From Candidatus Neomarinimicrobiota bacterium (lineage in GTDB: Bacteria > Fidelibacterota > SORT01): a DNA stretch of 64,000 nt. Location of the stretch: assembly GCA_022573815.1 (NCBI GenBank), contig JACZTG010000009.1:1-64000 (forward strand). Reading direction: 5' to 3'. This document shows, one piece after another, positions 1 to 64,000 of the stretch; position 1 is the first letter of the stretch; the number at the start of each line of letters is the position of its first letter. The position numbers and the translations under genes are program-made. The notes beneath the pieces were generated by a model. That model made no database searches, had not been told where the DNA came from, and was given only the letters and a program-made list of their open reading frames with translations.

Positions 1-1
1 T

Positions 2-88
2 ACGGCGCAGGAATATGCCGTTAGGGCGGTGGATTCTATAGACTCGCGAACCCGAACGAAACGAAGAAAAGAACTGCTGGCAAAATAG
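2..88 (+). CDS. C-terminal end of an unidentified gene (partial)
   Basis: A reading frame is open from the window edge to a TAG at 86-88 and encodes about 28 residues ending in a basic stretch (TRTKRRKELLAK). The TTG start of the next gene lies 12 bases downstream, which fits two genes of one operon. The fragment is too short to name. The call rests only on the open frame and the spacing, so it could be a chance frame. Confidence 0.4.
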   Translation, partial: TAQEYAVRAVDSIDSRTRTKRRKELLAK

Positions 89-100
89 GCGAACCGGTAT

Positions 101-895
101 TTGAAAACCTGGCAGGAAAGATACGGCGAATGGGCGCTTGTTACCGGAGCATCATCGGGAATCGGAGCGGATTTTGTCCGGCAACTCGCTGAAAAAGGGA
201 TGAACGTTATCCTCATCGCGAGACGAACAGAGATGATGGAAGCAATCGCCGAAGAAGTTGAAGAAGCTTACGGAGTTAAAACTCAGGTTATTAGACAGGA
301 CTTGATCGAACCCGATGCCGTTGAAAACATCAAGAACGGTGTGAGCGATAAGGAAGTGGGCATCTTAATAAATAACGCCGGATATGGTTCTCTGGGGCGG
401 TTTCACGAGAATGATATGGATTATCAGGTCAATATGGTGAAACTGAATTGTGTTGCCCCTGTAGCTCTTACAGGAGTTTTAATAGGAAAAATGGTAGAGA
501 GAAAGAAAGGCGCAGTCATATTTTTAGCGTCAACGGCGGCGTATCAGGGCGTACCATATTTCAGTGTCTATTCGGCAACAAAATCCTTTAACCTATTTCT
601 TGCCGAAGGATTATGGGGTGAATACAAAAATCTTGGCGTTGATGTGATGGCGCTGTCGCCGGGCTATACCACAACTGAATTTCAATCGCGTGCTAATGTT
701 GAACGGAGTCGCGGTCCTACACCGGCAAAATCGCCGGATGTAGTGAGATTAGCGCTTAAAAAATTAGGCGGTAGAGCTTCTGTTATACACGGAACAATTA
801 ATTATATGGGAGCTTTTATGGCGCGGTTAGTTCCGAGAAAAACGGCAGCATCCATCGGTGGCGCAATAATGAAGATGATGCGCCCGGGACTTTGA
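101..895 (+). CDS. SDR-family NAD(P)-dependent oxidoreductase
   Basis: This 264-aa protein is a classical short-chain dehydrogenase/reductase. The cofactor-binding motif TGASSGIG is at residues 15-22, NNAG at 91-94, and the catalytic Ser144, Tyr157 and Lys161 (YSATK) are all present. Two basic residues (RR, 41-42) after the second strand suggest NADP preference, which is an inference. The length is normal for the family. The substrate cannot be read from the sequence; the overall pattern resembles the DltE/YdfG-like group acting on small hydroxy compounds or lipids. The start is TTG at 101, the first possible one after the preceding stop. The gene converges on the next one with a 13-base gap and no visible terminator. 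Confidence 0.9.
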   Translation: MKTWQERYGEWALVTGASSGIGADFVRQLAEKGMNVILIARRTEMMEAIAEEVEEAYGVKTQVIRQDLIEPDAVENIKNGVSDKEVGILINNAGYGSLGRFHENDMDYQVNMVKLNCVAPVALTGVLIGKMVERKKGAVIFLASTAAYQGVPYFSVYSATKSFNLFLAEGLWGEYKNLGVDVMALSPGYTTTEFQSRANVERSRGPTPAKSPDVVRLALKKLGGRASVIHGTINYMGAFMARLVPRKTAASIGGAIMKMMRPGL

Positions 896-908
896 ACAGC
901 CGAATAGA

Positions 909-3900
909 TTATTTCAAAAAGAGCATCTTCTTAGTATCGACAAAAACTTTATTGCCTGCCTGAGAGCTGCTGATAGCCTCTAACCGATAAAAATAAACTC
1001 CCGACGCGACCAATCTTCCGCTTTCGGCCGAACCGTTCCAGATGACGGTATATTTTCCGGCTGATAAGTCTCTGTCCACAAGCGTCTTCACACGCTGACC
1101 GAGAATATTGAAAATGGTTATTTTAACTTTCGCGCTCTGAAAAAGAGAATAATCTATCGAAGTCTCGGGATTAAACGGGTTAGGATAATTCTGCTCAAGA
1201 ACGAATTGTTTCGGCAGAGCTACGGACAGGTCTTCTTTCACATCAATAGAGCTTCGGACTTCAAACCAGTCCAGCACTCCGGAAAGTAATTCATGCCGCT
1301 TGGTAAGTGTCGGGTCTAGTTCCACGAGAGCTTCCATTCCGAACCCTGCCAGGAAAATCTTGTATGTGCCGTTGTCGATAGAAACAGCGGATACGTTTTC
1401 TCCAGTAGTTCCATATTTAATCGCTGCTGATGCGTTACCGGTGGGCATAAAGATGTCGGGAGAAGTTTGATTGTGTGCGGCATTGCCGCCGAAAATACCA
1501 AATAGAGAAAACCCGTCTGTCACAGGATCTCCTGAGATCCCTCTCATTACAATATCACTTGCGTTATTACCTCCATGACTGACTTCAAAGTAGTCAGTGA
1601 GAAGCGTGCTTGCGGGAGGAAGGGACTCGACCACATTCTGTCCTGTAATAAACAGTCTTCCCCCGCCGTCAAGAAATTGAATCAGACTATCTTCTTCTGC
1701 CGGACTTATGGCATCTAATCCCGCATCTCCTGTGAACCAAATTATAACGGGAAACCCGAACCGATCGATATTTATTGTTGAGGCGGGGCCCTTATCCATT
1801 GATTTCCACTGGCTATATGTAATGCGAAGCGAATCAAGAGCATCGAGATAGAAGTCTATATAATTTCCTGTCGGATCGTCATTCACCAACATCAGATCAG
1901 CGGCATTCAGAGTGATATTGATAACATTGTTACCTTCATTCACAGTTATATCGGTGATGTTAACTGCCACGTCCGATAATCCCGGTTCAAGAGTGATGCT
2001 TTTATAAGTTATCACACCGGGCAGAGATATAAAGAGGCTGTCGAATCGGTAAAATCCGAGCGAATCAGAAGCGGTCTCTAATACAAAGTCTTCAATTTGA
2101 TCGCTACCTACGCTTAAAAAGACGGTAGTTTCAACAGGTAACTCTGATATGGCATCTATTATAGTTCCCGATATACTGCCTGTAGGTAACATGGTCAGGT
2201 TTATATTCTTAGTGCTACTGCTGCCAAACGCCATAGTAATAGTTGAGGTATCAGGAAAATAAGGATAGGCGGATATTACCTGAGTGAATGATTCGTTCGG
2301 CGGATTGAGATCGTCCGCAAGGGCTCGCCATGTATAATAGCCTCCTGAAATTACAGGTTGTTTTATACCTTTTTCAACCAATTCGGCTTGCATATTTTCA
2401 ATAGGCAAATTTGTGGAAACGTCCTTCACCGTACCCTCAAGAACGGCAACAGGAAGGTTTGTGGTTAAACTCGTTGACATAGTTCCTCTACCGTCGGTAT
2501 GAACGTTCCAATAATCTCTCCACGCGTCTATAAAATTCTGAAGTTTGCTTATCTCGGCAGCCGAAGCAGTACTGTCCTTTTCAACGAGTAATATAAACGC
2601 CTGGCGGTGGTCTTTTATTGAGAAATCCCGGGTTGGTGTTCTCAAGCCTTCCACAGCGATTATATCATCAACGGTGACATTTGTTCGTATTCCTGTTGCC
2701 GTGACCCCTGGATTTACAGTGCTCTGAGAAGACCTGTTTGCAATTGTGTTATTTGACTCGCTGCTGATATAAAAGAAATCCGGTACTTCCTCAGGGGAGC
2801 GGTATCCCATCAGATAAAGATCGAGATTGCTGAATCCGTTAACAACTGAGGCATTCTCAAAATTGTTCGGGGATTTTTCAACCCAATCGTTTCCTTCTAA
2901 TGAGGACGATTCGGTAAATGCAAATCGGTTCCAATGCGCATCGCCTCTTCCCAACATCAAATTACTTGCGCCGGTGTCAGTCATAAATTCTACGAATGCG
3001 AGCCATTTGTGCCCGGATTCCTGTGCCATAATAGAAAGAAAGCTGTTACCGTCAGTGAAAAACTGTGCCGCAGGATCAGTAATCCAAATGTTAATATCGT
3101 TCATGTTCAGGAAGCTTTTAAGCCTTCTTGTTGATCCCCAGTTCGCGGTGTTATCAATTGTTTCTCTGTTTATTCCCTGCACTGCATTACTGACGCCGAG
3201 ATGAAAGGCGAATCCACCGCCTAAATCAGATGCAAAGTTTGTAAACATTACGATTTGATCGAAATCGTCGCCGTGTGTTTGATAAAACCGTTTAACTGTT
3301 TCATTGTAATCCACCTGCGGGAGAGTGTTCCGAGGTCTGAATAACTCGAATAACACATCAAATGAGCTGCCTTTTATGCCCGCCGGCAGTTCAGCGCTGA
3401 AATCTACATCAATCGAAGTAGGATCGCTATTTCCTGAATTATAACCTACAATGAGGGTGCCGGAGACGCCGGCAGGTTCTTTGATGTCTATTCCGTTATA
3501 GCTGATCTCGAAAGTGCCGGAGCTGCGTAGCGTAAGCTGAATCGTATTAGAATTCGTCTGATCGAATTCAGTGATTTTATTCCATGTTACAACAAATTTA
3601 GAGGTGCTGAATTTAACAAACACTCCACCGTTGACGAGTGGATCAAGGTCCGTAAAAAAGGCTGCTATCATAGGCAGCTCCAAATCGAAATCATCTGGAT
3701 CAAAAAAGTCAGGGTTACCGATATTGCCGAAAGTGACATTCCCGTTTGAACGCACCCAAATATTTGTCCACGTAGTGTCGAAATATGGAAATGAAAAGCC
3801 ATTGGTAAGGTTAAATTCATGGTTCGTATCGTCGCCCACATTAGGAGGTCTGGTGCCCAAATTTGTGTCGAATGTAAATGCTTTTTGGGTGACATCATAA

Positions 3901-4271
3901 CCGCCACTGCCGTTAGGAGTGAAGAGGAGCGTTTTCTTATCTAAATCAAAAGGGTTTGCCGGTGAGGGCGGAAGGGTCAATGAACCGTCGTCTTCGATGA
4001 TAGCCAGGTCGCCGACATCGCTATCCGCGGTTACTTTCGGAACAAACTGGATTTTCCTCAGCCGGGATTTTTGCAGTGCATTGAGCTTAATCGCCTTTGA
4101 GTGAAGCATATGATCTGACCTCGTACCGCAAATAAAATTATCATAAATATGAGGTCGGCTGATGTCGGTTTCTACGGCTTTTTTTGCGACAGCATTGGAA
4201 ACGCCATTAAACAGCAAAAGATAGACTATAATGATATTCGTTATTGAAATGTAAAACAATTTTCTGTTCAT
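909..4271 (-). CDS. Secreted nidogen-domain protein with a C-terminal sorting domain
   Basis: This 1120-aa protein starts with a signal peptide (hydrophobic residues 8-27). A nidogen-like (NIDO) domain covers about residues 155-275, with SNGNVTFG and the IAAFFTDLDP segment. Residues about 320-600 resemble a metallopeptidase-like domain found in related secreted proteins, but the expected HExxH reads QESGH at 417-421, so the first zinc-binding His is Gln. Two carboxypeptidase-regulatory-like beta domains follow (about 610-790), then a segment with DGGGRLFITGQN (868-879). The end (about 1020-1120) is the sorting domain of the type IX secretion kind: QNYPNPFNP at 1027-1035, then a FlgD-like Ig fold and a terminal KKMLFLK. 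It is probably exported to the cell surface; its function is unknown. Confidence 0.85.
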   Translation of the reverse strand: MNRKLFYISITNIIIVYLLLFNGVSNAVAKKAVETDISRPHIYDNFICGTRSDHMLHSKAIKLNALQKSRLRKIQFVPKVTADSDVGDLAIIEDDGSLTLPPSPANPFDLDKKTLLFTPNGSGGYDVTQKAFTFDTNLGTRPPNVGDDTNHEFNLTNGFSFPYFDTTWTNIWVRSNGNVTFGNIGNPDFFDPDDFDLELPMIAAFFTDLDPLVNGGVFVKFSTSKFVVTWNKITEFDQTNSNTIQLTLRSSGTFEISYNGIDIKEPAGVSGTLIVGYNSGNSDPTSIDVDFSAELPAGIKGSSFDVLFELFRPRNTLPQVDYNETVKRFYQTHGDDFDQIVMFTNFASDLGGGFAFHLGVSNAVQGINRETIDNTANWGSTRRLKSFLNMNDINIWITDPAAQFFTDGNSFLSIMAQESGHKWLAFVEFMTDTGASNLMLGRGDAHWNRFAFTESSSLEGNDWVEKSPNNFENASVVNGFSNLDLYLMGYRSPEEVPDFFYISSESNNTIANRSSQSTVNPGVTATGIRTNVTVDDIIAVEGLRTPTRDFSIKDHRQAFILLVEKDSTASAAEISKLQNFIDAWRDYWNVHTDGRGTMSTSLTTNLPVAVLEGTVKDVSTNLPIENMQAELVEKGIKQPVISGGYYTWRALADDLNPPNESFTQVISAYPYFPDTSTITMAFGSSSTKNINLTMLPTGSISGTIIDAISELPVETTVFLSVGSDQIEDFVLETASDSLGFYRFDSLFISLPGVITYKSITLEPGLSDVAVNITDITVNEGNNVINITLNAADLMLVNDDPTGNYIDFYLDALDSLRITYSQWKSMDKGPASTINIDRFGFPVIIWFTGDAGLDAISPAEEDSLIQFLDGGGRLFITGQNVVESLPPASTLLTDYFEVSHGGNNASDIVMRGISGDPVTDGFSLFGIFGGNAAHNQTSPDIFMPTGNASAAIKYGTTGENVSAVSIDNGTYKIFLAGFGMEALVELDPTLTKRHELLSGVLDWFEVRSSIDVKEDLSVALPKQFVLEQNYPNPFNPETSIDYSLFQSAKVKITIFNILGQRVKTLVDRDLSAGKYTVIWNGSAESGRLVASGVYFYRLEAISSSQAGNKVFVDTKKMLFLK

Positions 4272-4330
4272 AACGGTTTATCGCTCCAAAATACTATTTG
4301 TTCCCGGATATAAATATTCATCTATAGCGC

Positions 4331-4359
4331 ATATTAGGGGGTCATCGGTGATTTGTCAA
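4331..4359 (-). promoter_or_regulatory. Sigma-70-like promoter for the nidogen-domain gene
   Basis: On the minus strand there is TTGACA (4359-4354), a 17-base spacer and TAATAT (4336-4331). The predicted transcript start near 4324 leaves a leader of about 50 bases before the ATG at 4271. The match is direct; promoter activity is inferred. Confidence 0.7.
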
Positions 4360-4442
4360 GTGTTCAAATCACACTTAAACTCGAAGGCTAAAACTTTTTT
4401 TGATTCAGGAATTAAATTATTTTCGATTGAGAGGATATATTG

Positions 4443-5168
4443 TCAGTTCAATATTTCGTTATAGTAGATAGCAGATAAATGGGGGCTTGCTGAACTCACC
4501 TTATTTAAGCCTTTAATTTTTCGGACCGAAAAAGTTATTCTTTTCGTTCTGTTTCGTGAAATACTGTTTCTATAAACCCTGTTTTTATGATCCAATTTAA
4601 TATCATTTTTCGAATAATATCCGATGGAAAAATCGAGTGAATCAAGTAAATATGATGATTGGTTGGTTATCATTATGTTATGCTCAATGGAATTATTGGA
4701 TTTATTCCAAATGTGTTCAGCAAAAATCACTTTCGTTACATCCAACAACAACGATTTTTTGGGAGAATCTCCCTTAGAAATCGAAGATTTCCTTTTAAAA
4801 ATATGTTTTGTCCTGATATTATTTATGACCCAGCTATAAGAAATATCTCGGTAGTCTTCTGAATTGACCTCACCGAATAATTCCCCTCTGAAAATAGCAG
4901 AATCTTTTAGGTTTTCTTTTTTCGTCAGATTGATAGACCTGATTTCATCACCATCGGGAGTGACAAATCGGTTATCCTGAAATTCTATTGATACGTCGAT
5001 ATTTTCTCCCCAATCTTTCACTGCTCTGTGATCAATTTCCGAGTAAAATATATGTGCTTCAAAAGTCATTAGAGGAGGATTTTGGAACATATCACATCCG
5101 ATAAACAAAGTTCCTATTAAAGAGAAAACAAATAGATGCTTCGGTGATACTCTTTTTATTTTTGCCAT
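4443..5168 (-). CDS. Hypothetical lipoprotein
   Basis: This is an unrecognised protein of 241 residues when started at the ATG at 5168. An upstream in-frame TTG at 5189 would add seven residues, and neither start has a clear ribosome binding site. The N-terminus is a basic stretch, then a hydrophobic run ending TLFIGC, which reads as a lipobox, so the protein is probably lipidated at that Cys and anchored in the envelope. The rest is rich in Ser, Asn, Ile and charged residues with no transmembrane segment and no family I recognise. It stands alone between the nidogen-domain gene and tRNA-Asp. The local sequence is visibly more AT-rich than its neighbours, which may point to transfer, though that is weak. 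Confidence 0.65.
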   Translation of the reverse strand: MAKIKRVSPKHLFVFSLIGTLFIGCDMFQNPPLMTFEAHIFYSEIDHRAVKDWGENIDVSIEFQDNRFVTPDGDEIRSINLTKKENLKDSAIFRGELFGEVNSEDYRDISYSWVINNIRTKHIFKRKSSISKGDSPKKSLLLDVTKVIFAEHIWNKSNNSIEHNIMITNQSSYLLDSLDFSIGYYSKNDIKLDHKNRVYRNSISRNRTKRITFSVRKIKGLNKVSSASPHLSAIYYNEILN

Positions 5169-5266
5169 GATTTCTAAATAATTACTCAATTAAAATTATT
5201 TATTGACGTTGGAAGACTTAGTAAGATACTAAACTCCTATGCTTGCCTCAATAATAAAGTGATATA

Positions 5267-5312
5267 TTTCAAAAAGAAATAAAGACCCGCTGAGCTATTA
5301 ACTCTGCGGGTC
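5267..5312 (-). terminator. Rho-independent terminator after tRNA-Asp
   Basis: On the minus strand, arms 5312-5306 and 5290-5284 pair over seven bases (GACCCGC/GCGGGTC). A three-pair extension lies inside a T/T mismatch and the loop is short. The hairpin is followed by a T-rich run (TTTATTTCTTTTT). It begins eight bases past the tRNA 3' end. Confidence 0.8.
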
Positions 5313-5319
5313 AGTAGAG

Positions 5320-5393
5320 CGGGGTGAACGGGACTCGAACCCGCAACTTCCGGCGTGACAGGCCGGTGCTCTAACCAATTGAACTACCACCCC
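5320..5393 (-). tRNA. tRNA-Asp (GTC)
   Basis: The minus strand folds into a full cloverleaf. The acceptor stem is GGGGTGG with TCACCCC, including one G-T pair. The anticodon stem CCGGC/GCCGG holds the loop CTGTCAC, so the anticodon is GTC for aspartate codons. The T loop reads GGTTCGAGTCC. The discriminator base is G, as expected for tRNA-Asp, and the CCA end is not encoded. The DUF3098 gene ends 19 bases upstream on the same strand, so both may be on one transcript, closed by the terminator just downstream. Confidence 0.97.
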
Positions 5394-5412
5394 ATTAGGC
5401 GATTGGTAAAAT

Positions 5413-5664
5413 TTAAGATTTTTGGTCAGTCTGCGCTTTTACATCCCTATACATAATGGCAATGGGGAGTAAAACAAGATAGCCGACGAAAAGAAGAAGG
5501 ACTGAGACAGTTAGCGCTTGTTGGCTATAGACCTCTGAGTTCCACATCAGGACATATCCCAAAATAATGAATGCCAGCCCTCCGAAGAAAAACTGGTAAT
5601 TCCTTTTCCCGTAGGTAATGTCACTTCCGGAACCCTTTCTTCTTGCTCTTAAATTTTTCACCAT
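5413..5664 (-). CDS. DUF3098 family small membrane protein
   Basis: This 83-aa protein has a basic N-terminus (KNLRARRKGSGSD) followed by two hydrophobic helices, about residues 27-42 and 50-70, separated by a short polar loop. The pattern GKRNYQFFFGG followed by a second helix ending in a gap and basic residues matches the DUF3098 family, common in Bacteroidetes and relatives. The function of that family is not known. The predicted promoter lies immediately upstream, leaving a leader of about nine bases. tRNA-Asp follows on the same strand. Confidence 0.75.
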   Translation of the reverse strand: MVKNLRARRKGSGSDITYGKRNYQFFFGGLAFIILGYVLMWNSEVYSQQALTVSVLLLFVGYLVLLPIAIMYRDVKAQTDQKS

Positions 5665-5679
5665 AATTAAACCGATGCT

Positions 5680-5708
5680 AATATATAGGCGATGTTGACG
5701 GCAGTCAA
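5680..5708 (-). promoter_or_regulatory. Sigma-70-like promoter for the DUF3098 gene
   Basis: The minus strand shows TTGACT (5708-5703), a 17-base spacer and TATATT (5685-5680). Transcription would begin near 5673, only about nine bases before the ATG at 5664. No ribosome binding site fits in that leader. Confidence 0.7.
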
Positions 5709-5759
5709 GAAAAAGATTAGAATATCTGAATTGAATTTAGATATCTCGGTAATTTATAT

Positions 5760-5775
5760 TGTCAGAAGTGGACCC
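5760..5775 (+). repeat. Left target duplication and terminal inverted repeat of the IS3 element
   Basis: TGT at 5760-5762 is one copy of the target-site duplication. CAGAAGTGGACCC at 5763-5775 is the left inverted repeat, identical to the complement of the right one. Confidence 0.9.
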
Positions 5776-5839
5776 CAAAAACTGGACATTTGTATAGGTG
5801 TAATATCCGGATTAACTTAAGTCCGAGGAGGAACACCGA

Positions 5840-6124
5840 ATGACAAAAAGAAAGAGACGTAATCACGCTTCCACATTCAAGGCCAAGGTAGCCCTAGAAG
5901 CATTAAAAGGAGAATATACCCTTGCGGAACTTGCCGGCAGATATGATTTGCATTCAAATCAGATCCAACGTTGGAAGAACATGCTCACCGATGGGGCAGT
6001 TGATCTGTTTGGCACCGGGGAGAAAGATCGGAAAGACACAGAAGCAGAAATTGATAAACTTCACTCTAAGATCGGTCAGTTGACCATGGAACGAGATTTT
6101 TTAGCCAAAGCGTTCGGTCGCTGA
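5840..6124 (+). CDS. IS3-family transposase OrfA
   Basis: This 94-aa protein has a helix-turn-helix in its first 60 residues (FKAKVALEALKGEYTLAEL, then SNQIQRWKNML) and a C-terminal coiled-coil/leucine-zipper stretch (EIDKLHSKIGQLTMERDFL). These are the DNA-binding and dimerisation parts of IS3-family OrfA proteins. The start ATG at 5840 follows a good ribosome binding site (GAGGAGG). The frame ends at TGA 6122-6124, shortly after the slippery site at 6097-6103, where a fraction of ribosomes would shift to make the OrfAB transposase. OrfA alone usually acts as a regulator of transposition in this family. Confidence 0.95.
   Translation: MTKRKRRNHASTFKAKVALEALKGEYTLAELAGRYDLHSNQIQRWKNMLTDGAVDLFGTGEKDRKDTEAEIDKLHSKIGQLTMERDFLAKAFGR
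6097..6103 (+). promoter_or_regulatory. Programmed -1 frameshift heptamer T TTT TTA
   Basis: In the orfA frame the codons read GAT TTT TTA, giving the canonical X XXY YYZ heptamer. After a -1 slip the frame runs on as SQSVRSLSKEERRAM straight into orfB with no stop. The product is an OrfAB fusion spanning 5840-6981. The heptamer and open frame are seen directly; use of the site is inferred from the family. Confidence 0.85.
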
Positions 6125-6144
6125 GTAAGGAAGAGCGCAGAGCA

Positions 6145-6981
6145 ATGATAAATGAAGATCAGACACTGTCAAAGACGACCAAGTGTGATCTATTTGAAAT
6201 CAGCAGATCCACCTTGTACTATAAACTCAAAAGGAGTGAACCGGACGAACAAGAGTTGACCTTGTGCCGGCTGTTGGATGAGCTTCACATAAAGTATCCA
6301 TGGATGGGTAGCCGTAGTTTAAGGGATCAGGTCAATCGCCGAATCGACTATACAGTCAACCGAAAGAGAATCCAGAGACTCATGGGACTGATGTGTATCA
6401 ACGCTATATACAGCAAGCCTAATACCAGTAAGCGGGGAAAGGGTCATAAGATCTATCCGTATTTACTTCGAAATCTGACCATTGATCGTCCCAACCAGGT
6501 CTATGCTGCTGATATCACTTATATCCCTATGCCTATGGGCTTTGTTTACCTAATGGCTATTACAGACTGGTATAGCCGGAAGGTCTTGAGTTGGCGAATC
6601 TCAATCAGTATGGAAAGTGATTTCTGTGTTGAGGCATTGAAAGAAGCGATAGATCGGTATGGTAAACCTGAGATATTCAATACGGATCAAGGATCCCAGT
6701 TTACTAGCGATGATTTTATCTCTGTCCTAAAAGATGCTCAGATAAAGATTAGCATGAATGGTAAGGGTCGTTGGTTGGATAACGTATTTATTGAGAGATT
6801 ATGGCGGAGCTTGAAATATGAGGAAGTTTATTTAAAGGCCTACGAATCAGTAAGAGAGGCAAGAAGATCAATCAGAACATGGATGGACTTTTACAATTCT
6901 GAAAGAACTCATCAATCACTTGACAGAAGGACTCCTGATGAGGTATATTTTTCTGAATTTAATAGGAATCGTGCAGCATGA
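6145..6981 (+). CDS. IS3-family transposase OrfB (DDE catalytic domain)
   Basis: This 278-aa protein begins with an HTH_21-like region (about 10-75) followed by an integrase (rve) core. The catalytic triad is Asp123 (AADITY), Asp181 (NTDQGSQFTS) and Glu217 (FIERLW). The last two are separated by 35 residues, as expected for DDE transposases. The C-terminal WMDFYNSERTHQSLD motif is standard. The ATG at 6145 is an internal start; the open frame extends upstream through the frameshift site, so the working enzyme is probably OrfAB. The gene is intact and ends about 65 bases before the right inverted repeat. Confidence 0.96.
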   Translation: MINEDQTLSKTTKCDLFEISRSTLYYKLKRSEPDEQELTLCRLLDELHIKYPWMGSRSLRDQVNRRIDYTVNRKRIQRLMGLMCINAIYSKPNTSKRGKGHKIYPYLLRNLTIDRPNQVYAADITYIPMPMGFVYLMAITDWYSRKVLSWRISISMESDFCVEALKEAIDRYGKPEIFNTDQGSQFTSDDFISVLKDAQIKISMNGKGRWLDNVFIERLWRSLKYEEVYLKAYESVREARRSIRTWMDFYNSERTHQSLDRRTPDEVYFSEFNRNRAA

Positions 6982-7033
6982 TAAACACCGGAACTTTGAC
7001 ACCTAAGAATCAATGAAATCTGTCCAAACAGTA

Positions 7034-7049
7034 GGGTCCACTTCTGTGT
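7034..7049 (+). repeat. Right terminal inverted repeat and target duplication of the IS3 element
   Basis: GGGTCCACTTCTG at 7034-7046 is the exact complement of the left repeat. TGT at 7047-7049 is the second copy of the target duplication. Confidence 0.9.
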
Positions 7050-7482
7050 TCTTCTGATTGTCTTAATTGTAGTAGGATTTAATGTATTGGAGATGGGTGA
7101 ACGATTGCAAAATTATGGACGAAATGAATCATTTTTTATTCGAAATAAATCAGTTGAAAGGTTGTAATCAACTGTCTCAAACAATGTATTTTAAATTCTC
7201 CAAGCTGGCACGATTGTTGTACTTACATCGAGCTATAGCTAAAAGAGATATTGCCGATATAAAGGTAAGTTCGAAAAATGTAGGTGAGGCGAGAAAATGC
7301 TGATGCTGGGGGATATTATTTATATTGTTGGTAGCAGTATAATCCACAACAATAAGTCTATTAATAATAACGGGTGTGATTTAAATTACATTTTAGCGGA
7401 ACTATCATCCATTTTTAGTAGTAAGGATAATGTCTTATAATATTACAGATAAGTGAGGATCAACAAAGCAAAGGAGTAACAC
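7050..7482. other. AT-rich intergenic region without a supported gene
   Basis: The stretch between the IS element and the 934-aa secreted protein gene holds one 73-codon open frame (7082-7303). It has no ribosome binding site, no recognisable domain and a composition like non-coding sequence. A TATAAT-like hexamer near 7434 could be part of a promoter for the next gene, but no good -35 box lies at the right distance. The bases just before 7483 contain a strong AAAGGAG ribosome binding site. Confidence 0.5.
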
Positions 7483-10287
7483 ATGGTATCAAATGTTACA
7501 AATAAAGTCGGCGTAATGTTTATTGTCGTATTGGCGGTAATGATGCTGGGTTTATTTACAGGCGTCGACAGCGTAGTGGCTGCAGGCAATAGCGGACCTC
7601 AGAAGGTTTCTGAAAGGGACGCTAAGAACATTGAAATAGCAGCCAAATTTGACGGACAGAAATGGCTGGAGCTTTACAAATCTAACGGCTGGGAAAAAAC
7701 AAAATTCAGTCGTCTTTCGCTGAAAGCTCAAACTCCTATATTCAAAGATATGTCTCAGAAACTCAGGACTATTCATCAAAGAATGTTAGGAGATGCCAAT
7801 AGAGCTAAACTGAGTACGCAGAGAAGAGCGATCTTAAAACCGTTTAGACTCTCAAGGGAAGTTACTTCAATAAGCATACGCGGAAGCATTATGAAGCGCG
7901 CTCAATTTGTTGCTATCGGATCAACAGTACTTTCATTGAACGGAAGTAATCCTGATACGATTACTGTGGGTGATTCGCTGGTAATAACGGTTGATCTTTT
8001 GGGAGATACCGCGTTTTTTGATGTATTTTGGGACGCGAATGATAATCAGGTTGTGGATGCGGGCGATTTCAGTCTGTTTGAAGATGACGAAGATGCGTTC
8101 GTTGTTGACAATGGATTTGAAGATGAGAATCCGGCTGCAGGTACGATTCAGATAACTCTGTATCCATTTGAAGATGAAGAAGATGTTTTTCTGATAGTAG
8201 CTGAAAGCAGCTGGCTGATAACGGTTAATGATGGTGTCGGTATGGTGGCAGATACCGCAGCTCTGAGAGTAGAAGCCGATCCGTCATCGTTTACGGTTTC
8301 AGGTTCTGTGGGAACTCATGAAGGGGTGCTGATACTTGCATTTGAAGGAGCCGTTGAGGAGACTTTCGAAGATGGACCGGAATCATTTGCTCTGACAATT
8401 TCAGACGCTTCAGGTAACTATACACTGGATCTTCCCACTGAAAGTCCGGGCTTCTGGTTTATCGGGGCGGTTGATGCATTCGATGTGACCGGTGGTCTGT
8501 TTCCTGATCCCGCGGGTTATTTTGAGTTGGTTGCGGGAGACGTAACCATGATAGATTTTAATTTTATATCCGGTGACGCAACTATAACAGTTTCTGTACA
8601 AGACAACAACGGTTTGGCTCTTGTAGGAGTCCCGGTAACGGCGTTTCAGGATGATGGATTTGGTGCGGAAGTATTCGGCACAACCAACTCTATTGGGATA
8701 GTCGATTTCGCTGTTGTTGGAGGAGATTGGAACGTATTCGCAGAACCTGATTGGTTTAACCCGAATTATTTAGTGCCATTCACCCAGTACGTTAATGTAC
8801 CTACGGGTGGTTTCGCGCTTGTAAATCTGGTAGCCTATAACACAGATAGCTTTATTACTGGTACTACATTTCTGAATTTAACCGCTACAGGTGGATTTGA
8901 GGTCAGAGGAACATCTCAGCTTGGATATACTTTGACTACGAGTGAGGCTGCAGGAGGCACTTATTCACTGCCTACATCCAGCTTCGCTGATCTCGAAATG
9001 GGCAACAACGGGTACTGTGTTGCGGTATGTCATTTGTCGGAAAACCAATTTTCACCTCAAGACCAATATGAGATAGCTTCGGACAGTGTTGGTGTTAATC
9101 TATACGTATATACAACTCAGGGTGCGATCGAGGGTTTTGTCCTCAACCTTGACAACGGAGAGCCGGTTCCATTTGCAGGAGTTGATGTTTATGACGTTAC
9201 CGGATTTGTGAATTTCGGCGGGACAGACGAGAGCGGATATTATTGGATTCCCGTCTTGAACGGTACATATACTGTTGAAGCCTTTGCGGATGGATTTGAA
9301 CAGGCTATTGTGGAAGGCGTAGTAGTTCTTGATAATACAGTAAATGTTGACTTCAACCTCCAGCCGCGTACAAGTGGTCTTCCTGATGTCTTCTCGGTTC
9401 GGGATTTTCCTGACGACCAGGGTCGACAGGTAATAGTTGGGTGGTATGGGGTGTCTCTGGACTTTGCTGATGTCACAAATTATTCTCTCTGGAGACTCGA
9501 TGAGAGCGAAGGAGGTGAAGTTGACACGACCTTTATAAAATCTATTCCTGATGTAAATCTTCATAGATATTTTAGGGACGCTCCAACTCGCGGTGACTTT
9601 ATCCCACCCAGTCAATTCTTTCCGTCGACATTTTTGGTTATCGCACATACCGAGTTCGACGGCTTCCTTATGGGTTCCCCGGGTACAGGTGAGTCTGTGG
9701 ATAATCTCATACCTGAAGCGCCATCGTTAGTCGGAGCAGCGAATGCAGCGGGTATTGAGTTGAGCTGGACTGAAATAGTCGAGGAAGAGGCTAAATTCTA
9801 TACCGTATATCGTTCAGTAGGAGACGGCGCAGGATTTTCGCCTCTTGCGAATGTAACTGGAACGGTATATCTCGACAGTGAATTTTCAGTAAGAGGTACA
9901 TACGTATATTATGTAACCGCCACTGACTTTTCAGAACAGGAAGGAGAATCTTCAAACGAATTCTCCTTCTTGATTACAGGTGTTGATGGTTTCTCAGGCG
10001 CGATTCCGAAAGTTTTCGCACTTGACCAGAACTATCCAAATCCGTTTAACCCCACAACGAGGATAAACTATCAGTTACCTGTTTCAGGTAATGTCGTAGT
10101 GGAGGTATATAATCTGAAAGGTGAGATCGTAACTACACTTGTAGACGGACTTATGCAGGCAGGATTCCATTCTGTTGAATGGAACGGACTTACATCTACA
10201 GGTAATCAGATATCATCAGGTGTTTACCTGTATAGGATTCAGGCAGGAGATTTCAATAAGGTCCGTAAAATGATAATGTTGAAATAG
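7483..10287 (+). CDS. Large secreted beta-domain protein with a C-terminal sorting domain
   Basis: This 934-aa protein has a signal peptide (hydrophobic residues 9-34, ending near VVAAG). Several beta-rich segments follow. Residues about 270-365 and 367-450 look like carboxypeptidase-regulatory/SdrD-B-like folds, and residues 547-625 are a clearer one (GAIEGFVLNLDNGEPVPFAG). A fibronectin type III-like unit covers about 745-835. Residues about 845-934 form the sorting domain (DQNYPNPFNPTTRI, a FlgD-like fold, terminal MIMLK). The acidic first half contains DxDxD-like loops (WDANDNQVVDAGD, 183-195) that could bind calcium. It is probably displayed on or released from the cell surface; its role is unknown. 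The ATG at 7483 has a strong AAAGGAG site, and a terminator follows. Confidence 0.85.
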   Translation: MVSNVTNKVGVMFIVVLAVMMLGLFTGVDSVVAAGNSGPQKVSERDAKNIEIAAKFDGQKWLELYKSNGWEKTKFSRLSLKAQTPIFKDMSQKLRTIHQRMLGDANRAKLSTQRRAILKPFRLSREVTSISIRGSIMKRAQFVAIGSTVLSLNGSNPDTITVGDSLVITVDLLGDTAFFDVFWDANDNQVVDAGDFSLFEDDEDAFVVDNGFEDENPAAGTIQITLYPFEDEEDVFLIVAESSWLITVNDGVGMVADTAALRVEADPSSFTVSGSVGTHEGVLILAFEGAVEETFEDGPESFALTISDASGNYTLDLPTESPGFWFIGAVDAFDVTGGLFPDPAGYFELVAGDVTMIDFNFISGDATITVSVQDNNGLALVGVPVTAFQDDGFGAEVFGTTNSIGIVDFAVVGGDWNVFAEPDWFNPNYLVPFTQYVNVPTGGFALVNLVAYNTDSFITGTTFLNLTATGGFEVRGTSQLGYTLTTSEAAGGTYSLPTSSFADLEMGNNGYCVAVCHLSENQFSPQDQYEIASDSVGVNLYVYTTQGAIEGFVLNLDNGEPVPFAGVDVYDVTGFVNFGGTDESGYYWIPVLNGTYTVEAFADGFEQAIVEGVVVLDNTVNVDFNLQPRTSGLPDVFSVRDFPDDQGRQVIVGWYGVSLDFADVTNYSLWRLDESEGGEVDTTFIKSIPDVNLHRYFRDAPTRGDFIPPSQFFPSTFLVIAHTEFDGFLMGSPGTGESVDNLIPEAPSLVGAANAAGIELSWTEIVEEEAKFYTVYRSVGDGAGFSPLANVTGTVYLDSEFSVRGTYVYYVTATDFSEQEGESSNEFSFLITGVDGFSGAIPKVFALDQNYPNPFNPTTRINYQLPVSGNVVVEVYNLKGEIVTTLVDGLMQAGFHSVEWNGLTSTGNQISSGVYLYRIQAGDFNKVRKMIMLK

Positions 10288-10310
10288 CGCTGTTTGTAAT
10301 TCGTAATATA

Positions 10311-10350
10311 AGGGTCGGTTCCTGTTTCGGGACCGACCCTTTATATTTTA
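10311..10350 (+). terminator. Strong Rho-independent terminator
   Basis: Arms 10311-10322 and 10329-10340 pair over twelve bases (AGGGTCGGTTCC with GGGACCGACCCT, one T-G pair). They enclose a six-base loop and are followed by TTATATTTTA. It lies 24 bases after the stop of the 934-aa gene. Confidence 0.92.
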
Positions 10351-10385
10351 TTGAGATGAAAAAGCTGAATATTTTCAAAAATATC

Positions 10386-10413
10386 TTGATTAATAATAAA
10401 ATTAAGCTAAAAT
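10386..10413 (+). promoter_or_regulatory. Possible promoter for the small fibronectin-like gene
   Basis: TTGATT (10386-10391), a 16-base spacer and TAAAAT (10408-10413) sit 34 bases before the ATG at 10447 and just after the preceding terminator. The match is modest in an AT-rich stretch. Confidence 0.4.
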
Positions 10414-10446
10414 GGTAGGGAAGTAACTAAACAGTCGGTATCAAAT

Positions 10447-10851
10447 ATGCTGAAAAAATCATCTTTAACGTTTATTCTTATATTTCTGATTGTTGGCAGC
10501 CTTTCGGGCGAAACCGACATCAGCAATTTGTCAGCGTATCCGAAAGACAACGGTATCGTATTAGAATGGGACTCCGGGATAGAATTAGAGTTGGAAGGAT
10601 ATGAAATTCAACGGAGTACGTCCGGCGGAACATTCATAGTCTTAACTACAATTAAGGCGTTAGGCAGTAACAGCAGCTATACCTATTTTGATGAATCGGT
10701 ATTTTCAAAATCTACTGTCCGAACATATAGTTATCGATTAAAAATCTTAGATAGTGACGGGTCGTTCTCGTACTCAAAATTGGTAAGCGTTACTCCCACA
10801 CTCTCGGCGGCTCGAGAGACATGGGGCAGCATTAAAGCTCTCTTCAGATAA
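10447..10851 (+). CDS. Small secreted fibronectin type III-like protein
   Basis: This 134-aa protein has a signal peptide (residues 4-21, ending SLSGE) and then a single domain that resembles fibronectin type III. The pattern VLEWDSG, then GYEIQRSTSGG, then YSYRLKILDSDGSFSYSKLVSV fits the strands of that fold. The last fifteen residues (SAARETWGSIKALFR) leave the fold and look like a separate amphipathic tail. The protein is probably periplasmic or surface-located. It follows the 934-aa secreted protein but is separated from it by a terminator. No enzyme motif is visible. Confidence 0.65.
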   Translation: MLKKSSLTFILIFLIVGSLSGETDISNLSAYPKDNGIVLEWDSGIELELEGYEIQRSTSGGTFIVLTTIKALGSNSSYTYFDESVFSKSTVRTYSYRLKILDSDGSFSYSKLVSVTPTLSAARETWGSIKALFR

Positions 10852-10982
10852 TAATTATACAAATCTATTAAGTTTTTCACTCTCACTTCTCTGATAATTT
10901 CTTAAATACAGCTCAGATTCACAGAGACTTTACCAGCACAAATTATTACGCCACTTTCAGCTGATTTTGACGGGCTTTTCAC

Positions 10983-11009
10983 TTGACATTATATGAGCAT
11001 GTATATAAT
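10983..11009 (+). promoter_or_regulatory. Promoter for mtnP and downstream genes
   Basis: TTGACA at 10983-10988 and TATAAT at 11004-11009 are both perfect hexamers, but the spacer is 15 bases, shorter than the usual 17. The predicted start leaves a leader of about 25 bases to the GTG at 11041. Confidence 0.6.
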
Positions 11010-11040
11010 TTGCGAGGCTTAGATGAAATAGGGAATAAGA

Positions 11041-11910
11041 GTGGAAAATAGTGCAAAAATCGGTATTATCGGTGGTTCGGGATTCTACAAAATAGAAGGT
11101 CTGGAAAGGATTAGTGAGCTGTCTGTTGACACTCCGTGGGGGAGTCCTTCGGATAAATATTCCCTGTTCAGTTACGAAGAAAAAGAGATAATATTTTTGC
11201 CGCGTCACGGAAGAGGTCATAAACTTCTTCCATCGGAAATAAATTATCGCGCTAATATATACGGAATGAAAAAGTTGGGAGTTGAACGGATTATATCTGT
11301 TTCTGCGGTAGGGTCATACAGGCAGGAGATTGCTCCGCGCGATATTGTGATTGTGGATCAATTTTTTGACCGAACAAGATATACAGAAAATAATTCTTTT
11401 TTTGGTGATGGAATTGTGGGTCACGTATCGCTGGCGGAACCTGTCTGTCCTGTATTGTCTGAGGTTCTCTATAATTCGCTGATTCAGCAAGAATTGAAAG
11501 TGCATCAGGGTGGCACTTATGTTAATATGGAAGGACCGGCATTTTCCACGAAAGCCGAAAGTCAATTCTTTAAGAAAATGGGGATGGACGTTATCGGCAT
11601 GACAAATATGAGGGAAGCACGGTTGGCGAGAGAAGCGGAAATCTGTTTTTCTACGATTGCGCTTGTGACCGATTACGATGCGTGGCACGAAGAATTAGAG
11701 CCGGTATCAGTGCCTGAAGTTATGACCAATTTAAAAGCATCGATTGAATCGGCAAGAGCAGGAATTATGTCGTCTTTATCAAATATTCCTGAAAAAAGGG
11801 AATGTGCGTGCGCTACAGCGTTAAGCAGCGCCCTGATGACTGATAATAATAGTATAAGTCCTGAATCAAGGGAGAAATTATCGTTACTTATAAACAAATA
11901 TCTAAACTGA
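11041..11910 (+). CDS. mtnP: S-methyl-5'-thioadenosine phosphorylase
   Basis: This 289-aa protein cleaves methylthioadenosine to adenine and methylthioribose-1-phosphate, salvaging a by-product of SAM use. The N-terminal IGIIGGSGFY and FLPRHGRGH motifs bind phosphate. NMEGPAFSTKAES and GMTNMREARLAREAEI belong to the PNP/MTAP family 2 core. The TDYDAWH segment, with two Asp residues at the base pocket, points to MTAP rather than purine nucleoside phosphorylase. The length is normal. The start is GTG at 11041 after TAGGGA. It is the first gene of a long plus-strand block and fits functionally with metK and ahcY about 9 kb downstream. Confidence 0.93.
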   Translation: MENSAKIGIIGGSGFYKIEGLERISELSVDTPWGSPSDKYSLFSYEEKEIIFLPRHGRGHKLLPSEINYRANIYGMKKLGVERIISVSAVGSYRQEIAPRDIVIVDQFFDRTRYTENNSFFGDGIVGHVSLAEPVCPVLSEVLYNSLIQQELKVHQGGTYVNMEGPAFSTKAESQFFKKMGMDVIGMTNMREARLAREAEICFSTIALVTDYDAWHEELEPVSVPEVMTNLKASIESARAGIMSSLSNIPEKRECACATALSSALMTDNNSISPESREKLSLLINKYLN

Positions 11911-11940
11911 ACGCCGGGATTTGGACTGGAGGATCGTGGA

Positions 11941-12201
11941 GTGATAACAGATATTGAGCTTGAAGGCATCATTCATGAAACGGAAGCGTCTCTCTCAGAG
12001 ATGTTTACCGGAACAAAGGTTTTAAGTTTTGTGAAAGAAGTTGACGGGTCTATCGTTGTCGAGGTAAGGACATCTGCTGAAGGTTTAGAGGATGTTGAGG
12101 AAGAGCTTGCTGCGAAAGCTGCAGATTTACATGCAGAGTATGATTACGAATTTATATTTATCGTTAGGAGCGAAAGCGATGATGAATCAACTGATGATTA
12201 A
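11941..12201 (+). CDS. Acidic 86-aa protein of unknown function
   Basis: I do not recognise this protein. It is short and strongly acidic (ending SDDESTDD). The middle is predicted helical (EGLEDVEEELAAKAADLHAEY) between two beta-like segments (VLSFVKEVDGSIVVEVRT and YEFIFIVRSE), suggesting a small alpha/beta fold. The start is GTG at 11941, well supported by GGAGGA seven bases upstream. It lies 30 bases after mtnP and 12 bases before ileS, so it is very probably cotranscribed with both. No signal peptide or metal-binding Cys is present. Confidence 0.75.
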   Translation: MITDIELEGIIHETEASLSEMFTGTKVLSFVKEVDGSIVVEVRTSAEGLEDVEEELAAKAADLHAEYDYEFIFIVRSESDDESTDD

Positions 12202-12213
12202 TAGTCATATCCA

Positions 12214-15200
12214 TTGATAAAAAAAGCACAAAGCAAAGTAGATTTTGTCGCTCTGGAGAAAGAAATCCTCAGGTGGTGGGAAGAGGAGAAAACTTTCGAA
12301 AAACTCCGGGAAAAGAACAAGGGGAATAAAACATTTTCATTCCTTGACGGACCCATTACGGCCAATAATCCTATGGGAGTTCATCATGCCTGGGGAAGAA
12401 CTTACAAAGACGTATTTCAACGCTACAAAGCGATGCAAGGTTTCGATCAGCGGTATCAGAATGGATTTGACTGTCAGGGACTCTGGGTCGAAGTTGAAGT
12501 AGAAAGGGAACTCGGATTCAAGTCCAAAAAGGATATAGAAAAATACGGTATTGGTAAGTTTGTCGAAAAATGTAAGGAACGGGTAAGAAAATACTCGGCG
12601 ATTCAATCGGAACAATCTATCAGGCTCGGTTACTGGATGGATTGGGACAATTCCTATTACACCTATTCTGATGAAAACAACTACACCATTTGGACATTCC
12701 TGAAAAAATGCTACGACAGAGGACTGATATACAAGGGTGATGATGTTATGCCCTGGTGTCCCCGCTGCGGAACATCGCTTTCCGAACATGAGATCGCCAC
12801 AGAAGGTTATGCTGAAATAAAACATACGAGCGTCTTCGTTCAATTCCCTCTTATAGGAAAAGAAAATGAACATCTTCTCATTTGGACTACTACACCGTGG
12901 ACACTCGCAGCCAACGTCTCTGCAGCGGTCAAGGAAGAGATTCAATATGTCAAAATTGAAAATGAGGGAAAAATTCTCTATCTGGCGGAAAACAGGCTTG
13001 AGGAGATTAACGGAGAATATAAAATCCTTGAAAAATTGAAAGGCAAAGATCTTTTGGGTTGGGAGTATTCAACTCCGTTCGGGGATTTGGAGGTTCAGAA
13101 AGGTGTTGAGCACAAAATAATCAGCTGGGAAGACGTGAGCGACGAAGAAGGTACGGGCATAGTTCATATCGCTCCCGGTTGCGGACGCGAGGATTATGGT
13201 CTCAGCAAAAAATACGGTTTATCGGTTATTAAAACTCTTGATGAAGCGGGAAATTATATTGCCGGCTTTGGAGAACTGACAGGGAAAAACGTAGCTGAAG
13301 TAAATGACAGGCTGTTCGCGCATCTCAAAGAAAAAGACGTCTTATATCAAAAACGCACGATAAGTCACAGGTATCCTGTTTGCTGGCGGTGTAAGACTGA
13401 ACTTGTGTTCAGGCTTGTGGATGAATGGTTTATTGCGATGGACGAACTCCGCGAAGAGATAAAGGCTGTCACACGGAAAATTAATTGGATGCCTTCATTC
13501 GGACTTGAAAGAGAGCTCGATTGGCTTTCTAATATGCAGGACTGGAACATATCCAAAAAACGTTATTGGGGATTGGCGCTTCCGATTTACGAATGTAAGG
13601 AGTGCGGTCATATTGATGTTATAGGAAGCCGTGAAGAATTGCAGGAAAGAGCCGTAGCAGGTTGGGATGAATTTGACGGTCACTCTCCTCATAAACCGTG
13701 GATAGATAAAGTGAAGATAGCTTGCTCGGAATGCGGCGACGAGGTTTCGCGAATCCCTGACGTAGGAAATCCCTGGCTCGACGCGGGAATCGTCCCTTAT
13801 TCCACAATGGGCTATAATTCTGATAGAAGCCACTGGGAGAAATGGTTTCCTGCTGATTTCATAACTGAATCGTTTCCGGGGCAGTTCAGGAATTGGTTTT
13901 ACAGTTTGCTTGCCATGAGCGCGGTAATGGAGAATAGGGAGCCTTTTTTAAATGTGCTTGGTCACGCCCTTGTTAAGGATGAAAAGGGTGAAGATATGCA
14001 TAAAAGCGCCGGTAACGCCATTCTGTTTGATGACGCGGCAGATGATATTGGAGTTGATGTATTGCGCTGGATGTACGCAGCACAAAACCCGTATAATAAT
14101 CTGCTATTCGGTCATGACCTGGCAAATGAAGACAGACGTAAGATTCTCACTCTATGGAACGTTTACGCATTTTTCACCACTTACGCATCCATAGACAAAT
14201 ACGACCCGAATAAAAGAACGGATGTGAAAAGCAGGAATGAACTCGACAGATGGCTTATAGCAAAAACTAATTTGTTAGTGAAAGAAGCTACTAAGGAGCT
14301 TGACGGTTATCAGACCGTGGGCGTTATGAGAAGGGTCGAGAATTATCTTGAGGACCTGTCAAATTGGTATGTTCGACGTTCGCGGAGAAGGTTTTGGAAA
14401 AGTTCGAATGACGAAGATAAACTTCAGGCGTACGATACCCTCTATGAGGCGCTGGTTATGTTGATTAAGATTCTCGCTCCCATACTTCCGTTTCTGACTG
14501 AAAAAATATATTCTAATTTAGTAAGGGATAGCATTGATGGCGCCCCCGAATCTGTTCATCTCTCAGACTGGCCCGAAGCGGATGAAGATCTGATTGAAGA
14601 AGGGCTTATTAAGGCAATTGACATCGTTATAAAAGCAGTAGAAGCCGGAAGAGCGGCACGAAACAAATCGCAAATAAAAGTCAGGCAACCGTTGAATGAG
14701 GTTCATTTCTACTCGGATTCTGAGGAAGAGAGGAAGATTCTTGTTGATCTGTCAGATGAGATTTTAGAAGAATTAAATATCAAAAAATTAAGTGTTCTTG
14801 AGGATATAAGCGATCTTTCCACCATGACCGCGCAGCCGAATTATAATCTTCTCGGACCTGCGTTTGGGAAAGACGCGCAGGGGTTAGCAAACGCTATTAA
14901 GGAACTGAACGCGGAGGAACTGAGTACAATCCTAAAAGAAAAAGGTAGTCTGATTGTAGTGAGCAATGATAAGGAATTCAGTGTAACAACGGAGATGGTC
15001 AGTTTTGAGCATGAGGTCGCTGAAGGAATGGTAGTTGTCGATAACAACGGGATGGTTGCAGTGTTAGACACGACATTGACTCAGGAATTACTGCGGCAAG
15101 GCATGGTAAGAGACCTGGTTCACGAAATAAATAATTTAAGAAAGGAAGCGGATTTTGATGTATCTGACAGAATAATATTGTATCTTTCCATTAGCGGCGA

Positions 15201-15357
15201 GTTGTTAGAAGCTGTTAAGGAAAATGAAAAATATCTTGCAGACGAGGTGCTTGCGGAAAATATAGAATTTGAATTTGAAAATGGAGAATATAGCCGGGAA
15301 CTGCTGATCGGAGAAGAAAAATTGACTGTTGGGATTGAGAGAATCTCCGGCTCTTAA
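12214..15357 (+). CDS. ileS: Isoleucyl-tRNA synthetase, divergent form
   Basis: This 1047-aa protein is a class I synthetase that charges tRNA-Ile. The HIGH-type site reads GVHHAWGR (55-62). The editing-domain signature WTTTPWTLAANVS is at 224-236, and GTGIVHIAPG begins at 313. Cys pairs at 182/185 (CPRC), 390/393 (CWRC), 461/464 (CKEC) and 504/507 (CSEC) suggest zinc sites. The KMSKS loop is altered to DMHKSAGN (594-601): only the second Lys and the Ser of KMSKS are kept. An anticodon-binding domain covers about 680-830. The start is TTG at 12214, with no alternative that keeps the N-terminal domain. It heads the ileS-dksA-lspA-rluD order seen in many bacteria. I recall this IleRS branch in other phyla but cannot confirm it here. 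Confidence 0.9.
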   Translation: MIKKAQSKVDFVALEKEILRWWEEEKTFEKLREKNKGNKTFSFLDGPITANNPMGVHHAWGRTYKDVFQRYKAMQGFDQRYQNGFDCQGLWVEVEVERELGFKSKKDIEKYGIGKFVEKCKERVRKYSAIQSEQSIRLGYWMDWDNSYYTYSDENNYTIWTFLKKCYDRGLIYKGDDVMPWCPRCGTSLSEHEIATEGYAEIKHTSVFVQFPLIGKENEHLLIWTTTPWTLAANVSAAVKEEIQYVKIENEGKILYLAENRLEEINGEYKILEKLKGKDLLGWEYSTPFGDLEVQKGVEHKIISWEDVSDEEGTGIVHIAPGCGREDYGLSKKYGLSVIKTLDEAGNYIAGFGELTGKNVAEVNDRLFAHLKEKDVLYQKRTISHRYPVCWRCKTELVFRLVDEWFIAMDELREEIKAVTRKINWMPSFGLERELDWLSNMQDWNISKKRYWGLALPIYECKECGHIDVIGSREELQERAVAGWDEFDGHSPHKPWIDKVKIACSECGDEVSRIPDVGNPWLDAGIVPYSTMGYNSDRSHWEKWFPADFITESFPGQFRNWFYSLLAMSAVMENREPFLNVLGHALVKDEKGEDMHKSAGNAILFDDAADDIGVDVLRWMYAAQNPYNNLLFGHDLANEDRRKILTLWNVYAFFTTYASIDKYDPNKRTDVKSRNELDRWLIAKTNLLVKEATKELDGYQTVGVMRRVENYLEDLSNWYVRRSRRRFWKSSNDEDKLQAYDTLYEALVMLIKILAPILPFLTEKIYSNLVRDSIDGAPESVHLSDWPEADEDLIEEGLIKAIDIVIKAVEAGRAARNKSQIKVRQPLNEVHFYSDSEEERKILVDLSDEILEELNIKKLSVLEDISDLSTMTAQPNYNLLGPAFGKDAQGLANAIKELNAEELSTILKEKGSLIVVSNDKEFSVTTEMVSFEHEVAEGMVVVDNNGMVAVLDTTLTQELLRQGMVRDLVHEINNLRKEADFDVSDRIILYLSISGELLEAVKENEKYLADEVLAENIEFEFENGEYSRELLIGEEKLTVGIERISGS

Positions 15358-15371
15358 AAGACTTGTTAAAT

Positions 15372-15749
15372 ATGAATAAAAAAGACAAAACGCGATATAA
15401 AAAAATAATACTTGATAAGCGTGAGATTCTGGTAGAAGAGTTAGGGGAATTGAAAGAAACGGCGATAGAAAAATCCTCTCGCCGATCTTCCGGAGATGCC
15501 TCAAATTATTCATTCCATATGGCTGATTTAGGGACAGATTCTGAGGAAAGAGAAAAGGCTTATCTGTTCTTAGCAAGAGAAAACAAGTACCTGGGCTATC
15601 TTAATGAGGCGCTTGAAAGGCTCGAACGCGGGGAATACGGAGTATGCAAAGTGTGTGGAGAAGCCATTCCGGATAAACGGTTAGAGGCAGTTCCTCATGC
15701 GACTATGTGTGTTCCCTGCAAGACTGAAGTCAAAGTAAACGGCATTTAA
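15372..15749 (+). CDS. DksA/TraR-family zinc finger protein
   Basis: With the ATG at 15372 this is 125 aa; a TTG at 15363 would add three residues. The C-terminus holds the four-Cys finger CKVC-(17 residues)-CVPC exactly as in DksA/TraR proteins. The N-terminal 70 residues are predicted coiled coil with acidic residues, including LGTDSEEREKA. DksA-type proteins bind in the RNA polymerase secondary channel and alter initiation, often with ppGpp. This group of small homologues next to lspA is less studied. It lies 14 bases after ileS and 18 before lspA, in one operon. Confidence 0.88.
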   Translation: MNKKDKTRYKKIILDKREILVEELGELKETAIEKSSRRSSGDASNYSFHMADLGTDSEEREKAYLFLARENKYLGYLNEALERLERGEYGVCKVCGEAIPDKRLEAVPHATMCVPCKTEVKVNGI

Positions 15750-15767
15750 AATTTCAGGAATATATCC

Positions 15768-16250
15768 GTGCTGAAATCACTTTCGGTAGCCGGTTTAGTA
15801 GTAATCTTCGACCAAATCACAAAACAGGTCGTCAGAAATAATATGGGTGTAGGCGATTCTTTCGACATTCTCGGCACTCTTCTTCGTTTTACTTTCGTGG
15901 AAAATAAAGGATTGGCTTTCAGTATAAAAGTGTCGAACCTTGCCATATTCACAGGGTTATCATTTATCGCAAGCGCTGTTGTGCTCTATTACCTGTATAA
16001 ATACAGAAACGAAGGCATTAGTGTTTACCTTCCGCTTGCGCTTATCTTCGGTGGCGCAGTCGGGAATATGATTGACAGGGTTCTTTTCAGCAAGGTAGTT
16101 GATTTCATAGATGTGGGAATATCAAGTTACAGGTGGCCTGTCTTCAATGTGGCGGATTCCGCCGTTTCAGTGGGGCTTGTCTGGTTCTTAATCGCATCAT
16201 GGATGATGAAAGGGGAGGAAAAAGAACCGGAAGTAGAGACAGCAGATTGA
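15768..16250 (+). CDS. lspA: Lipoprotein signal peptidase (signal peptidase II)
   Basis: This 160-aa inner-membrane aspartyl protease removes signal peptides from prolipoproteins. Four hydrophobic segments are visible. The family motifs are present: DQITKQV (15-21), VENKGLAFS (44-52), GNMIDR with VVDFID (99-104, 110-115) and FNVADS (126-131), which carry the conserved active-site Asp residues. The start is GTG at 15768. The last codons overlap the TTG start of rluD by four bases (TTGA), indicating translational coupling. Several predicted lipoproteins in this window would be its substrates. Confidence 0.95.
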   Translation: MLKSLSVAGLVVIFDQITKQVVRNNMGVGDSFDILGTLLRFTFVENKGLAFSIKVSNLAIFTGLSFIASAVVLYYLYKYRNEGISVYLPLALIFGGAVGNMIDRVLFSKVVDFIDVGISSYRWPVFNVADSAVSVGLVWFLIASWMMKGEEKEPEVETAD

Positions 16251-17221
16251 GCAACCAGCTCACAATTGCTGTTCCTGAAAATAAAAAACCTGAACGGATA
16301 GATGTGTTTCTCTCAAGGCAGATTGGTGATCTAAGCCGTAGTCAACTCAAACGGCTCATAACAGGAGCCGACGTTCTTGTTAACGGTAAGCCTGTCCGTC
16401 CAAGTTATATGATCGACCCGGGCGAAAAAATTGAAATAACGATTCCCGGCCCCGAACCAATCAAGGCAGAGCCTGAAGATATTCCATTAGATATTGTTTT
16501 TGAAGACGAAAGCTTAATAGTCATAAACAAGACTGCCGGTATAGTGGTTCATCCTGCAAGGGGGAATTTGCGCGGCACTCTTGTAAATGCACTGCTCCAT
16601 TATTCAAATTCTCTTTCTTCCGGCAGTGACGAATTCAGACCGGGAATTGTCCATCGGCTCGATAAAGGAACGAGCGGACTCATTATGATTGCGAAGAACG
16701 ACACCGTACACGCGGCAATAACAAATAAATTTATGTTAAGAGAAATAAAAAAAGAATACAGCGCGATTATTTGGGATAAAATGCCAAAAAATGAAGGAAA
16801 GATTGACGAATCGGTGGGCAGGAGCAAGAAAGACAGAACTAAAATGGCGGCCGGCGTGATTGGCAAATCAGCAGTCACAAACTATTCTGTCGATGTGGTG
16901 ATGGATTTCACTTCTCTGCTTACTCTGCGGCCGCTCACCGGAAGAACCCATCAGCTGCGGGTTCATTTCGCTCATATTGACCGACCAATATTCGGCGATG
17001 CGGAGTACGGGGGACGCGGGCGAATGGCTGGGATGATCACTCCTGAGAGAAGAAAAGTTGCTGTTAAGGCGTTGGATCTCATTTCAAGACAAGCTCTTCA
17101 CGCCAGCAGATTGACACTTGACCATCCTGTGACAGGTAAGGAGATTGAGTTTTATTGTCCGCTTCCGGAGGATTTTAAATCTGTGCTTGAACAGTTTGAA
17201 GTAGAAAAATACACCAAATAG
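16247..17221 (+). CDS. rluD: RluA/RluD-family ribosomal large subunit pseudouridine synthase
   Basis: With a TTG start at 16247 this is 324 aa, the usual length. An S4 RNA-binding domain covers about residues 15-75 (RSQLKRLITGADVLVNGK). The catalytic domain has HRLDKGTSGL, with the catalytic Asp, and the RPLTGRTHQLRVHF motif. These enzymes isomerise uridines in 23S rRNA. A longer open frame begins at 16133, but that extra part only reads through lspA in another frame and lacks family similarity; the TTGA overlap with the lspA stop is the more likely start. RluD versus another RluA-type specificity cannot be decided from sequence alone. Confidence 0.9.
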   Translation: MSNQLTIAVPENKKPERIDVFLSRQIGDLSRSQLKRLITGADVLVNGKPVRPSYMIDPGEKIEITIPGPEPIKAEPEDIPLDIVFEDESLIVINKTAGIVVHPARGNLRGTLVNALLHYSNSLSSGSDEFRPGIVHRLDKGTSGLIMIAKNDTVHAAITNKFMLREIKKEYSAIIWDKMPKNEGKIDESVGRSKKDRTKMAAGVIGKSAVTNYSVDVVMDFTSLLTLRPLTGRTHQLRVHFAHIDRPIFGDAEYGGRGRMAGMITPERRKVAVKALDLISRQALHASRLTLDHPVTGKEIEFYCPLPEDFKSVLEQFEVEKYTK

Positions 17222-17234
17222 AAGGGGAGTTATA

Positions 17235-17924
17235 ATGGCTGTCCTCACATATTTTGGGCATTCAGCGGTTCAGATAGAATCCAATGATGCCAATATTCTT
17301 ATCGACCCGTTTATTTCAGAAAACCCGCTTGCGCCGGTCAGCAAAGAAGAATTAAAACCGGACTATATTATTATTACGCACGGTCATGGCGACCATATCG
17401 GAGACGCTGTGGAGATTGCGAAAGCGTCGAATTCCACTGTCATAGCGAATTATGAAATCGCAAATTATTTTCAAAAAAAAGGTGTGAAATCGGCGGCAAT
17501 GCACATTGGGGGAAGGAAAGAATTTCCTTTTGGAACAGTCAAGTTCACCATAGCCCATCACGGCAGCGGACTCGATACTCCTGATGAGGGAATGATATAT
17601 ATGGGCAACCCATGTGGAGTAATCGTTTCCGTTGACGGTAAGAATATATATCATGCCGGCGATACGGGTCTGTTTTTAGATATGAAACTTATCGGCGAGA
17701 TTACAAATCTTGATATTGCGCTGCTGCCGATTGGGGATAACTTTACAATGGGAATTGAAGACGCGGTTCGAGCAGCCGATTTTCTAAAGGCAAAGTTGAA
17801 CATACCTATTCACTATAACACATTTGATCTTATAAAAGCTGATCCTGAGGATTTTGCGGCAGGTTTAGAAGCGCTGAATTTATCAGCTAAGACATTAAAT
17901 CCGGGTGATTCAATTGAAATCTGA
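17235..17924 (+). CDS. Metal-dependent hydrolase, UPF0173/UlaG-like
   Basis: This 229-aa protein has the metallo-beta-lactamase fold. It opens with LTYFGHSAVQIE, has the zinc-binding HGHGDH motif at about residues 50-55, and later IAHHGSG, HAGDTG and LLPIGDNFTMG. That pattern and length match the UPF0173 (YtkL) group. Members are thought to hydrolyse small phosphodiesters or lactones, but the physiological substrate is not known. The ATG at 17235 follows GGGGAG. It lies 13 bases after rluD and ends just before the tyrosine recombinase gene. Confidence 0.92.
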   Translation: MAVLTYFGHSAVQIESNDANILIDPFISENPLAPVSKEELKPDYIIITHGHGDHIGDAVEIAKASNSTVIANYEIANYFQKKGVKSAAMHIGGRKEFPFGTVKFTIAHHGSGLDTPDEGMIYMGNPCGVIVSVDGKNIYHAGDTGLFLDMKLIGEITNLDIALLPIGDNFTMGIEDAVRAADFLKAKLNIPIHYNTFDLIKADPEDFAAGLEALNLSAKTLNPGDSIEI

Positions 17925-17931
17925 TGTCGCT

Positions 17932-18885
17932 ATGAAACCGGCGGACAATGATGTTGAGCCGGGAGAGCATCTGAAAAAACATAAATCAGATTTTTTGACC
18001 GCGTTAAAGGATCAGCTGAATTATTCCGATAAAACTATTGAAGCATATTCATTGGACATACGGCAATTTACGGAATTTTTAGTGATATATCATTCCAATC
18101 CGGGGGTTTTAATAGAAGAGATTGACCGGACCGCGGTGCGGCATTTCCTCGGAAAACTGACCGAGGACGGTATCAGCCGAAAGAGCGCCTCGAGAAAGCT
18201 GGCAGCTCTTAAATCATGGTTCAAATACTTAGCGAGAGAAGGCGTTCTGCGTGTGAACCCGGCGAAGAATGTCGTGTTCCCTAAGGTGGAAAAGAAACTT
18301 CCCACACCGCTATCCGTTGATGAAGCCCTCAGGCTTCTGATGGCTCCCGTCAGAAATACCTTTGCGGGAGCGAGAGATTCCGCGCTGTTGGAACTATTGT
18401 ACGGAACCGGCGCTCGGCTTTCTGAAGTCGCCGCTCTGAGCGTTCAAGACCTCAATATTGAATCAGGGAGTCTGAAATTACAGGGGAAGGGTTCAAAAGA
18501 TAGGATCGTTCCGCTGGGAAAACCGGGATGGGATTCTATTGAAAACTATCTGGTTTATCGCGAATCAAAAAAATATGATGAATCAGTTACGGCATTATTC
18601 CTGAACAAGAGCGGCAAAAGACTTTCCGGAAGAGGAATACAGCGGATAGTAAAAAAATATATGGATATGACGGTGGAAAAAAACGCGAAATATCCTCATG
18701 TGCTGCGGCACTCTTTTGCCACACATTTGCTTGAAAGAGGCGCGGATTTGAATGCCGTCAAAGAATTGCTCGGTCACGAAGATTTGACTACTACCCAGCT
18801 ATATACTCACGTGGAAGCGGAAGGATTGAAAAAAACATATAGACAGGCACACCCGAGAGCAGGCTTTGAAAACAGTGAGAAATAA
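17932..18885 (+). CDS. XerC/XerD-type site-specific tyrosine recombinase
   Basis: This protein of about 317 aa has an N-terminal SAM-like core-binding domain (FLTALKDQLNYSDKTIEAYS) and a C-terminal catalytic domain. The catalytic residues are Arg in GTGARLSEV, Lys in GKGSKDR, His-Arg in LRHSFATHLL, His in LLGHEDL and Tyr in TTQLYTH. Xer proteins resolve chromosome dimers at dif during division. It cannot be assigned to XerC or XerD alone; only one copy is in the window and no phage genes surround it, so a housekeeping role is likely. Upstream in-frame GTG (17905) and TTG (17914) starts would overlap the previous gene; none has a good ribosome binding site. Confidence 0.9.
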   Translation: MKPADNDVEPGEHLKKHKSDFLTALKDQLNYSDKTIEAYSLDIRQFTEFLVIYHSNPGVLIEEIDRTAVRHFLGKLTEDGISRKSASRKLAALKSWFKYLAREGVLRVNPAKNVVFPKVEKKLPTPLSVDEALRLLMAPVRNTFAGARDSALLELLYGTGARLSEVAALSVQDLNIESGSLKLQGKGSKDRIVPLGKPGWDSIENYLVYRESKKYDESVTALFLNKSGKRLSGRGIQRIVKKYMDMTVEKNAKYPHVLRHSFATHLLERGADLNAVKELLGHEDLTTTQLYTHVEAEGLKKTYRQAHPRAGFENSEK

Positions 18886-18909
18886 ATTCTAACCGTAAAG
18901 GAGGGTAGA

Positions 18910-19236
18910 ATGAAGATAGAGATAACGGCGAGAAATTTTAAATTGAGCAATAAACTCAAAAAATATATAGAAAACGAAATTAACAGTCTCGAAAAACATT
19001 ATGACCGGATATTAGACTGTCAGGTGATCCTTGAAGAAGTTAAAAACGATAGAATAGCGGAGCTGATACTACGAGTTTACGGAAAGAATCTTGTCACAAA
19101 GGATACAAGCGACGAAATATTTAAATCAGTAGATGGAGCCGCAGAAAAACTCAGAAGACGGCTGAAGAAGTACAAACAGAAACTTAAAGATTTTGATCAT
19201 ATCGGAAAAGACTTCTATCAAATGGAATTAGAATAG
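18910..19236 (+). CDS. hpf: Ribosome hibernation promoting factor, short form
   Basis: This 108-aa protein belongs to the HPF/YfiA (RaiA) family, which binds the 30S decoding region and silences ribosomes in stationary phase. The family pattern is clear: MKIEITARNFKLSNKLKKYI, then a central VILEEVKNDR strand, then DEIFKSVDGAAEKLRRRLKKYKQKLK. It lacks the long C-terminal dimerisation domain. The ATG at 18910 has an excellent AAAGGAGGG site. It is the last gene of the run, with a new promoter starting at its stop codon. Confidence 0.92.
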   Translation: MKIEITARNFKLSNKLKKYIENEINSLEKHYDRILDCQVILEEVKNDRIAELILRVYGKNLVTKDTSDEIFKSVDGAAEKLRRRLKKYKQKLKDFDHIGKDFYQMELE

Positions 19237-19264
19237 TTGACCTTTAGACAGAAATTGATATATT
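19237..19264 (+). promoter_or_regulatory. Promoter for the sugar nucleotidyltransferase gene
   Basis: TTGACC (19237-19242), a 16-base spacer and TATATT (19259-19264) lie directly after the hpf stop. The predicted leader to the TTG at 19313 is about 40 bases. Confidence 0.65.
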
Positions 19265-19312
19265 TAGCGGGTTAAAATCTACAGGAAATAAAGACAGGAA
19301 CGATTTAGAGAT

Positions 19313-20287
19313 TTGAAAGCAATAGTACCCGCTGCGGGGATAGGAAAACGACTTAGGCCGCATACGCTCACAACACCGAAAGCGCTGTTCAATGTGGCAG
19401 GTAAGCCGGTTATCGGTCACATTTTGGACTTTCTTTTAGATGCCGGTGTGGACGAGATTGTTGTGGTTGTTGGCTATGAAGCCTCGCAGGTCGAACGATT
19501 TCTAACCGAAAATTATCCAAAATCCACGCGCAGCGTTGTGCAATCCGAGCGAAAGGGACTTGGACACGCCGTAGGAATCGCTTTAGACGATAACGACGAG
19601 CCGACAATTATTCTTCTCGGAGACACAATAATAGACATTGATTTGAAGAGTTTATTGGGTAAAACTAACTCGGCTATCGGTGTTCGAAAGGTTGAAAATC
19701 CGCAGATGTTCGGGATTGTGGAAATGGATGGGGAGTATGCTTCAAAACTCGTGGAAAAACCCGAAGACCCGGCAAGCGACCTGGCAATAGCGGGAATTTA
19801 TCGGATACAAAATCAGTCGGTTCTTAAACGCTCGATTGATGGTTTAGTTGAGCAAAATATTACTACAAAGGGTGAGATTCAGCTCACCGATGCTCTTCAG
19901 GATATGATTGACAACGGAGAAAAAATAGAAATTTTCGATGTGGAAAATTTATACGATTGCGGCAGCTGGTCAACCATTTTGGAAACGAACAGGATTCTTC
20001 TCGACAAATCCGGCGGAAACGATACGAAACAGATTGACAGCATCGTAACGAATCCCTGTTACATAGCGTCATCGGCTCAATTGGTGAATTCTATTGTCGG
20101 CCCGCACGTGACGATTGATGAGGGGGCGATAATTAAGAACAGCATTATCACGAACTCTGTGATAGCCAAGGGCGCATCGTTAGAGAACTGTAGTATGACC
20201 GGCTCTATAATAGGCGAGCACGCTCTGGTGCATGGAACTGTGCGAAAGCTGAGCGTTGGCGATTATTCAGAAATAAAATTTGACTGA
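19313..20287 (+). CDS. Sugar-1-phosphate nucleotidyltransferase with a left-handed beta-helix tail
   Basis: This 324-aa protein starts with the nucleotide-binding signature PAAGIGKRLRPHTLTTPK, then GDTIIDID (metal-binding Asp) and EKPED. Residues about 1-235 form the Rossmann-like transferase domain and about 245-324 form hexapeptide repeats (left-handed beta helix). This layout occurs in RmlA-long, GlmU-like and archaeal-type glucose-1-phosphate thymidylyl/uridylyltransferases. It makes an NDP-sugar, probably for envelope polysaccharide; the exact sugar and nucleotide cannot be read. The start is TTG at 19313, the first residue before the conserved KAIVPAAG strand. Confidence 0.85.
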   Translation: MKAIVPAAGIGKRLRPHTLTTPKALFNVAGKPVIGHILDFLLDAGVDEIVVVVGYEASQVERFLTENYPKSTRSVVQSERKGLGHAVGIALDDNDEPTIILLGDTIIDIDLKSLLGKTNSAIGVRKVENPQMFGIVEMDGEYASKLVEKPEDPASDLAIAGIYRIQNQSVLKRSIDGLVEQNITTKGEIQLTDALQDMIDNGEKIEIFDVENLYDCGSWSTILETNRILLDKSGGNDTKQIDSIVTNPCYIASSAQLVNSIVGPHVTIDEGAIIKNSIITNSVIAKGASLENCSMTGSIIGEHALVHGTVRKLSVGDYSEIKFD

Positions 20288-20319
20288 TATTAAAAGACAG
20301 TAATTATTAAGGGAGACAA

Positions 20320-21450
20320 ATGACAGAGTTCTTATTCACTTCAGAATCGGTAACCGAAGGGCATCCTGATAAAATAGCTGATCAGATTTCTGATTCGGTA
20401 CTCGATGCGATTTATGAAAACGACAATATGGGTCGCGTGGCTTGTGAAACAATGGTAACTACCGGAATGGTATTGGTAGCGGGGGAAATTACCACCGAAA
20501 CATATGTGGATATTCCTACTATTGTGAGGAAATGTATAAAGGATATCGGCTATACGGATGCGTCAATGGGATTCGATTTCGAGACCTGCGCCGTATTGAC
20601 AAGCATTGACCAACAATCACCCGATATTGCTATGGGTGTAGATGCCGATGGAGCGGGTGACCAGGGGATGATGTTCGGTTATGCCACAGACGAAAATGAT
20701 GCATATATGCCGACTCCGATTCATCTCGCGCACGCACTCACAAAGAGACTTGCCAAGATAAGGAAAACCGGAGAAGTTGATTACCTCAGACCTGACGGTA
20801 AATCACAGGTAACGGTAAAGTATGTTGATAACAAACCGGTGTCGATTTCGAACGTTGTGATTTCCACGCAGCACTCGGAATCGGTAAATAATGACACTTT
20901 GAGGGAAGACATTATCGAGCTGGTTATAAAGCCGACTATTCCGGAAAATTTCATGGTCAATAATGTGGTTTTCCATATTAACCCAACTGGACGGTTTGTC
21001 GAGGGAGGACCTAAAGCCGATGCGGGATTGACCGGCAGGAAGATAATAGCGGATACATACGGCGGATTTGCTGCTCATGGGGGAGGCGCTTTTTCAGGAA
21101 AAGACCCCACCAAGGTGGACCGTTCAGCGGCATATATGGCTCGATATGTAACAAAGAACTTAGTTGCGGCGGGTCTGGCGAAAAGATGTCAATTGCAGCT
21201 GGCTTATGCCATCGGAGTCGCCGAGCCCGTATCCATACACGTGGAAACTTTTGGAACAGGAACAGTTTCTAATGACGAATTCGTAACTATAATCAATGAT
21301 AATTTTGACTTGACGCCAAAAGGAATGATGGAAGCACTCAAATTAAGAGCTCCACGTTATAAGAAAACTGCGACTTACGGGCATTTTGGTCGTGATGAAG
21401 CGGAATTCACATGGGAGCGATTGGACAAAGTTGAAGATCTTAAAAAATAA
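20320..21450 (+). CDS. metK: S-adenosylmethionine synthetase
   Basis: This 376-aa enzyme makes SAM from methionine and [21 protein letters not shown] carries the catalytic His and Asp near the N-terminus. [12 protein letters not shown] is the ATP-loop signature, and [18 protein letters not shown] with [19 protein letters not shown] completes the conserved core. The length is normal. The ATG at 20320 follows GGGAGAC. Only 32 bases separate it from the upstream gene, so there is no room for a SAM riboswitch. ahcY follows immediately, joining synthesis of SAM with removal of its product. Confidence 0.97.
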
Positions 21451-21489
21451 AATAAAAATCAGAAAACATATTTTTGTCGGGAGGAATTG

Positions 21490-22743
21490 ATGGGTCACCA
21501 TATAAAAGATGAATCATTAGCAGATGCGGGAAAAGCGAGGATGGACTGGGCAAACAGAGATATGCCCGTTCTTGCCTTTATTAAAGAGCGGTTTGAAAAA
21601 GAAAAACCGCTTGAAGGGGTTAAGATGTCGGCATGCCTGCACGTAACTGCTGAAACGGCAAATTTGGTTAGAACATTGAAGGCAGGAGGCGCTGATATTC
21701 TTCTCTGCGCTTCAAATCCGCTAAGTACTCAGGATGATATCACAGCCGCCTTGGTAGTTCATGAAGACATTGAGGTATATGCCATTCATGGCGAAGACGA
21801 TGAAACGTATTATGCCCATATAAAAGCGGCGTTGGAGCATAAACCCAATATCACAATGGATGACGGAGCGGACTTAGTTACGGTTCTTCACAAAGATTAT
21901 GAAAGTCAGATATCAGAGATCAAATGTTCGATGGAAGAGACAACAACAGGCGTTAACAGGCTCAAAGCAATGGAAGCAGACGGAGTTCTCAAGCTCCCCG
22001 TAGTAGCGGTGAACGACGCGAAGATGAAACATCTCTTTGACAACAGATACGGCACAGGTCAATCAACGGTAGACGGAATTATCAGAGCCACAGATATGCT
22101 TATCGCCGGAAAGACCGTTGTTGTAGGCGGATATGGTTGGTGCGGTCGGGGATTCGCCAACAGAATTCGCGGAATGGGGGCGAACGTTATCGTGACGGAA
22201 ATCGATGCTACCCGCGCTTTGGAAGCTTTGATGGACGGGTTCCGCGTTATGACTATGGACGCGGCAGCCGTTGAAGGCGATTTGTTCTGTACTCTTACCG
22301 GTGATATTCATGTCTTAAGAAAAGAACACTTCGAGAAAATGAAAAGTGGAGCGGTTGTCGCCAATTCAGGACATTTCAACGTGGAGATTGATTTGGACGC
22401 TCTTAGAGAACTTTCCTCAAAGGTTGTGGAAGACATTAAGGATAACGTTGACGAATATATTATGTCTGACGGCAGGATAATCTATGTTCTCGGAAAGGGC
22501 CGCCTTATAAATCTTGCAGCCGCTGAAGGACATCCGGCAAGCGTAATGGATATGAGTTTTGCGGTGCAGGCTCTCTCTTCCGAGTACAGCTTGAAGAACG
22601 ATCTCGATGTGGGAGTTCATGCAGTTCCGGCATATATTGACGAACTTGTGGCTAAGCTCAAACTTGAAAGTATGGGCGCAACTATTGACACTCTTACCTC
22701 TGAACAAGAGAAATATTTATCGTCATGGGATCAGGGAACTTGA
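21490..22743 (+). CDS. ahcY: S-adenosylhomocysteine hydrolase
   Basis: This 417-aa enzyme splits S-adenosylhomocysteine into adenosine and homocysteine. DDGADLV, the NAD-binding GGYGWCGRGFA, TGDIHVLRKEHFEKM and NSGHFNVEID are all typical, as is the C-terminal LDVGVHAVPAYID. The shorter form lacking the 40-residue insert of some bacterial homologues is seen. The ATG at 21490 has GGGAGG at the right distance; a TTG three bases upstream is less likely. It is cotranscribed with metK, 39 bases apart. With mtnP it covers recycling of both main SAM by-products. Confidence 0.96.
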   Translation: MGHHIKDESLADAGKARMDWANRDMPVLAFIKERFEKEKPLEGVKMSACLHVTAETANLVRTLKAGGADILLCASNPLSTQDDITAALVVHEDIEVYAIHGEDDETYYAHIKAALEHKPNITMDDGADLVTVLHKDYESQISEIKCSMEETTTGVNRLKAMEADGVLKLPVVAVNDAKMKHLFDNRYGTGQSTVDGIIRATDMLIAGKTVVVGGYGWCGRGFANRIRGMGANVIVTEIDATRALEALMDGFRVMTMDAAAVEGDLFCTLTGDIHVLRKEHFEKMKSGAVVANSGHFNVEIDLDALRELSSKVVEDIKDNVDEYIMSDGRIIYVLGKGRLINLAAAEGHPASVMDMSFAVQALSSEYSLKNDLDVGVHAVPAYIDELVAKLKLESMGATIDTLTSEQEKYLSSWDQGT

Positions 22744-22750
22744 TCCGGAA

Positions 22751-22792
22751 CAGCTAATTAATACCGGCAGCATTTGCCGTGTTAATTAACTG
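22751..22792 (+). other. Long stem-loop between ahcY and the lipoprotein gene
   Basis: Arms 22751-22761 and 22782-22792 pair over eleven bases with one G-T type mismatch (CAGCTAATTAA with TTAATTAACTG). Inside, CGGCA and TGCCG form a second stem with a five-base loop. There is no T-run after it, and the ATG of the next gene is only seven bases away, so a processing, stabilising or translation-control role is more likely than simple termination. The role is inferred. Confidence 0.5.
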
Positions 22793-22798
22793 CTTGCT

Positions 22799-24928
22799 AT
22801 GAAAATCAGAGCGGTCATTAAACGTTTAATCCTTTTATCGTTTATTCCGCTTCTCTCTACAACATGTTTCCTGGAAGCCCCCCAGTCACCCTCCTGGGAG
22901 CTTGACCTTGTGATACCCCTTATTGATGAAGTCTACCCTCTCGGTGATTTGCGCGGTCCGATACAGGAGGACAGTTCCGATGGCTTTATTGACGTAGACT
23001 CGAATAATATATTGAGGCTCAATGTCCAGGATACCATCGGTACCATTAAAATAAGCAAAGAGCTTTTAACGGTAGCCGGTATTGCTTCCGTGACTATTAG
23101 TGAGACGGTCGGCCCTATCGAACTCGACAATATCGGAACCGACCAAACTTTCGAATCTGCGGCGCTTTCATCTGTCTCTGCGGCGGTTGCCGCCGCTCCT
23201 AACGGAACAACTGTTCCCGTTCCGCCATTCGATTTGGATCCTATCGAAAATGAAATCGCTATAGCGGACGTGGAAGAAGCCGATATGTCACAGGGAATTA
23301 TACGAATATCTGTCGCTAACGGTTTCATTGACGCGCCCGCTTCAGGGATACCGATAACAAATCTGGTAATAGTGTTAACAGGAGCGGATAACGCTATATT
23401 GGGCACGACTGATTTCGGAACAATAAATCCTGATCAGACCGTAACAAGGGATATTGACCTTGCCGGTAAGACAATGGTGGCTCCTATTACGATCTTGGCA
23501 ACAGGAGATTCTCCCGGAGTTGGAGCTTTCATTATAAACGCCACTTCAAAGCAGGGAAAGATTACTATCGGGGTGACGTTTATCCCACCGTTCGTGGCAA
23601 CAAGAGTCAAAGGAAACTTGCCACAAATTGATATTGATATTTCAAATTCTATTCCCTTGGGGATTTCTGGAAGTACGGAACTGATAAGCGGAAGATTCCG
23701 GTCAGATACGGATGATATGACTTTTTCAATTCAAAATTTGCTGCAAGTTCCGTTACAGGCGAATTTGACTCTTCCGAATTTTATTGATTCGGCTTCCAAT
23801 GTGGCAAAAGAAGTTTTCTGGGAGAATATTCCACCGGGATCAACTGATATAAGGATAGTGGATTTAGGGGGGGACAGCTTAACGAATCCCGCAGGGGGCA
23901 TGCCTCTTTCTGATATTGAATATATTTTTAGCGCGTCCACCATCTCGACAGGTATGTCGAGCACCATTACAGAGGATGATGCCGTAATAATTGTAATCGG
24001 TCTTGATACGCTTCGATTCAAAAGATGGAGAGCCAACTTTGACGAAACAATACCCACTACCGAGACAAATATCGAAAACACGCCTGAAGGTTTTGCCGGA
24101 ATAAATTTCGAAGATGTGGAATTAATAATGAAGCTGCATAACTCCATTTCTGTACCGATGTTTCTCGATCTGGATATCGTGGGAACTAATTCTCTATTCG
24201 GAACTTCAGCCGGTCTTAGTTTGCGAAATGCCGAAATACTTTCGCCGTCTTTTTCCAGCGCTCAGCCGGAAACTACCGTTATTAGATTTATTAAAGATAT
24301 GACATGCGTGAATGATTTATGTGAACCGTCCGGAGAAACCGACATTGTTGATTTTTTCAATATTTTTCCGGATAAAATTACTGTATCCGGCGAAACAAAC
24401 CTGCTTGGAGAGGGCGTGGTCGCCATCGGTCAAAGTTTAGGGGGTGGCTTCGAATTGAAAATCCCGTTCGTATTTTCTCTTGATTCAACCGCTAAGTTCG
24501 TACCCGCTACCGTAAACACTATAGCGGCGTTTCAGGAAGAACAGAAGGAACAGATAGAGAATAATATTCTTTACGCTATTGTGGAATCCGAGCTGGTAAA
24601 CAGTTTTCCTCTCAGCGGAACAATTTCGCTGCTGATTACCGATGATTCTACCAAATTTAACGTTCACCCTGATTCGCTCTTCATGGACACCTTATTTACA
24701 TTTAATCTGCCCGATACCGATCCGGACGCAGGAATATTCAGCGCTACAAGTCATGACAGCGTTTTTCTTGACAGTTCGATTATCAGATTATTCACGAAAG
24801 GAGAAGAACATTACTTAAAACCTCTGATAACACTAAAGTCAACCGACGGAAAGCCAAGAACAATCTTCCCTTCCAATTTTATAGGCATCACCTCGGTAAT
24901 GACATTTAGGATAAAGATAAATCCTTAG
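22799..24928 (+). CDS. Large hypothetical lipoprotein
   Basis: I do not recognise this 709-aa protein. Residues 8-21 are hydrophobic and end LLSTTC, a lipobox-like site with an unusual Thr before the Cys, so lipidation is likely but not certain. The rest is rich in Ile, Thr, Ser and Asp with many short alternating hydrophobic strands. Repeated phrases such as VTVSGETNLLG-like and IPLGISGSTEL segments suggest a long beta-sandwich or beta-solenoid structure on the cell surface. No catalytic motif is visible. It lies 12 bases before an OmpP1-like barrel gene, so the two probably form a pair in the outer membrane. Confidence 0.75.
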   Translation: MKIRAVIKRLILLSFIPLLSTTCFLEAPQSPSWELDLVIPLIDEVYPLGDLRGPIQEDSSDGFIDVDSNNILRLNVQDTIGTIKISKELLTVAGIASVTISETVGPIELDNIGTDQTFESAALSSVSAAVAAAPNGTTVPVPPFDLDPIENEIAIADVEEADMSQGIIRISVANGFIDAPASGIPITNLVIVLTGADNAILGTTDFGTINPDQTVTRDIDLAGKTMVAPITILATGDSPGVGAFIINATSKQGKITIGVTFIPPFVATRVKGNLPQIDIDISNSIPLGISGSTELISGRFRSDTDDMTFSIQNLLQVPLQANLTLPNFIDSASNVAKEVFWENIPPGSTDIRIVDLGGDSLTNPAGGMPLSDIEYIFSASTISTGMSSTITEDDAVIIVIGLDTLRFKRWRANFDETIPTTETNIENTPEGFAGINFEDVELIMKLHNSISVPMFLDLDIVGTNSLFGTSAGLSLRNAEILSPSFSSAQPETTVIRFIKDMTCVNDLCEPSGETDIVDFFNIFPDKITVSGETNLLGEGVVAIGQSLGGGFELKIPFVFSLDSTAKFVPATVNTIAAFQEEQKEQIENNILYAIVESELVNSFPLSGTISLLITDDSTKFNVHPDSLFMDTLFTFNLPDTDPDAGIFSATSHDSVFLDSSIIRLFTKGEEHYLKPLITLKSTDGKPRTIFPSNFIGITSVMTFRIKINP

Positions 24929-24939
24929 CCGCCTGAGCA

Positions 24940-26202
24940 ATGAATTTAAAACAAAAAATTATCTGCCTCTCAATTCTGACATCATTCGCATCAAGCGGAG
25001 CTGATCTGTCCGCTCAGCTGCGGAAAGACCCTCGTAGTGTCGGTATGGCGGGAGCATATACCACTATCGCAAGAGATTTCTTCGCCGTCGGAGTTAATCC
25101 GGCGAATCTTGGTATTGTCAGGAATTTCATCGCAATGCAGCTGTTACAGGTGAACGTCGGAATATCAAATACCAGTTTGAGTCTATCTGAATACAATAAA
25201 TTCAACGGAGCGGATTTGGAAAAAGACAATAAGAAAGAAGAGCTGTTGTCGCTCATTCCCGAAAACGGGCTCACATTCTTCTATGATTCCTCTTTGCAGC
25301 CTATTCTCGGAAACCTATCATGGAATAATATGGCGATTTCAACGGACGTTTATGCGATTGGAGAGCTGACGGTCCCGAAGGCTCCTTTCGAAATACTTTT
25401 TAACGGGAATGAACTCGGAAGAGAATATCAGCTTGATGCGGCGGGTGAATCGCTTGTTGCCGCTGAAATAGGATTTTCCAACGGCGGAGTATTCGGAAAT
25501 ATTCTCGTTGGCTATACGACAAGAGTTATCAGAGGTATAAGCTACTTCGGAATTGATGAATCCAACGCGGGACTTCTGACCGATTCATCAGGAGTATTCA
25601 GTGAGTCTGAATACCTGGTAACGGCGTCAGCCGGTGGGTGGGGAGGTTCCTTGGATGTTGGTCTTCTGATCCTTGACGTTGGTAAATGGCATTTAGGTGC
25701 GGCTATAAATAATCTATACAGCAGAATAAGGTGGACTGATAGCAATGAGCGGATTAGATATTTCTATAATATTGATAACCTGAATCTCAACCGGGTAGCG
25801 AAAAAAGGTTTTGAATCTCTGGTTGTAGGAGGAAACGAACGAACCGAATTCAGCGAAAGTTTTTCGACCCGGCTGCCAACAATATTTCGAATGGGAGCAT
25901 CTACTACTTTTTATGAAACACTGGTGGCTATTGATTATCAACAAGGATTCAGCGACAGGTTATATGCCAGTAAGGTGGGGAAATTCGCAGTTGGATTCGA
26001 ATACTTCGGAGAGTCGAATTTCCCGGTGAGAATTGGAATCGCCGCCGGTGGTAGAGAAAAAAAAGAATTCGGTTTCGGATTCGGAATGAGGTTTATCGGG
26101 CTGCGATTTGATTTCGCCTATGCGTTAAGAGGAGGCTATACACCTTCGAATGCGAAAGGATTTGAAATTTCGGCGTCATTGTGGACAGCGCTCGGCAATT
26201 AA
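24940..26202 (+). CDS. Outer membrane protein, DUF5723/OmpP1-like
   Basis: This 420-aa protein has a signal peptide (MNLKQKIICLSILTSFASSG). The N-terminal segment DPRSVGMAGAYTTIARDFF followed by GVNPANLG is the hallmark of PorV/FadL/OmpP1-like barrels in FCB bacteria. The remainder alternates polar and aromatic residues in strand-length runs, and the C-terminus (FEISASLWTALGN) reads like a last barrel strand. The function is unknown; related proteins act as channels or as partners for surface lipoproteins. It is tightly linked to the upstream lipoprotein gene and converges on lptG with a 19-base gap. Confidence 0.75.
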   Translation: MNLKQKIICLSILTSFASSGADLSAQLRKDPRSVGMAGAYTTIARDFFAVGVNPANLGIVRNFIAMQLLQVNVGISNTSLSLSEYNKFNGADLEKDNKKEELLSLIPENGLTFFYDSSLQPILGNLSWNNMAISTDVYAIGELTVPKAPFEILFNGNELGREYQLDAAGESLVAAEIGFSNGGVFGNILVGYTTRVIRGISYFGIDESNAGLLTDSSGVFSESEYLVTASAGGWGGSLDVGLLILDVGKWHLGAAINNLYSRIRWTDSNERIRYFYNIDNLNLNRVAKKGFESLVVGGNERTEFSESFSTRLPTIFRMGASTTFYETLVAIDYQQGFSDRLYASKVGKFAVGFEYFGESNFPVRIGIAAGGREKKEFGFGFGMRFIGLRFDFAYALRGGYTPSNAKGFEISASLWTALGN

Positions 26203-26221
26203 GCAGAGTCCGCCCCAAAAT

Positions 26222-27307
26222 TTATTTCCTGGATTTTATTATCAAGACAATTGATAGGAATAAAAAGATACCATTGCCGAGCCAAACCCCCACCATCGGA
26301 TCAAGAATTCCCTGTTTGGCAAGAGTCTGACCGAATTTAATAAGTCCGTAAAAGAGGAAACTGGTAAGAAGAGCCATTCCGACGCCGAAAGCTATACCGC
26401 TGTTTACCCTGCCGACAGCCATTGGTATGCCGATCAGAATGATTACAAAATTTGTGAATGACAACGAAATCTTGAATATGTGGTTAATTTTCCAATTTCG
26501 GGCTTCAATTCCGTTTGCTTCCAAATTCTTAACGAATTTTCCAAGCTCCCAATAGCTCATTTCTTCGGGTTTTCGGTTTTCTTCTTTCAGACTGGCTGGA
26601 GTGACGCGAATATCAATAGTATCAACCATCTCGCTCGAAAGGATAATTTCCTTTTCACCCTCAAATCTTCTTAAAATTACATTCATGAAAATCCATTTGG
26701 ATTTTTCTTCATCCCATATCATTTCCGCTGCGTCCAGCCGTTGGAAAAGCGATTCGTTTCTGAAATATTGTATATTTATCCGCTCGCCTTTCATATCTTT
26801 GAATTTGTATACTCCGATTGAGAGGTTTCTGTTTTTTCCTTCCTGGAAATTTATATTAAACTTCCTCAAAGCTTCTCGTTTAGACCCTTTAAGCGAATAT
26901 TTTCTCGCGATGTCAAATCGTTTTCTGCTTGATTTTATAACAACAATTTCACCGAAATAGAATGAAAAAATACTGATCACGATTCCTAAAATTATCATAG
27001 GAACAACAAGCCGATAGAGGCTCACGCCGGCAGATTTGATTGAAACGAGCTCGTTGTATTTCTCCAATGTGGCGAACGTTATAACCGACGCCAATAATAC
27101 GGCAATAGGCAACGAAATATTGAACAGCCATGGAAGGTTCAGCAGAGAGAAGAGAGCGGCGGTACTCGCCGGAGCGTCTGAATCAAGGATTTTTCGCAGA
27201 TTTTCAACCAGATCCACAATAAAGAAAATGACGAGGAATGCCGCGCTGGTCATAGCCAACGTAGTTATGAATTTTGTAAATATGTAACTGTCCAGTTTCT
27301 TAATCAT
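26222..27307 (-). CDS. lptG: LptF/LptG-family lipopolysaccharide export permease
   Basis: This 361-aa protein has the YjgP/YjgQ layout. Two N-terminal transmembrane helices precede a long periplasmic beta-jellyroll (about 120-260), with three helices near positions 55, 100 and 285-355. MIKKLDSYIFTKFI at the start is typical. LptF and LptG form the membrane part of the LPS transporter with LptB and pass LPS to LptC/A. Only one such gene is in the window, so LptF versus LptG is uncertain. It implies an outer membrane with LPS or a similar glycolipid. The ATG at 27307 has a weak AGGATA site. Confidence 0.88.
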   Translation of the reverse strand: MIKKLDSYIFTKFITTLAMTSAAFLVIFFIVDLVENLRKILDSDAPASTAALFSLLNLPWLFNISLPIAVLLASVITFATLEKYNELVSIKSAGVSLYRLVVPMIILGIVISIFSFYFGEIVVIKSSRKRFDIARKYSLKGSKREALRKFNINFQEGKNRNLSIGVYKFKDMKGERINIQYFRNESLFQRLDAAEMIWDEEKSKWIFMNVILRRFEGEKEIILSSEMVDTIDIRVTPASLKEENRKPEEMSYWELGKFVKNLEANGIEARNWKINHIFKISLSFTNFVIILIGIPMAVGRVNSGIAFGVGMALLTSFLFYGLIKFGQTLAKQGILDPMVGVWLGNGIFLFLSIVLIIKSRK

Positions 27308-27476
27308 AAAATCTGTTTTATCCTAATCAGTAACTGTGATTGAAAATAATTTACTTCTTTAAGACGCTAAATGAAAATAAAAGTTAAATAGCGCATTGAA
27401 AACCGATTTTGGCGGCAGAAACCCGCTAACTATTAGTTTTACTTGACTTTATCTGAGCAACCATTTACGTTTGGCT

Positions 27477-29453
27477 ATGCTGATCAGACTGCTTATATTA
27501 TTTTTCGTTATTTTGTTTCCGGTAAACGCTGTCGTGAATGCTCAGGACAGCGCATCAAATCTCCAAATTGAGGCTCCCGATTATACATTAACAAACGTAG
27601 AATTTGAATTTTCGCTGAAGGTTGTCGATGAGTACGGTGAGATTGACCGAGCTGCATCGGGAGAGTTATCTCTGGAAGGATTCGTGGTGGAAGACGAGGA
27701 CGGTAAGTTCACAAAACCGGTAATTTTTCAGATTACCCACGGTGAGTTTTCCATAGACAATGCTGTTTTTCAGAACAGCGGAGACAACAGCATTGAAGTT
27801 TGGTTCAACGGCTCGGCCGTCAGAAAAAGTGTCACGACTTTACCCGGTATTTTGAGCATCGCTCCGCCGCTCATCGCTATCGGGCTTGCGATATTATTTC
27901 GGGAAGTTCTTATAAGTCTGTTCGCCGGTGTTTGGATAGGGGCGTTATTCCTTTCGGGATTTAATCCTTTTAAGGGATTCCTTCTGACTATCAATGATTA
28001 TATCGTGCCGGCTCTGGCAGACAGAGACCATGTGGCGGTAGTCTTATTCAGCATGAGTTTGGGCGGAATGGTGGGAATTATTTCTCGAAACGGCGGTATG
28101 TTCGGCGTAGTGGAAAAGATCTCGAAATACGCTAAAACCGCGCGGTCCGGGCAGATTGCCACGCTGGGGATGGGACTGCTTATCTTCTTTGATGATTACT
28201 CCAATACCCTCCTTGTGGGAAATACAATGCGTCCTTTTACGGATAAATTACGAATATCCCGTGAAAAACTTTCTTTCATCGTGGATGCAACTGCGGCGCC
28301 GATTGCGTCGGTAGCATTCGTGAGTACCTGGATCGGGTTTCAAAATGGACTCATAGGAGAAGGGTTCAAGAATATCGGTTTGGACAGAGATCCGTACATT
28401 ACTTTTCTTCAGTCGATTCCTTACAGCTTTTACGCGATATTAATGCTTGCTCTAATACTGATAACCGCAATCCGGAAAAAAGATTTCGGTCCTATGCTCA
28501 GAGCGGAAAAACGCGCAGCCTCAACAGGTAAAGTTCTTCGGGACGGCGCCACCCCATTAGCAGGAGGGGATCTGAGCGAACTGGAAATACCGGATGATAT
28601 TCCCAAGAAATGGCATAACGCGCTCATACCGATAGGTTTTGTCATATTTACGGTGATCTCAGGGCTATATTTCAATGGAAAGTCTGCTTTAGGCGATTCA
28701 GCCGGGGATATGAAAATCTACCAAATCATAGGAGCGGCGGACTCTTTCACAGTTCTGATGTGGGCTGCGTTTGGAGGTTCTCTTTTAGCAGGCGTGATGA
28801 GTTTAGGTCAGAGGATTCTAACGCTTCAGGAGACCGTTGACGCCTATCTGAACGGACTCAAGTCAATGGTTCTTGCTATGGTCATACTCGTCCTGGCATG
28901 GTCACTGGGCGCTATCGCGGCAGACCTTTCAACTGCGGACTACGTTCTATATCTTACGCGAGGATTATTTTCGCCGCATTTCCTTCCTGCGATGACTTTT
29001 ATCGTTGCTGCATTAATAGCCTTTTCAACAGGTACATCATGGGGAACTATGGCGATTCTCATACCGATAGTGATTCCTATGGCTTATCACCTTCCCATAG
29101 AAGCGGGCTATGATGCCGCATTATTGGAGTCCATATTTCTCGGTACGATAGCGGCTGTTCTTTCAGGGGCGTGTTTTGGGGATCATTGTTCACCCATTTC
29201 AGATACTACTATAATGTCCTCGATGGCATCAGGGGCGGATCACATTGATCATGTTAAAACTCAAATGCCGTATGCTGTCCTCGTAGCTGCAGTGGCTGTT
29301 GTGGCGGGATATATTCCGGCGGGATTCAACGTGAATCCGCTCTTCTCAATCGTAGCAGGCGTCGGCGCTATCTACGCCTTTCACCGCTATATGGCAAAAC
29401 CGGTGAGTTTATCAGAAGGTAGGGCAGAACAGCCGGAGAAAGTTTCCGCTTAA
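27477..29453 (+). CDS. NhaC-family Na+/H+ antiporter with an extracytoplasmic N-terminal domain
   Basis: This protein of about 658 aa is mainly an NhaC-type antiporter, with around twelve hydrophobic segments from about residue 124. Conserved stretches include FFDDYSNTLLVGNTMRP, SVAFVSTWIGFQNG and FSTGTSWGTMAIL, and near the end GACFGDHCSPISDTTIMSS. These match the Na+ antiporter family that also contains Na+/lactate-malate exchangers. Unusually, a signal peptide (about 5-24) and a beta-rich domain of about 95 residues precede the membrane part. The ATG at 27477 is used; a TTG at 27471 is the alternative. The stop overlaps that of the convergent CorC-like gene. Confidence 0.85.
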   Translation: MLIRLLILFFVILFPVNAVVNAQDSASNLQIEAPDYTLTNVEFEFSLKVVDEYGEIDRAASGELSLEGFVVEDEDGKFTKPVIFQITHGEFSIDNAVFQNSGDNSIEVWFNGSAVRKSVTTLPGILSIAPPLIAIGLAILFREVLISLFAGVWIGALFLSGFNPFKGFLLTINDYIVPALADRDHVAVVLFSMSLGGMVGIISRNGGMFGVVEKISKYAKTARSGQIATLGMGLLIFFDDYSNTLLVGNTMRPFTDKLRISREKLSFIVDATAAPIASVAFVSTWIGFQNGLIGEGFKNIGLDRDPYITFLQSIPYSFYAILMLALILITAIRKKDFGPMLRAEKRAASTGKVLRDGATPLAGGDLSELEIPDDIPKKWHNALIPIGFVIFTVISGLYFNGKSALGDSAGDMKIYQIIGAADSFTVLMWAAFGGSLLAGVMSLGQRILTLQETVDAYLNGLKSMVLAMVILVLAWSLGAIAADLSTADYVLYLTRGLFSPHFLPAMTFIVAALIAFSTGTSWGTMAILIPIVIPMAYHLPIEAGYDAALLESIFLGTIAAVLSGACFGDHCSPISDTTIMSSMASGADHIDHVKTQMPYAVLVAAVAVVAGYIPAGFNVNPLFSIVAGVGAIYAFHRYMAKPVSLSEGRAEQPEKVSA

Positions 29454-30721
29454 GTGCTCTTTTTTAAGATTACTTTTTTAACAGCTCTCGGCGTCACTCT
29501 GATTATCTCATAGACTTTATTACCAATTAAAACTTTGTCTCCTTTAGCGGGAATTTTTCCGGTATGGAAAGTCAGGAGTCCTGCTAAAGTTTCATATTCA
29601 CCGTTGGGGAATTCGATGCCGAGTTCCTCTCTGAGAAGGTCAAGCTCCGCTTCGCCGTTAATTATTATGTCTCCGTTGGGGAGTTTGCGGTAAGGTGTGG
29701 AATCCGATTGAAGGCTGAAGTCCATCTCTCCGAAAATTTCCTCCACGATGTCTTCAATGGTAAGGATACCGGCAGTTCCGCCGTATTCGTCGACGACAAC
29801 TACTACGCTCTGTTTTTCCTGCTGCATCTCTTCCATTACTTCATCCGCGGGTTTGGATTCGGGTATAAACTTAACTGTACGAATTTTAGGAGGTTTATCG
29901 GTCGCCATATCGAAGAGGTCTTTTAAAAGAATAACACCCATCATTTTATCGATAGTTTCCTCGTAAACAAGCAATTTGGAGTGATGTGTCTTGCTGAATT
30001 CCTCAATTATTTCCGAGCGGGAGAGGCCTGAAGGGATGGCGGCAATTTGTGTTCTCGGAATCATAGCTTCGCCGGCAGTGACCTCATTGAAACTTAGCAG
30101 ATTGGAAATAATCCTCCCTTCGCGCTCTTCCATATAGCCCTGTTCTTCAACATGAGAGAAAAGAACTCGCAGATCATCTTTCGAAAATGCCTGTTGAATC
30201 TCGCTTTCTCCTTCTTTGCGGAAAAAACTGAACTTCCCCAACAATTGAATCAGAGCGATGACAGGATATAAAATAAATTGGGTAACTTTCAGCAGCGGAG
30301 CGATTTTTGTGACGGTTACACCGGCTGTTTCCCTCCCGATAGTCTTTGGAAGTATTTCACCGAATATGAGTATGACAATACTTGTGACGATGAGCGCCGC
30401 CCAGCTCGGCATATATCCGATTAAGATAACTGTGGCGAAAGAAGTTGTTAGAATATTGGCCATATCAGTGCCGACAAGGGTAGTGCTTAAAAAAGACTCC
30501 GGTTTGTCAAGAAAACCAACGGCGGACTTAGCCCCTCTGATCTTTCTCTTAAGCTGAACTTCGAGTTGGATTTTATTCACGGTGACAAATACCGTCTCCG
30601 CCATGGAAAAGAAAGCGGACAAAAATAAGCCGATGCCCACCAACAAAATTTCTAACAATATTTTCTTCTCATTCTGATTTAACTTATGAGTAAGGTTAAC
30701 CAAATTGATGGTGAAACTCAA
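29450..30721 (-). CDS. CNNM/CorC (HlyC)-family membrane transporter
   Basis: This 423-aa protein has a DUF21 transmembrane domain (about 20-190, beginning LVGIGLFLSAFFSMAETVF). Two CBS domains follow (about 215-340, with MIPRTQIAAIPSGL and VVVVDEYGGTAGILTIEDI), then a C-terminal CorC_HlyC FAD-binding-like domain. Members export Mg2+ or Co2+; the older hemolysin name is misleading. The start is TTG at 30721. Its stop codon overlaps the nhaC stop on the other strand. It is divergent from sppA. Confidence 0.9.
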   Translation of the reverse strand: MSFTINLVNLTHKLNQNEKKILLEILLVGIGLFLSAFFSMAETVFVTVNKIQLEVQLKRKIRGAKSAVGFLDKPESFLSTTLVGTDMANILTTSFATVILIGYMPSWAALIVTSIVILIFGEILPKTIGRETAGVTVTKIAPLLKVTQFILYPVIALIQLLGKFSFFRKEGESEIQQAFSKDDLRVLFSHVEEQGYMEEREGRIISNLLSFNEVTAGEAMIPRTQIAAIPSGLSRSEIIEEFSKTHHSKLLVYEETIDKMMGVILLKDLFDMATDKPPKIRTVKFIPESKPADEVMEEMQQEKQSVVVVVDEYGGTAGILTIEDIVEEIFGEMDFSLQSDSTPYRKLPNGDIIINGEAELDLLREELGIEFPNGEYETLAGLLTFHTGKIPAKGDKVLIGNKVYEIIRVTPRAVKKVILKKST

Positions 30722-30830
30722 TCAGAATTTGGATTCTGCTCATATAGGCAGCTATATTTCTTCTGAAATTAGTTGATTATCTACGTGATACTTATTAAGC
30801 TACATCACCAAAACCCGCATGGAGTATTGA

Positions 30831-33290
30831 TTGTATAAGTTTATAAGAGGCTCAGCGATTTCGTTGATTCTTTTTGCATTATCTTCCGTCAGCCACGCAC
30901 AACTGATAGATGGGCTCAATCTGCCTTTTGAATCGGTGGCGATTACAAACAGCGCATCGTCAATCGCACTGAATCCGGCCGGATTAGGTTTTAATCAAGG
31001 TCGAAATTTTAATTTTGCGCAATCGCACCTGTCGGACAATTTCTTCAGCGACACGGGCGTTTATTTCGCATTTGGAAATATCGGATATTCCCTTGAGTGG
31101 TTGGATGCCGCAACATCCCGAAGAAAACACACTTTTGCGTTGGCGCTGAGCAATAGCCCGAACAGTTCAATCGGTTTTGGTTACTCTCGGTTCGGCTCAG
31201 ACAGCACCAGCTATTCGGCATTGAGTCTGTTTACTGCGGGATTGAACTTCAGACCCACAAGCTGGCTTTCGCTGGCTGGAGTTGCAACTGACGTCAGAGG
31301 AAGCAGCGTTCCCGTATTAATCGGTTCGGGAGTAGGGATATTAGAAAGCAGATATCGTCTTGGTTTGGGACTGCGACCGTTGGGAGAATTTCTTACGCTC
31401 TCGGCCGACGCGAACATTAGCAAATTTGATTCGGGCAATAATACGATTTTTCAGTTCGGGTTAGAATACTGGTCCGATAAAGGATTCAGTATTAACGGTA
31501 TGCTGGACGAAGACGGTGGATTTGAATTCGGCATAGAGATTGGATTTCCCACTATAGCTGTTCGCAACAGCAACCGCTATAGCGAAAGTGGCGCTTATCT
31601 TTCGTCTGTTTCTGTGCTTGAGATGAGAAATAGAAGAAGAGCTACTTCTCTGCAACAGAAGGGAAGTTTTTTACAGTTGAAACTTTCGGGAACTGTTCCC
31701 GATGAGCCGACCTCGAGTTTCTTTTTCAGGGGAGCGAGAACCACATCGGAATGGGTTCGTCTCATTGACAGAGCGCGTGATGATAAACAGATAGGCGGAA
31801 TTATCCTGCATGTTGGCGCATTTACGGGGGGAATGTCAACCGCCGCAGAAATAAGAAACGCGCTTTTGCGGTTTAAAAGCAGTGGTAAAAAGATAATTGC
31901 ATATGCGGAAATTATGACGGTGAAAGGGTTATATGTTGCCTCAGTTGCCGAAAAAATTTATATGAATCCGTCGGGATACCTTTTCTTTGCAGGGTTGAGA
32001 GCGCAAGTGACTCACTATAAAAGTATGTTGGAAAAAATCGGCATTGAAGCGGAATTCATCAGAGTGGGAAGATATAAAAGTGCGGTTGAGCCCACAACGC
32101 TTGATTCAATGTCTTCTTCGAGAAGGGAAGAGTTGAACGCAATTCTCGATGATTTTCAGGAGAACATTTATTCGGTTATAGCCGATGGAAGAAACCTTTC
32201 AAGGGAAGATATAAGTTCGGCGGCGGAAGAGGGTCCGTATACCACCGGCGAAGCAGTTACCGCAAAGCTTATAGACGGCACTGCTTATGAAGACGAGATA
32301 GAGGATAAAGTCAAAGAACTGTTCCGCGTTAAGAACTTTTCTAAAATAACCGGGCGAACTTACGAAAAACAAAAACTTCTTGTTCGCAGATGGAATAGGA
32401 AACCTATAGTAGCGATTCTGCATCTCAGCGGCGTAATCGGAACAGGAGAAAGCCGAAAGAGTCCATTGGGCGGATCAAAAGTGCTTGGAGCAAAATCAAT
32501 AGCGCGGATGATTAAATCGCTAAGGAATAACCGAAATGTGAAAGCCATAATACTGCGAATCGACAGCGGCGGCGGCACTACGCTTGGCTCAGACATAATT
32601 TGGCGTGAGATGCATAAGACTAAAGGCGAGAAGCCGCTTATAGTCAGCTTCGGCGACATAGCGGCGTCGGGAGCGTATTATCTCGCCATGCCGGCGGATA
32701 CGATTCTTGCTGAAAAAATGAGCCTTACCGGTTCTATCGGTATATTTATGGGTAAACCGAGCTTGAAAGGACTTTATAAAAAATTAGGCATCAGCAAAGA
32801 AATGATAAAACGCGGCAAACATTCGGACATTTTTTCTGAAAATAAGAAATGGACAGATGATGAAAGAGAACTTCTCCAAAGACAGCTGAATGAGCTTTAT
32901 GATGATTTTGTGAACAAGGTTGCAGAGGGACGGGGGCTCAGCAAGACCGAGGTTGACAGTGCCGCTATGGGTCGGGTCTGGACAGGCGAAGACGCCCTCG
33001 AGCTGGGTTTAATTGATATAATCGGCGGTATCAGGAAAGCGGAAGACGTGGCTCTTGAGATGATTAATTCTACCAGAGAAGAGACTAAGTTTGTGGCGCT
33101 CTCTTCTTTTGGAGGCTCCGGATTTCGGATAGGAGCGGCATTCAGCGCGCTGTCCGACAGGTTGGTTCAAGACGCCATAGCGCCGTTTGGACCTTTAGCG
33201 GAAGATTTTCAGGAAGCAATAGAATTATTATTACTCTTGCAGGATGATCAACGTCTGTCAGTTACTCCGTACAATCTGGAAATTGAGTGA
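30831..33290 (+). CDS. sppA: SppA-type S49 signal peptide peptidase fused to an N-terminal barrel-like domain
   Basis: This 819-aa protein starts with a cleavable signal peptide (about 1-23, SSVSHAQ). Residues about 24-280 resemble a PorV/OmpP1-type outer-membrane barrel: the opening ITNSASSIALNPAGLGF is characteristic, followed by strand-like repeats. Residues about 280-800 are the tandem S49 protease of the long SppA type. The expected catalytic Lys416 (GRYKSAVEP) and Ser613 (DIAASGAYYLA) are both present. E. coli SppA instead has an N-terminal membrane anchor and no such domain. The start is TTG at 30831 with GGAG upstream. The stop overlaps murQ by four bases. The protease fold is confident; the barrel assignment is inferred. 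Confidence 0.88.
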   Translation: MYKFIRGSAISLILFALSSVSHAQLIDGLNLPFESVAITNSASSIALNPAGLGFNQGRNFNFAQSHLSDNFFSDTGVYFAFGNIGYSLEWLDAATSRRKHTFALALSNSPNSSIGFGYSRFGSDSTSYSALSLFTAGLNFRPTSWLSLAGVATDVRGSSVPVLIGSGVGILESRYRLGLGLRPLGEFLTLSADANISKFDSGNNTIFQFGLEYWSDKGFSINGMLDEDGGFEFGIEIGFPTIAVRNSNRYSESGAYLSSVSVLEMRNRRRATSLQQKGSFLQLKLSGTVPDEPTSSFFFRGARTTSEWVRLIDRARDDKQIGGIILHVGAFTGGMSTAAEIRNALLRFKSSGKKIIAYAEIMTVKGLYVASVAEKIYMNPSGYLFFAGLRAQVTHYKSMLEKIGIEAEFIRVGRYKSAVEPTTLDSMSSSRREELNAILDDFQENIYSVIADGRNLSREDISSAAEEGPYTTGEAVTAKLIDGTAYEDEIEDKVKELFRVKNFSKITGRTYEKQKLLVRRWNRKPIVAILHLSGVIGTGESRKSPLGGSKVLGAKSIARMIKSLRNNRNVKAIILRIDSGGGTTLGSDIIWREMHKTKGEKPLIVSFGDIAASGAYYLAMPADTILAEKMSLTGSIGIFMGKPSLKGLYKKLGISKEMIKRGKHSDIFSENKKWTDDERELLQRQLNELYDDFVNKVAEGRGLSKTEVDSAAMGRVWTGEDALELGLIDIIGGIRKAEDVALEMINSTREETKFVALSSFGGSGFRIGAAFSALSDRLVQDAIAPFGPLAEDFQEAIELLLLLQDDQRLSVTPYNLEIE

Positions 33291-34216
33291 CCGAAAGAAA
33301 AAAAACGATTGTTGACAGCGGCAAAATGGCATCTTTGACGACAGAGACTCGCAATCAAAAAAGTATGAACATTGACGCTATGTCCGTGCCCGAAATATTA
33401 GACCTGATAAATTCAGAAGATAAACTCATCGCAGACACCGTAGCCGAAGAAAAAGATAATATCGCAAAGGCAGTGGATTTAGTCGTAGAATCTCTCCGCA
33501 GCGGAGGGCGGCTTATCTATGCGGGAGCGGGAACGAGCGGCAGACTCGGAATATTAGACTCAACGGAAATTCCTCCTACTTTTTCTGCCGAACCGGAATT
33601 GGTGCAGGGAATTATCGCAGGCGGGATGGATGCTCTTGTTCGTTCAATCGAGGGAGCGGAAGATTACCCCGAAGACGGGAAAACCGATATTGCGGCGAAA
33701 AACATCACTGAAAAAGATGTTGTATTCGGTATTGCCACAAGCGGAAGAACGCCTTATGTCCTTGGTGCGCTTGAAAAAGCGAGAGAATTAGGAGCGAAAA
33801 CTGTGTTTCTTACCTGTAATGCTGTTGATCCCGACGATGTAGCGGCGGAGGTTATCATAACGCTCATTGTGGGAGCGGAGGTTATCACAGGCTCCACCCG
33901 TATGAAAGCGGGCACCGCCACCAAGCTGGTCTTGAATATGGTCACCACAACTTCGATGATAAAATTGGGTAAAGTATACAAAAACCTGATGGTGGACTTA
34001 AAGGCGGTGAACAACAAACTTGTTGACAGGGCGTGCAGAATACTTGAGACTATTACAGGTTTAAACTATGAGTCGGCGGAATCACTTCTGCGAGAAGCGG
34101 ATATGAATTTGAAAACCGCGCTGGTAATGCAAATCGCTTCTGTTGATAGCTCAAAAGCGTCGGAGCTGCTTGAAGAGGCGGACGGAATAATAAGAAACGC
34201 TGTTAATCTTCCATGA
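33287..34216 (+). CDS. murQ: N-acetylmuramic acid 6-phosphate etherase
   Basis: This 309-aa protein converts MurNAc-6-phosphate to GlcNAc-6-phosphate and lactate in peptidoglycan recycling. The SIS-fold signature GAGTSGRLGILDSTEIPPTF contains the catalytic Glu, and GSTRMKAGTATKLVLN is the second signature. The length is normal. The start is GTG at 33287, overlapping the sppA stop (GTGA). The stop overlaps anmK (ATGA), so sppA, murQ and anmK are translationally coupled. Confidence 0.96.
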   Translation: MTERKKTIVDSGKMASLTTETRNQKSMNIDAMSVPEILDLINSEDKLIADTVAEEKDNIAKAVDLVVESLRSGGRLIYAGAGTSGRLGILDSTEIPPTFSAEPELVQGIIAGGMDALVRSIEGAEDYPEDGKTDIAAKNITEKDVVFGIATSGRTPYVLGALEKARELGAKTVFLTCNAVDPDDVAAEVIITLIVGAEVITGSTRMKAGTATKLVLNMVTTTSMIKLGKVYKNLMVDLKAVNNKLVDRACRILETITGLNYESAESLLREADMNLKTALVMQIASVDSSKASELLEEADGIIRNAVNLP

Positions 34217-35373
34217 TAGAACAGCTTAACAATCTTTGGGAGCGCGATAAGTTAACCGTTGCCGGCTTGATTAGCGGAACATCAATGGACGGCGTGGATG
34301 TTGCTATTACCGAGCTATCGGGAAGCGGGACAGATACAAAATGGGAGATAAAGTATTTCAACAGCTATCCCTTCGAAAACGATATGCGTGAGCAAATTAA
34401 AAATTCGATCGAAGGAGGAGCCGAAGCTGTTTGCCGGCTGAACTTTGATCTTGGAAAAGAATTTTCTGACTCACTCGGGAAGGCGTTGACAGAATCGGGA
34501 ATCCCGCCAAAGGAGCTGGACCTGATCGGCTCTCACGGTCAGACGATATATCACGCGGACGGACATTCGAGTCTTCAGGTAGGTGAAGCGGCGGTGTTAG
34601 CGGAAACCTTCGGAGTTCCGGTGGTAGCGGATTTCAGAGTCAGGGACATAGCGGCGGGTGGTAACGGAGCGCCGCTTGTTCCATACGTGGATTATATTCT
34701 TTTTGGGAAAGACGGAGGAAAGTTACTGCTGAATTTAGGAGGCATAGCCAATTTCACTACCATACCATCGCCATGCAATAGCCTTGATGATATTAACGCA
34801 TGGGATACAGGACCGGCTAATATGCTTATGGATTTAGCGGCTGAATCCATATCGAGGGGCGCTCAACGGCTTGACGGGGACGGAAAATATTCTGCTGCCG
34901 GAGAGGTAAACAGCAATTGGCTTTCAGAGCTAATGGATCATCCCTATATAAGTAAGCCGCCTCCAAAATCCACAGGCAGAGAGGATTTCGGAGAGGATTA
35001 TTTTAATTCGCTGATAGTAAAATTCGAAATCAAATCTGAAGCAAGCAAACTTGATTTTATAGCGACGCTGACCCGGTTCAGCGCTGAGTCCATAAAATTT
35101 AATTTCGATGAATATGCGAGCGGTGAAAATGGAATTACGGAAGTTATCGCAAGCGGCGGAGGAACATCCAACCCTGTTCTTATGGAACATTTGGGTAATC
35201 TATTTTCGCCTATGAAAGTAAAAATGATAGACGAATATGGTATTGAATCCGATGCGAAAGAGGCTGTTGCATTTGCCATTCTTGCGAACGAATTTGTTGC
35301 AGGAGCTGATTCAAACGTTCCCAATGTAACGGGTGCGTCAAGGCAGGTATTATTAGGAAAATTGACGATTTAA
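34213..35373 (+). CDS. anmK: Anhydro-N-acetylmuramic acid kinase
   Basis: This 386-aa protein phosphorylates and opens 1,6-anhydroMurNAc, the sugar released by lytic transglycosylases, giving MurNAc-6-phosphate for MurQ. GLISGTSMDGVDVAI at the N-terminus is the family signature. GSHGQTIYH and NLGGIANFT follow, and DTGPANMLMD carries catalytic and substrate residues. The gene directly follows the gene for the next enzyme of the pathway, with a four-base overlap, which strongly supports both assignments. Confidence 0.96.
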   Translation: MIEQLNNLWERDKLTVAGLISGTSMDGVDVAITELSGSGTDTKWEIKYFNSYPFENDMREQIKNSIEGGAEAVCRLNFDLGKEFSDSLGKALTESGIPPKELDLIGSHGQTIYHADGHSSLQVGEAAVLAETFGVPVVADFRVRDIAAGGNGAPLVPYVDYILFGKDGGKLLLNLGGIANFTTIPSPCNSLDDINAWDTGPANMLMDLAAESISRGAQRLDGDGKYSAAGEVNSNWLSELMDHPYISKPPPKSTGREDFGEDYFNSLIVKFEIKSEASKLDFIATLTRFSAESIKFNFDEYASGENGITEVIASGGGTSNPVLMEHLGNLFSPMKVKMIDEYGIESDAKEAVAFAILANEFVAGADSNVPNVTGASRQVLLGKLTI

Positions 35374-35392
35374 TTTAAGGAAGACGATAAAA

Positions 35393-36757
35393 ATGGAAAT
35401 TAATCCTTTTATTTTCAGGGAGTACGATATAAGAGGCGTCGTGGAAAAGGATTTTCCCGACGACGTAGTTGAAATTCTTGGTAAGGGTTTCGGCACTTAT
35501 GTCCAAAGAAAAGGGGTGGATAAAATCAGCCTTGGCGGAGATGTTCGCCTTACCACCAAACAACTGAAAAAAGCGTTCGCCAAAGGCGTTATTTCTACAG
35601 GTGTGAATGTGGTGGATATCGGAATAATTCCAACGCCTGTAAGTTATTTCAGTATATTTCGATTGAATCTCAAAGGCGCTGTTCAGATTACCGGCAGCCA
35701 TAATCCGCCGGAATTCAACGGCTTTAAGATGACTCTTTCCACCGGCGCTGTTTATGGCGAAGGAATTATGGCAATAAAAAAAATTATTGATGATGATGAT
35801 TTTGATTCGGGTGAGGGAACGGTGGAAGAGGCTGACATCACAGAGGATTACCGCAGAGATATTATAGGAAAAATCAAACTGAAAAAGAAAATAAAAATCA
35901 TAACTGACTGCGGGAACGGCGCAGGCGGGCTTGTGGCGCCTGAAGTCCTGCGAGCAATCGGGTGCGAAGTGGACGAGCTGTTTACCGAGCCGGACGGAAC
36001 TTTCCCAAACCATCATCCTGACCCTACGATAGAGAAATATATCACGAAGTTGATCGAGACGGTGAAAAAGGGGAACTACGATTTTGGTGTGGCATTTGAC
36101 GGCGATATGGACAGGATAGGTGTGGTGGATAACAAAGGTGAGATAGTCTGGGCGGATTATCTGATGGCTCTTTTCTCCGAAGAAATTCTCTCGAAAGGAA
36201 ACAGGACGATAATTTTTGATGTAAAATGCTCTCAAGCGCTTCCCGAGAGGATTGAGGAACTGGGCGGTACGCCGCTTATGTACAGGACCGGTCATTCTCT
36301 TATCAAGGAAAAATTGAGGGAGTTGGATGAGGGCTTTGCAGGCGAAATGAGCGGTCATATATTTTTCGGCGATGAGCATTACGGTTACGATGATGCGCTT
36401 TACGTGACTGCCAGGCTTGCTCGATTTATGTCCGAAAGGGAAGAATCGCTTTCAGAGATGATGGCAAAACTTCCAAAGTATTACTCAACTCCTGAAATGA
36501 GGTTGAACACTAAGGACGATAAGGCTAAGTTTGAGATTGCGCAAAAAGCGGTAGAATATTTCACAAAGAATTACGAATGTACGACGGTTGACGGCGTCAG
36601 GATAATGTTTGGAGACGGTTGGGGATTAGTACGGGCATCCAATACTCAGCCTGTAATAGTAGTTCGGTTCGAGGCGAAATCTCAGGAGCGTCTTGAGGAA
36701 ATTAAAGCGGAAGTCATAGGAAAACTTCAGGAGTTCGGCGAAATTGAACTGGATTGA
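35393..36757 (+). CDS. Phosphomannomutase/phosphoglucomutase
   Basis: This 454-aa alpha-D-phosphohexomutase has the four expected parts. The N-terminal FREYDIRGVV is typical, the phosphoserine loop is TGSHNPPEFNGFK, the metal-binding loop is DGDMDRIG, and the sugar-binding segment is GEMSGHIFF. The phosphate-binding RASNTQP loop is near the end. It interconverts mannose-6-P/mannose-1-P and usually glucose-6-P/glucose-1-P (AlgC/ManB type), feeding NDP-sugar synthesis. It starts 19 bases after anmK, and the GGAAGA site supports the ATG at 35393. A 334-codon open frame on the other strand is only a shadow. Confidence 0.93.
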   Translation: MEINPFIFREYDIRGVVEKDFPDDVVEILGKGFGTYVQRKGVDKISLGGDVRLTTKQLKKAFAKGVISTGVNVVDIGIIPTPVSYFSIFRLNLKGAVQITGSHNPPEFNGFKMTLSTGAVYGEGIMAIKKIIDDDDFDSGEGTVEEADITEDYRRDIIGKIKLKKKIKIITDCGNGAGGLVAPEVLRAIGCEVDELFTEPDGTFPNHHPDPTIEKYITKLIETVKKGNYDFGVAFDGDMDRIGVVDNKGEIVWADYLMALFSEEILSKGNRTIIFDVKCSQALPERIEELGGTPLMYRTGHSLIKEKLRELDEGFAGEMSGHIFFGDEHYGYDDALYVTARLARFMSEREESLSEMMAKLPKYYSTPEMRLNTKDDKAKFEIAQKAVEYFTKNYECTTVDGVRIMFGDGWGLVRASNTQPVIVVRFEAKSQERLEEIKAEVIGKLQEFGEIELD

Positions 36758-36781
36758 CCGGAGAAACCAAGCGAAAGGATA

Positions 36782-37762
36782 ATGGATTACAGTAATAACG
36801 AAACTCTGAATAACTATAAGAATGTCGTGGAGGATAAAATTGCCATTATCGCAAAATCTTCGCGTCCTTCATCTCTATACGATCCGGTAAGGCACGCCGT
36901 AGGGGGAGGCGGGAAACGACTTAGACCGGTTATAGTGTTGGCTGCCTGCGAAGCGGCAGGAGGCAACCCTGAAGATGCGATTGATGCCGCTGTTGCGGTT
37001 GAACTTCTCCATACTTTTACTCTTGTGCACGATGATATTATGGATAAAGATACCTTGCGCCGGGGAAGAGAAACGGTTCATAAGAAGTGGAATTCATCCG
37101 CCGCCATTTTAGCGGGAGACGCGATACTGGTACTGGCATATCAGTCCCTTATGCGGACGAAGGGCGATAAAATTAAGAGTATCGTAAATGTCTTTAACGA
37201 CGGCATTTTAGGCGTATGCGAGGGACAGGCATTAGACATAGAGCTGGAGCAAAAAGAGGAAGTTTCCAATTTGGAATATATGGAGATGATAGAGAAAAAA
37301 ACCGGGATGATGATAGCTATGGCTGCCGGAATTGGCGCAATAATCGGAGGCGCTGAAACGGATGATGTGGAGAAGTTCAAAGCATTTGGCTTGGAACTCG
37401 GCAACGCTTTTCAACTTCAGGACGACTATCTCGAAATAACATCCACTAAATCCAAAATGGGCAAAAGTCTCGGCAGCGATTTAGTTAAAGGAAAGAAAAC
37501 ATTTCTTCTTATTAATGCGCTTAAATTAGCTAATACTGAGCAGAATAAGGAGTTGTCCGCGATATTGAATAAAGAGGATATATTGAGAGTGGATTTGATT
37601 AGAGTAGGAGAAATATTTCAGGAGATTGGCGTGTTCGATCTCACGCGGAAGCTGATCGAAAAAAGTATCGCAATCGCATTATCAAATTTAGAGTTTATAG
37701 ATGTAGACGCCAGAAAGAATTTGGTGGAGATAACTGGTATGGTAGAAAGTAGGGAGAGTTAA
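36782..37762 (+). CDS. Polyprenyl diphosphate synthase
   Basis: This 326-aa trans-isoprenyl diphosphate synthase builds a C40-C50-type or shorter chain for quinones or the undecaprenyl pathway. GGGKRLRPV opens the conserved core. The first Asp-rich motif is LVHDDIMD followed by RRGRETVHKKW. The second reads LQDDYLE, with Glu where the usual motif has Asp. The residue five before DDIMD is Phe (HTFTLVHDD), which might limit product length; product length cannot be set from this alone. It overlaps the next gene by one base (TAATG). Confidence 0.92.
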   Translation: MDYSNNETLNNYKNVVEDKIAIIAKSSRPSSLYDPVRHAVGGGGKRLRPVIVLAACEAAGGNPEDAIDAAVAVELLHTFTLVHDDIMDKDTLRRGRETVHKKWNSSAAILAGDAILVLAYQSLMRTKGDKIKSIVNVFNDGILGVCEGQALDIELEQKEEVSNLEYMEMIEKKTGMMIAMAAGIGAIIGGAETDDVEKFKAFGLELGNAFQLQDDYLEITSTKSKMGKSLGSDLVKGKKTFLLINALKLANTEQNKELSAILNKEDILRVDLIRVGEIFQEIGVFDLTRKLIEKSIAIALSNLEFIDVDARKNLVEITGMVESRES

Positions 37763-38829
37763 TGAGCAACGGTTCCCCGGATATTTTGAAATTGAAAAAT
37801 GATTATGATAAGTCAGATATTTATGGCGTCATATCCGATTTGCCAAACCAGATGAGGGATGCGGCGAAGATTGCCAAAGAACTGAATTTTTTATTCGACA
37901 AAGAAAATGTGTCAAACATACTTTTTGCCGGGATGGGCGGCTCGGCAATAGGCGGAGATGTGGTGGGTTCATTAGTTGAAAGTGAATGTTCCATTCCCAT
38001 AACGGTAGTCAGAAATTACCGACTTCCGGGATGGGCAGACCAATCCACGCTGGTTATAATTTCAAGTTATTCGGGCAATACGGAAGAAACACTCTCGGCT
38101 TATAAAGACGCCCGTGAGAAAAAGTGCCAAATTATCTGTTCCACGACGGGAGGAAAGTTAGAGGAGTTGGCTCTCAGTGACAATCTCCCTTATCTCAAAA
38201 TTCCCAAGGGGCTTCCTCCACGTGGGGCGATTGCGTACGCCGCTATTCCCTGGCTTGTCATATTCGGTTCTAATGGGATAATTTCGGATAAAAGTCCGGA
38301 GATTGAAGATGCAGCCGGCCACCTTGACGATATGGTGAAAGTATATGGAAATCTCGAATCAGAAGAGACGAATATTGCCCTTGAAACCGCAAAGAAATTA
38401 AAAGGAAAATTACCCGTTATATATGTTTCTTCCGGTGCGTTTAGCGTTATCGGCAGGAGATGGGCAAACCAGCTTCAGGAAAACGCTAAGGTATTGGCGT
38501 ATTCAAGTGAACTGCCCGAAATGAATCATAACGAAATAATGGGTTGGCATCTAAAAGGGCAGAAGGATGTAGCGGTACTTCCCGTATTTATTTCTACTGA
38601 TATGTATCACGAGCGAATTAATAAAAGATTTGAAATTACGAGTCGATTGATAAAGGAAAAAGGTATTGAGCCGGTGCAGATTACGCTCACAGGAGAGAGC
38701 CTGATAACACAGTTTTTCACATTTGTGAATATGGGTGATTTTATAAGTTATTATCTGGCTCTTTTGAACGAAGTTGATCCCGAGCCGGTAGATATAATTT
38801 CTGACTTAAAAAAAGAATTAACCGTATGA
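37762..38829 (+). CDS. Bifunctional phosphoglucose/phosphomannose isomerase
   Basis: This 355-aa protein has two SIS domains. The first has FAGMGGSAIGGDVVGS and ISSYSGNTEET; the second has SSGAFSVIGRRWANQLQENAK and PEMNHNEIMGW, with the catalytic Glu and His. This is the short bifunctional PGI/PMI type known from archaea and some bacteria. It links fructose-6-P to glucose-6-P and mannose-6-P. Together with the mutase two genes upstream it supplies hexose phosphates for sugar nucleotides. It is the last gene of the sppA operon. Confidence 0.93.
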   Translation: MSNGSPDILKLKNDYDKSDIYGVISDLPNQMRDAAKIAKELNFLFDKENVSNILFAGMGGSAIGGDVVGSLVESECSIPITVVRNYRLPGWADQSTLVIISSYSGNTEETLSAYKDAREKKCQIICSTTGGKLEELALSDNLPYLKIPKGLPPRGAIAYAAIPWLVIFGSNGIISDKSPEIEDAAGHLDDMVKVYGNLESEETNIALETAKKLKGKLPVIYVSSGAFSVIGRRWANQLQENAKVLAYSSELPEMNHNEIMGWHLKGQKDVAVLPVFISTDMYHERINKRFEITSRLIKEKGIEPVQITLTGESLITQFFTFVNMGDFISYYLALLNEVDPEPVDIISDLKKELTV

Positions 38830-38843
38830 GGACTCAAAAGAGC

Positions 38844-38872
38844 TTGACTTGCATATTCGTTCCAAATAACTT
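38844..38872 (+). promoter_or_regulatory. Possible promoter for the bifunctional nuclease gene
   Basis: TTGACT (38844-38849), a 17-base spacer and TAACTT (38867-38872) lie in the 123-base gap before the next gene. The -35 box is good and the -10 box weak. Confidence 0.35.
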
Positions 38873-38952
38873 TGACCCCGACATTGAGAGAGGCGCGAAA
38901 ATGCAGATAAATTCGGATACCTCATTATTCTCAATAGAAAAAATAGGATTTT

Positions 38953-39528
38953 ATGGATTCATTAAAGGTTGAAATAGCAAAAATCTCGTTCTATCCCCCA
39001 AGCAAAGGATATGCCGTAATTCTTAAGGAAGTCAACGGCGAACGGCAGTTACCGGTTATTGTAGGCGCTTTCGAAGCACAGGCTATCGCATTGGCGATAG
39101 AGGGGATTGAAATGCCCCGCCCAATGACGCATGATCTTCTCAGTAATTTGCTTGTGACATTGGAAGTCGAGGTAAAAGAGATAGTTATCAATAAACTGGT
39201 GGAAGGAACCTTTTACGCTAAGATTTACACTGAATCGTTTCAATTTGGTGAACGGGAGATTGATTCCAGACCCAGCGATGCCATAGCCTTGGCATTAAGA
39301 ATGAACGCGCCGGTATTTGTCAATAAGAAAGTGATGAAAGAAGCGGGTGTGATTTTGGCTGACCAGGAGGAGATAGAGGAGTTTCATTTTGGCTCTGCCG
39401 AGGCGTCTAAAGGAACTTTACTTCAAGAGGAATTAGATAAGGCAATTGATGTGGAAAATTATGAATTGGCAGCGAAATTACGCGATAAACTAAATGCGCT
39501 CAACAGCATCGGTAAAGAAAATAATTAG
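38953..39528 (+). CDS. Bifunctional nuclease (BFN/DUF151) with a UVR motif
   Basis: This 191-aa protein has a BFN/DUF151 domain over about residues 1-135 (LPVIVGAFEAQAIALAIEG, PRPMTHDLL and SRPSDAIALALR). A short helical hairpin of the UvrB/UvrC (UVR) type follows at about 153-187 (ELDKAIDVENYELAAKLRD). BFN proteins have been reported to cut DNA and RNA in plants; the bacterial role is unclear. The UVR motif suggests contact with another protein. The ATG at 38953 follows AGGATT. The gene converges on rnc with a gap of about 20 bases. Confidence 0.88.
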   Translation: MDSLKVEIAKISFYPPSKGYAVILKEVNGERQLPVIVGAFEAQAIALAIEGIEMPRPMTHDLLSNLLVTLEVEVKEIVINKLVEGTFYAKIYTESFQFGEREIDSRPSDAIALALRMNAPVFVNKKVMKEAGVILADQEEIEEFHFGSAEASKGTLLQEELDKAIDVENYELAAKLRDKLNALNSIGKENN

Positions 39529-39549
39529 AAATAATTATCCTTATCTGAA

Positions 39550-40332
39550 TTATTCTGAATCCGCCTTAACAGCGGATTTTTTATTTAAGCTATCAATATG
39601 TTGAAGCGCTTTCTCCGCGGCATTTTGCTCAGCCTCTTTGAGTCTTTTCCCCGTTCCTCTGCCGAGAGGCTCATCGTTTAAAACTACTTCCACGTCAAAC
39701 ACCTTCGCATGATCGGGGCCTGATTGCCCCACAACTTTGTATTTTACGTTTCCCAGCGCATTCGCCTGAAGATATTCCAGGAGTCGGCTTTTATAGTTAG
39801 TTGTTTTTGCGTCATCAAAGGCTGAACCAAGATCAATGAGCAGCGTTTTCTCGATAAATTTTTCCGCGGATTTGTAGCCTCCGTCAAGATATATTGCGCC
39901 GGAGATCGCTTCGTATAAATCTGCTAATATGGAAGGGTTGCTCCCGCCGTCACGTAATTTTTCGTCAGAGCTCAGGAGCAGAAATTTACTTAATCCTAAT
40001 TTTTGAGCCAATTTCGCCAGGTTGCTCCCTTTAACAAGAGCTGATCTCGCCTCTGTCAACGGGCCTTCCTCTTTATCGGGGAAGTTTTCATACAAGATAT
40101 GTGAACTCACGAGTTCTATAACAGCATCGCCAAGAAATTCCATTCTCTGATTCGACGGATAGTTTTCTGCGACACTGAATGACCGGTGCGTCAAAGCTTC
40201 TCTTATTAACGATTCATCTCTGAATTTGTAATTGAGAATTTTATAAAGAGAATTAATATCTAAATCAGCAAGCGGGTCGACGGGTTTTTTTGTTTTGCGA
40301 TTTCTGCTGAATAAATCGAATAGTCTTTTCAA
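39550..40332 (-). CDS. rnc: Ribonuclease III
   Basis: This 260-aa protein cuts double-stranded RNA in rRNA maturation. The catalytic signature NQRMEFLGDAVIEL and the later Asp/Glu cluster (DLYEAISGAIYLDGG) form the RNase III domain (about 25-165). A double-stranded RNA-binding domain follows (about 175-250, with GRGTGKRLKEAEQNAAEKAL). An N-terminal basic region of about 25 residues is extra. The start is TTG at 40332. It is the last gene of the fatty-acid operon, twelve bases after fabF, a conserved arrangement. Confidence 0.95.
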   Translation of the reverse strand: MKRLFDLFSRNRKTKKPVDPLADLDINSLYKILNYKFRDESLIREALTHRSFSVAENYPSNQRMEFLGDAVIELVSSHILYENFPDKEEGPLTEARSALVKGSNLAKLAQKLGLSKFLLLSSDEKLRDGGSNPSILADLYEAISGAIYLDGGYKSAEKFIEKTLLIDLGSAFDDAKTTNYKSRLLEYLQANALGNVKYKVVGQSGPDHAKVFDVEVVLNDEPLGRGTGKRLKEAEQNAAEKALQHIDSLNKKSAVKADSE

Positions 40333-40344
40333 AAGCGAATAAAC

Positions 40345-41586
40345 TTACTCTGTATATTTTTTGAATACGGCTACGGAATTGTGACCCCCGAAACCAAATG
40401 TATTGCTTATTGCCACATCAATATCTTTTGATACGGCATTGTTAGGCGTATAATCCAGGTCGCACTCCGGATCGGGGTTGTCGTAATTGATTGTGGGTGG
40501 GATAATACCCTCGTTAATTGCCATGATACAGGCTATCGCTTCTATTGCTCCAGCCGCACCGAGCAGATGACCTGTCATTGATTTGGTCGAGCTGACTGAG
40601 AGCTTGTATGCATGATCTCCGAATACTGTTTTAATAGCGGCGGTTTCGTTTTTGTCGTTAAACTGTGTGGATGTTCCATGAGCGTTGACGTAATCAACAT
40701 CTTCGGGTTCTAACCCCGAGTCCTTCAATGCGATATTGATAGCCCTGACAGCTCCTTCGCCACCCGGAGCAGGCGCTGTGATGTGATATGCGTCTGCTGT
40801 GTTTCCAACTCCAAGTATTTCTCCATAAATATGAGCGTCACGCGCTTTCGCGTGTTCAAGTTCCTCAAGAACGAGAATTCCGCCTCCTTCGCTGATAACG
40901 AATCCATCACGATCCAATTCGAATGGTCTTGAAGCTCTTTCCGGTTCGTCGTTGCGAGTGGACATGGCTTGCATATTCATAAAGCCGGCAACCGCCATTC
41001 TGACTATAACCGCTTCTGAACCACCGGTTATCATAACATCGGCGGATCCTCTTTGAATCTCGTGAAGAGAATCTCCAAGAGCATGATTGGATGTAGAGCA
41101 GGCTGAGGTCACAGAATAGTTGGGTCCTTTAAAGCCGTGAATTATCGCAATCCTTCCGGGAGTGATGTCGGAAATGAGCATAGGTATGAAATATGGACTT
41201 ACCATTTTCGCGCTCTTATCGAGCAACCGTTCGAGCTGAGTTTCCCACGTAGTGAGTCCCCCTATTCCTGCACCCACAATAACACCGACGCGCTCTTTGT
41301 CTATATTCGTATCGTGCAAACCTGAATCTTCGATAGCCATTTCGGCAGCATAAATACCGTATTGAGTAAACAAATCCATTTTGCGTATTTCTTTCTTCTC
41401 AATTAATTTTTCGGGCTCGAAATCATCTATCTCTCCGGCAATTTTACATTTGTAATCGGTTGTATCAAATCGGGTTATAGGACCAATCCCACCCTTGCCG
41501 TTTTTGAGGGAATTCCAAAATTCGGCAACTGTTTTTCCGATGGGAGTAACAGCGCCCATGCCTGTTATGACTACTCTTCTACTCAT
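40345..41586 (-). CDS. fabF: Beta-ketoacyl-ACP synthase II
   Basis: This 413-aa condensing enzyme elongates acyl-ACP with malonyl-ACP. The catalytic Cys lies in VTSACSTSNHALGD and the two His in NAHGTSTQFND and SMTGHLLGAAGA, the Cys-His-His set of FabB/FabF. Length and ending (FGFGGHNSVAVF) are typical. The ATG at 41586 lies 48 bases after acpP, in the usual acpP-fabF order. Confidence 0.97.
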   Translation of the reverse strand: MSRRVVITGMGAVTPIGKTVAEFWNSLKNGKGGIGPITRFDTTDYKCKIAGEIDDFEPEKLIEKKEIRKMDLFTQYGIYAAEMAIEDSGLHDTNIDKERVGVIVGAGIGGLTTWETQLERLLDKSAKMVSPYFIPMLISDITPGRIAIIHGFKGPNYSVTSACSTSNHALGDSLHEIQRGSADVMITGGSEAVIVRMAVAGFMNMQAMSTRNDEPERASRPFELDRDGFVISEGGGILVLEELEHAKARDAHIYGEILGVGNTADAYHITAPAPGGEGAVRAINIALKDSGLEPEDVDYVNAHGTSTQFNDKNETAAIKTVFGDHAYKLSVSSTKSMTGHLLGAAGAIEAIACIMAINEGIIPPTINYDNPDPECDLDYTPNNAVSKDIDVAISNTFGFGGHNSVAVFKKYTE

Positions 41587-41634
41587 AAAGAGATCATAGC
41601 ATTAGTTGAGAGTAAACAGTGTTGGATTTGTGTG

Positions 41635-41865
41635 TTATTTATTTGAATCAATATAATTTACGAGATCGCCAACGGTGATGAGTTTTTCATAATCTTCTTC
41701 AGGCACTTCAACGCCGAACTCATCATCAAACGCGATCATCAGCTCCATAACTGATAGAGAATCAGCGCCTAAGTCGTCAATCAATGAAGCGCCGTCAATA
41801 ACTTCTTCTGCCTCAATTTCAAGCTCCTTGGCGATAATCTCTTTAACTTTTTCTGCATTGGACAT
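41635..41865 (-). CDS. acpP: Acyl carrier protein
   Basis: This 76-aa acidic helical protein carries the growing fatty acid on a 4'-phosphopantetheine arm attached to Ser36 in GADSLSVMEL. An exceptionally good AAGGAGGAA ribosome binding site precedes the ATG, in line with the high expression needed. Confidence 0.98.
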   Translation of the reverse strand: MSNAEKVKEIIAKELEIEAEEVIDGASLIDDLGADSLSVMELMIAFDDEFGVEVPEEDYEKLITVGDLVNYIDSNK

Positions 41866-41901
41866 ATTTCAGTTCCTCCTTATTATTAGGTCTTAATATT
41901 A

Positions 41902-42645
41902 TTACATTAGTAAACCACCGTCAACATTTATTACTTGACCGGTGATATAATTTGATTCCTCCGAAGCGAGAAAAAGAGCCAGATTCGCTACGTCTTCCGC
42001 CGTTCCAGCTCGGGCTAAGGGTATGTTTTTAAAAAAAGAATCTCTCGCGGCGTCCGTGATTGAATCTGTCATATCAGTCTCGATAAATCCGGGAGCGATT
42101 GCGTTTACGCGTATATTTCTGGAAGCTAGTTCTTTTGCTGCGGATTTGGTCAATCCAATTATTCCCGCTTTAGAAGCCGAATAGTTTGCCTGTCCGGCGT
42201 TACCGGAGATTCCGATCACCGAAGTCATATTTATAATGCAGCCCGTTTTAGCTTTGAGCATAGTGCGCGTTACGGCTTTCATTCCGTTAAAAGTGCCTTT
42301 AAGGTTAGTGTCAATGACATCATCCCAATCTTTTTCCTTAAGAGCCATAATTAAATTGTCTCTTGCGATACCGGCGTTATTCACAAGTATATCTATAGTG
42401 CCGAATGTATCAACAGCGAGTTTTATAAGGTCGCTGACGGATTCGTAATCGGAAACATCACAGACTTTCCATTCAACATCACAGCCGATGTTTTCCAATT
42501 TGGTTTTTACCTCTGCCAACAGTTTATCATTTGTTGCGGAGATGAAAAGGTTTGCGCCCTCTTGAGCGTACCGAAAGGCGATAGCTTTCCCGATACCCCT
42601 TGAAGCTCCCGTAATAACCGCCGTTTTACCTTTAAGAAGATTCAT
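41902..42645 (-). CDS. fabG: 3-oxoacyl-ACP reductase
   Basis: This 247-aa SDR enzyme reduces beta-ketoacyl-ACP with NADPH. TGASRGIG (about 13-20), NNAG and YSASKAG are present, and the C-terminus ITGQVINVDGGLLM is typical for FabG. Its start overlaps the fabD stop by 14 bases. Its place between fabD and acpP supports FabG over other SDR roles. Confidence 0.96.
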   Translation of the reverse strand: MNLLKGKTAVITGASRGIGKAIAFRYAQEGANLFISATNDKLLAEVKTKLENIGCDVEWKVCDVSDYESVSDLIKLAVDTFGTIDILVNNAGIARDNLIMALKEKDWDDVIDTNLKGTFNGMKAVTRTMLKAKTGCIINMTSVIGISGNAGQANYSASKAGIIGLTKSAAKELASRNIRVNAIAPGFIETDMTDSITDAARDSFFKNIPLARAGTAEDVANLALFLASEESNYITGQVINVDGGLLM

Positions 42646-43597
42646 CTAATTCAAAAATTCCCGTTAAATCTTTTAATGTATCAATGCCTGAGGAATTAAT
42701 CTCTTTGTTTATCCGTTTCATCAGACCTTGCAATACTTTTCCGGGTCCGATCTCCACAAAATCCGTTGCGCCGTCGCTTACCATATTTTGTACCAGGGGA
42801 TACCATTGTACCGGGCTCGTAATTTGTTTCAGCAGAGAGTCCCTGATCTCTTTAGGCTGGGTGAGCGGAGACGCCGATACGTTAGTGTAAACAGGAAATG
42901 ACGGGGAGGAGATTGAGATAGACTTCAATTCCTCCGAGATCTCTTCCACCGCGGACTCCATCAATGGAGAATGAAACGCTCCGCCGACGTTTAGTTCCTT
43001 TACAATCTTTGCGCCTTGCTCTTTAGCGAGCTCCATTGACTTATGAACAGATTCAACATCGCCGGAGACTACTAACTGGCCGGGAGAATTTAAATTTGCG
43101 ATCTTCACCACGCCGCTTCGGCTGACCTCAATGCATATTTTTTCAAGAGGTTCAAATCCGATACCGATTATAGCCGCCATCGTTCCGGGATTAAGTTCGC
43201 ATGCTTTTTGCATCGCTTCAGCGCGTACTTTAACGATCCTCAAAACATCGTTGAAATTCATTGCACCGGCTGCCGCATAAGCAGAAAATTCTCCAAGGCT
43301 GTGACCGGCTGCGTAAGAGGGCTTTAATCCTCTTTCAGAGAGTAAGGCGGTAACGGAGTAACTGTGAACGAAGATCGCCGGCTGCGTAAGGGAAGTTTGA
43401 GTCAATTTTTCAATCGGACCGTTAAAAGAAACCTCCGCAAGATCAAATCCCAATATATGGGAAGCTTCGGAGTAGATAGATTTTACAGATTCAAATTCAT
43501 CGTAAAGATCGCTTCCCATTCCAACATACTGAGATGCCTGACCGGGGAATATGAACGCTGTTTTTCCGGAGGGAAAATACAAATCTAATACGCCCAC
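42632..43597 (-). CDS. fabD: Malonyl-CoA:ACP transacylase
   Basis: This 321-aa protein loads malonate onto ACP. FIFPGQASQYVGMG opens the domain, GHSLGEFSAYAAAG carries the catalytic Ser, and GGAFHSPLM carries the catalytic His. The longest frame starts with GTG at 43597, overlapping fabH by 13 bases. A TTG at 43582 would remove five residues and the overlap and is an equally possible start. Confidence 0.96.
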   Translation of the reverse strand: MGVLDLYFPSGKTAFIFPGQASQYVGMGSDLYDEFESVKSIYSEASHILGFDLAEVSFNGPIEKLTQTSLTQPAIFVHSYSVTALLSERGLKPSYAAGHSLGEFSAYAAAGAMNFNDVLRIVKVRAEAMQKACELNPGTMAAIIGIGFEPLEKICIEVSRSGVVKIANLNSPGQLVVSGDVESVHKSMELAKEQGAKIVKELNVGGAFHSPLMESAVEEISEELKSISISSPSFPVYTNVSASPLTQPKEIRDSLLKQITSPVQWYPLVQNMVSDGATDFVEIGPGKVLQGLMKRINKEINSSGIDTLKDLTGIFELDESS

Positions 43598-44595
43598 CTA
43601 ATAAGAGTGCTCCCGGCAGTGTAACCCGCTCCGAATGCTGTGAGCACAGCCAGAGAACCTTTTTTCAATCTGCCGTCCTGAACAGCATCGTAGATACCCA
43701 AAGGTATTGTGGCTGCCGTTGTATTGCCGAGCTTATTAATGTTAATTACAACTTTTGAACTGTCAATATTCAGTCGTTTTGCGGTAGAATCGATGATTCG
43801 TTTGTTAGCTTGATGGGGAATAAACACGTCTAATTCGTCTCCGTTTACTCCATTCCGGTTTAGTATTTCTTCGGAGATTTCCGCCATTCCCTTAACAGCG
43901 TGTATATAGACTTTTTTACCGTCTTGATAGAGGTAATGCTCAGCGTTATCAACGGTTTCATGGGTAGCCGGCCGTTCGCTTCCTCCGGCTTCCATATATA
44001 AGTTAGGCGCGCCTGAGCCGTCAACTGTGCTGATAGAATCGATAATACCAATCCCTTCTTCATCGGATGGCTCAACGAGAACCGCACCGGCGCCGTCACC
44101 GAATAAGATGCAGGTATTTCGATCATTATAATTCATTATGCTGCTCATTTTGTCAGCGCCGACTACTATTACTTTTTTATAAGCGCCCGATTCAACAAAT
44201 CGACTTGCAGTGTTCAATCCGAATACAAATCCGGAGCAAGCAGCTGAAAGGTCAAAGCCCCAGCAGTTATTGGCTCCGATTTCTTCCTGGATCAAACAAG
44301 CGGTAGCCGGAAACAGCCTGTCAGGGGTAACAGTACCGACGATAATAACGTCAATTTCGTTTGGGTCGGTATCGGTAGTTTCCAATAATTCATTTACAGC
44401 TTTTACAGACATATGCGAAGTGAATTCCCCTTCAGCGGCAATTCGTCTTTCGGATATTCCCGTGCGGGAAACTATCCACTCATCATTGGTATCGACCAAT
44501 TTTTCGAGGTCTTTATTTGTAAGTATCCCTTCAGGAGAATAATGACCGACTCCACTGATTTTAGCCATAGTGGGAACTTGGGATTGATAACTCAT
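43585..44595 (-). CDS. fabH: Beta-ketoacyl-ACP synthase III
   Basis: This 336-aa enzyme starts fatty acid synthesis by joining an acyl-CoA with malonyl-ACP. The triad is Cys in SAACSGFVFGL, His in IPHQANKRI and Asn in KLGNTTAATIPLG. Length and order after plsX are standard. The start ATG follows directly on the plsX stop with no gap. Confidence 0.97.
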   Translation of the reverse strand: MSYQSQVPTMAKISGVGHYSPEGILTNKDLEKLVDTNDEWIVSRTGISERRIAAEGEFTSHMSVKAVNELLETTDTDPNEIDVIIVGTVTPDRLFPATACLIQEEIGANNCWGFDLSAACSGFVFGLNTASRFVESGAYKKVIVVGADKMSSIMNYNDRNTCILFGDGAGAVLVEPSDEEGIGIIDSISTVDGSGAPNLYMEAGGSERPATHETVDNAEHYLYQDGKKVYIHAVKGMAEISEEILNRNGVNGDELDVFIPHQANKRIIDSTAKRLNIDSSKVVININKLGNTTAATIPLGIYDAVQDGRLKKGSLAVLTAFGAGYTAGSTLIRWAY

Positions 44596-45633
44596 TTAAA
44601 CTGTCTCCCTTGTTGTTTGAGCTTGTGCGATGTTAGATTGTTCAATCTTTTGAGCAATATGTTCGTTAATCTTTTCCTTTACCGTTTTTCGGGCGACTCG
44701 TATAGCGTTTTTAATGGCGATTCGGGACGAATGACCGTGTCCGATTATTGATACGCCATTTGCTCCGAGAAGCGGTACTCCGCCGTATTCCTGATAATCT
44801 AGGTCCTTTCTTAATCCTTTGAGTGCGGGCATCATCATAAGGGCTCCCAGCTTGGCAAACGGCCTGTTATTTAAATTCTGCTTAATTTTTAATTTGAGCA
44901 ATTGGTAGAAGGACTCTGCAAACTTAAGAATAATATTCCCCACGAATCCGTCACAAACGACCACTTCTACTTTCCCTTTCAGAATGTCCCCACCTTCAAC
45001 ATTTCCATAAAAATTCGGTAGATTATCTTTTAGAATTTTATAAGACTCAAGAGATAGATCGTTTCCTTTAGATTTTTCTTCACCGATATTCAGGAGTCCT
45101 ACTTTAGGATTTTTCCATCCGAAGATATGTTCAACGTAAATGCTTCCCATTATGGCGAATTGGAGAAGGTCAAGGGGGCGGCAATTGGGATTGGCGCCAA
45201 TGTCAAAGATAGCGGTTCCTTTATTTTCAGCCGGCATGATAGTGCCAATGGTCGGCCGCCGAACGCCTTTAATTCTTCCGAGTTTCATAAGTGTTGAGGC
45301 ATATACCGCGCCGGTATTACCTACACTTACAAAGGCGTCAATTTCGCCTGACTTCTGGAGATCCGCGCCGATCGAAATAGATGAATTTGGTTTGGACTTC
45401 AGAGCTTTCGTTGGAGATTCGTGCATCTCGATACTTTCTGATGTGTGAATGATGTCGATCTTCGGGTATTTTGATTTTTCCAAAGCTAAATTTTCGTTTA
45501 TGGCATCTTCGTCGCCGATGAGAACAAGAGTTATTTCATCCTCGTATTCCCGGGCAGCTAATATAGCTCCTTTAACAGTTTCAGAAGGAGCATAATCTCC
45601 ACCCATTGCATCTATGGCGATTCTTATCTTCAA
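44596..45633 (-). CDS. plsX: Phosphate acyltransferase
   Basis: This 345-aa protein makes acyl-phosphate from acyl-ACP for phospholipid synthesis with PlsY. The family core is visible from IAIDAMGGDYAP through ALKSKPNSSISIGADL and DIGANPNCRPLDLLQFA to CDGFVGNIILKFAE and YGGVPLLGANG. The start is TTG at 45633; the next Met would remove the conserved first strand. rpmF lies 33 bases upstream and fabH directly follows. Confidence 0.96.
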   Translation of the reverse strand: MKIRIAIDAMGGDYAPSETVKGAILAAREYEDEITLVLIGDEDAINENLALEKSKYPKIDIIHTSESIEMHESPTKALKSKPNSSISIGADLQKSGEIDAFVSVGNTGAVYASTLMKLGRIKGVRRPTIGTIMPAENKGTAIFDIGANPNCRPLDLLQFAIMGSIYVEHIFGWKNPKVGLLNIGEEKSKGNDLSLESYKILKDNLPNFYGNVEGGDILKGKVEVVVCDGFVGNIILKFAESFYQLLKLKIKQNLNNRPFAKLGALMMMPALKGLRKDLDYQEYGGVPLLGANGVSIIGHGHSSRIAIKNAIRVARKTVKEKINEHIAQKIEQSNIAQAQTTRETV

Positions 45634-45666
45634 TCTATTTTTCCGTAAAGGAAATGTACCGGCAAT

Positions 45667-45846
45667 TTACTCTGAAGCAGCTATAACAGATCTACCGTTG
45701 TAATACCCGCAATTAGGACAAATCCTGTGCGCTAATTTGGGCTGAAGGCATTTTGAGCATGTAATTAAGGTAGAAGCTATAGCCTTATAATGCGTACGTC
45801 TTTTATCTCTTCGTGTTTTTGATATTTTTCTTTTAGGTAAAGCCAA
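45667..45846 (-). CDS. rpmF: 50S ribosomal protein L32
   Basis: This small gene encodes 59 residues starting with ALPKRKISKTRRDKRR after a TTG start at 45846. Two Cys pairs, Cys30/Cys33 and Cys43/Cys46, form a zinc ribbon, and the highly basic N-terminus binds rRNA. An AAGGA ribosome binding site lies about seven bases upstream of the TTG, which settles the start. It sits between the DUF177 gene and plsX, the order found in very many bacteria. It is easy to miss because of its length and TTG start. Confidence 0.95.
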   Translation of the reverse strand: MALPKRKISKTRRDKRRTHYKAIASTLITCSKCLQPKLAHRICPNCGYYNGRSVIAASE

Positions 45847-45870
45847 AATTTTATCCTTATTATTTTCTAA

Positions 45871-46371
45871 TTATGATTCTGTTACTTGAAAACTTTTAAG
45901 TGTTTCCCATCTGCTGTCAATCTGCTGCGTGGGGCATTCACATTCCTGTTGATTCCGGTTTACTCCGCAATTGGGACAAAGACCTTTACAATTTTCTTCG
46001 CAGAGAAGTTTTATCGGCAGTGAAAGAACAAGAGAAGAACGCACATCGTTTAATAGATTAATAACCGGATTGTTAAGACTCAGACGGCGTGTATTCTGTT
46101 CTTCTGATTCAGAATATTTGGATGAATAGTAAACCTTAAAATTGGAGACTAATTCCTTTTCGAATTTTATCAGACAACGGTCACACACTAACTCTGCTGA
46201 AGAGACAACTTTTGCCTTCAGATTCAGATCATCCAATCTTTTGTCTATAACCAATTTGACCCGAATATCGCCCTTGAGATGGCCATGATCCAATAAGGAC
46301 AATTCCCGTGATGGCTCACTCAGCTCAAGTCGATTTAAACCGTCGTCAATATTTGCAATATTTATTTTCAT
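45871..46371 (-). CDS. DUF177 (YceD-like) protein
   Basis: This 166-aa protein matches DUF177, the family encoded just before rpmF in most bacteria and linked to 23S rRNA or ribosome assembly. Cys-rich stretches are CDRC in the middle and CEENCKGLCPNCGVN followed by CEC near the end, suggesting a metal site. It is the first gene of the long minus-strand operon that runs through plsX, the fab genes and rnc. The predicted promoter leaves only about four bases before its ATG. Confidence 0.9.
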   Translation of the reverse strand: MKINIANIDDGLNRLELSEPSRELSLLDHGHLKGDIRVKLVIDKRLDDLNLKAKVVSSAELVCDRCLIKFEKELVSNFKVYYSSKYSESEEQNTRRLSLNNPVINLLNDVRSSLVLSLPIKLLCEENCKGLCPNCGVNRNQQECECPTQQIDSRWETLKSFQVTES

Positions 46372-46381
46372 ATAACTGCAT

Positions 46382-46410
46382 AATATAAATTTTCACTCCC
46401 TGTTTGTCAA
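46382..46410 (-). promoter_or_regulatory. Near-consensus promoter of the DUF177-rpmF-plsX-fab-rnc operon
   Basis: On the minus strand TTGACA (46410-46405) is perfect, the spacer is 17 bases and the -10 box is TATATT (46387-46382). The expected start near 46375 lies about four bases before the ATG at 46371, so the mRNA would be almost leaderless. Confidence 0.8.
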
Positions 46411-46635
46411 GGCAAAAGGAGTACAATTTTCGTCAAAAACTGTTAGCCGAATGACAGTTTTCACAATCTTTATAACATAAACTGCGCAAGAAAACAGCGA
46501 TGTATAGATAATAACAGACAATATAATGTCAGATTATAGAAAAATAAGAGATAAATTTCGAAAAGCAGTTGCATTTAATTCTCAAAACCCACAAGTTTTG
46601 CCTCAATTGTATTTTTTTAACTTAGTGAAATCGAA

Positions 46636-47940
46636 TTGAACATTAGAACTAAAGACACTCTGTTCGGTGATCTGGAAAAAGTAAGAAGTGAGACTCTTGA
46701 GTTAGTGGAGCAAATACCCGAGAGTTTTCTCTTTAACCCGCCAAAACCGTTTATGGGCCCAATCATCTGGGACCTGGCGCATATTGCCAAATTTGAAGAA
46801 ATATGGATATTGAAAAATGCCGCAGGCTTGGATGAAAAAAGTATTCTGCCAGATGATGATTACAACGCCATAAAAACTCCGAGAAAGATCAGAGAAGAGC
46901 TGACACTGCCATCGTTTACAGAATCTCTGGAGTATATGTCTTATACCAGAAAAAAAGTATTCGATTTTCTTGACAGCGCGACGCTTGACGGTGATGATAG
47001 ATTGCTCAAGAATGGCTATGTCTTCGACTTGGCGATTCAGCACGAATATCAGCATCAGGAGACTATCTTGCAATCGCTTGCGCTGTTCGATTCGCCGCCT
47101 TTTGAATGTCCCAAGCCTAAGCCACAGAACGAAACAGCATTGGTAGAAAGAATGCTGTTGATTCCGGCGGGTGATTTCGTTTTGGGGACGGATAATCCTC
47201 ATTTCGCTTACGATAATGAACTTCCGGCTCATGAAACTTATTTAGATGAATTTCTTATGGATTCCACGCCCGTAACGAACGAACGGTATCTGAATTTTAT
47301 TGAAAGCGACGGTTACAACCGGGAGGAATTCTGGTCGGAGAAAGGTATGAAATGGAAATCTGAAGAGAATGCCGAATCTCCATTATACTGGTATATGGAA
47401 AACGGGACATGGTTCAGGAGAGTATTCGATAAAGTAATGAAAATTCCCCCGAGGGAACCTGTAATTCACGTGTCCTACTTCGAAGCTGAAGCGTTTGCCA
47501 ATTTCGAGGGGAAGAGACTTCCCACAGAACAGGAGTGGGAAAAAGCCTGCTGTTGGAATCCGGATTCCGGCGAAACATATTCTTACCCCTGGGGAGAAGA
47601 GGAGCCTGACAACGATAAAGCAAATATCGGTAAAGAAAGATGGTGTCCTGCTCCCGTAGGCAGCTATGAAAATTCAACCTCTCCGTCAGGATGTCATCAA
47701 ATGTTAGGCGATGTGTACGAATGGACGTCATCTTCGTTTCTTCCTTACGATGGATTTGAAGCATTTCCGTATGAAGAGTATTCGGCAGTTAATTTTGGAG
47801 AAGAATATAAGGTACTCAGGGGAGCGTCATGGGCTACTTCGACAAAAGTGGCAAGAGCATCATTCAGAAATTGGGATTATCCCCAGCGGAGGCAGCTGTT
47901 TTCAGGATTCAGATGCGCTATGGATTCGGATAAAACTTGA
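46636..47940 (+). CDS. egtB: Ergothioneine sulfoxide synthase (EgtB)
   Basis: This 434-aa non-haem iron enzyme joins hercynine with gamma-glutamylcysteine or cysteine and oxygen to form the sulfoxide. The N-terminal DinB-like domain carries the likely iron ligands His49 (DLAHIAKFEE), His136 and His140 (HEYQHQET). The C-terminal half is a formylglycine-generating-enzyme-like domain (EAFANFEGKRLPTEQEWEKA, then LGDVYEWTSS and SGFRCAMD). Glutathione versus cysteine donors cannot be told directly, but the adjacent EgtC favours the gamma-glutamylcysteine route. The start is TTG at 46636. Confidence 0.93.
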   Translation: MNIRTKDTLFGDLEKVRSETLELVEQIPESFLFNPPKPFMGPIIWDLAHIAKFEEIWILKNAAGLDEKSILPDDDYNAIKTPRKIREELTLPSFTESLEYMSYTRKKVFDFLDSATLDGDDRLLKNGYVFDLAIQHEYQHQETILQSLALFDSPPFECPKPKPQNETALVERMLLIPAGDFVLGTDNPHFAYDNELPAHETYLDEFLMDSTPVTNERYLNFIESDGYNREEFWSEKGMKWKSEENAESPLYWYMENGTWFRRVFDKVMKIPPREPVIHVSYFEAEAFANFEGKRLPTEQEWEKACCWNPDSGETYSYPWGEEEPDNDKANIGKERWCPAPVGSYENSTSPSGCHQMLGDVYEWTSSSFLPYDGFEAFPYEEYSAVNFGEEYKVLRGASWATSTKVARASFRNWDYPQRRQLFSGFRCAMDSDKT

Positions 47941-47941
47941 T

Positions 47942-48739
47942 ATGTGCAGAATAGCGGCATATATGGGAGAAGAAATAAAGTTAGAGGATTTAGTGCTGAA
48001 ATTTCCTCATAACCTAATTGTTCAAAGTTATGCCTCCAAAGAGCTGCTATCGGGTAACGTGAATCTTGATGGGTTCGGATGCGGCTGGTATAATCGAAAG
48101 GTAGAGAGCAATCCCGCACAATACGCAACTTTATTGCCTTTGTGGTCAGATAATCGTTTTCCCACTATCGCAAAAGCGGTAACCTCAAGTGTCATTATTG
48201 CCGCCGTCAGAAATGCAACGCCGCCATTTCCAAATGAACTATCCGCCGTTCAACCGTATGCTTCCGGAAAGTATATGTTTGTTCACAACGGGTTTATCAA
48301 AGTTTATGATAAGTTCAGACGAAAGATGGAAAACGACCTTCCTGAGGATTACTTCAACAGGATACCGAATAGAACGGACAGCGCAATTATATTCTCTGTT
48401 TTTATGTGGAAATTATCAGATGTTCAAGAAAGTGAGTCACCGGTACGGGAGGCATTATTAAAAACGCTTGAATGGCTAAAGGATTATAGTTCTGATTCTG
48501 ATTTTACTTCAAATCTGAACATTGGAATTTCCGATGGAGAAAATCTTACGTTTATTCGTCACGAAATAAAAGGTGCGTGTAATTCGTTATATTATAATTC
48601 GTCGCATAAAAATTTCCCAAATGGGGTTTTTATCGCGTCTGAGGCGCTTGACGACGATACCGGCTGGAAAACGGTCCCCGAAAACAGTATGATTGAAATT
48701 ATACTTGGAGAAGAACCAAAATTGAGTGATTTGAAATGA
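47942..48739 (+). CDS. egtC: Ergothioneine biosynthesis glutamine-amidotransferase-like hydrolase (EgtC)
   Basis: With the ATG at 47942 this is 265 aa and begins Met-Cys (MCRIAAYMG), placing the nucleophilic Cys2 at the N-terminus of an Ntn hydrolase after Met removal. GFGCGWYN and a VRNATPP-like segment followed by PYASGKYMFVHNG are class II amidotransferase motifs. EgtC removes the gamma-glutamyl group from the EgtB product. A longer frame from 47711 runs through egtB and would bury the Cys, so it is rejected. The stop overlaps egtD by four bases. Confidence 0.93.
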   Translation: MCRIAAYMGEEIKLEDLVLKFPHNLIVQSYASKELLSGNVNLDGFGCGWYNRKVESNPAQYATLLPLWSDNRFPTIAKAVTSSVIIAAVRNATPPFPNELSAVQPYASGKYMFVHNGFIKVYDKFRRKMENDLPEDYFNRIPNRTDSAIIFSVFMWKLSDVQESESPVREALLKTLEWLKDYSSDSDFTSNLNIGISDGENLTFIRHEIKGACNSLYYNSSHKNFPNGVFIASEALDDDTGWKTVPENSMIEIILGEEPKLSDLK

Positions 48740-49719
48740 GTCTATCTGTTAACTTAATAGAACGTTTAGTTGTTTCAGACCCGTTTGACGATATGTGGAG
48801 AGAGGTCAAGAACGGTCTCACCTCAATCCCGAAGATGCTGAATCCGAAATATTTTTACGATGAAAGAGGCTCGCAACTCTTTGACGATATTACAAGGCTG
48901 CCTGAGTATTATCCTACAAGGACAGAGACAGCAATACTTCGCTCTGAATCTGAAAATCTCATAGAGAAGTATCGTCCCGAAGCGCTATTCGAGCTTGGGA
49001 GCGGCTCTGCTACCAAAACACAAATATTGCTCGATGAGATGGAGAGGAAAGGGTTATTAAAGGGGATAGGCTTATTTGATATAAACGAAGAATTTCTTGG
49101 TCAAAGCGCGACCGGATTTCAAGAGAAGTATCCGCAGTCAACGGTTCGAGGTTACGTAGGTGATTTCACTAAGGAATTCAGATTTGAGGGATTAGGTTTT
49201 TTCCCCACTCTCTATATTTTTCTGGGTTCTACAATAGGAAATATGAGTCAGATAGAAAGCGAAAAATTCCTCGGCAGAGTTGCGGATAAAATGGGTGATG
49301 ACGACCTGTTTTTACTTGGTGTGGATTTGATAAAAGACGAAAATATATTGCACGCCGCATATAATGACTCGCAAGCTGTTACCGCTGAGTTTAACAAAAA
49401 TATACTATCGGTCATTAATAAAAAATTAAACGGTGATTTTAATCCAAACCTGTTTGAGCATGAAGCTATATACAATTCGGATGAGGGAAGAATCGAGATG
49501 TATCTTGTGTCATTGGTGGAGCAAGAAATAAATCTTCAGGGAATTGACCTGAAAGTGAATCTGTCAACAGGCGAAAAAATCTGTACCGAGATCAGTAGAA
49601 AATACACCCGTGAAAAAGTTGAGTCACTGCTTAATTCCGCCGGGATGGAGATAGCGGAATGGCTGACGGATGAAAAATCCTTTTTCGCTGTCGCGCTTGC
49701 CCGGCTTGGTTCTGCTTGA
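48736..49719 (+). CDS. egtD: L-histidine N-alpha-methyltransferase (EgtD)
   Basis: This 327-aa SAM-dependent enzyme trimethylates histidine to hercynine, the first ergothioneine step. NPKYFYDERGSQLFDDIT and LPEYYPTRTE are the family's N-terminal signature. FELGSGSATKTQILL is the SAM-binding loop, and FLGSTIGNM follows. The start ATGA overlaps the egtC stop. No egtE-type lyase is in this cluster, so the last step must be encoded elsewhere or occur otherwise. It converges on dapD with a 13-base gap. Confidence 0.95.
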   Translation: MSLSVNLIERLVVSDPFDDMWREVKNGLTSIPKMLNPKYFYDERGSQLFDDITRLPEYYPTRTETAILRSESENLIEKYRPEALFELGSGSATKTQILLDEMERKGLLKGIGLFDINEEFLGQSATGFQEKYPQSTVRGYVGDFTKEFRFEGLGFFPTLYIFLGSTIGNMSQIESEKFLGRVADKMGDDDLFLLGVDLIKDENILHAAYNDSQAVTAEFNKNILSVINKKLNGDFNPNLFEHEAIYNSDEGRIEMYLVSLVEQEINLQGIDLKVNLSTGEKICTEISRKYTREKVESLLNSAGMEIAEWLTDEKSFFAVALARLGSA

Positions 49720-49732
49720 GCGATAATTAACT

Positions 49733-50569
49733 TTATCTCAACAGCTCTTCCAAGTTTGTACTGCTATTAGTTTTCTCATCGCGATATTTTATAATGACGG
49801 GAGAGTATATTGAAATATCATGTTTCTCTGCGAATTTTCCATCTTTCCTGCGTGTTCCCGGAACAACGACAGCGTTTTTCGGAATTTCAATTATACCTTC
49901 CGCATTCAGTGAAATAACGTTTTCGTTCACAAGGTCGTATATTTTCGTACCTGAAGTCAGTATTGTTCCTGAGGCAATAACAGCGCCCGAGCGAACTATG
50001 GTACCCTCGTAGATTCCAGTGTTTCCGCCGAGAAGGACGTTATCCTCAATTATAACAGGCAAACTGCCGACAGGCTCAAGTACGCCTCCGACCTGTGTGG
50101 CCGCGCTGATATGGACGTTCATTCCTACCTGAGCGCATGAGCCCACAAGAGCGTGCGAATCTATCATCGTATCTTCATCAACGTAAGCGCCGACGTTCAC
50201 ATATGCGGGAGGCATAATAACGACCCCTTTTGCAACATAGGCACCTTCCCTGATTGAGGTTCCCCCCGGAACTATGCGGATTTCGTCGTCAACTGATATA
50301 TTTTTTAAGGGGTAAGTATCTTTGTCAAAATAGCGAAAACTCTTGTTCAGAGAATAGTCAATTAATTTTCCAAGGCTGAATCCTAATAATATCCCTTTTT
50401 TTACCCAGATATTGACTTTCCATTCACCATTAATAGGTTCTGCCGCGCGGATTTTTCCTTGTCCGAGCAGATCCCTGAATTCTATAAAAGTATCAATCGC
50501 ATCTTGGGGATAATCTGAAGATTTCAACTTTGAAAGATGTTCGATCTTTTCCCTGAGATCACCTGTCAT
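49733..50569 (-). CDS. dapD: 2,3,4,5-tetrahydropyridine-2,6-dicarboxylate N-succinyltransferase
   Basis: This is 278 aa when started at the ATG at 50569; an ATG at 50602 would add eleven residues overlapping dapA and has no ribosome binding site. An N-terminal helical domain leads into hexapeptide repeats (left-handed beta helix, about 95-245), including GTSIREGAYVAKGVVIMPPA and GVLEPVGSLPVIIEDN. It succinylates tetrahydrodipicolinate in the DAP pathway. It is the last gene of asd-lysC-dapB-dapA-dapD. The partner genes dapC and dapE are not in the window. Confidence 0.94.
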   Translation of the reverse strand: MTGDLREKIEHLSKLKSSDYPQDAIDTFIEFRDLLGQGKIRAAEPINGEWKVNIWVKKGILLGFSLGKLIDYSLNKSFRYFDKDTYPLKNISVDDEIRIVPGGTSIREGAYVAKGVVIMPPAYVNVGAYVDEDTMIDSHALVGSCAQVGMNVHISAATQVGGVLEPVGSLPVIIEDNVLLGGNTGIYEGTIVRSGAVIASGTILTSGTKIYDLVNENVISLNAEGIIEIPKNAVVVPGTRRKDGKFAEKHDISIYSPVIIKYRDEKTNSSTNLEELLR

Positions 50570-50570
50570 A

Positions 50571-51458
50571 TTAAATAAGTCCTGACGATTTGAGAATTTC
50601 ATCCATTTTATCTTTGCTGTTTTTTTCTAATGAAAGCATAGGAAGTCTGTATGTTTCGGCGATCATTCCCATCTTAGAGAGCGCGTATTTAACAGGAATA
50701 GGGTTGCTCTCTATGAAGTTTGCATCCATCAGAGGAAGCATCTTTTCTCTCAGATTTTGCGCTCGATCTAAATCTCCGGCGAGCGCAGAACTTACCAATT
50801 CAGCCATATCAGAAGGCATCTCATTTGCAACTACAGAGATAACACCGATTCCTCCCAGTGCAATTATTGATAGTGTTAACGCATCGTCGCCGGATAGAAC
50901 TACTTCATTCGGCGGCTTACTGTCCAACAATTTTTCTATCTGCTTCAAGTCACCGGAAGCTTCTTTGATCCCTACAATACCGGTTAGTTCAAAGAGGCGA
51001 ACTACCGTTTCCGGCAAAATGTTCGAGCCTGTCCTGCCCGGGACATTATAAATGATTATCGGTATATCCACTTCCTCGCCGACAGCTTCAAAATGCCTGT
51101 AAAATCCTTCCTGTGTCGGTTTATTATAGTAAGGTCCTACAATCAGGGCAAAATCGGCTCCGCTTTCTTCCGCAAGCTTTGTCCTTTGTATCGTTGAGAG
51201 GGTGGAATTAGTGCCTGTCCCCGCAATCAAGGGATATTCGTCTCCGGCTATTGCTCTGGCTCGGGATAACATTGTCGCCAGCTCGTCATTGGTGATAGTG
51301 GGCCCTTCTCCTGTAGTACCGGATATAAGTATTGATGAAGTTCCGTTTCGCAAATGAAACTCGATTAACCCGTCAAAGGCAGAGAAGTCTATTGCTCCGT
51401 TATCATCGAATGGAGTGACTAAAGCAACAATTGAACCGTATAATTTCTTAATGTCCAT
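50571..51458 (-). CDS. dapA: 4-hydroxy-tetrahydrodipicolinate synthase
   Basis: This 295-aa aldolase condenses pyruvate with aspartate semialdehyde. SGTTGEGPT is the substrate loop, the Tyr of IIIYNVPGRTG and the Schiff-base Lys of GIKEASGD are present, and the length is normal. It overlaps the dapB stop by one base and dapD follows after one base, so translation of the three is likely coupled. Confidence 0.96.
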   Translation of the reverse strand: MDIKKLYGSIVALVTPFDDNGAIDFSAFDGLIEFHLRNGTSSILISGTTGEGPTITNDELATMLSRARAIAGDEYPLIAGTGTNSTLSTIQRTKLAEESGADFALIVGPYYNKPTQEGFYRHFEAVGEEVDIPIIIYNVPGRTGSNILPETVVRLFELTGIVGIKEASGDLKQIEKLLDSKPPNEVVLSGDDALTLSIIALGGIGVISVVANEMPSDMAELVSSALAGDLDRAQNLREKMLPLMDANFIESNPIPVKYALSKMGMIAETYRLPMLSLEKNSKDKMDEILKSSGLI

Positions 51459-52198
51459 CAGTTCCCGTTACGAACTCCATAAACATCTGTTAAATAATCA
51501 TTGAATTCTAATAATCCGGATCTTCCTTTTAGCCACTCTGCGATAGCTACCGCCCCAACTGCGAACGTGCTTCTATCTTTCATTTCGTGACGGAGTAAGA
51601 TTGTATCCACATCAGATTCGAACGAGACTTCGTGAACACCCACCACATCGCCAATCCGCTCTGAGGTTATCCGCAAAGCATCATTAGAGATCGTCTCTGT
51701 CGGGGAACCGGTAAAAAGGGATTTCTTTGAAGTGGATTGTGATATTATATCTTGGGCGATTATTAGCGCCGTACCGCTCGGGCTGTCAAGTTTCTTTACA
51801 TGATGGGTTTCTCTTAGGGTAACATCGTACTCTCCGGCGCCGTCAAGCAATTTTGTTGCGTTCTTTATTATCAGCCTGAAAAGATTGACACCGATTGAAA
51901 AATTAGCAGCAACGAAGAGAGCGCTCTCCAATTTGTCTTTATAGCTGCTGAGGATGTCATTGTCCCAGCCCGTAGTTCCGATAACAATATTTACCTTAGC
52001 ATCAGCAGCAATGGCAATGGAGGTTGGTACGGCATCAGGGAGAGAGAAATCAATCAGACATTCTATCTGCTCAATTTGATCGGCAGAAATAAGCGGATCT
52101 TTCGAATCGAAATGTTTTATAACATTATGTCCTCTTTTGTTCGCCGCTTCGGAAGTAAGTTTACCCATTGTGCCATTACCTATGAGACCGATATTCAT
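51458..52198 (-). CDS. dapB: 4-hydroxy-tetrahydrodipicolinate reductase
   Basis: This 246-aa enzyme has the NAD(P)-binding GLIGNGTMGKL start, GTTGWDND, and the catalytic segment HHVKKLDSPSGTA containing the conserved His and Lys. The early part is shorter than in E. coli, as in many FCB homologues. The ATG overlaps the lysC stop by four bases. Confidence 0.95.
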   Translation of the reverse strand: MNIGLIGNGTMGKLTSEAANKRGHNVIKHFDSKDPLISADQIEQIECLIDFSLPDAVPTSIAIAADAKVNIVIGTTGWDNDILSSYKDKLESALFVAANFSIGVNLFRLIIKNATKLLDGAGEYDVTLRETHHVKKLDSPSGTALIIAQDIISQSTSKKSLFTGSPTETISNDALRITSERIGDVVGVHEVSFESDVDTILLRHEMKDRSTFAVGAVAIAEWLKGRSGLLEFNDYLTDVYGVRNGN

Positions 52199-53571
52199 TT
52201 TCTTTCCATAAGCTTTGCATCTGCCGCGGAATATTCTCTCAGCATGCTGTGTAAGGCATTATTTACTTGTTTAAAGTTATCCTTTTGAATCACTAAAATA
52301 ATCATATCAGATGAAGAAGAAGAGATCAGCACCTTTGCGTTATGCGCATCTAAAGTATCTGAGATCAATTTTATCAAGCGGTCATCAGATAAAGATTTAT
52401 GGATTATTCCTATCATGGAAACATCTTTATTCCATGAGATATTTTCAATTCCTCGTAATTGACGAGAAGCTTGCTTCATTTTTAACTTATTAGTTATGAA
52501 ATATTGAATCTGTTCCATACTGCTTTCAATTGGTACATACGCAATGTCCCTTTTGCTTAAAATAATACCGATTTCATCTGATTCCGCAGGATCGCTCCCA
52601 TTTGAAGGATGTTTTGAAATTAAAATACCATCCGGATGACCCACAACGAAATATTCATGTTCCAGATCGTCATTATGGGTGTCTTCTATTGTAGTACCGT
52701 CATCTTCCGGTTTGTGAAGATTTAATATCCTCAGAGGGATATCCCTTCCGATTAAAGGTTGAATGGCATTTTTATGAAGAATTCTTGAGCGCAGGAATGT
52801 GAGTTTTTCGATATATTCATATGATATTCGGCTAACTGTTTTAGAGTCCGGCACAAGATTAGGATCAGCTGTCATAACGCCCGGGACTGTTTTATACAAT
52901 TCAACCCTGTCAGCATCAATGCAGGCGCCTATGAAAGTTGCGGTCAGATCCGAACCTTCGTAGCCTAAAGTTGTGGTCATTCCGGATGGAGTTGAAGCTA
53001 TAAAACCCTGTGTGACAGCCAATTTATTTTCTTTTCGGCATCTTTCCACTTCTTGTTTCACGAGTCCGACCGAATTATTGAAATCAGGTCGAGCGAACCG
53101 ATGTTTCTCGTCACCGATTATCATTTCACGAGCATCAAGCCAATTGCATTCCACCCCTTCATTATTAAGGATATAAAAAATAATTCTGCTTGTGATAAGT
53201 TCTCCCTGCGAGACAATATGATCCCTATCGGCCGATTTCCATTCTCTCTCGGTAGAACTTATATAATTTTTTAGATCTTCGATTCGCTTGATCAGATCAT
53301 TTCCGCATTCCGTTTCATATTTCGCACTCAGCTCTCCTTCAAATAATGATTGAGCGAGCGGAAGAAAATTATTGTCAATTAAGTTATAAGCCGCTTCGAG
53401 ATCACCTTTCCGGCATAATTTAAATAGTTCTTCCAACATACGCGTTGATTTTCCGAAAGCAGAAAATACCACTACAGGATTTTCGCTGAGAGACGCCTTG
53501 ATGATAGACGTGACCTTCTTGATGGATTGTGGATTTTGAAGAGCAGCCCCTCCAAATTTCATTACTATCAT
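52195..53571 (-). CDS. lysC: Aspartate kinase
   Basis: This 458-aa protein catalyses the first committed step from aspartate. The N-terminal MKFGGAAL is a variant of the usual KFGGTSV motif. TTLGYEGSDLTA and the PGVMTADPNLV segment complete the kinase domain (about 1-290). Two ACT-type regulatory modules (about 320-458) imply feedback control, probably by lysine or threonine. It is monofunctional, with no homoserine dehydrogenase part. It is separated from asd by four bases. Confidence 0.93.
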   Translation of the reverse strand: MIVMKFGGAALQNPQSIKKVTSIIKASLSENPVVVFSAFGKSTRMLEELFKLCRKGDLEAAYNLIDNNFLPLAQSLFEGELSAKYETECGNDLIKRIEDLKNYISSTEREWKSADRDHIVSQGELITSRIIFYILNNEGVECNWLDAREMIIGDEKHRFARPDFNNSVGLVKQEVERCRKENKLAVTQGFIASTPSGMTTTLGYEGSDLTATFIGACIDADRVELYKTVPGVMTADPNLVPDSKTVSRISYEYIEKLTFLRSRILHKNAIQPLIGRDIPLRILNLHKPEDDGTTIEDTHNDDLEHEYFVVGHPDGILISKHPSNGSDPAESDEIGIILSKRDIAYVPIESSMEQIQYFITNKLKMKQASRQLRGIENISWNKDVSMIGIIHKSLSDDRLIKLISDTLDAHNAKVLISSSSSDMIILVIQKDNFKQVNNALHSMLREYSAADAKLMERK

Positions 53572-53575
53572 TTTA

Positions 53576-54610
53576 TCAGATCATTCCTTCTGAGTGCAAT
53601 AGCTCCGCATTAAGAATAGCTGATCCGGCGCCTCCTCTTATCGTGTTATGCCCTAAAGCCACCATACGGACCGCATTTGCGTTGACTTTCTCAACTCTTC
53701 CTACTGTAATAGCCATCCCGTTTTCCTGATCGACGTCAAGTCTGGGTTGAGGACGGAAACTGTTTTCACCAAGATATATAGGGTGTTTCGGAGCAATAGG
53801 AAGGTTCCTCTCCTGGGGAATACCGGAAAAATTTCTCAACAGATCTTTTATTCTCTCCACATCCGGCGTCGTTTTTGTAGTGATGAATAAGGATACCATA
53901 TGTCCATATGTCACCGGCACACGGTTGGTTTGGACACTGACATCGCAGCTGTAATCAACTATCTTCTTATCTTCAAAGGAACCGAGTATCTTTGATATTT
54001 CTTTTTCTATTTTAGGTTCTTCTCCGTTAATGAACGGAATTATATTGCCGCTTAAGTCCAAAAATGATACACCGGGATATCCGGCGCCGGATGAAGATTG
54101 CATCGTCACCACAAATACCTGTTCGATGCCAAACTCAATTGAGATCGGGGCGAGGGCAAGCGCTATGACTACCGCCGAGCAATTGGGATTGGTTACTTCC
54201 CACCCGCCGTCGCTATCATTATTTATCAATTGCAGATGATCGGGATTAACTTCGGGAATAATGAGAGGTACATCGCTGTCCATCCTGTGATTCGATGAAT
54301 TACTCACTATAATATGTCCCTTTTGCCTGTAAGCAGTTTCGATTTCATCAGCCACCGATGAGTCGAGGGCTGAGAAAAGGATGGGGGTATCAAGAGCGCT
54401 GTCAACGTCAAGTATCTCCATATCCTTGACGCTCTCAGGCATAGGGTCGGATAAAATCCATCGGCATTTTTCGGAGTATTTTCCGCCGGCAGAACTTTTA
54501 GAAGCAACGAGCGCCTCAATCGTAAACCATGGATGATCCTCAAGCAGATTAATTATGGTCTGTCCGATGATACCTGTGGCACCAAGTACTGCAACCTTTT
54601 TCTTCAACAA
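53576..54610 (-). CDS. asd: Aspartate-semialdehyde dehydrogenase
   Basis: This 344-aa enzyme reduces aspartyl phosphate. AVLGATGIIGQTI binds NADP, the nucleophilic Cys lies in TNPNCSAVV, and SSSGAGYPG with RVPVTYGHM complete the site. It resembles the archaeal/fungal-type branch (TNPNCSA) more than the E. coli form. The start is TTG at 54610, well supported by GGAGG a few bases upstream. It is the first gene of the DAP operon and divergent from the aminotransferase. Confidence 0.94.
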   Translation of the reverse strand: MLKKKVAVLGATGIIGQTIINLLEDHPWFTIEALVASKSSAGGKYSEKCRWILSDPMPESVKDMEILDVDSALDTPILFSALDSSVADEIETAYRQKGHIIVSNSSNHRMDSDVPLIIPEVNPDHLQLINNDSDGGWEVTNPNCSAVVIALALAPISIEFGIEQVFVVTMQSSSGAGYPGVSFLDLSGNIIPFINGEEPKIEKEISKILGSFEDKKIVDYSCDVSVQTNRVPVTYGHMVSLFITTKTTPDVERIKDLLRNFSGIPQERNLPIAPKHPIYLGENSFRPQPRLDVDQENGMAITVGRVEKVNANAVRMVALGHNTIRGGAGSAILNAELLHSEGMI

Positions 54611-54643
54611 AAAACCTCCGCTATGTAAAGTCCCAAAAAAATA

Positions 54644-54672
54644 ATTATAAATTTAAGTCAGATTGTGTTTAA
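54644..54672 (-). promoter_or_regulatory. Possible promoter of the asd-dap operon
   Basis: The minus strand has a perfect TATAAT (54649-54644) with TTAAAC 17 bases upstream, a weak -35 box. The leader to the asd start would be about 27 bases and includes the GGAGG site. Confidence 0.45.
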
Positions 54673-54796
54673 ATACAATATAACCTCTTTCTGAAAATGT
54701 GCTACCAAAAAGCGAGATATTTAGTGCATTCAAACTGTCTCAACATTATCATAAGAGCCGGAAATGTTATAAATTAAGTTTCAACGGGATATCATT

Positions 54797-55993
54797 ATTA
54801 AAACAGCAAACAGACTACGAAAAATAATACCATCCGCAACAACAGAGATGATGATCAGAGCGGGGGAATTGAAAGCTCAGGGTGTTGATGTTATAGATCT
54901 TGGTATCGGAGAACCGGATTTCCCAACACCGGAGATAATTACCGAATATGCTGTTGCCGCTATGAAGGAGGGTTTTACAAAATACACGAACTTTGATGGA
55001 TTGCCGGAATTAAAAGACGCTGTAATCATGAAACTCAAGCGTGACAACGGAATCTCTTATTCCCGCGAGGAGGTGATAATAACCGCAGGCGCGAAACAGG
55101 CTGTTTTCAATGCCTTCATGGCTACTTTGGAAGAAGGAGATGAAGCGATCGTGCCGGTACCTTACTGGGTCGCATATCCGGAAATTATAAAATTAACAGG
55201 GGCGACACCCGTATTCGCACCGCTTGATCCAAATGCCGGTTACTCTCGAACAGTTGAAGAGATAGAAAGTTACGTGACAGATAAGACAGCCGCTATAGTT
55301 CTCAACTCGCCTTCAAATCCGACAGGCGCGCTGTTGGATGACAACTTTATCAAAGAGTTGATTGAAGTATGCGGCAATAGCAACATCCTGATGGTCTCAG
55401 ACGAGACTTACGAGCAATTTGTATTCGACAAAAACTATAAAAGTATTGCTGCTTATGATGGCGCTATTGGCAATACACTGACCGTGAATTCAATGTCGAA
55501 GACATATTCTATGACGGGATGGCGAATAGGATATGCCGCCGGACCTGAAGAGCTCATCAAAAAGATGGTTCAAGTTCAGGCTCAAAGTACTTCCTGTCCC
55601 AACTCGATCGCTCAAAAAGCTTCAATAGATGCGCTTATCGGCGATCAATCTATGGTGATTGAGATGAGAGAAGAGTACAAAAGACGCCGGGATTTCGTCT
55701 ATTCCGAATTGTCCGATATCCCGGATATCTCGCTCCACAAACCTGATGGCGCTTTATTTGTGTTTCCCGATGTGAGCAGCTATTATCGGTTCAATCATAA
55801 TGGAAAAACAATCGACAACTCGGTTGATTTTGCGGAATTCTTGTTGGATGAATTCAAATTGGTCATCGTTCCCGGTGCGGCGTTTGGCTGTGACAATAAT
55901 ATCCGATTCTCTTATGCCGCGTCTATGAATGTGATTAAAGAAGGTATTCAACGCTTTAAGGAAGCCTTAAGAGCAATCCGTAAATTGTTGTAA
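54797..55993 (+). CDS. Aspartate/aromatic aminotransferase, class I, with an apparent ATT start
   Basis: This protein has the class I PLP aminotransferase core: LGIGEPDFPTP, NSPSNPTGALL, and the PLP Lys in NSMSKTYSMTGWRIGYAAG. The first ATG is at 54848, but homology continues upstream in frame: TANRLRKIIPSATTEM matches the usual family N-terminus (R-x-x-I-x-PSAT). The frame is closed by TAA at 54770 and contains no ATG, GTG or TTG, so ATT at 54797 (or 54794), about eight bases after a GGG site, is the likely start. It may serve aspartate supply or the DapC step for the neighbouring dap operon; that is inference. Confidence 0.85.
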   Translation: MKTANRLRKIIPSATTEMMIRAGELKAQGVDVIDLGIGEPDFPTPEIITEYAVAAMKEGFTKYTNFDGLPELKDAVIMKLKRDNGISYSREEVIITAGAKQAVFNAFMATLEEGDEAIVPVPYWVAYPEIIKLTGATPVFAPLDPNAGYSRTVEEIESYVTDKTAAIVLNSPSNPTGALLDDNFIKELIEVCGNSNILMVSDETYEQFVFDKNYKSIAAYDGAIGNTLTVNSMSKTYSMTGWRIGYAAGPEELIKKMVQVQAQSTSCPNSIAQKASIDALIGDQSMVIEMREEYKRRRDFVYSELSDIPDISLHKPDGALFVFPDVSSYYRFNHNGKTIDNSVDFAEFLLDEFKLVIVPGAAFGCDNNIRFSYAASMNVIKEGIQRFKEALRAIRKLL

Positions 55994-56087
55994 CTTATTT
56001 TAATTTTTACAAATATCGTATCATGATTGATTGATATTAAAACAGCAAAATTCAGAAGTAAAATAACCAAAACAGAAAGAAGGCAGA

Positions 56088-56321
56088 ATGGCGAAAGTAC
56101 TGTTTATTCACAGAGATTCAGAAAACAATTGCGAGAAGTACAACCTGTTTTTCGATGAGAATGTTGCTCCATCTATAGAGGAAGTGAAGGAGATGCAGGA
56201 CGATGGTCAGTGGGTCGAACGTTTTACGCTCTCCGCGGGGGAGGACAGGCTCGTAGCAGAGACATTAGAGGAAATGGCTGACAGACTGCGCGGCAGCCGA
56301 GATGGAGAGAGTATCAGTTAG
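56088..56321 (+). CDS. Hypothetical 77-aa protein
   Basis: I do not recognise this acidic small protein. It opens with a beta-like MAKVLFIHRD, then alternates short strands with helices (IEEVKEMQDDGQWVERF and VAETLEEMADRLRGS), suggesting a compact alpha/beta fold. The ATG at 56088 is preceded by AGAAGG at a suitable distance, which supports a real gene. It lies 94 bases after the aminotransferase and upstream of the promoter of the CHRD gene. No signal peptide, Cys pair or catalytic motif is visible. Confidence 0.65.
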   Translation: MAKVLFIHRDSENNCEKYNLFFDENVAPSIEEVKEMQDDGQWVERFTLSAGEDRLVAETLEEMADRLRGSRDGESIS

Positions 56322-56382
56322 TCGAAGATTCAGGCTGTTCCACCACAGATTCTATTAATGACTTATTAAGTTTTATAGTACT

Positions 56383-56410
56383 TGACAAACGTAATAAAAT
56401 CGTTATATTG
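56383..56410 (+). promoter_or_regulatory. Promoter for the CHRD-domain gene
   Basis: TTGACA (56383-56388), a 16-base spacer and TATATT (56405-56410) precede a leader of about 125 bases. The position also argues against a start at 56408 and for the ATG at 56543. Confidence 0.72.
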
Positions 56411-56542
56411 GTTTGTAGCAGTTCAATTTACCAAATCAGAAAGGATTCGCCTAATAGGGATAAACTGTTACTGTTCTTATCCATATTTTTATTTTTTAAC
56501 ATTACTAAATTAGTCATCAATAACCAACAAAAGGATATCAGT

Positions 56543-58402
56543 ATGAATAAAACGTTACTAAGCTTTATAATAATTACTCTCTTATCAGTGCCGAATCTCT
56601 CGGCTCAGAAAGAAGATCGAATTGGTAGCGCATTCCTGTCGGGGGGTAATATCGTACCCACTCCTATAGTTTCTTCAGGTACAGGAACGCTCACAGGAGT
56701 GCTGATGAACGATTGGACAGAGTTTCATTATGCTATTACAATCGACGGATTAACTCCTACTGTAGCGCATTTCCACAACGGCGCATTCGATGCGACAGGT
56801 GGGGTTGTGAAAACACTGGATTTCAGCGGTGGAATGACCATATCGGGCGTTTGGTCGTCATCTGATGGAGACCAACCGTTCACTACTGCAATGTTGGATG
56901 AGCTTTTAGCAGGCAGGATTTATGTTAATATTCACACAACAGAAAATCCGGGAGGGGAAATTCGTGGAAATATTCAAGTACCGGTATTTTTTAAGGTATT
57001 ATTAAGCGGCGATAAAATTGTTCCTACGTCTATTACTTCATCCGGTGTGGGTACAGGTGCCGTTATACTATTCGGCAATGATAGAGAATTAGATTTTGGC
57101 TTAAATGTTACGGGTTTGACGCCGACTAACTCTCATTTTCACGGAGGAAGCGCTACTGATAATGGAGGAGTGGTCAAAAACATCACTTTAGTTGATGACG
57201 CCGCAGACGGTGAGTGGTTGGGCGGTGATGCAGAACAACCTTTGACTGATGATTTAATCAGTGACTTGCTTCTCGGAAATGTTTATATGAATATTCATAC
57301 AGCTGCTTACGGCGGAGGCGAAATAAGGGGCCAGCTGGAACGCGAAGATGGCACTGCGTTCGCGGCGTTTATCAGCGGCGACAATATTGCCCCCACACCA
57401 ATTTCGTCCCTCGGTTCAGGTATAGCGGTTCTAACGCTCAATTCGGCACAAACAGCAGTAGAATATGACATCACAATCTCAAGTATAACTCAAAGCGTAG
57501 CTCATTTCCATAATGCGGGCGCGGGGTTAAACGGAGGAGTTGTAAAAACTCTTACATTCGTTGATGGTCACGCCAGCGGCGTCTGGTCCTCTACAGATGC
57601 TTCACAGCCGTTAACTTCCGAGCTTGTCGAAGAGCTGCTCAGCGGAAGATTGTATGTTAACATACATACGACCCTATACTCGGGAGGTGAGATTCGTGGA
57701 CAGGTTTTTGTAGTTTCGGGTTATAACGCCCAACTTGACGGTAGCCAGACAGTAGCCGACCCCGCCGTTGTTTCTTCGGGAACAGGCACTTTGACAAGTT
57801 TGTTTTTCTACTCAGATGTAGGCGGTGAGCTTGAATACAATATTACCGTTAATGGGTTAACTATAAGTGCCTCGCACTTCCACGCCGGAGCCGCAGGAGA
57901 AACCGGTGGTGTTATTAAGGCTATCACATTTGACGGGAACTCCGCTTCCGGAATATGGAGCGCAATCGATGAGGTCGATCCGCTCACCGATGATATTGTC
58001 GATATGATAAGGAGCGGAGGGGTATATGTTAACATACATACGTCTGCAAACCCGGCAGGCGAGATACGGGGTCAGCTGTTACCGAATCTGCTGCAAATTC
58101 CCGTAAGCGTGATAGATGAACGAGTGCTGCAACTGCCAAATTCTATTGAGCTGAAGCAGAACTATCCGAATCCATTTAATCCGACGACTCTTATTGAGTA
58201 TGACCTGCCGAATGACGGCCGGATTCTACTTACAATTCATAATCTACTTGGAGAAGAAGTAGCGCGTCTTGTTGATAAAGAGCAAAATGCGGGTTTACAT
58301 AAAATATCATGGGATGCGTCCGCAATGTCCTCCGGAATTTACTTCTATAATCTTCAAGCAGGAAAACTTAGCCGGACGAAGAAGATGTTATTACTCAAGT
58401 AA
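56543..58402 (+). CDS. Secreted protein with four CHRD domains and a C-terminal sorting domain
   Basis: The ATG at 56543 with AAAGGATA upstream gives 619 aa with a clean signal peptide (1-21, ending NLSAQ). A longer frame from 56408 overlaps the promoter and is rejected. Four CHRD (chordin-type) repeats cover about 28-142, 150-263, 272-387 and 394-511. Each has an HFH motif (at 76, 198, 321 and 445), a GGVVK-type strand and a Y-[VM]-N-I-H-T-x(5)-G-E-I-R-G end. The sorting domain begins at QNYPNPFNPTTLI (539-551) and ends KKMLLLK. CHRD domains are beta-sandwiches of unclear function in bacteria; the conserved His could bind metal. Confidence 0.9.
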   Translation: MNKTLLSFIIITLLSVPNLSAQKEDRIGSAFLSGGNIVPTPIVSSGTGTLTGVLMNDWTEFHYAITIDGLTPTVAHFHNGAFDATGGVVKTLDFSGGMTISGVWSSSDGDQPFTTAMLDELLAGRIYVNIHTTENPGGEIRGNIQVPVFFKVLLSGDKIVPTSITSSGVGTGAVILFGNDRELDFGLNVTGLTPTNSHFHGGSATDNGGVVKNITLVDDAADGEWLGGDAEQPLTDDLISDLLLGNVYMNIHTAAYGGGEIRGQLEREDGTAFAAFISGDNIAPTPISSLGSGIAVLTLNSAQTAVEYDITISSITQSVAHFHNAGAGLNGGVVKTLTFVDGHASGVWSSTDASQPLTSELVEELLSGRLYVNIHTTLYSGGEIRGQVFVVSGYNAQLDGSQTVADPAVVSSGTGTLTSLFFYSDVGGELEYNITVNGLTISASHFHAGAAGETGGVIKAITFDGNSASGIWSAIDEVDPLTDDIVDMIRSGGVYVNIHTSANPAGEIRGQLLPNLLQIPVSVIDERVLQLPNSIELKQNYPNPFNPTTLIEYDLPNDGRILLTIHNLLGEEVARLVDKEQNAGLHKISWDASAMSSGIYFYNLQAGKLSRTKKMLLLK

Positions 58403-58426
58403 AGGCTGTTTATCAGCCGACGAAAG

Positions 58427-60559
58427 TCATTTTAGTTCATTAGATTCAAGCGACTCCAACTGAACGAGCATATTGAATAAGTGCTCGTTCGTAGGAGCGC
58501 GCTCAATTCCTATTTCAAGCACTTCAATTGCCTTTTCTTTATTTCCAGCCAGCGAATACGCAAGGGAGAGAGGTGCGTAAATATTATGTTTATCAGGCTC
58601 AAGGGTTAAAACCTGTTCATAAACAGCTATAGCCGTTTGAACTTCATCGGTTTTCATATAAGCCGCCGCTAAGTTGGACAAAGCTATACTATCGGTGGGT
58701 TTGACTTCGATAGCCTTTTTATATGCTGCGATAGCGTTCCCATATTCACCGCGGGCGGAATACGTGCTACCCATAAAATCCGCGCCGATAGACCATCTGT
58801 TTTGAACAGCTGCTGAGTTGTCTCCAAGCAATTCGATTTTGTCAGATAAATATTTTCTTATCCCGGGTTGATTTCCGGCGGACAGATGAATTGCCATAAG
58901 AGAAAGCGCTTTTATGTCGAGGTCGTCGCTTTCAGCCATTTTTTTCAATCTCTTAATTATATCATTATGGATATCCGGCATATCCGGTTCGAGCCTCTCT
59001 TTTATAAAAGTCAGAAGACCTGTAGCATCCGCCATAGTATGTGTAAGAGAATCAGGAAGGAGGAGAGACGCCGCTTTCCTGATATCATATGCGTTTTGTG
59101 CGTCCATGAGCGCTTTGACGGAATTATGGTGTGGTTTAATCTCTCCATACCATTCGGTAGTCTTCTTTTGAAGCCAATCCACGGTTTTATCCGAGTGGCA
59201 TTTTGAGCAGGCGTTTTCAATACCGATACTCGCATCAAATCCCGGACGTGGGATCGGGATAGTATGGTCAGATCGCGCGAACTTCAGCTGCGAACCAAGT
59301 CCTTGATGCTGCAGAAACGGCATATGGCAGGAGGTGCAAAGGTTACCGGGAGAATCGGGCAAATGATTGGAATGAGACTCCGGTGATGCGGCTTTACTCG
59401 GATGACAATCGAGACATTGTCCGTTATCAAATTTTCCGTTTAGAGCGTTACCGTAAATATCCCTGTAATCCTGTGAGTGGGGTTCGTGACAATCTACACA
59501 TGTCATTGAGCCGCTAAGGTAGCAGCTGCTGAAAAGATGGTTTTGCTGATAGGCAAATGCTCTTACTCGTCCGTCCGCCAAGTACGGAGAGCTCCCTAAA
59601 ATTGCCATCTTCATAGAATAATAACGCTCAAGATCTGCGCCCGGAAGATGCCCGTTTATAACCTCGTCCTTCACAGCATGACATTGAAAGCATAACTGAA
59701 GGGATTCGTCTTTATTTTGGATAGACAAAGCTTCAAATCCAATATCTTCTGACTTGTAAACATCGCCTGAATTCACAATATCAATATGTTTTCTGCCGGG
59801 ACCGTGACATGATTCACAGTTGATATCCAATCCTTGAAAAGTTGTTTCGTATATCTTTTCATCCTTCTTATACTCGACCTGCAGCTGACTGCCGTGACAA
59901 TTCTGGCAATTGGAATAATCAGTGTTGCTGCCGAGAATCCTGTATGGAGGCCAATGAGACAAGTCATTAAGAGAGATACTGCCGCTAATCGGCTCCCAAT
60001 TGTTGCTCTCTCTTAACTGAACAAACCAGATGTTTTCCTGCTTTATAAAATCGAATGGAAGCATCCTTAGCGTTCCGTCGGGGAATTTCGTGAAATAACT
60101 TTGCGTGCCGCCGCCTTCCAAATGACCACCTCCCACAACAGCGCCAACCGTGAGAATAACTCGATTGCCGACTTCAGGTTGCACGGTGAATATGAATTCA
60201 TCATTTTCTGTTATAGATGGAATTACGACAGCATCTTTAAAGATGAGCGGCTTTTCATCAAATTTGCCGATTATGATCTCCTTACTCGGAAGTCCACCGG
60301 CTTTTGCGTGAGTTGAACTTTTCCACAGATCGTAAATCTCTTTATGGCAAGCTTCGCACGCTTCTGACCCTCTGAAATCTTTTATAGAAGGCTGAGCAGC
60401 CGAATCTTCAAAATGCTCAGATGGAAACGGAAGGATGAAGGTCAGTCCTAACGTATCTTTATAAAAATCGTCTTTGCTGTAATTATAAATAAGAAAAGCT
60501 GAAGTCAGCAAAGTTAGCGCAATGAAGATTGATATTAGTTTTTTCCCGGATTTATTCAT
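58427..60559 (-). CDS. Octahaem cytochrome c with C-terminal TPR repeats
   Basis: This 710-aa protein has an N-terminal membrane anchor or signal (9-25). Eight CxxCH haem sites lie at 68, 218, 248, 290, 354, 382, 408 and 451. About 120 residues of beta-rich sequence sit between haems 1 and 2. A helical linker precedes three TPR-like repeats (about 590-700, with YGNAIAAYKKAIEVKPTDSIALSNLAAAYMK). This is a periplasmic or outer-surface electron carrier or reductase. The arrangement resembles NapC/NrfA-related multihaem TPR proteins, but the substrate is unknown. It overlaps the pentahaem gene by eight bases, so the two are coupled. Confidence 0.9.
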   Translation of the reverse strand: MNKSGKKLISIFIALTLLTSAFLIYNYSKDDFYKDTLGLTFILPFPSEHFEDSAAQPSIKDFRGSEACEACHKEIYDLWKSSTHAKAGGLPSKEIIIGKFDEKPLIFKDAVVIPSITENDEFIFTVQPEVGNRVILTVGAVVGGGHLEGGGTQSYFTKFPDGTLRMLPFDFIKQENIWFVQLRESNNWEPISGSISLNDLSHWPPYRILGSNTDYSNCQNCHGSQLQVEYKKDEKIYETTFQGLDINCESCHGPGRKHIDIVNSGDVYKSEDIGFEALSIQNKDESLQLCFQCHAVKDEVINGHLPGADLERYYSMKMAILGSSPYLADGRVRAFAYQQNHLFSSCYLSGSMTCVDCHEPHSQDYRDIYGNALNGKFDNGQCLDCHPSKAASPESHSNHLPDSPGNLCTSCHMPFLQHQGLGSQLKFARSDHTIPIPRPGFDASIGIENACSKCHSDKTVDWLQKKTTEWYGEIKPHHNSVKALMDAQNAYDIRKAASLLLPDSLTHTMADATGLLTFIKERLEPDMPDIHNDIIKRLKKMAESDDLDIKALSLMAIHLSAGNQPGIRKYLSDKIELLGDNSAAVQNRWSIGADFMGSTYSARGEYGNAIAAYKKAIEVKPTDSIALSNLAAAYMKTDEVQTAIAVYEQVLTLEPDKHNIYAPLSLAYSLAGNKEKAIEVLEIGIERAPTNEHLFNMLVQLESLESNELK

Positions 60560-62261
60560 TTATATATCCGGATTGATTATCGAGCGACCAAGCGGGCCCT
60601 TCGCATTGGCAAAGTTTTCTAATATGCGATACCAAATTCTCTATTTCACTGCGACTGAGCGTATGCCCGAACGCGGGCATAAAATTACTTTTATCCAGAA
60701 TATATCCTCCTGCAAAAATTCCATCGAATAAGACATCGTCAGGACGCTTGGAAAGATATTCACTGTCTTTATGACTTCTTGGGGCGGTTGGTAAATACTT
60801 AGCATTGAATCCCTTCCCGTCGCCGTCAATTCCATGGCAGGATGAACACTGTTTGAGATAAAGCGAATTATCCCCTTTCATCCTATTGGGCGTGAGAACC
60901 GGATTATCTACAAGAGAAAGATATTTCGATTCAACCTTTGAACCGTTCAATTGAAGAAGATAGCTGCTGATAAGCTCTAATGTCTGTACAGGCATAACAG
61001 TCTTTGGCATAATAATATTGGGATCAGCAGCATGAGGATTTTTGATCAGATCGAATACAAACGAAGGCTTAAGCCTTGATTTAACGTTAGAAAGATCAGG
61101 TCCGATTCTTCCTCCGTCAGCTCCAATACGATGGCAGCCTAAACAAGGTAATTTCGCGTCCAATAAACCTCTCGCTTTCTTCATCGCAAACGGAGAGAGT
61201 TTGGCGGGTCTGAACAGTTCGGACTCTATTAGTTTCTTTTCATTTTTGATTAGATATTCCGTCAGTACAGTTACTTCTTCGGGTGTAAGGTGATAGTCCG
61301 GCATTCGGCTGCCGCTTCCCGGTAGATAACCGAAAGGTCTGAGGGCATATGGGTTAGAAAGATAATCTTGCAGCCAGTTTTGTAACACTCGTGAGCCTTC
61401 AAAAGAAAGTTTTGGAGCCATTGAGTCTTTCCACGGCTCTGTTGACGAATGTCTGTGGCATGTGGCGCAATTCAAAGCGGTAAAGATTTTTTCTCCATCG
61501 GCAACAATGACATCAGGGTAAGATTTTTTAGCGTTGTTGTATTTTTCCTCAAGTTCAGCTTTTCTTCTGGTATTCTTTTTATAGAGCTGGTCGGTTACCC
61601 GATTTATTAGCTCCGGAGCCTGAGATAATGCCTCGGAATATTGCCTGCCGTCGTCTGAAATATCATAAAAAAAAGAGGGCATAGGCGTGTCAGCGCCGTC
61701 AAACAGAGCTGGGGAAACGAAATACATTTTAACCCAATTCTTTTTGAGTCGATAACCCACAGTGGAAAGATCACTCCCTCTTTCTTTGCCCTTCACGCCG
61801 GGAGAATGACATTTCACGCATTCAAACGCTTCAAACAATTCTTCCTTGATGTTGATAGGGGTGCTATAATCAGGATGGCTTTCAGAATGCAGCCATGAAG
61901 GAAAATTCGGATACTCATTTGAATACGTATTTTGAGTTTCGAGGAAAAGCGCGAGAGCAAACGCTTCTTTTTCACTCAGGTGAAAATCCGGCATCCGCGA
62001 GTAACCGATGTTATGCCTGACCTTTTCCGGGTTTTGCAGATATTCAAGCAAATATGCCGAATTATATTTCAGACCTGCGAAACTCAAATCAGGAATCTTT
62101 TCTCGAATAAAACTCTCTGTCTTCAGGTCGGTGTGACAACCCGAGCAGGAGAGTTCTCTGATAAGCAGCTCGGCGGAGGGGATACCTTCAGCCAGACTTG
62201 CCGCAACCCAAAAGAATAGAAGCGAGAAACATAACAGGGGAAATACAAATATCCTTCTCAT
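60552..62261 (-). CDS. Pentahaem cytochrome c
   Basis: This 569-aa protein has a signal peptide (1-25, ending SLAEG). Five class I-type cytochrome c domains have CxxCH at 39, 148, 265, 373 and 472. Each is followed by a candidate Met ligand (RMPDFH at 89, MPSFF at 194, RMPDYH at 319, MPK at 418 and NFMPAFG at 527). The last domain (CSSCHGIDGDGKG) looks like an ordinary soluble cytochrome c. It probably passes electrons one haem to the next and on to the downstream octahaem protein. It lies 22 bases after the M24 lipoprotein gene in one operon. Confidence 0.9.
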   Translation of the reverse strand: MRRIFVFPLLCFSLLFFWVAASLAEGIPSAELLIRELSCSGCHTDLKTESFIREKIPDLSFAGLKYNSAYLLEYLQNPEKVRHNIGYSRMPDFHLSEKEAFALALFLETQNTYSNEYPNFPSWLHSESHPDYSTPINIKEELFEAFECVKCHSPGVKGKERGSDLSTVGYRLKKNWVKMYFVSPALFDGADTPMPSFFYDISDDGRQYSEALSQAPELINRVTDQLYKKNTRRKAELEEKYNNAKKSYPDVIVADGEKIFTALNCATCHRHSSTEPWKDSMAPKLSFEGSRVLQNWLQDYLSNPYALRPFGYLPGSGSRMPDYHLTPEEVTVLTEYLIKNEKKLIESELFRPAKLSPFAMKKARGLLDAKLPCLGCHRIGADGGRIGPDLSNVKSRLKPSFVFDLIKNPHAADPNIIMPKTVMPVQTLELISSYLLQLNGSKVESKYLSLVDNPVLTPNRMKGDNSLYLKQCSSCHGIDGDGKGFNAKYLPTAPRSHKDSEYLSKRPDDVLFDGIFAGGYILDKSNFMPAFGHTLSRSEIENLVSHIRKLCQCEGPAWSLDNQSGYINE

Positions 62262-62283
62262 ATAAGAATAACCTTAAACAGCG

Positions 62284-63645
62284 TTACCTTGATGAAATTA
62301 ATATCAAATCTTCCTGTGGTGGAATAAGATAATTGGCTCCGGTTTCTGTTATATAAGCCATCTCTTCAACGGATATTGTTTTTGTGTCGCCATTGCCATT
62401 TTCAAGAGGCCAGCTGAAGAAACCGTCGAACGCAAACGTCTGTCCGGGAATGAGCGGTCTCAGCGCATCACCGGTCGGCGGATTATCACTCTGCGCGCCT
62501 CCTAAACGCGGACCCACGTCATGAGTCCAATATCCCACAGGATGTCCGGTGCTCCAGATAATCGGAAGCGAGCCCGCTTCTTTCATCCACTCTCTTTGCG
62601 CTTTATCGACTGAATATCCTGAATTGCCGGGTATCATTGCCGCAAGCGCGATACGGCTCCCTTTTCGGGCGTTCTCCCACTTCTCAAGCGCTTCTGCCGG
62701 AGGTTCGGTCATTCCCGGCGCAAGAACGTAAGCGAACCGCTGAATGTCCGTGCACCATGTACCGTAAACCTTTATACCGAAATCCGTCTGTATAAAATCT
62801 CCAGCTACAATTACTTTTTCCGTAGCGTGAGAATGTCCCCTGTCAACGCCGGAATTCACGTTAGGATTTTGTTCCGGCGCCCACGCGTCTTCCACGCCTA
62901 ATTCTCTCATCCGCTTCTTTAGGAATTTTCCCACATCAGAATCTTTTGTTACGCCGGGAACGACCATTGCATACGCCTCGATTTCAAGAGCGGCTGTAAT
63001 CTCCGCTGCTTTTCGCATAATCTCTATTTCGGCGGGAAGTTTTACCGACAGCCATTCGGTAACGAGGTTTTGTGACGATACGAGCCGCTGCATCAGTACG
63101 AATCCCAGGGCATTTTCGAGTTTAATACGCTGGGTATATGACAAGCCGTCTGCGATGTTCCGTTCTGACGAATTTATGGCGATTACTCTCGGATTTACCC
63201 TGCTCAGCTCCTCGGCGACAAGGTTGAATACGCTGCCCCCTCTCTCAAATTGCACGACCTCGTCGTGAATACCGACATCCCGAAGAGATTTTGCCTCTCC
63301 TTCAGGCGAAAAAGCGAGCGACCGAACGTTGTTTCCTTCCAGGAAGAACAGAAAAGCGGCGGTGCCTCCGGCGTTTTCGCAGCCTACATGAGCCGCTAGG
63401 GGGTCATTGTCATTTTCCCTGCAAATAATAACCCATGCGTCAACTTCCGCTCGCTGCATCGCTGCGGGAAGCAGTTTCGCGATTCGCTCGAGTCTTATTT
63501 CGGGCCACGGATTATCAGCAGGGTCGAAGGGAAGCGCATCGGTTTTCTGCTGAAAACTGTCGCACGCCGTGAAAGAAAATATTATGAGTAGCAGCGTAGC
63601 GCTAAAGAATAACTTAAAGAATAAACCGCCGGTAGATTCTGTCAT
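62284..63645 (-). CDS. M24-family metallopeptidase-like lipoprotein (Xaa-Pro peptidase type)
   Basis: This protein of 453 aa starts at the ATG at 63645, supported by GAGGGA; an upstream TTG at 63651 is too close to that site. The N-terminus is hydrophobic and ends FSFTAC, a lipobox. The pita-bread domain starts near residue 205. Numbered from the TTG, the metal ligands are Asp290 (QTDFG), Asp302 (CTDIQR), His370 (STGHPVG) and Glu429/430 (SVEEMAYI). The position normally held by Glu in EPG reads FDG (Asp409). Activity is therefore likely but altered specificity or loss is possible. It heads an operon with two multihaem cytochromes. Confidence 0.85.
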   Translation of the reverse strand: MTESTGGLFFKLFFSATLLLIIFSFTACDSFQQKTDALPFDPADNPWPEIRLERIAKLLPAAMQRAEVDAWVIICRENDNDPLAAHVGCENAGGTAAFLFFLEGNNVRSLAFSPEGEAKSLRDVGIHDEVVQFERGGSVFNLVAEELSRVNPRVIAINSSERNIADGLSYTQRIKLENALGFVLMQRLVSSQNLVTEWLSVKLPAEIEIMRKAAEITAALEIEAYAMVVPGVTKDSDVGKFLKKRMRELGVEDAWAPEQNPNVNSGVDRGHSHATEKVIVAGDFIQTDFGIKVYGTWCTDIQRFAYVLAPGMTEPPAEALEKWENARKGSRIALAAMIPGNSGYSVDKAQREWMKEAGSLPIIWSTGHPVGYWTHDVGPRLGGAQSDNPPTGDALRPLIPGQTFAFDGFFSWPLENGNGDTKTISVEEMAYITETGANYLIPPQEDLILISSR

Positions 63646-63747
63646 TTCCAATCCCTCGATTAATAAGTATATAATAGGTACAACTTTAAGTAAATATAAC
63701 TACCTGATGAGAAAAAACGAATGATATAATTGCGAAGAAATTTTAGG

Positions 63748-64000
63748 TCATTCGTAATGAGTCCACATCCTGATAATTTTAACCGTTTTAATTTTGTCCA
63801 ATACTTGATAGACTAATCTGTGCTGTATATTTATTCTTCTCGAATATGCGCCGGATAGGTCGCCAAGTAATTTCTCGAATGGGGGATGAAGTGTAAAGGG
63901 ATCGTTTTTAAGAAGGGTTAATAGATTGACTACTTTGGATTTTAACTTAGATGATTCAATTTTTTTCGAGTCTTTGATTGCTTGTTTTGTGTAAACAATC
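63748..64000 (-). CDS. yoeB: Txe/YoeB-family mRNA interferase toxin (start cut off by the window edge)
   Basis: The frame runs from the window end down to TGA at 63748-63750 and encodes 83 residues ending GDLSGAYSRRINIQHRLVYQV, then IIRMWTHYE. This is nearly the full YoeB length (84-85 aa), missing about two N-terminal residues. The RRINIQHR segment and the final His-Tyr (MWTHYE) are the catalytic signature of this ribosome-dependent RNase. The antitoxin (YefM/Phd type) is normally upstream and would lie past base 64000. No antitoxin gene follows inside the window. Confidence 0.9.
   Translation of the reverse strand, partial: IVYTKQAIKDSKKIESSKLKSKVVNLLTLLKNDPFTLHPPFEKLLGDLSGAYSRRINIQHRLVYQVLDKIKTVKIIRMWTHYE

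Follow-up and report, generated by a model that had tools for sequence, protein, structure and literature searches.

The window, the whole stretch of 64,000 nucleotides that was analyzed, carries on its forward strand (30831..33290, +) an open frame of 819 amino acids with a TTG start and a TGA stop. The encoded protein joins, in this order, a signal peptide, a beta domain some 240 residues long, and a complete tandem S49 protease of the SppA-67K type. The features of the locus are as follows:

30821..30824, + strand: GGAG, Shine-Dalgarno-like, 6 bases 5' of the TTG start (from the sequence)
30831..33290, + strand: barrel-SppA fusion gene (open frame; same domain order in about 100 further genomes)
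30831..30899, + strand: putative signal peptide, residues 1-23 (hydrophobic core, KD12 2.38; A or G before Q at the cleavage site conserved in homologues)
30900..31628, + strand: N-terminal beta domain, residues 24-266, with NPAGLG at 48-53 followed by 14 predicted strands (58-266) (AlphaFold2, amphipathic alternation, hhalign)
30972..30980, + strand: NPA motif, Asn48-Pro49-Ala50, also present in PorV/FadL-type barrels (no variation at N48 or P49 among 26 homologues from the phylum)
31629..31664, + strand: linker between barrel and protease, residues 267-278, low confidence (pLDDT <50 at 269-275)
31665..32378, + strand: first S49 domain, residues about 279-516, bearing Lys416 (Pfam S49 at 31872-32330; Foldseek 3bf0)
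32076..32078, + strand: catalytic Lys416 (invariant; aligned to the active-site Lys in E. coli SppA)
32406..33080, + strand: second S49 domain, residues about 526-750, bearing Ser613 (Pfam S49 at 32619-33053)
32667..32669, + strand: catalytic Ser613 (invariant; aligned to the active-site Ser in E. coli SppA)
33081..33287, + strand: C-terminal extension, residues 751-819, low confidence, with a strand-like YNLEIE tail (alignment, AlphaFold2)

Pfam placed two S49 stretches in the 819-residue protein (269 bits, E 1.5e-80), and residues 302-746 scored 317.2 bits against TIGR00705 (SppA_67K), above the family cut-off of 311.45. Alignment to E. coli SppA (PDB 3bez) identified the catalytic lysine as Lys416, the K of GTYKSAVEP (motif GxYKSAVEP), and the catalytic serine as Ser613, the S of MAASGGY (motif AASGxY); both were invariant in 26 fused homologues and also in a mixed set of fused and unfused proteins (n = 25). 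The dyad is laid out as in SppA 67K enzymes, with the lysine in the N-terminal and the serine in the C-terminal S49 domain, and both domains matched E. coli SppA (3bf0) in Foldseek with a TM score of 0.87 (by target). In all these respects the protein resembles E. coli SppA, or protease IV, and the complete tandem S49 protease claimed for it by the sequence-only reading, with Lys416 and Ser613, is borne out. The cleavable signal peptide that the same reading had claimed is plausible, based on the hydrophobic core and on a cleavage site predicted at 23/24, after SHA and before Q. No lipobox Cys follows this site, so the fusion is not a lipoprotein.

SppA of E. coli is a tetramer held in the inner membrane by a transmembrane segment at the N-terminus; its Ser-Lys site is far from the membrane and degrades released signal peptides (PMC9360617). 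The fusion differs in its anchor: the one N-terminal inner-membrane helix of SppA 67K is replaced by a predicted cleavable signal peptide followed by a predicted 14-strand domain. The mature fusions contained no transmembrane helix in 31 of 31 cases (maximum KD19 1.70), whereas among 54 unfused tandem SppAs, most of them from Bacteroidota, 53 had an N-terminal hydrophobic helix (KD19 >=1.8). Two unfused tandem SppAs, L065 and L068 (Poribacteria; record labelled Kuenenia), apparently start with a signal peptide and not a membrane anchor; SppAs of this type may have been soluble intermediates as the fusion evolved.

The resemblance of the N-terminal domain to barrels was weak by single sequence but appears strong by profile comparison and structure prediction. 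As a single sequence, the domain scored 12.7-14.3 bits (E 0.02-0.07) against PorV_fam, for which the cut-off is 90. It does not qualify for the PorV/PorQ family (NF033709, PF19572), Pfam PorV gave no match, and across Pfam and NCBIfam no model was reached above its cut-off, curated barrel families included. A Pfam match to Flavokinase (E 0.015) appeared in a single member only and was dismissed as chance. A profile built from 31 fusion N-domains (A3) and searched against the PDB gave one match up to E 10, the NPA segment of PorV (6h3i, E 0.55). When A3 was compared by hhalign with eight aligned stand-alone PorV-like proteins from the same genome, the match was at 98.2% (E 3e-14, 198 columns); searched in turn, this alignment of paralogues matched the solved PorV structure (1.7e-34) and TbuX/TodX/CymD (3e-9 to 4e-5). 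Profile homology together with the NPA motif places the domain in the PorV/FadL-like superfamily. Like PorV/PorQ and FadL/TodX/CymD (OMPP1), it has NPAGLG near the N-terminus and 14 strands (as predicted here), but those proteins are stand-alone and 300-440 residues long, whereas the fusion barrel has about 240, falls below the family cut-offs, and precedes a protease.

AlphaFold2 run on the single sequence gave a pLDDT of 36; the model used instead was built from an alignment (A2) of 25 sequences, 7 of them fusions, and its barrel part rests on these 7 only. Mean pLDDT was 83, and residues 31-260 fell in blocks of 61-92, mostly >82. Structure prediction had been put forward in the sequence-only reading as a check on some 255 barrel-like residues (24-280), with a strandless domain as the contrary outcome. 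The model contains 14 up-and-down strands within residues 58-266 (58-67, 72-81, 84-91, 97-109, 112-121, 131-140, 146-156, 167-181, 188-199, 202-214, 219-226, 231-238, 242-250, and 256-266); the barrel resemblance therefore holds by profile and prediction, over a shorter extent (24-266) than first proposed. Foldseek matched this part to a Rhodobacter-type porin (E 9.7e-7) and to FadL-type CymD (E 1.1e-6), both loosely (TM 0.40-0.42, rmsd 10-12 A).

The predicted strands carried the signals of membrane strands. Averaged over 31 fusions, the difference in hydrophobicity between alternate positions of the 14 strands was 2.10; permuting positions within strands gave 0.94 +/- 0.19, with 0 of 5000 permutations reaching 2.10, and random windows of the S49 part gave 0.93 +/- 0.20. 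With turns and loops named on the assumption of a periplasmic N-terminus, the length spread was 0-0.3 residues in five of the six turns on the periplasmic side (4-5, 6-7, 8-9, 10-11, and 12-13) and 1.2-3.0 in outer loops 5-6, 7-8, 11-12, and 13-14; turn 2-3, which varies (1.7), and outer loop 9-10, which is constant, depart from the pattern. An even number of strands would bring both ends of the barrel to the same side and thus leave the S49 part in the periplasm. Of the two placements offered earlier for the protease, facing the periplasm or the outside, the strand count and the length-invariant turns on that side favor the periplasm; the outside is unlikely.

The same domain order was widespread. 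A contig search with the protein alone gave no match; an alignment-based query found the homologues. In a set of 61 genomes, made up of 60 relatives and the window genome itself, the search located 27 tandem SppAs, all in fusion-type frames: 26 of 787-874 amino acids and one of 566, truncated where its contig ends. Single-domain SppAs of about 300 amino acids occur in this set as separate proteins beside the fusions. In a wider sample of the Neomarinimicrobiota phylum, the N-domain was detected at E <1e-15 in 54 of 149 genomes, 53 times in frames of 787-874 amino acids and once in a 373-residue frame near a contig start; apart from that frame, no stand-alone copy was found at this threshold in the 149 genomes. 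Within Myxococcota, 47 of 96 genomes matched at E <1e-12, nearly all in frames of 715-1199 amino acids. Full-length fusions were recovered from Poribacteria (L034), Zixibacteria (L036), and Myxococcota (L054, L083), and in L035; four further myxobacterial matches (L128-L131) contained S49 on reading, and a matching 862-residue frame in a Krumholzibacteriia genome is probably a fusion as well. The architecture thus recurs in at least four bacterial phyla, and the search for S49 proteins of the same order suggested by the sequence-only reading succeeded well beyond the window. Pedobacter, an Acidobacterium, and a Chlorobiota bacterium, in which only unfused SppA was found, gave no match to the N-domain. 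An artificial join of two genes by sequencing or assembly error is rejected as vanishingly improbable, given that dozens of independent genomes from several phyla agree in domain order and length and that separate N-domains are nearly absent, as noted above.

In a held-out test that left out each group once, fusion N-domains were recognized at 80-165 bits (one myxobacterial row at 30) and stand-alone PorV-like barrels at <=37 bits. The fusion barrel is thus a coherent family of its own, which favors one old fusion over repeated recruitment. A tree of the S49 part required five changes, and its well-supported branches were compatible with a single origin. Five fusions from one family of the phylum (L025-L029, family f5) lay apart from the others in this tree, weakly beside Bacteroidota (SH-aLRT 80), and had a shorter barrel domain of 225 residues; they may represent either a second fusion event or fast evolution.

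The stop codon of the fusion overlaps the GTG start of a gene for a MurQ-like MurNAc-6-phosphate etherase, followed, again with overlap, by AnmK (33287-35373, +). These peptidoglycan-recycling genes are probably co-translated with the protease, in the family of the window genome only. Gene order around the fusion was common to that family only, and no neighbor was conserved across families; the MurQ/AnmK adjacency is therefore no guide to function, and the neighborhood points to no substrate. Elsewhere in the genome (G000:C6:85841-86290) lies a 300-residue single-domain SppA, which shares the S49 fold with the fusion and differs from it in having one S49 domain and an N-terminal transmembrane helix. 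A stand-alone PorV-like barrel of 420 amino acids is encoded within the window itself (24940-26202, +; NF033709 E 2.5e-10, below cut-off); it is one of about 10 PorV-like barrels in the genome that weakly match the profile of the fusion N-domain.

We consider it probable that the fusion is an SppA anchored in the outer membrane, with its protease in the periplasm, where it would clear peptides or damaged proteins. The membrane location, orientation, oligomeric state, activity, and substrate that we infer would be as follows: the pre-protein would be exported by Sec and its signal peptide then removed; BamA-type Omp85 machinery (the window genome encodes Omp85 proteins) would presumably insert residues 24-266 into the outer membrane, where they would form a 14-strand PorV/FadL-like barrel; and the tandem S49 protease, attached after the last strand, would extend into the periplasm. 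As in E. coli SppA, a single chain would supply both members of the Ser-Lys dyad, Lys416 from the first S49 domain and Ser613 from the second, and the assembly would probably be a tetramer, held by four barrels in place of four helices. The protease would digest peptides and unfolded polypeptides that accumulate on the periplasmic face of the outer membrane, and the separate 300-residue SppA would serve the inner membrane. Relocation of the same protease chamber would be the most economical reading of function, and the job of the fusion may be the usual peptide clearance of SppA at another site rather than the different job suggested by the sequence-only reading. Some observations fit this proposal less well: longer outer loops would be expected of an outer-membrane protein, the Foldseek matches of the barrel are loose and its part of the structural alignment is limited to 7 sequences, the single sequence lies below every curated barrel cut-off, and no neighbor is conserved beyond the family.

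The barrel might do more than anchor. As a conduit or receptor that passes peptides, it would import peptides from outside for digestion or release the products; if so, the fusion would be a one-polypeptide machine for outer-membrane peptide import and digestion (or digestion and export), old and common to several phyla. The kinship of the N-domain with FadL/TodX/CymD-type channels and PorV would suit such a role, and a family as coherent as that seen in the held-out test (80-165 versus <=37 bits) suggests more than an interchangeable anchor. We nevertheless think it unlikely: the NPA segment resembles the FadL-type N-terminal plug region and may thus close the pore; the domain, with about 240 residues and short strands, is a small one; and transporter genes are not consistently adjacent to the fusion. 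At the other extreme, the N-domain could be a beta domain that is soluble or peripheral, in which case the protein would be a free periplasmic SppA. Several predicted strands of only 8-10 residues would fit, and the unfused L065 and L068 may also be soluble forms bearing a signal peptide, but the strong alternation of hydrophobicity along 14 strands, the homology to integral barrels, and the contrast between variable outer loops and length-invariant inner turns make a soluble domain very unlikely.

The sortase PorU acts with PorV, and by analogy the fusion could be an accessory of type IX secretion, its barrel docking on SprA or on cargo and its S49 part processing secreted proteins. The window genome encodes several PorV-like paralogues as well as SprA, which was found in 60 of the 61 genomes of the relatives set. 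Such near universality, however, argues against a specific link, and SprA occurs in at least 15 relatives that lack the fusion; the two do not co-occur as expected of a type IX component. The type IX genes show no neighborhood link to the fusion, the prediction puts the active site in the periplasm, and the fusion is common in Myxococcota, which to our knowledge have no type IX secretion system. We would be still more surprised to find this role than a soluble domain.

An SppA at the outer membrane would join two halves of known kinds into a combination, and an implied location, that appear to be new; the open-access papers searched contained neither a description of a barrel-SppA architecture nor fractionation data for such a protein (subscription journals and other databases may differ). 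SppA is familiar as a scavenger of signal peptides at the inner membrane, and we know of no classical periplasmic protease that is integrally anchored at the outer membrane. Proteolysis is likewise joined to an outer-membrane barrel in autotransporter proteases and omptins. The passenger of an autotransporter precedes a C-terminal barrel and ends outside, and the active site of an omptin is within the barrel, whereas in the fusion the barrel is N-terminal and the protease would be expected to remain periplasmic. In these phyla, then, the larger tandem SppA would have exchanged its helix for a barrel while the small inner-membrane SppA was kept, a swap that points to a protease posted at the outer membrane. 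Proteins of about 800 amino acids that are automatically annotated as "signal peptide peptidase SppA" would then have a location that this name conceals. The many carriers among Myxococcota make the fusion testable in cultured, genetically tractable bacteria.

The C-terminal tail (33255-33287) is also conserved. Nearly all fusions end in a strand-like P-x-x-hydrophobic motif, for example LPYxIEI; several unfused SppAs end in the same way, which places the role of the tail in the protease part.

Follow-up and report, generated by a model that had tools for sequence, protein, structure and literature searches.

An octahaem cytochrome with a TPR tail and a pentahaem class I partner form a conserved gene module in Fidelibacterota and other phyla

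Background

Octahaem cytochromes catalyse central reactions in nitrogen and sulfur cycling. The catalytic haem of HAO is crosslinked to a tyrosine, and MccA has a copper site with two cysteines at haem 2. Class I cytochromes act as electron donors to reductases and peroxidases too, and TPR repeats mediate protein binding.

OcwA of Thermincola potens (PDB 6I5B), a nonahaem terminal reductase of the cell surface, ties octahaem-type cytochromes to extracellular respiration. Nitrite reduction by OcwA is slow (1 per minute), and the protein both oxidises and reduces hydroxylamine. In alignments, c554 matches haems 1-4 of OcwA, and MccA its haems 1-4 and 6-9; haem 2 is an active site in all three proteins (PMC6703420). 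Within the NrfA family, only OcwA and MccA present a beta domain (PMC6703420), and a CX15CH haem site defines MccA (PMC7096707). Kuenenia offers a precedent for an octahaem core paired with a polyhaem cytochrome of class I: the HAO-like octahaem Kustc0458 has the dihaem redox partner Kustc0457. The assignment of Kustc0458 as a nitrite reductase is disputed.

Results

In the window (the whole 64,000-nucleotide stretch of DNA analysed here), two adjoining genes carry eight and five CxxCH sites and overlap by eight bases; the ORFs and motif positions agree with the initial annotation on this layout. The 3.8 kb of the pair holds 13 CxxCH in frame, and a chance origin is ruled out because a reversed control pattern (115 matches in 2,392,111 bases, both strands) predicts about 0.2.

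58427..60559, minus strand: octahaem cytochrome with beta insert and TPR tail, 710 aa (ORF, Pfam, AlphaFold2)
60552..62261, minus strand: pentahaem partner with five class I haem domains, 569 aa (ORF, Pfam, domain matches)
60552..60559, minus strand: overlap of partner stop and octahaem start, 8 bases (ORF coordinates)

The octahaem protein presents its haem sites at residues 68, 218, 248, 290, 354, 382, 408, and 451. Its AlphaFold2 model (pLDDT 88.1, pTM 0.88) has strands at residues 105-190, confirming the beta-rich insert proposed between haems 1 and 2. The proposed TPR tail was recovered by Pfam from residue 596, but a long tail is a variable trait across the family. The N-terminal anchor looks uncleaved, and there is no lipobox.

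60452..60547, minus strand: N-terminal helix, residues 5-36, TM-like, likely membrane anchor (AlphaFold2 secondary structure and N-terminal sequences)
60344..60358, minus strand: haem 1, CEACH (motif scan)
59990..60247, minus strand: beta-sheet insert, residues 105-190, between haems 1 and 2 (AlphaFold2)
59894..59908, minus strand: haem 2, CQNCH, predicted open (catalytic) haem (ligand count and alignment with OcwA, c554, and MccA)
59804..59818, minus strand: haem 3, CESCH (motif scan)
59678..59692, minus strand: haem 4, CFQCH (motif scan)
59522..59575, minus strand: residues 329-346, DGRVRAFAYQQNHLFSSC, aligned with the haem-2 distal His-His of OcwA (profile alignment, low confidence here)
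59486..59500, minus strand: haem 5, CVDCH (motif scan)
59402..59416, minus strand: haem 6, CLDCH (motif scan)
59324..59338, minus strand: haem 7, CTSCH, within CTSCHMP (motif scan)
59195..59209, minus strand: haem 8, CSKCH (motif scan)
58451..58774, minus strand: TPR tail, residues 596-703 (Pfam, AlphaFold2, structure comparison)

The partner has CxxCH at residues 39, 148, 265, 373, and 472. All five sites showed the class I cytochrome c signature, CxxCH plus a downstream axial Met in each domain. The window protein has Met-Pro downstream of every haem, and the axial Met of sites 1-5 is kept in 24/24, 19/19, 22/24, 30/30, and 30/30 of the aligned relatives with that domain. With five Pfam Cytochrom_C stretches as well, the description of the partner as five single-haem class I domains holds. 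The C-terminal two-haem unit is the constant part across relatives, which present 0, 2, or 3 His/Met haem domains besides it.

62190..62261, minus strand: signal peptide, about residues 1-24 (sequence and helix 8-23)
62133..62147, minus strand: haem 1, CSGCH (motif scan)
61806..61820, minus strand: haem 2, CVKCH (motif scan)
61455..61469, minus strand: haem 3, CATCH (motif scan)
60582..61193, minus strand: conserved two-haem core, residues 357-560, haems CLGCH and CSSCH (alignment)
60603..60611, minus strand: invariant Cys-x-Cys tail, residues 551-553, 30/30 (alignment)

Domain 4 of the window partner passes the curated SoxX cut-off (72.3 bits vs. 61), but SoxX is a single-domain protein (of SoxAX) against five haem domains here, and we took the score as domain resemblance only; the L052 partner scored 40.5. 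The last domain resembles the cytochrome c subunit of ACIII and matches 6h5l_B (Z 12.1), a point of similarity to the Kustc0458/Kustc0457 pair. Whole-partner Foldseek searches gave no match with E < 0.001; only single domains matched.

For the octahaem protein, comparison with NrfA and other families by profile and predicted structure had been proposed initially; by profile, OcwA, MccA, NrfA, and c554 ranked first. Searching the PDB with a profile built from 49 haem domains gave 1.5e-16 for OcwA, 7.2e-6 for MccA, 2.7e-5 for NrfA-like, and 8.4e-5 for c554. OcwA (6i5b) was the best structural relative (Z 19.5, rmsd 3.2, 332 residues, 23% identity, model 60-474). The two share the haem-domain fold over residues 60-474, the beta domain within it, and the ligand motifs S-x-H, CHGPG-x-x-H, and CHMP...H. 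However, our protein has eight haems instead of nine and another distal segment. The alignment ends at 474, and helices and a TPR tail follow, apparently in the place of the C-terminal three-helix bundle of OcwA. Haems 2 and 5 are open in OcwA, whereas the His count would leave one unligated haem here and the haem 5 site is apparently absent. It also differs in coming from Gram-negative-type phyla and in its partner with several class I haems.

MccA (octahaem sulfite reductase, PDB 4RKM) shares the eight haems and the beta domain, and window haems 5-7 align with its CATCH, CTDCH, and CASCH. Nevertheless, all eight sites here are CxxCH, with no CX15CH, and there is one conserved non-haem Cys (C346) against the two of the MccA copper site. 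Within the c554/NrfA/HAO superfamily, profile matches were to c554 and NrfA; NrfA has five haems, and the CxxCK catalytic haem of most of its members was absent from every octahaem segment scanned. The protein thus lacks defining features of OcwA (eight haems, not nine), MccA (no CX15CH), and NrfA (no CxxCK). An NrfA search of the genome gave two matches, neither above the cut-off; the octahaem gene accounts for one. No HAO chain was among the 29 PDB profile matches, a result that leaves room for kinship with HAO; Kustc0458 is annotated as HAO-like, whereas our protein is OcwA-like. The DmsE/MtrA decahaem family does not fit, since the protein has eight haems rather than ten and scores 42.1 bits against a curated cut-off of 192.2.

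The initial annotation had named missing haem-binding residues as evidence against it; all eight proximal His are invariant in the alignment (n = 49). Seven further His are conserved: 84, 258, 361, 396, and 432 in 49/49, 399 in 48/49, and 341 in 46/49. Because there are eight haems for seven extra His, one haem would lack a distal ligand, and the alignments point to haem 2 as this predicted open haem. Residue 341 is Gln in three of the 49 close relatives and Ser or Trp in distant cousins that retain eight haems; therefore, either this residue is perhaps not a ligand, or there could be a second open haem. F335, Y337, and C346 are invariant (49/49), C346 being the sole conserved Cys outside the CxxCH sites. 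We considered an inter-subunit metal or disulfide site between C346 and the partner Cys-x-Cys, and dropped it because C346 is invariant also in octahaem proteins without an upstream partner.

The octahaem gene and its partner are a conserved module. By computation, a partner relative lies within 1.5 kb upstream in 49 of 67 scorable octahaem genes, leaving 18 without one. In a set of 245 genomes from the phylum, 23 carry the octahaem gene, 21 carry the partner, and 19 carry both (2.0 expected). One natural fusion (L057) joins the partner core and the octahaem protein in one ORF with 10 CxxCH. Octahaem relatives with a partner were found in Fidelibacterota (Marinimicrobia), Gemmatimonadota, KSB1, Calditrichota, and Bacteroidota; 52 pattern matches on viral contigs included no relative.

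Tail length rises in steps of about 68 residues. At least 248 residues follow haem 8 in all 39 intact octahaem proteins whose partner is a protein of its own, and 180 in the fused protein; eight of the 18 proteins without an upstream partner keep a tail of 202-340 residues. One entire clade and the fused protein lack the tail and retain the eight haems.

Regarding conserved neighbours, nothing recurring across phyla was seen that would point to a substrate. The merged cytochrome cluster comprised 74 loci, and the next one, a T9SS-like protein of a Fidelibacterota-type region, 14.

Discussion

We lean towards the pair being a periplasmic two-subunit redox enzyme, in which a membrane-tethered octahaem protein of the OcwA/MccA type is wired by its partner to the cytochrome c pool. 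The octahaem protein would be the substrate side, its core being of the OcwA/MccA type and its N-terminus serving as the membrane tether. Its seven bis-His haems would form the wire, and haem 2, predicted to have no distal His, may be the binding site of a small molecule, for which an oxide of nitrogen or sulfur is the likeliest candidate. The partner would be the link to the respiratory chain: its C-terminal two-haem unit may dock on the octahaem protein, assisted by the TPR tail, and the 0, 2, or 3 extra His/Met domains could lengthen its reach to the pool. The electron-transfer module proposed initially is strengthened by the conserved two-cytochrome pairing and co-occurrence, and, among its options, kinship with OcwA, MccA, NrfA, and c554 would favour nitrogen or sulfur reduction. 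Against the enzyme reading stand the substitutions at residue 341, the want of a conserved neighbour that hints at a substrate, the 18 octahaem genes without an upstream partner (eight of which encode a tail all the same), the slow nitrite turnover of OcwA, and the dispute over Kustc0458.

A bolder proposal, which we advance tentatively, is a new multihaem complex of several phyla. Its active-haem pocket would be unlike those of OcwA, MccA, NrfA, and HAO (invariant Phe335, Tyr337, and Cys346), and its TPR arm, lost on fusion, would dock to a modular class I chain, the length of which is adjusted through gain or loss of haem domains. It would convert a nitrogen or sulfur compound without an assigned enzyme in these organisms.

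A possible but rather unlikely alternative is that the two proteins catalyse nothing and only conduct electrons, either across the periplasm or to a mineral, an electrode, or a partner cell. The nearest relative with a solved structure, OcwA, acts at the cell surface on iron oxides and electrodes. Moreover, a Fidelibacterota clade of 13 octahaem entries is linked to PorV-like and TonB-type genes, with a lipobox in several members, and this lipoprotein branch could be located at the outer membrane. However, conservation around residues 329-346 exceeds the needs of a wire, and no MtrB/PioB porin matched in the genome, in a weak search whose control was detected in 1/14 genomes, below the cut-off; with that reservation, we discarded a porin-cytochrome (Mtr) conduit here. 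The extracellular option is thus weaker for the window protein because of its anchor helix, the lack of a lipobox, and the missing porin match. We also find it unlikely that the pair works in the oxidising direction, with electrons taken by the octahaem protein from a reduced nitrogen or sulfur compound and passed by the high-potential haems of the partner to a haem-copper oxidase. The His/Met class I haems, the ACIII-like last domain, the SoxX-like domain 4, two COX1-type oxidases in the genome, and hydroxylamine handling by OcwA in both directions would suit it, but no substrate gene is linked, and class I cytochromes serve reductases and peroxidases as well.

A redox sensor or assembly factor whose TPR tail holds other envelope proteins seems very improbable: the protein-binding role of TPRs and the stepwise tail length are compatible with it, whereas a whole clade and the fused protein lose the tail and keep the eight haems. 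That the two genes are neighbours by chance is hardly credible given the conserved adjacency, co-occurrence, and fusion; nothing but the octahaem loci without an upstream partner speaks for it. Returning to the two-subunit enzyme, if this reading is true, widespread uncultured groups would have a redox enzyme with no assignment so far, and the fusion together with the TPR-length pattern makes partner docking directly testable.

Among the open-licence PMC papers that our searches returned, none describes the pair, judged by title and the opening of the abstract. The initial annotation saw a possible new module, but the octahaem half does have known kin, both in the OcwA/MccA fold and in a wide, uncharacterised TPR-octahaem family. 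Distant cousins occur in Rhizobium, Sinorhizobium, Roseibium, and others, with up to 28% identity over 97%, annotated as 'tetratricopeptide repeat protein', 'cytochrome c3 family protein', or 'multiheme c-type cytochrome'. The one in S. meliloti 1021, on pSymA, offers a laboratory entry point to the wider family. The partner had no match in the plasmid collection. Four plasmid cousins have all eight CxxCH and keep six of the seven additional conserved His, but carry Glu, Ser, and Lys in place of F335, H341, and C346. In Rhizobium and Roseibium records, the cousins have an arylsulfatase and a HAD hydrolase as neighbours.

The gene pair and its surroundings

The pair is a conserved two-subunit multihaem redox system. 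Its octahaem half is a member of the OcwA/MccA/NrfA superfamily and fits the definition of no named one; PMC7096707 was a source for such definitions.

58427-60559, minus strand: octahaem protein, 710 aa
60552-62261, minus strand: partner, 569 aa, five class I haem domains
62284-63651, minus strand: M24-family peptidase gene, upstream of the partner and separated from it by 22 bases

The initial annotation described two adjacent ORFs with eight and five CxxCH and an 8-base overlap, a beta insert and TPR tail in the octahaem protein, and five class I domains in the partner; we confirmed all of these. The reversed control pattern of CxxCH has 115 hits on the two strands of the 2.39 Mb genome, so 13 in-frame CxxCH within 3.8 kb cannot have arisen by chance. 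Relatives of the M24-type peptidase occur at 8 other loci among the 78 scanned, always on the opposite strand to the cytochrome genes, and thus we did not count the peptidase in the module.

Convergent to the octahaem gene, 56408-58402 (plus strand) encodes a four-CHRD-domain protein with a type IX secretion sorting domain. The region 63748-64000 (minus strand) and just beyond (L032, the window's locus, 3749-4320) presumably holds a YefM/YoeB-type antitoxin-toxin pair, and we take the genes at 46636-49719 (plus strand) to resemble egtB and egtD of ergothioneine synthesis.

Conservation of the pair

At E < 1e-100, a protein search of 61 genomes found matches to the octahaem protein in three genomes (G000, G031, and G047) and matches to the partner in the same three. 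When named genome contigs were scanned with an alignment of four sequences, 71 loci were obtained, among them L108 and L109, which match the TPR region only, and the remote L107. Two profiles (octahaem core and partner C-terminal core) were run on 78 loci, which included regions from further genomes and whose rows are not independent, as they take in the window and G-handle loci that are possibly close kin of named loci. The 76 octahaem segments comprised 67 scorable ones, 4 remote ones set aside (L037, L038, L107, and the second segment of L056), and 5 at a contig edge (<900 upstream bases). In 49/67 scorable segments, a same-strand partner lay no more than 1.5 kb upstream, and none was there in 18/67. 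These partners were five-haem (21), four-haem (10), three-haem (1), two-haem (15), one-haem (1, a broken gene), or fused (1). A small ORF intervenes at one partner locus, and longer false ORFs overlie partners in GC-rich loci. In G031, the octahaem gene and a five-haem partner are on separate contigs (C5 and C38; L035 and L036), neither adjoining the other.

Of 245 genomes belonging to the window's phylum, 23 matched the octahaem profile (E < 1e-100) and 21 the partner core profile (E < 1e-60). Both proteins were present in 19 genomes versus 2.0 expected (Fisher p 1.8e-22, uncorrected for kinship), with adjacent genes in 14 of them. G122, G125, G126, and G127 had the octahaem protein alone, and G136 and G137 the partner alone; this count leaves out an octahaem fragment (G134), weaker octahaem matches (f5 family, G106), and weaker partner matches (G106).

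At L057, a locus labelled as a Deltaproteobacteria MAG, both proteins share a single ORF that is open where the contig begins. It runs from the partner's last domains (two CxxCH and a CxC tail) through an Ala/Pro-rich linker to the full octahaem core, with 10 CxxCH in total (read by eye). One such fusion counts as good evidence for joint action of the two proteins.

The 30 partners in the alignment share a constant C-terminal two-haem unit and an invariant Cys-x-Cys close to the C-terminus, and the front domains are variably present. The octahaem tail after haem 8 is mostly ~180, 248, or 312-330 residues long (excluding proteins truncated at a contig end or having <7 CxxCH, and setting aside the broken gene L097, 48 residues), in steps of ~68 residues, or two 34-residue TPRs. 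It reached at least 248 residues in 39/39 measured proteins with a separate upstream partner (255 in the window), 180 in the fused protein, and 180-188 in the 11/11 measurable proteins among the 13 members of the Fidelibacterota clade without upstream partner. However, 8/18 octahaem proteins without upstream partner had tails of 202-340 residues, and given the clade structure the pattern amounts to few independent events. We infer that the TPR tail may help to hold the partner.

In a tree of 73 haem domains, 69 close rows group together (support 98/97), and the window groups with L035 and L048 (98/92). The row labels (Fidelibacterota, Calditrichota, KSB1, Bacteroidota, Gemmatimonadota, Ignavibacteriota, Verrucomicrobiota, Myxococcota, Deferribacterota, and Pseudomonadota) are record titles, and some are possibly wrong. 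G031, which shares the window's phylum, adjoins a Marinimicrobia genome, and the window therefore probably belongs to Fidelibacterota. The 13-row clade without upstream partner adjoins PorV-like and TonB-type genes, and several members have a lipobox.

The Fidelibacterota octahaem proteins without upstream partner are at L034, L035, L048, L059-L061, L063, L066, L072, L080, L095, L098, and L103. Most have PorV-like, large T9SS-like, and TonB-type genes as neighbours. Many of these octahaem proteins are lipoproteins, and the TPR tail is absent from most.

Fold, haem set, and active site

The octahaem model (49 sequences, pLDDT 88.1, pTM 0.88) had OcwA (6i5b) as top match by Foldseek (E 1.6e-8) and by VIA-align (Z 19.5, 332 residues, model 60-474); the other structural matches listed were mainly to the TPR tail. 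Against PDB sequences, the haem-domain profile ranked OcwA (1.5e-16) first, followed by MccA, an NrfA, and c554.

In profile alignments, window haems 1-3 align with OcwA and c554 sites, and haems 5-7 with consecutive MccA sites. Since the MccA haems equal OcwA haems 1-4 and 6-9 (PMC6703420), we judge that the protein probably has an MccA-like haem set that lacks OcwA haem 5. HMMER, in aligning the profile to OcwA, matches window haem 5 to OcwA haem 5; we favour OcwA haem 6 as the likely counterpart because CHxxH is shared.

The eight proximal haem-binding His, whose absence would have undermined the initial annotation, are conserved on alignment, as are seven further His. If the OcwA/c554/MccA pattern holds, haem 2 is the predicted open haem. 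Within residues 329-346, which align with low confidence to the distal His-His of OcwA haem 2, F335, Y337, and C346 are invariant (49/49). However, alphaproteobacterial cousins keep the eight haems and have Glu at 335, Ser at 341, and Lys at 346. The residues seen here at these positions thus mark this branch rather than the family as a whole, and the identity of the haem 1 ligand is uncertain.

The partner model (30 sequences, pLDDT 85.9, pTM 0.87) matches known folds domain by domain only. Residues 342-440 resemble SoxX; for residues 463-554 the similarity is to small cytochromes of Kuenenia, to the dihaem partner 6h5l_B, and to the cytochrome c subunit of ACIII. A Met is conserved at each haem.

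Respiratory setting and wider family

The window's genome has two COX1-type oxidases and a locus that combines Rieske, cytochrome b, and multihaem proteins (the locus read by eye). We found no MtrB/PioB in this genome, and no NrfA over the cut-off. At L115 (G000:C20), a Rieske protein is encoded in the same gene run as a cytochrome b with a nine-CxxCH fusion and a protein with 11 CxxCH, which together would make an unusual multihaem bc-type complex.

As a precedent, the HAO-like octahaem Kustc0458 of Kuenenia has a dihaem redox partner, Kustc0457; the role of Kustc0458 as a nitrite reductase is favoured by PMC6423088 and disputed by PMC11897245. For Calditrichota, passages of PMC5317091 name only epsilon-Hao and Otr as octahaem enzymes.

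The octahaem domain matched 147 plasmid records, mostly from Rhizobium and Sinorhizobium, with up to 28% identity and including S. meliloti 1021 pSymA (L120, 8743-11151); the partner had no match in the same plasmid collection. In Rhizobium and Roseibium records (L119 and L122), the octahaem gene lies downstream of genes for an arylsulfatase and a HAD hydrolase on the same strand, possibly a sulfur-linked cassette in culturable bacteria.
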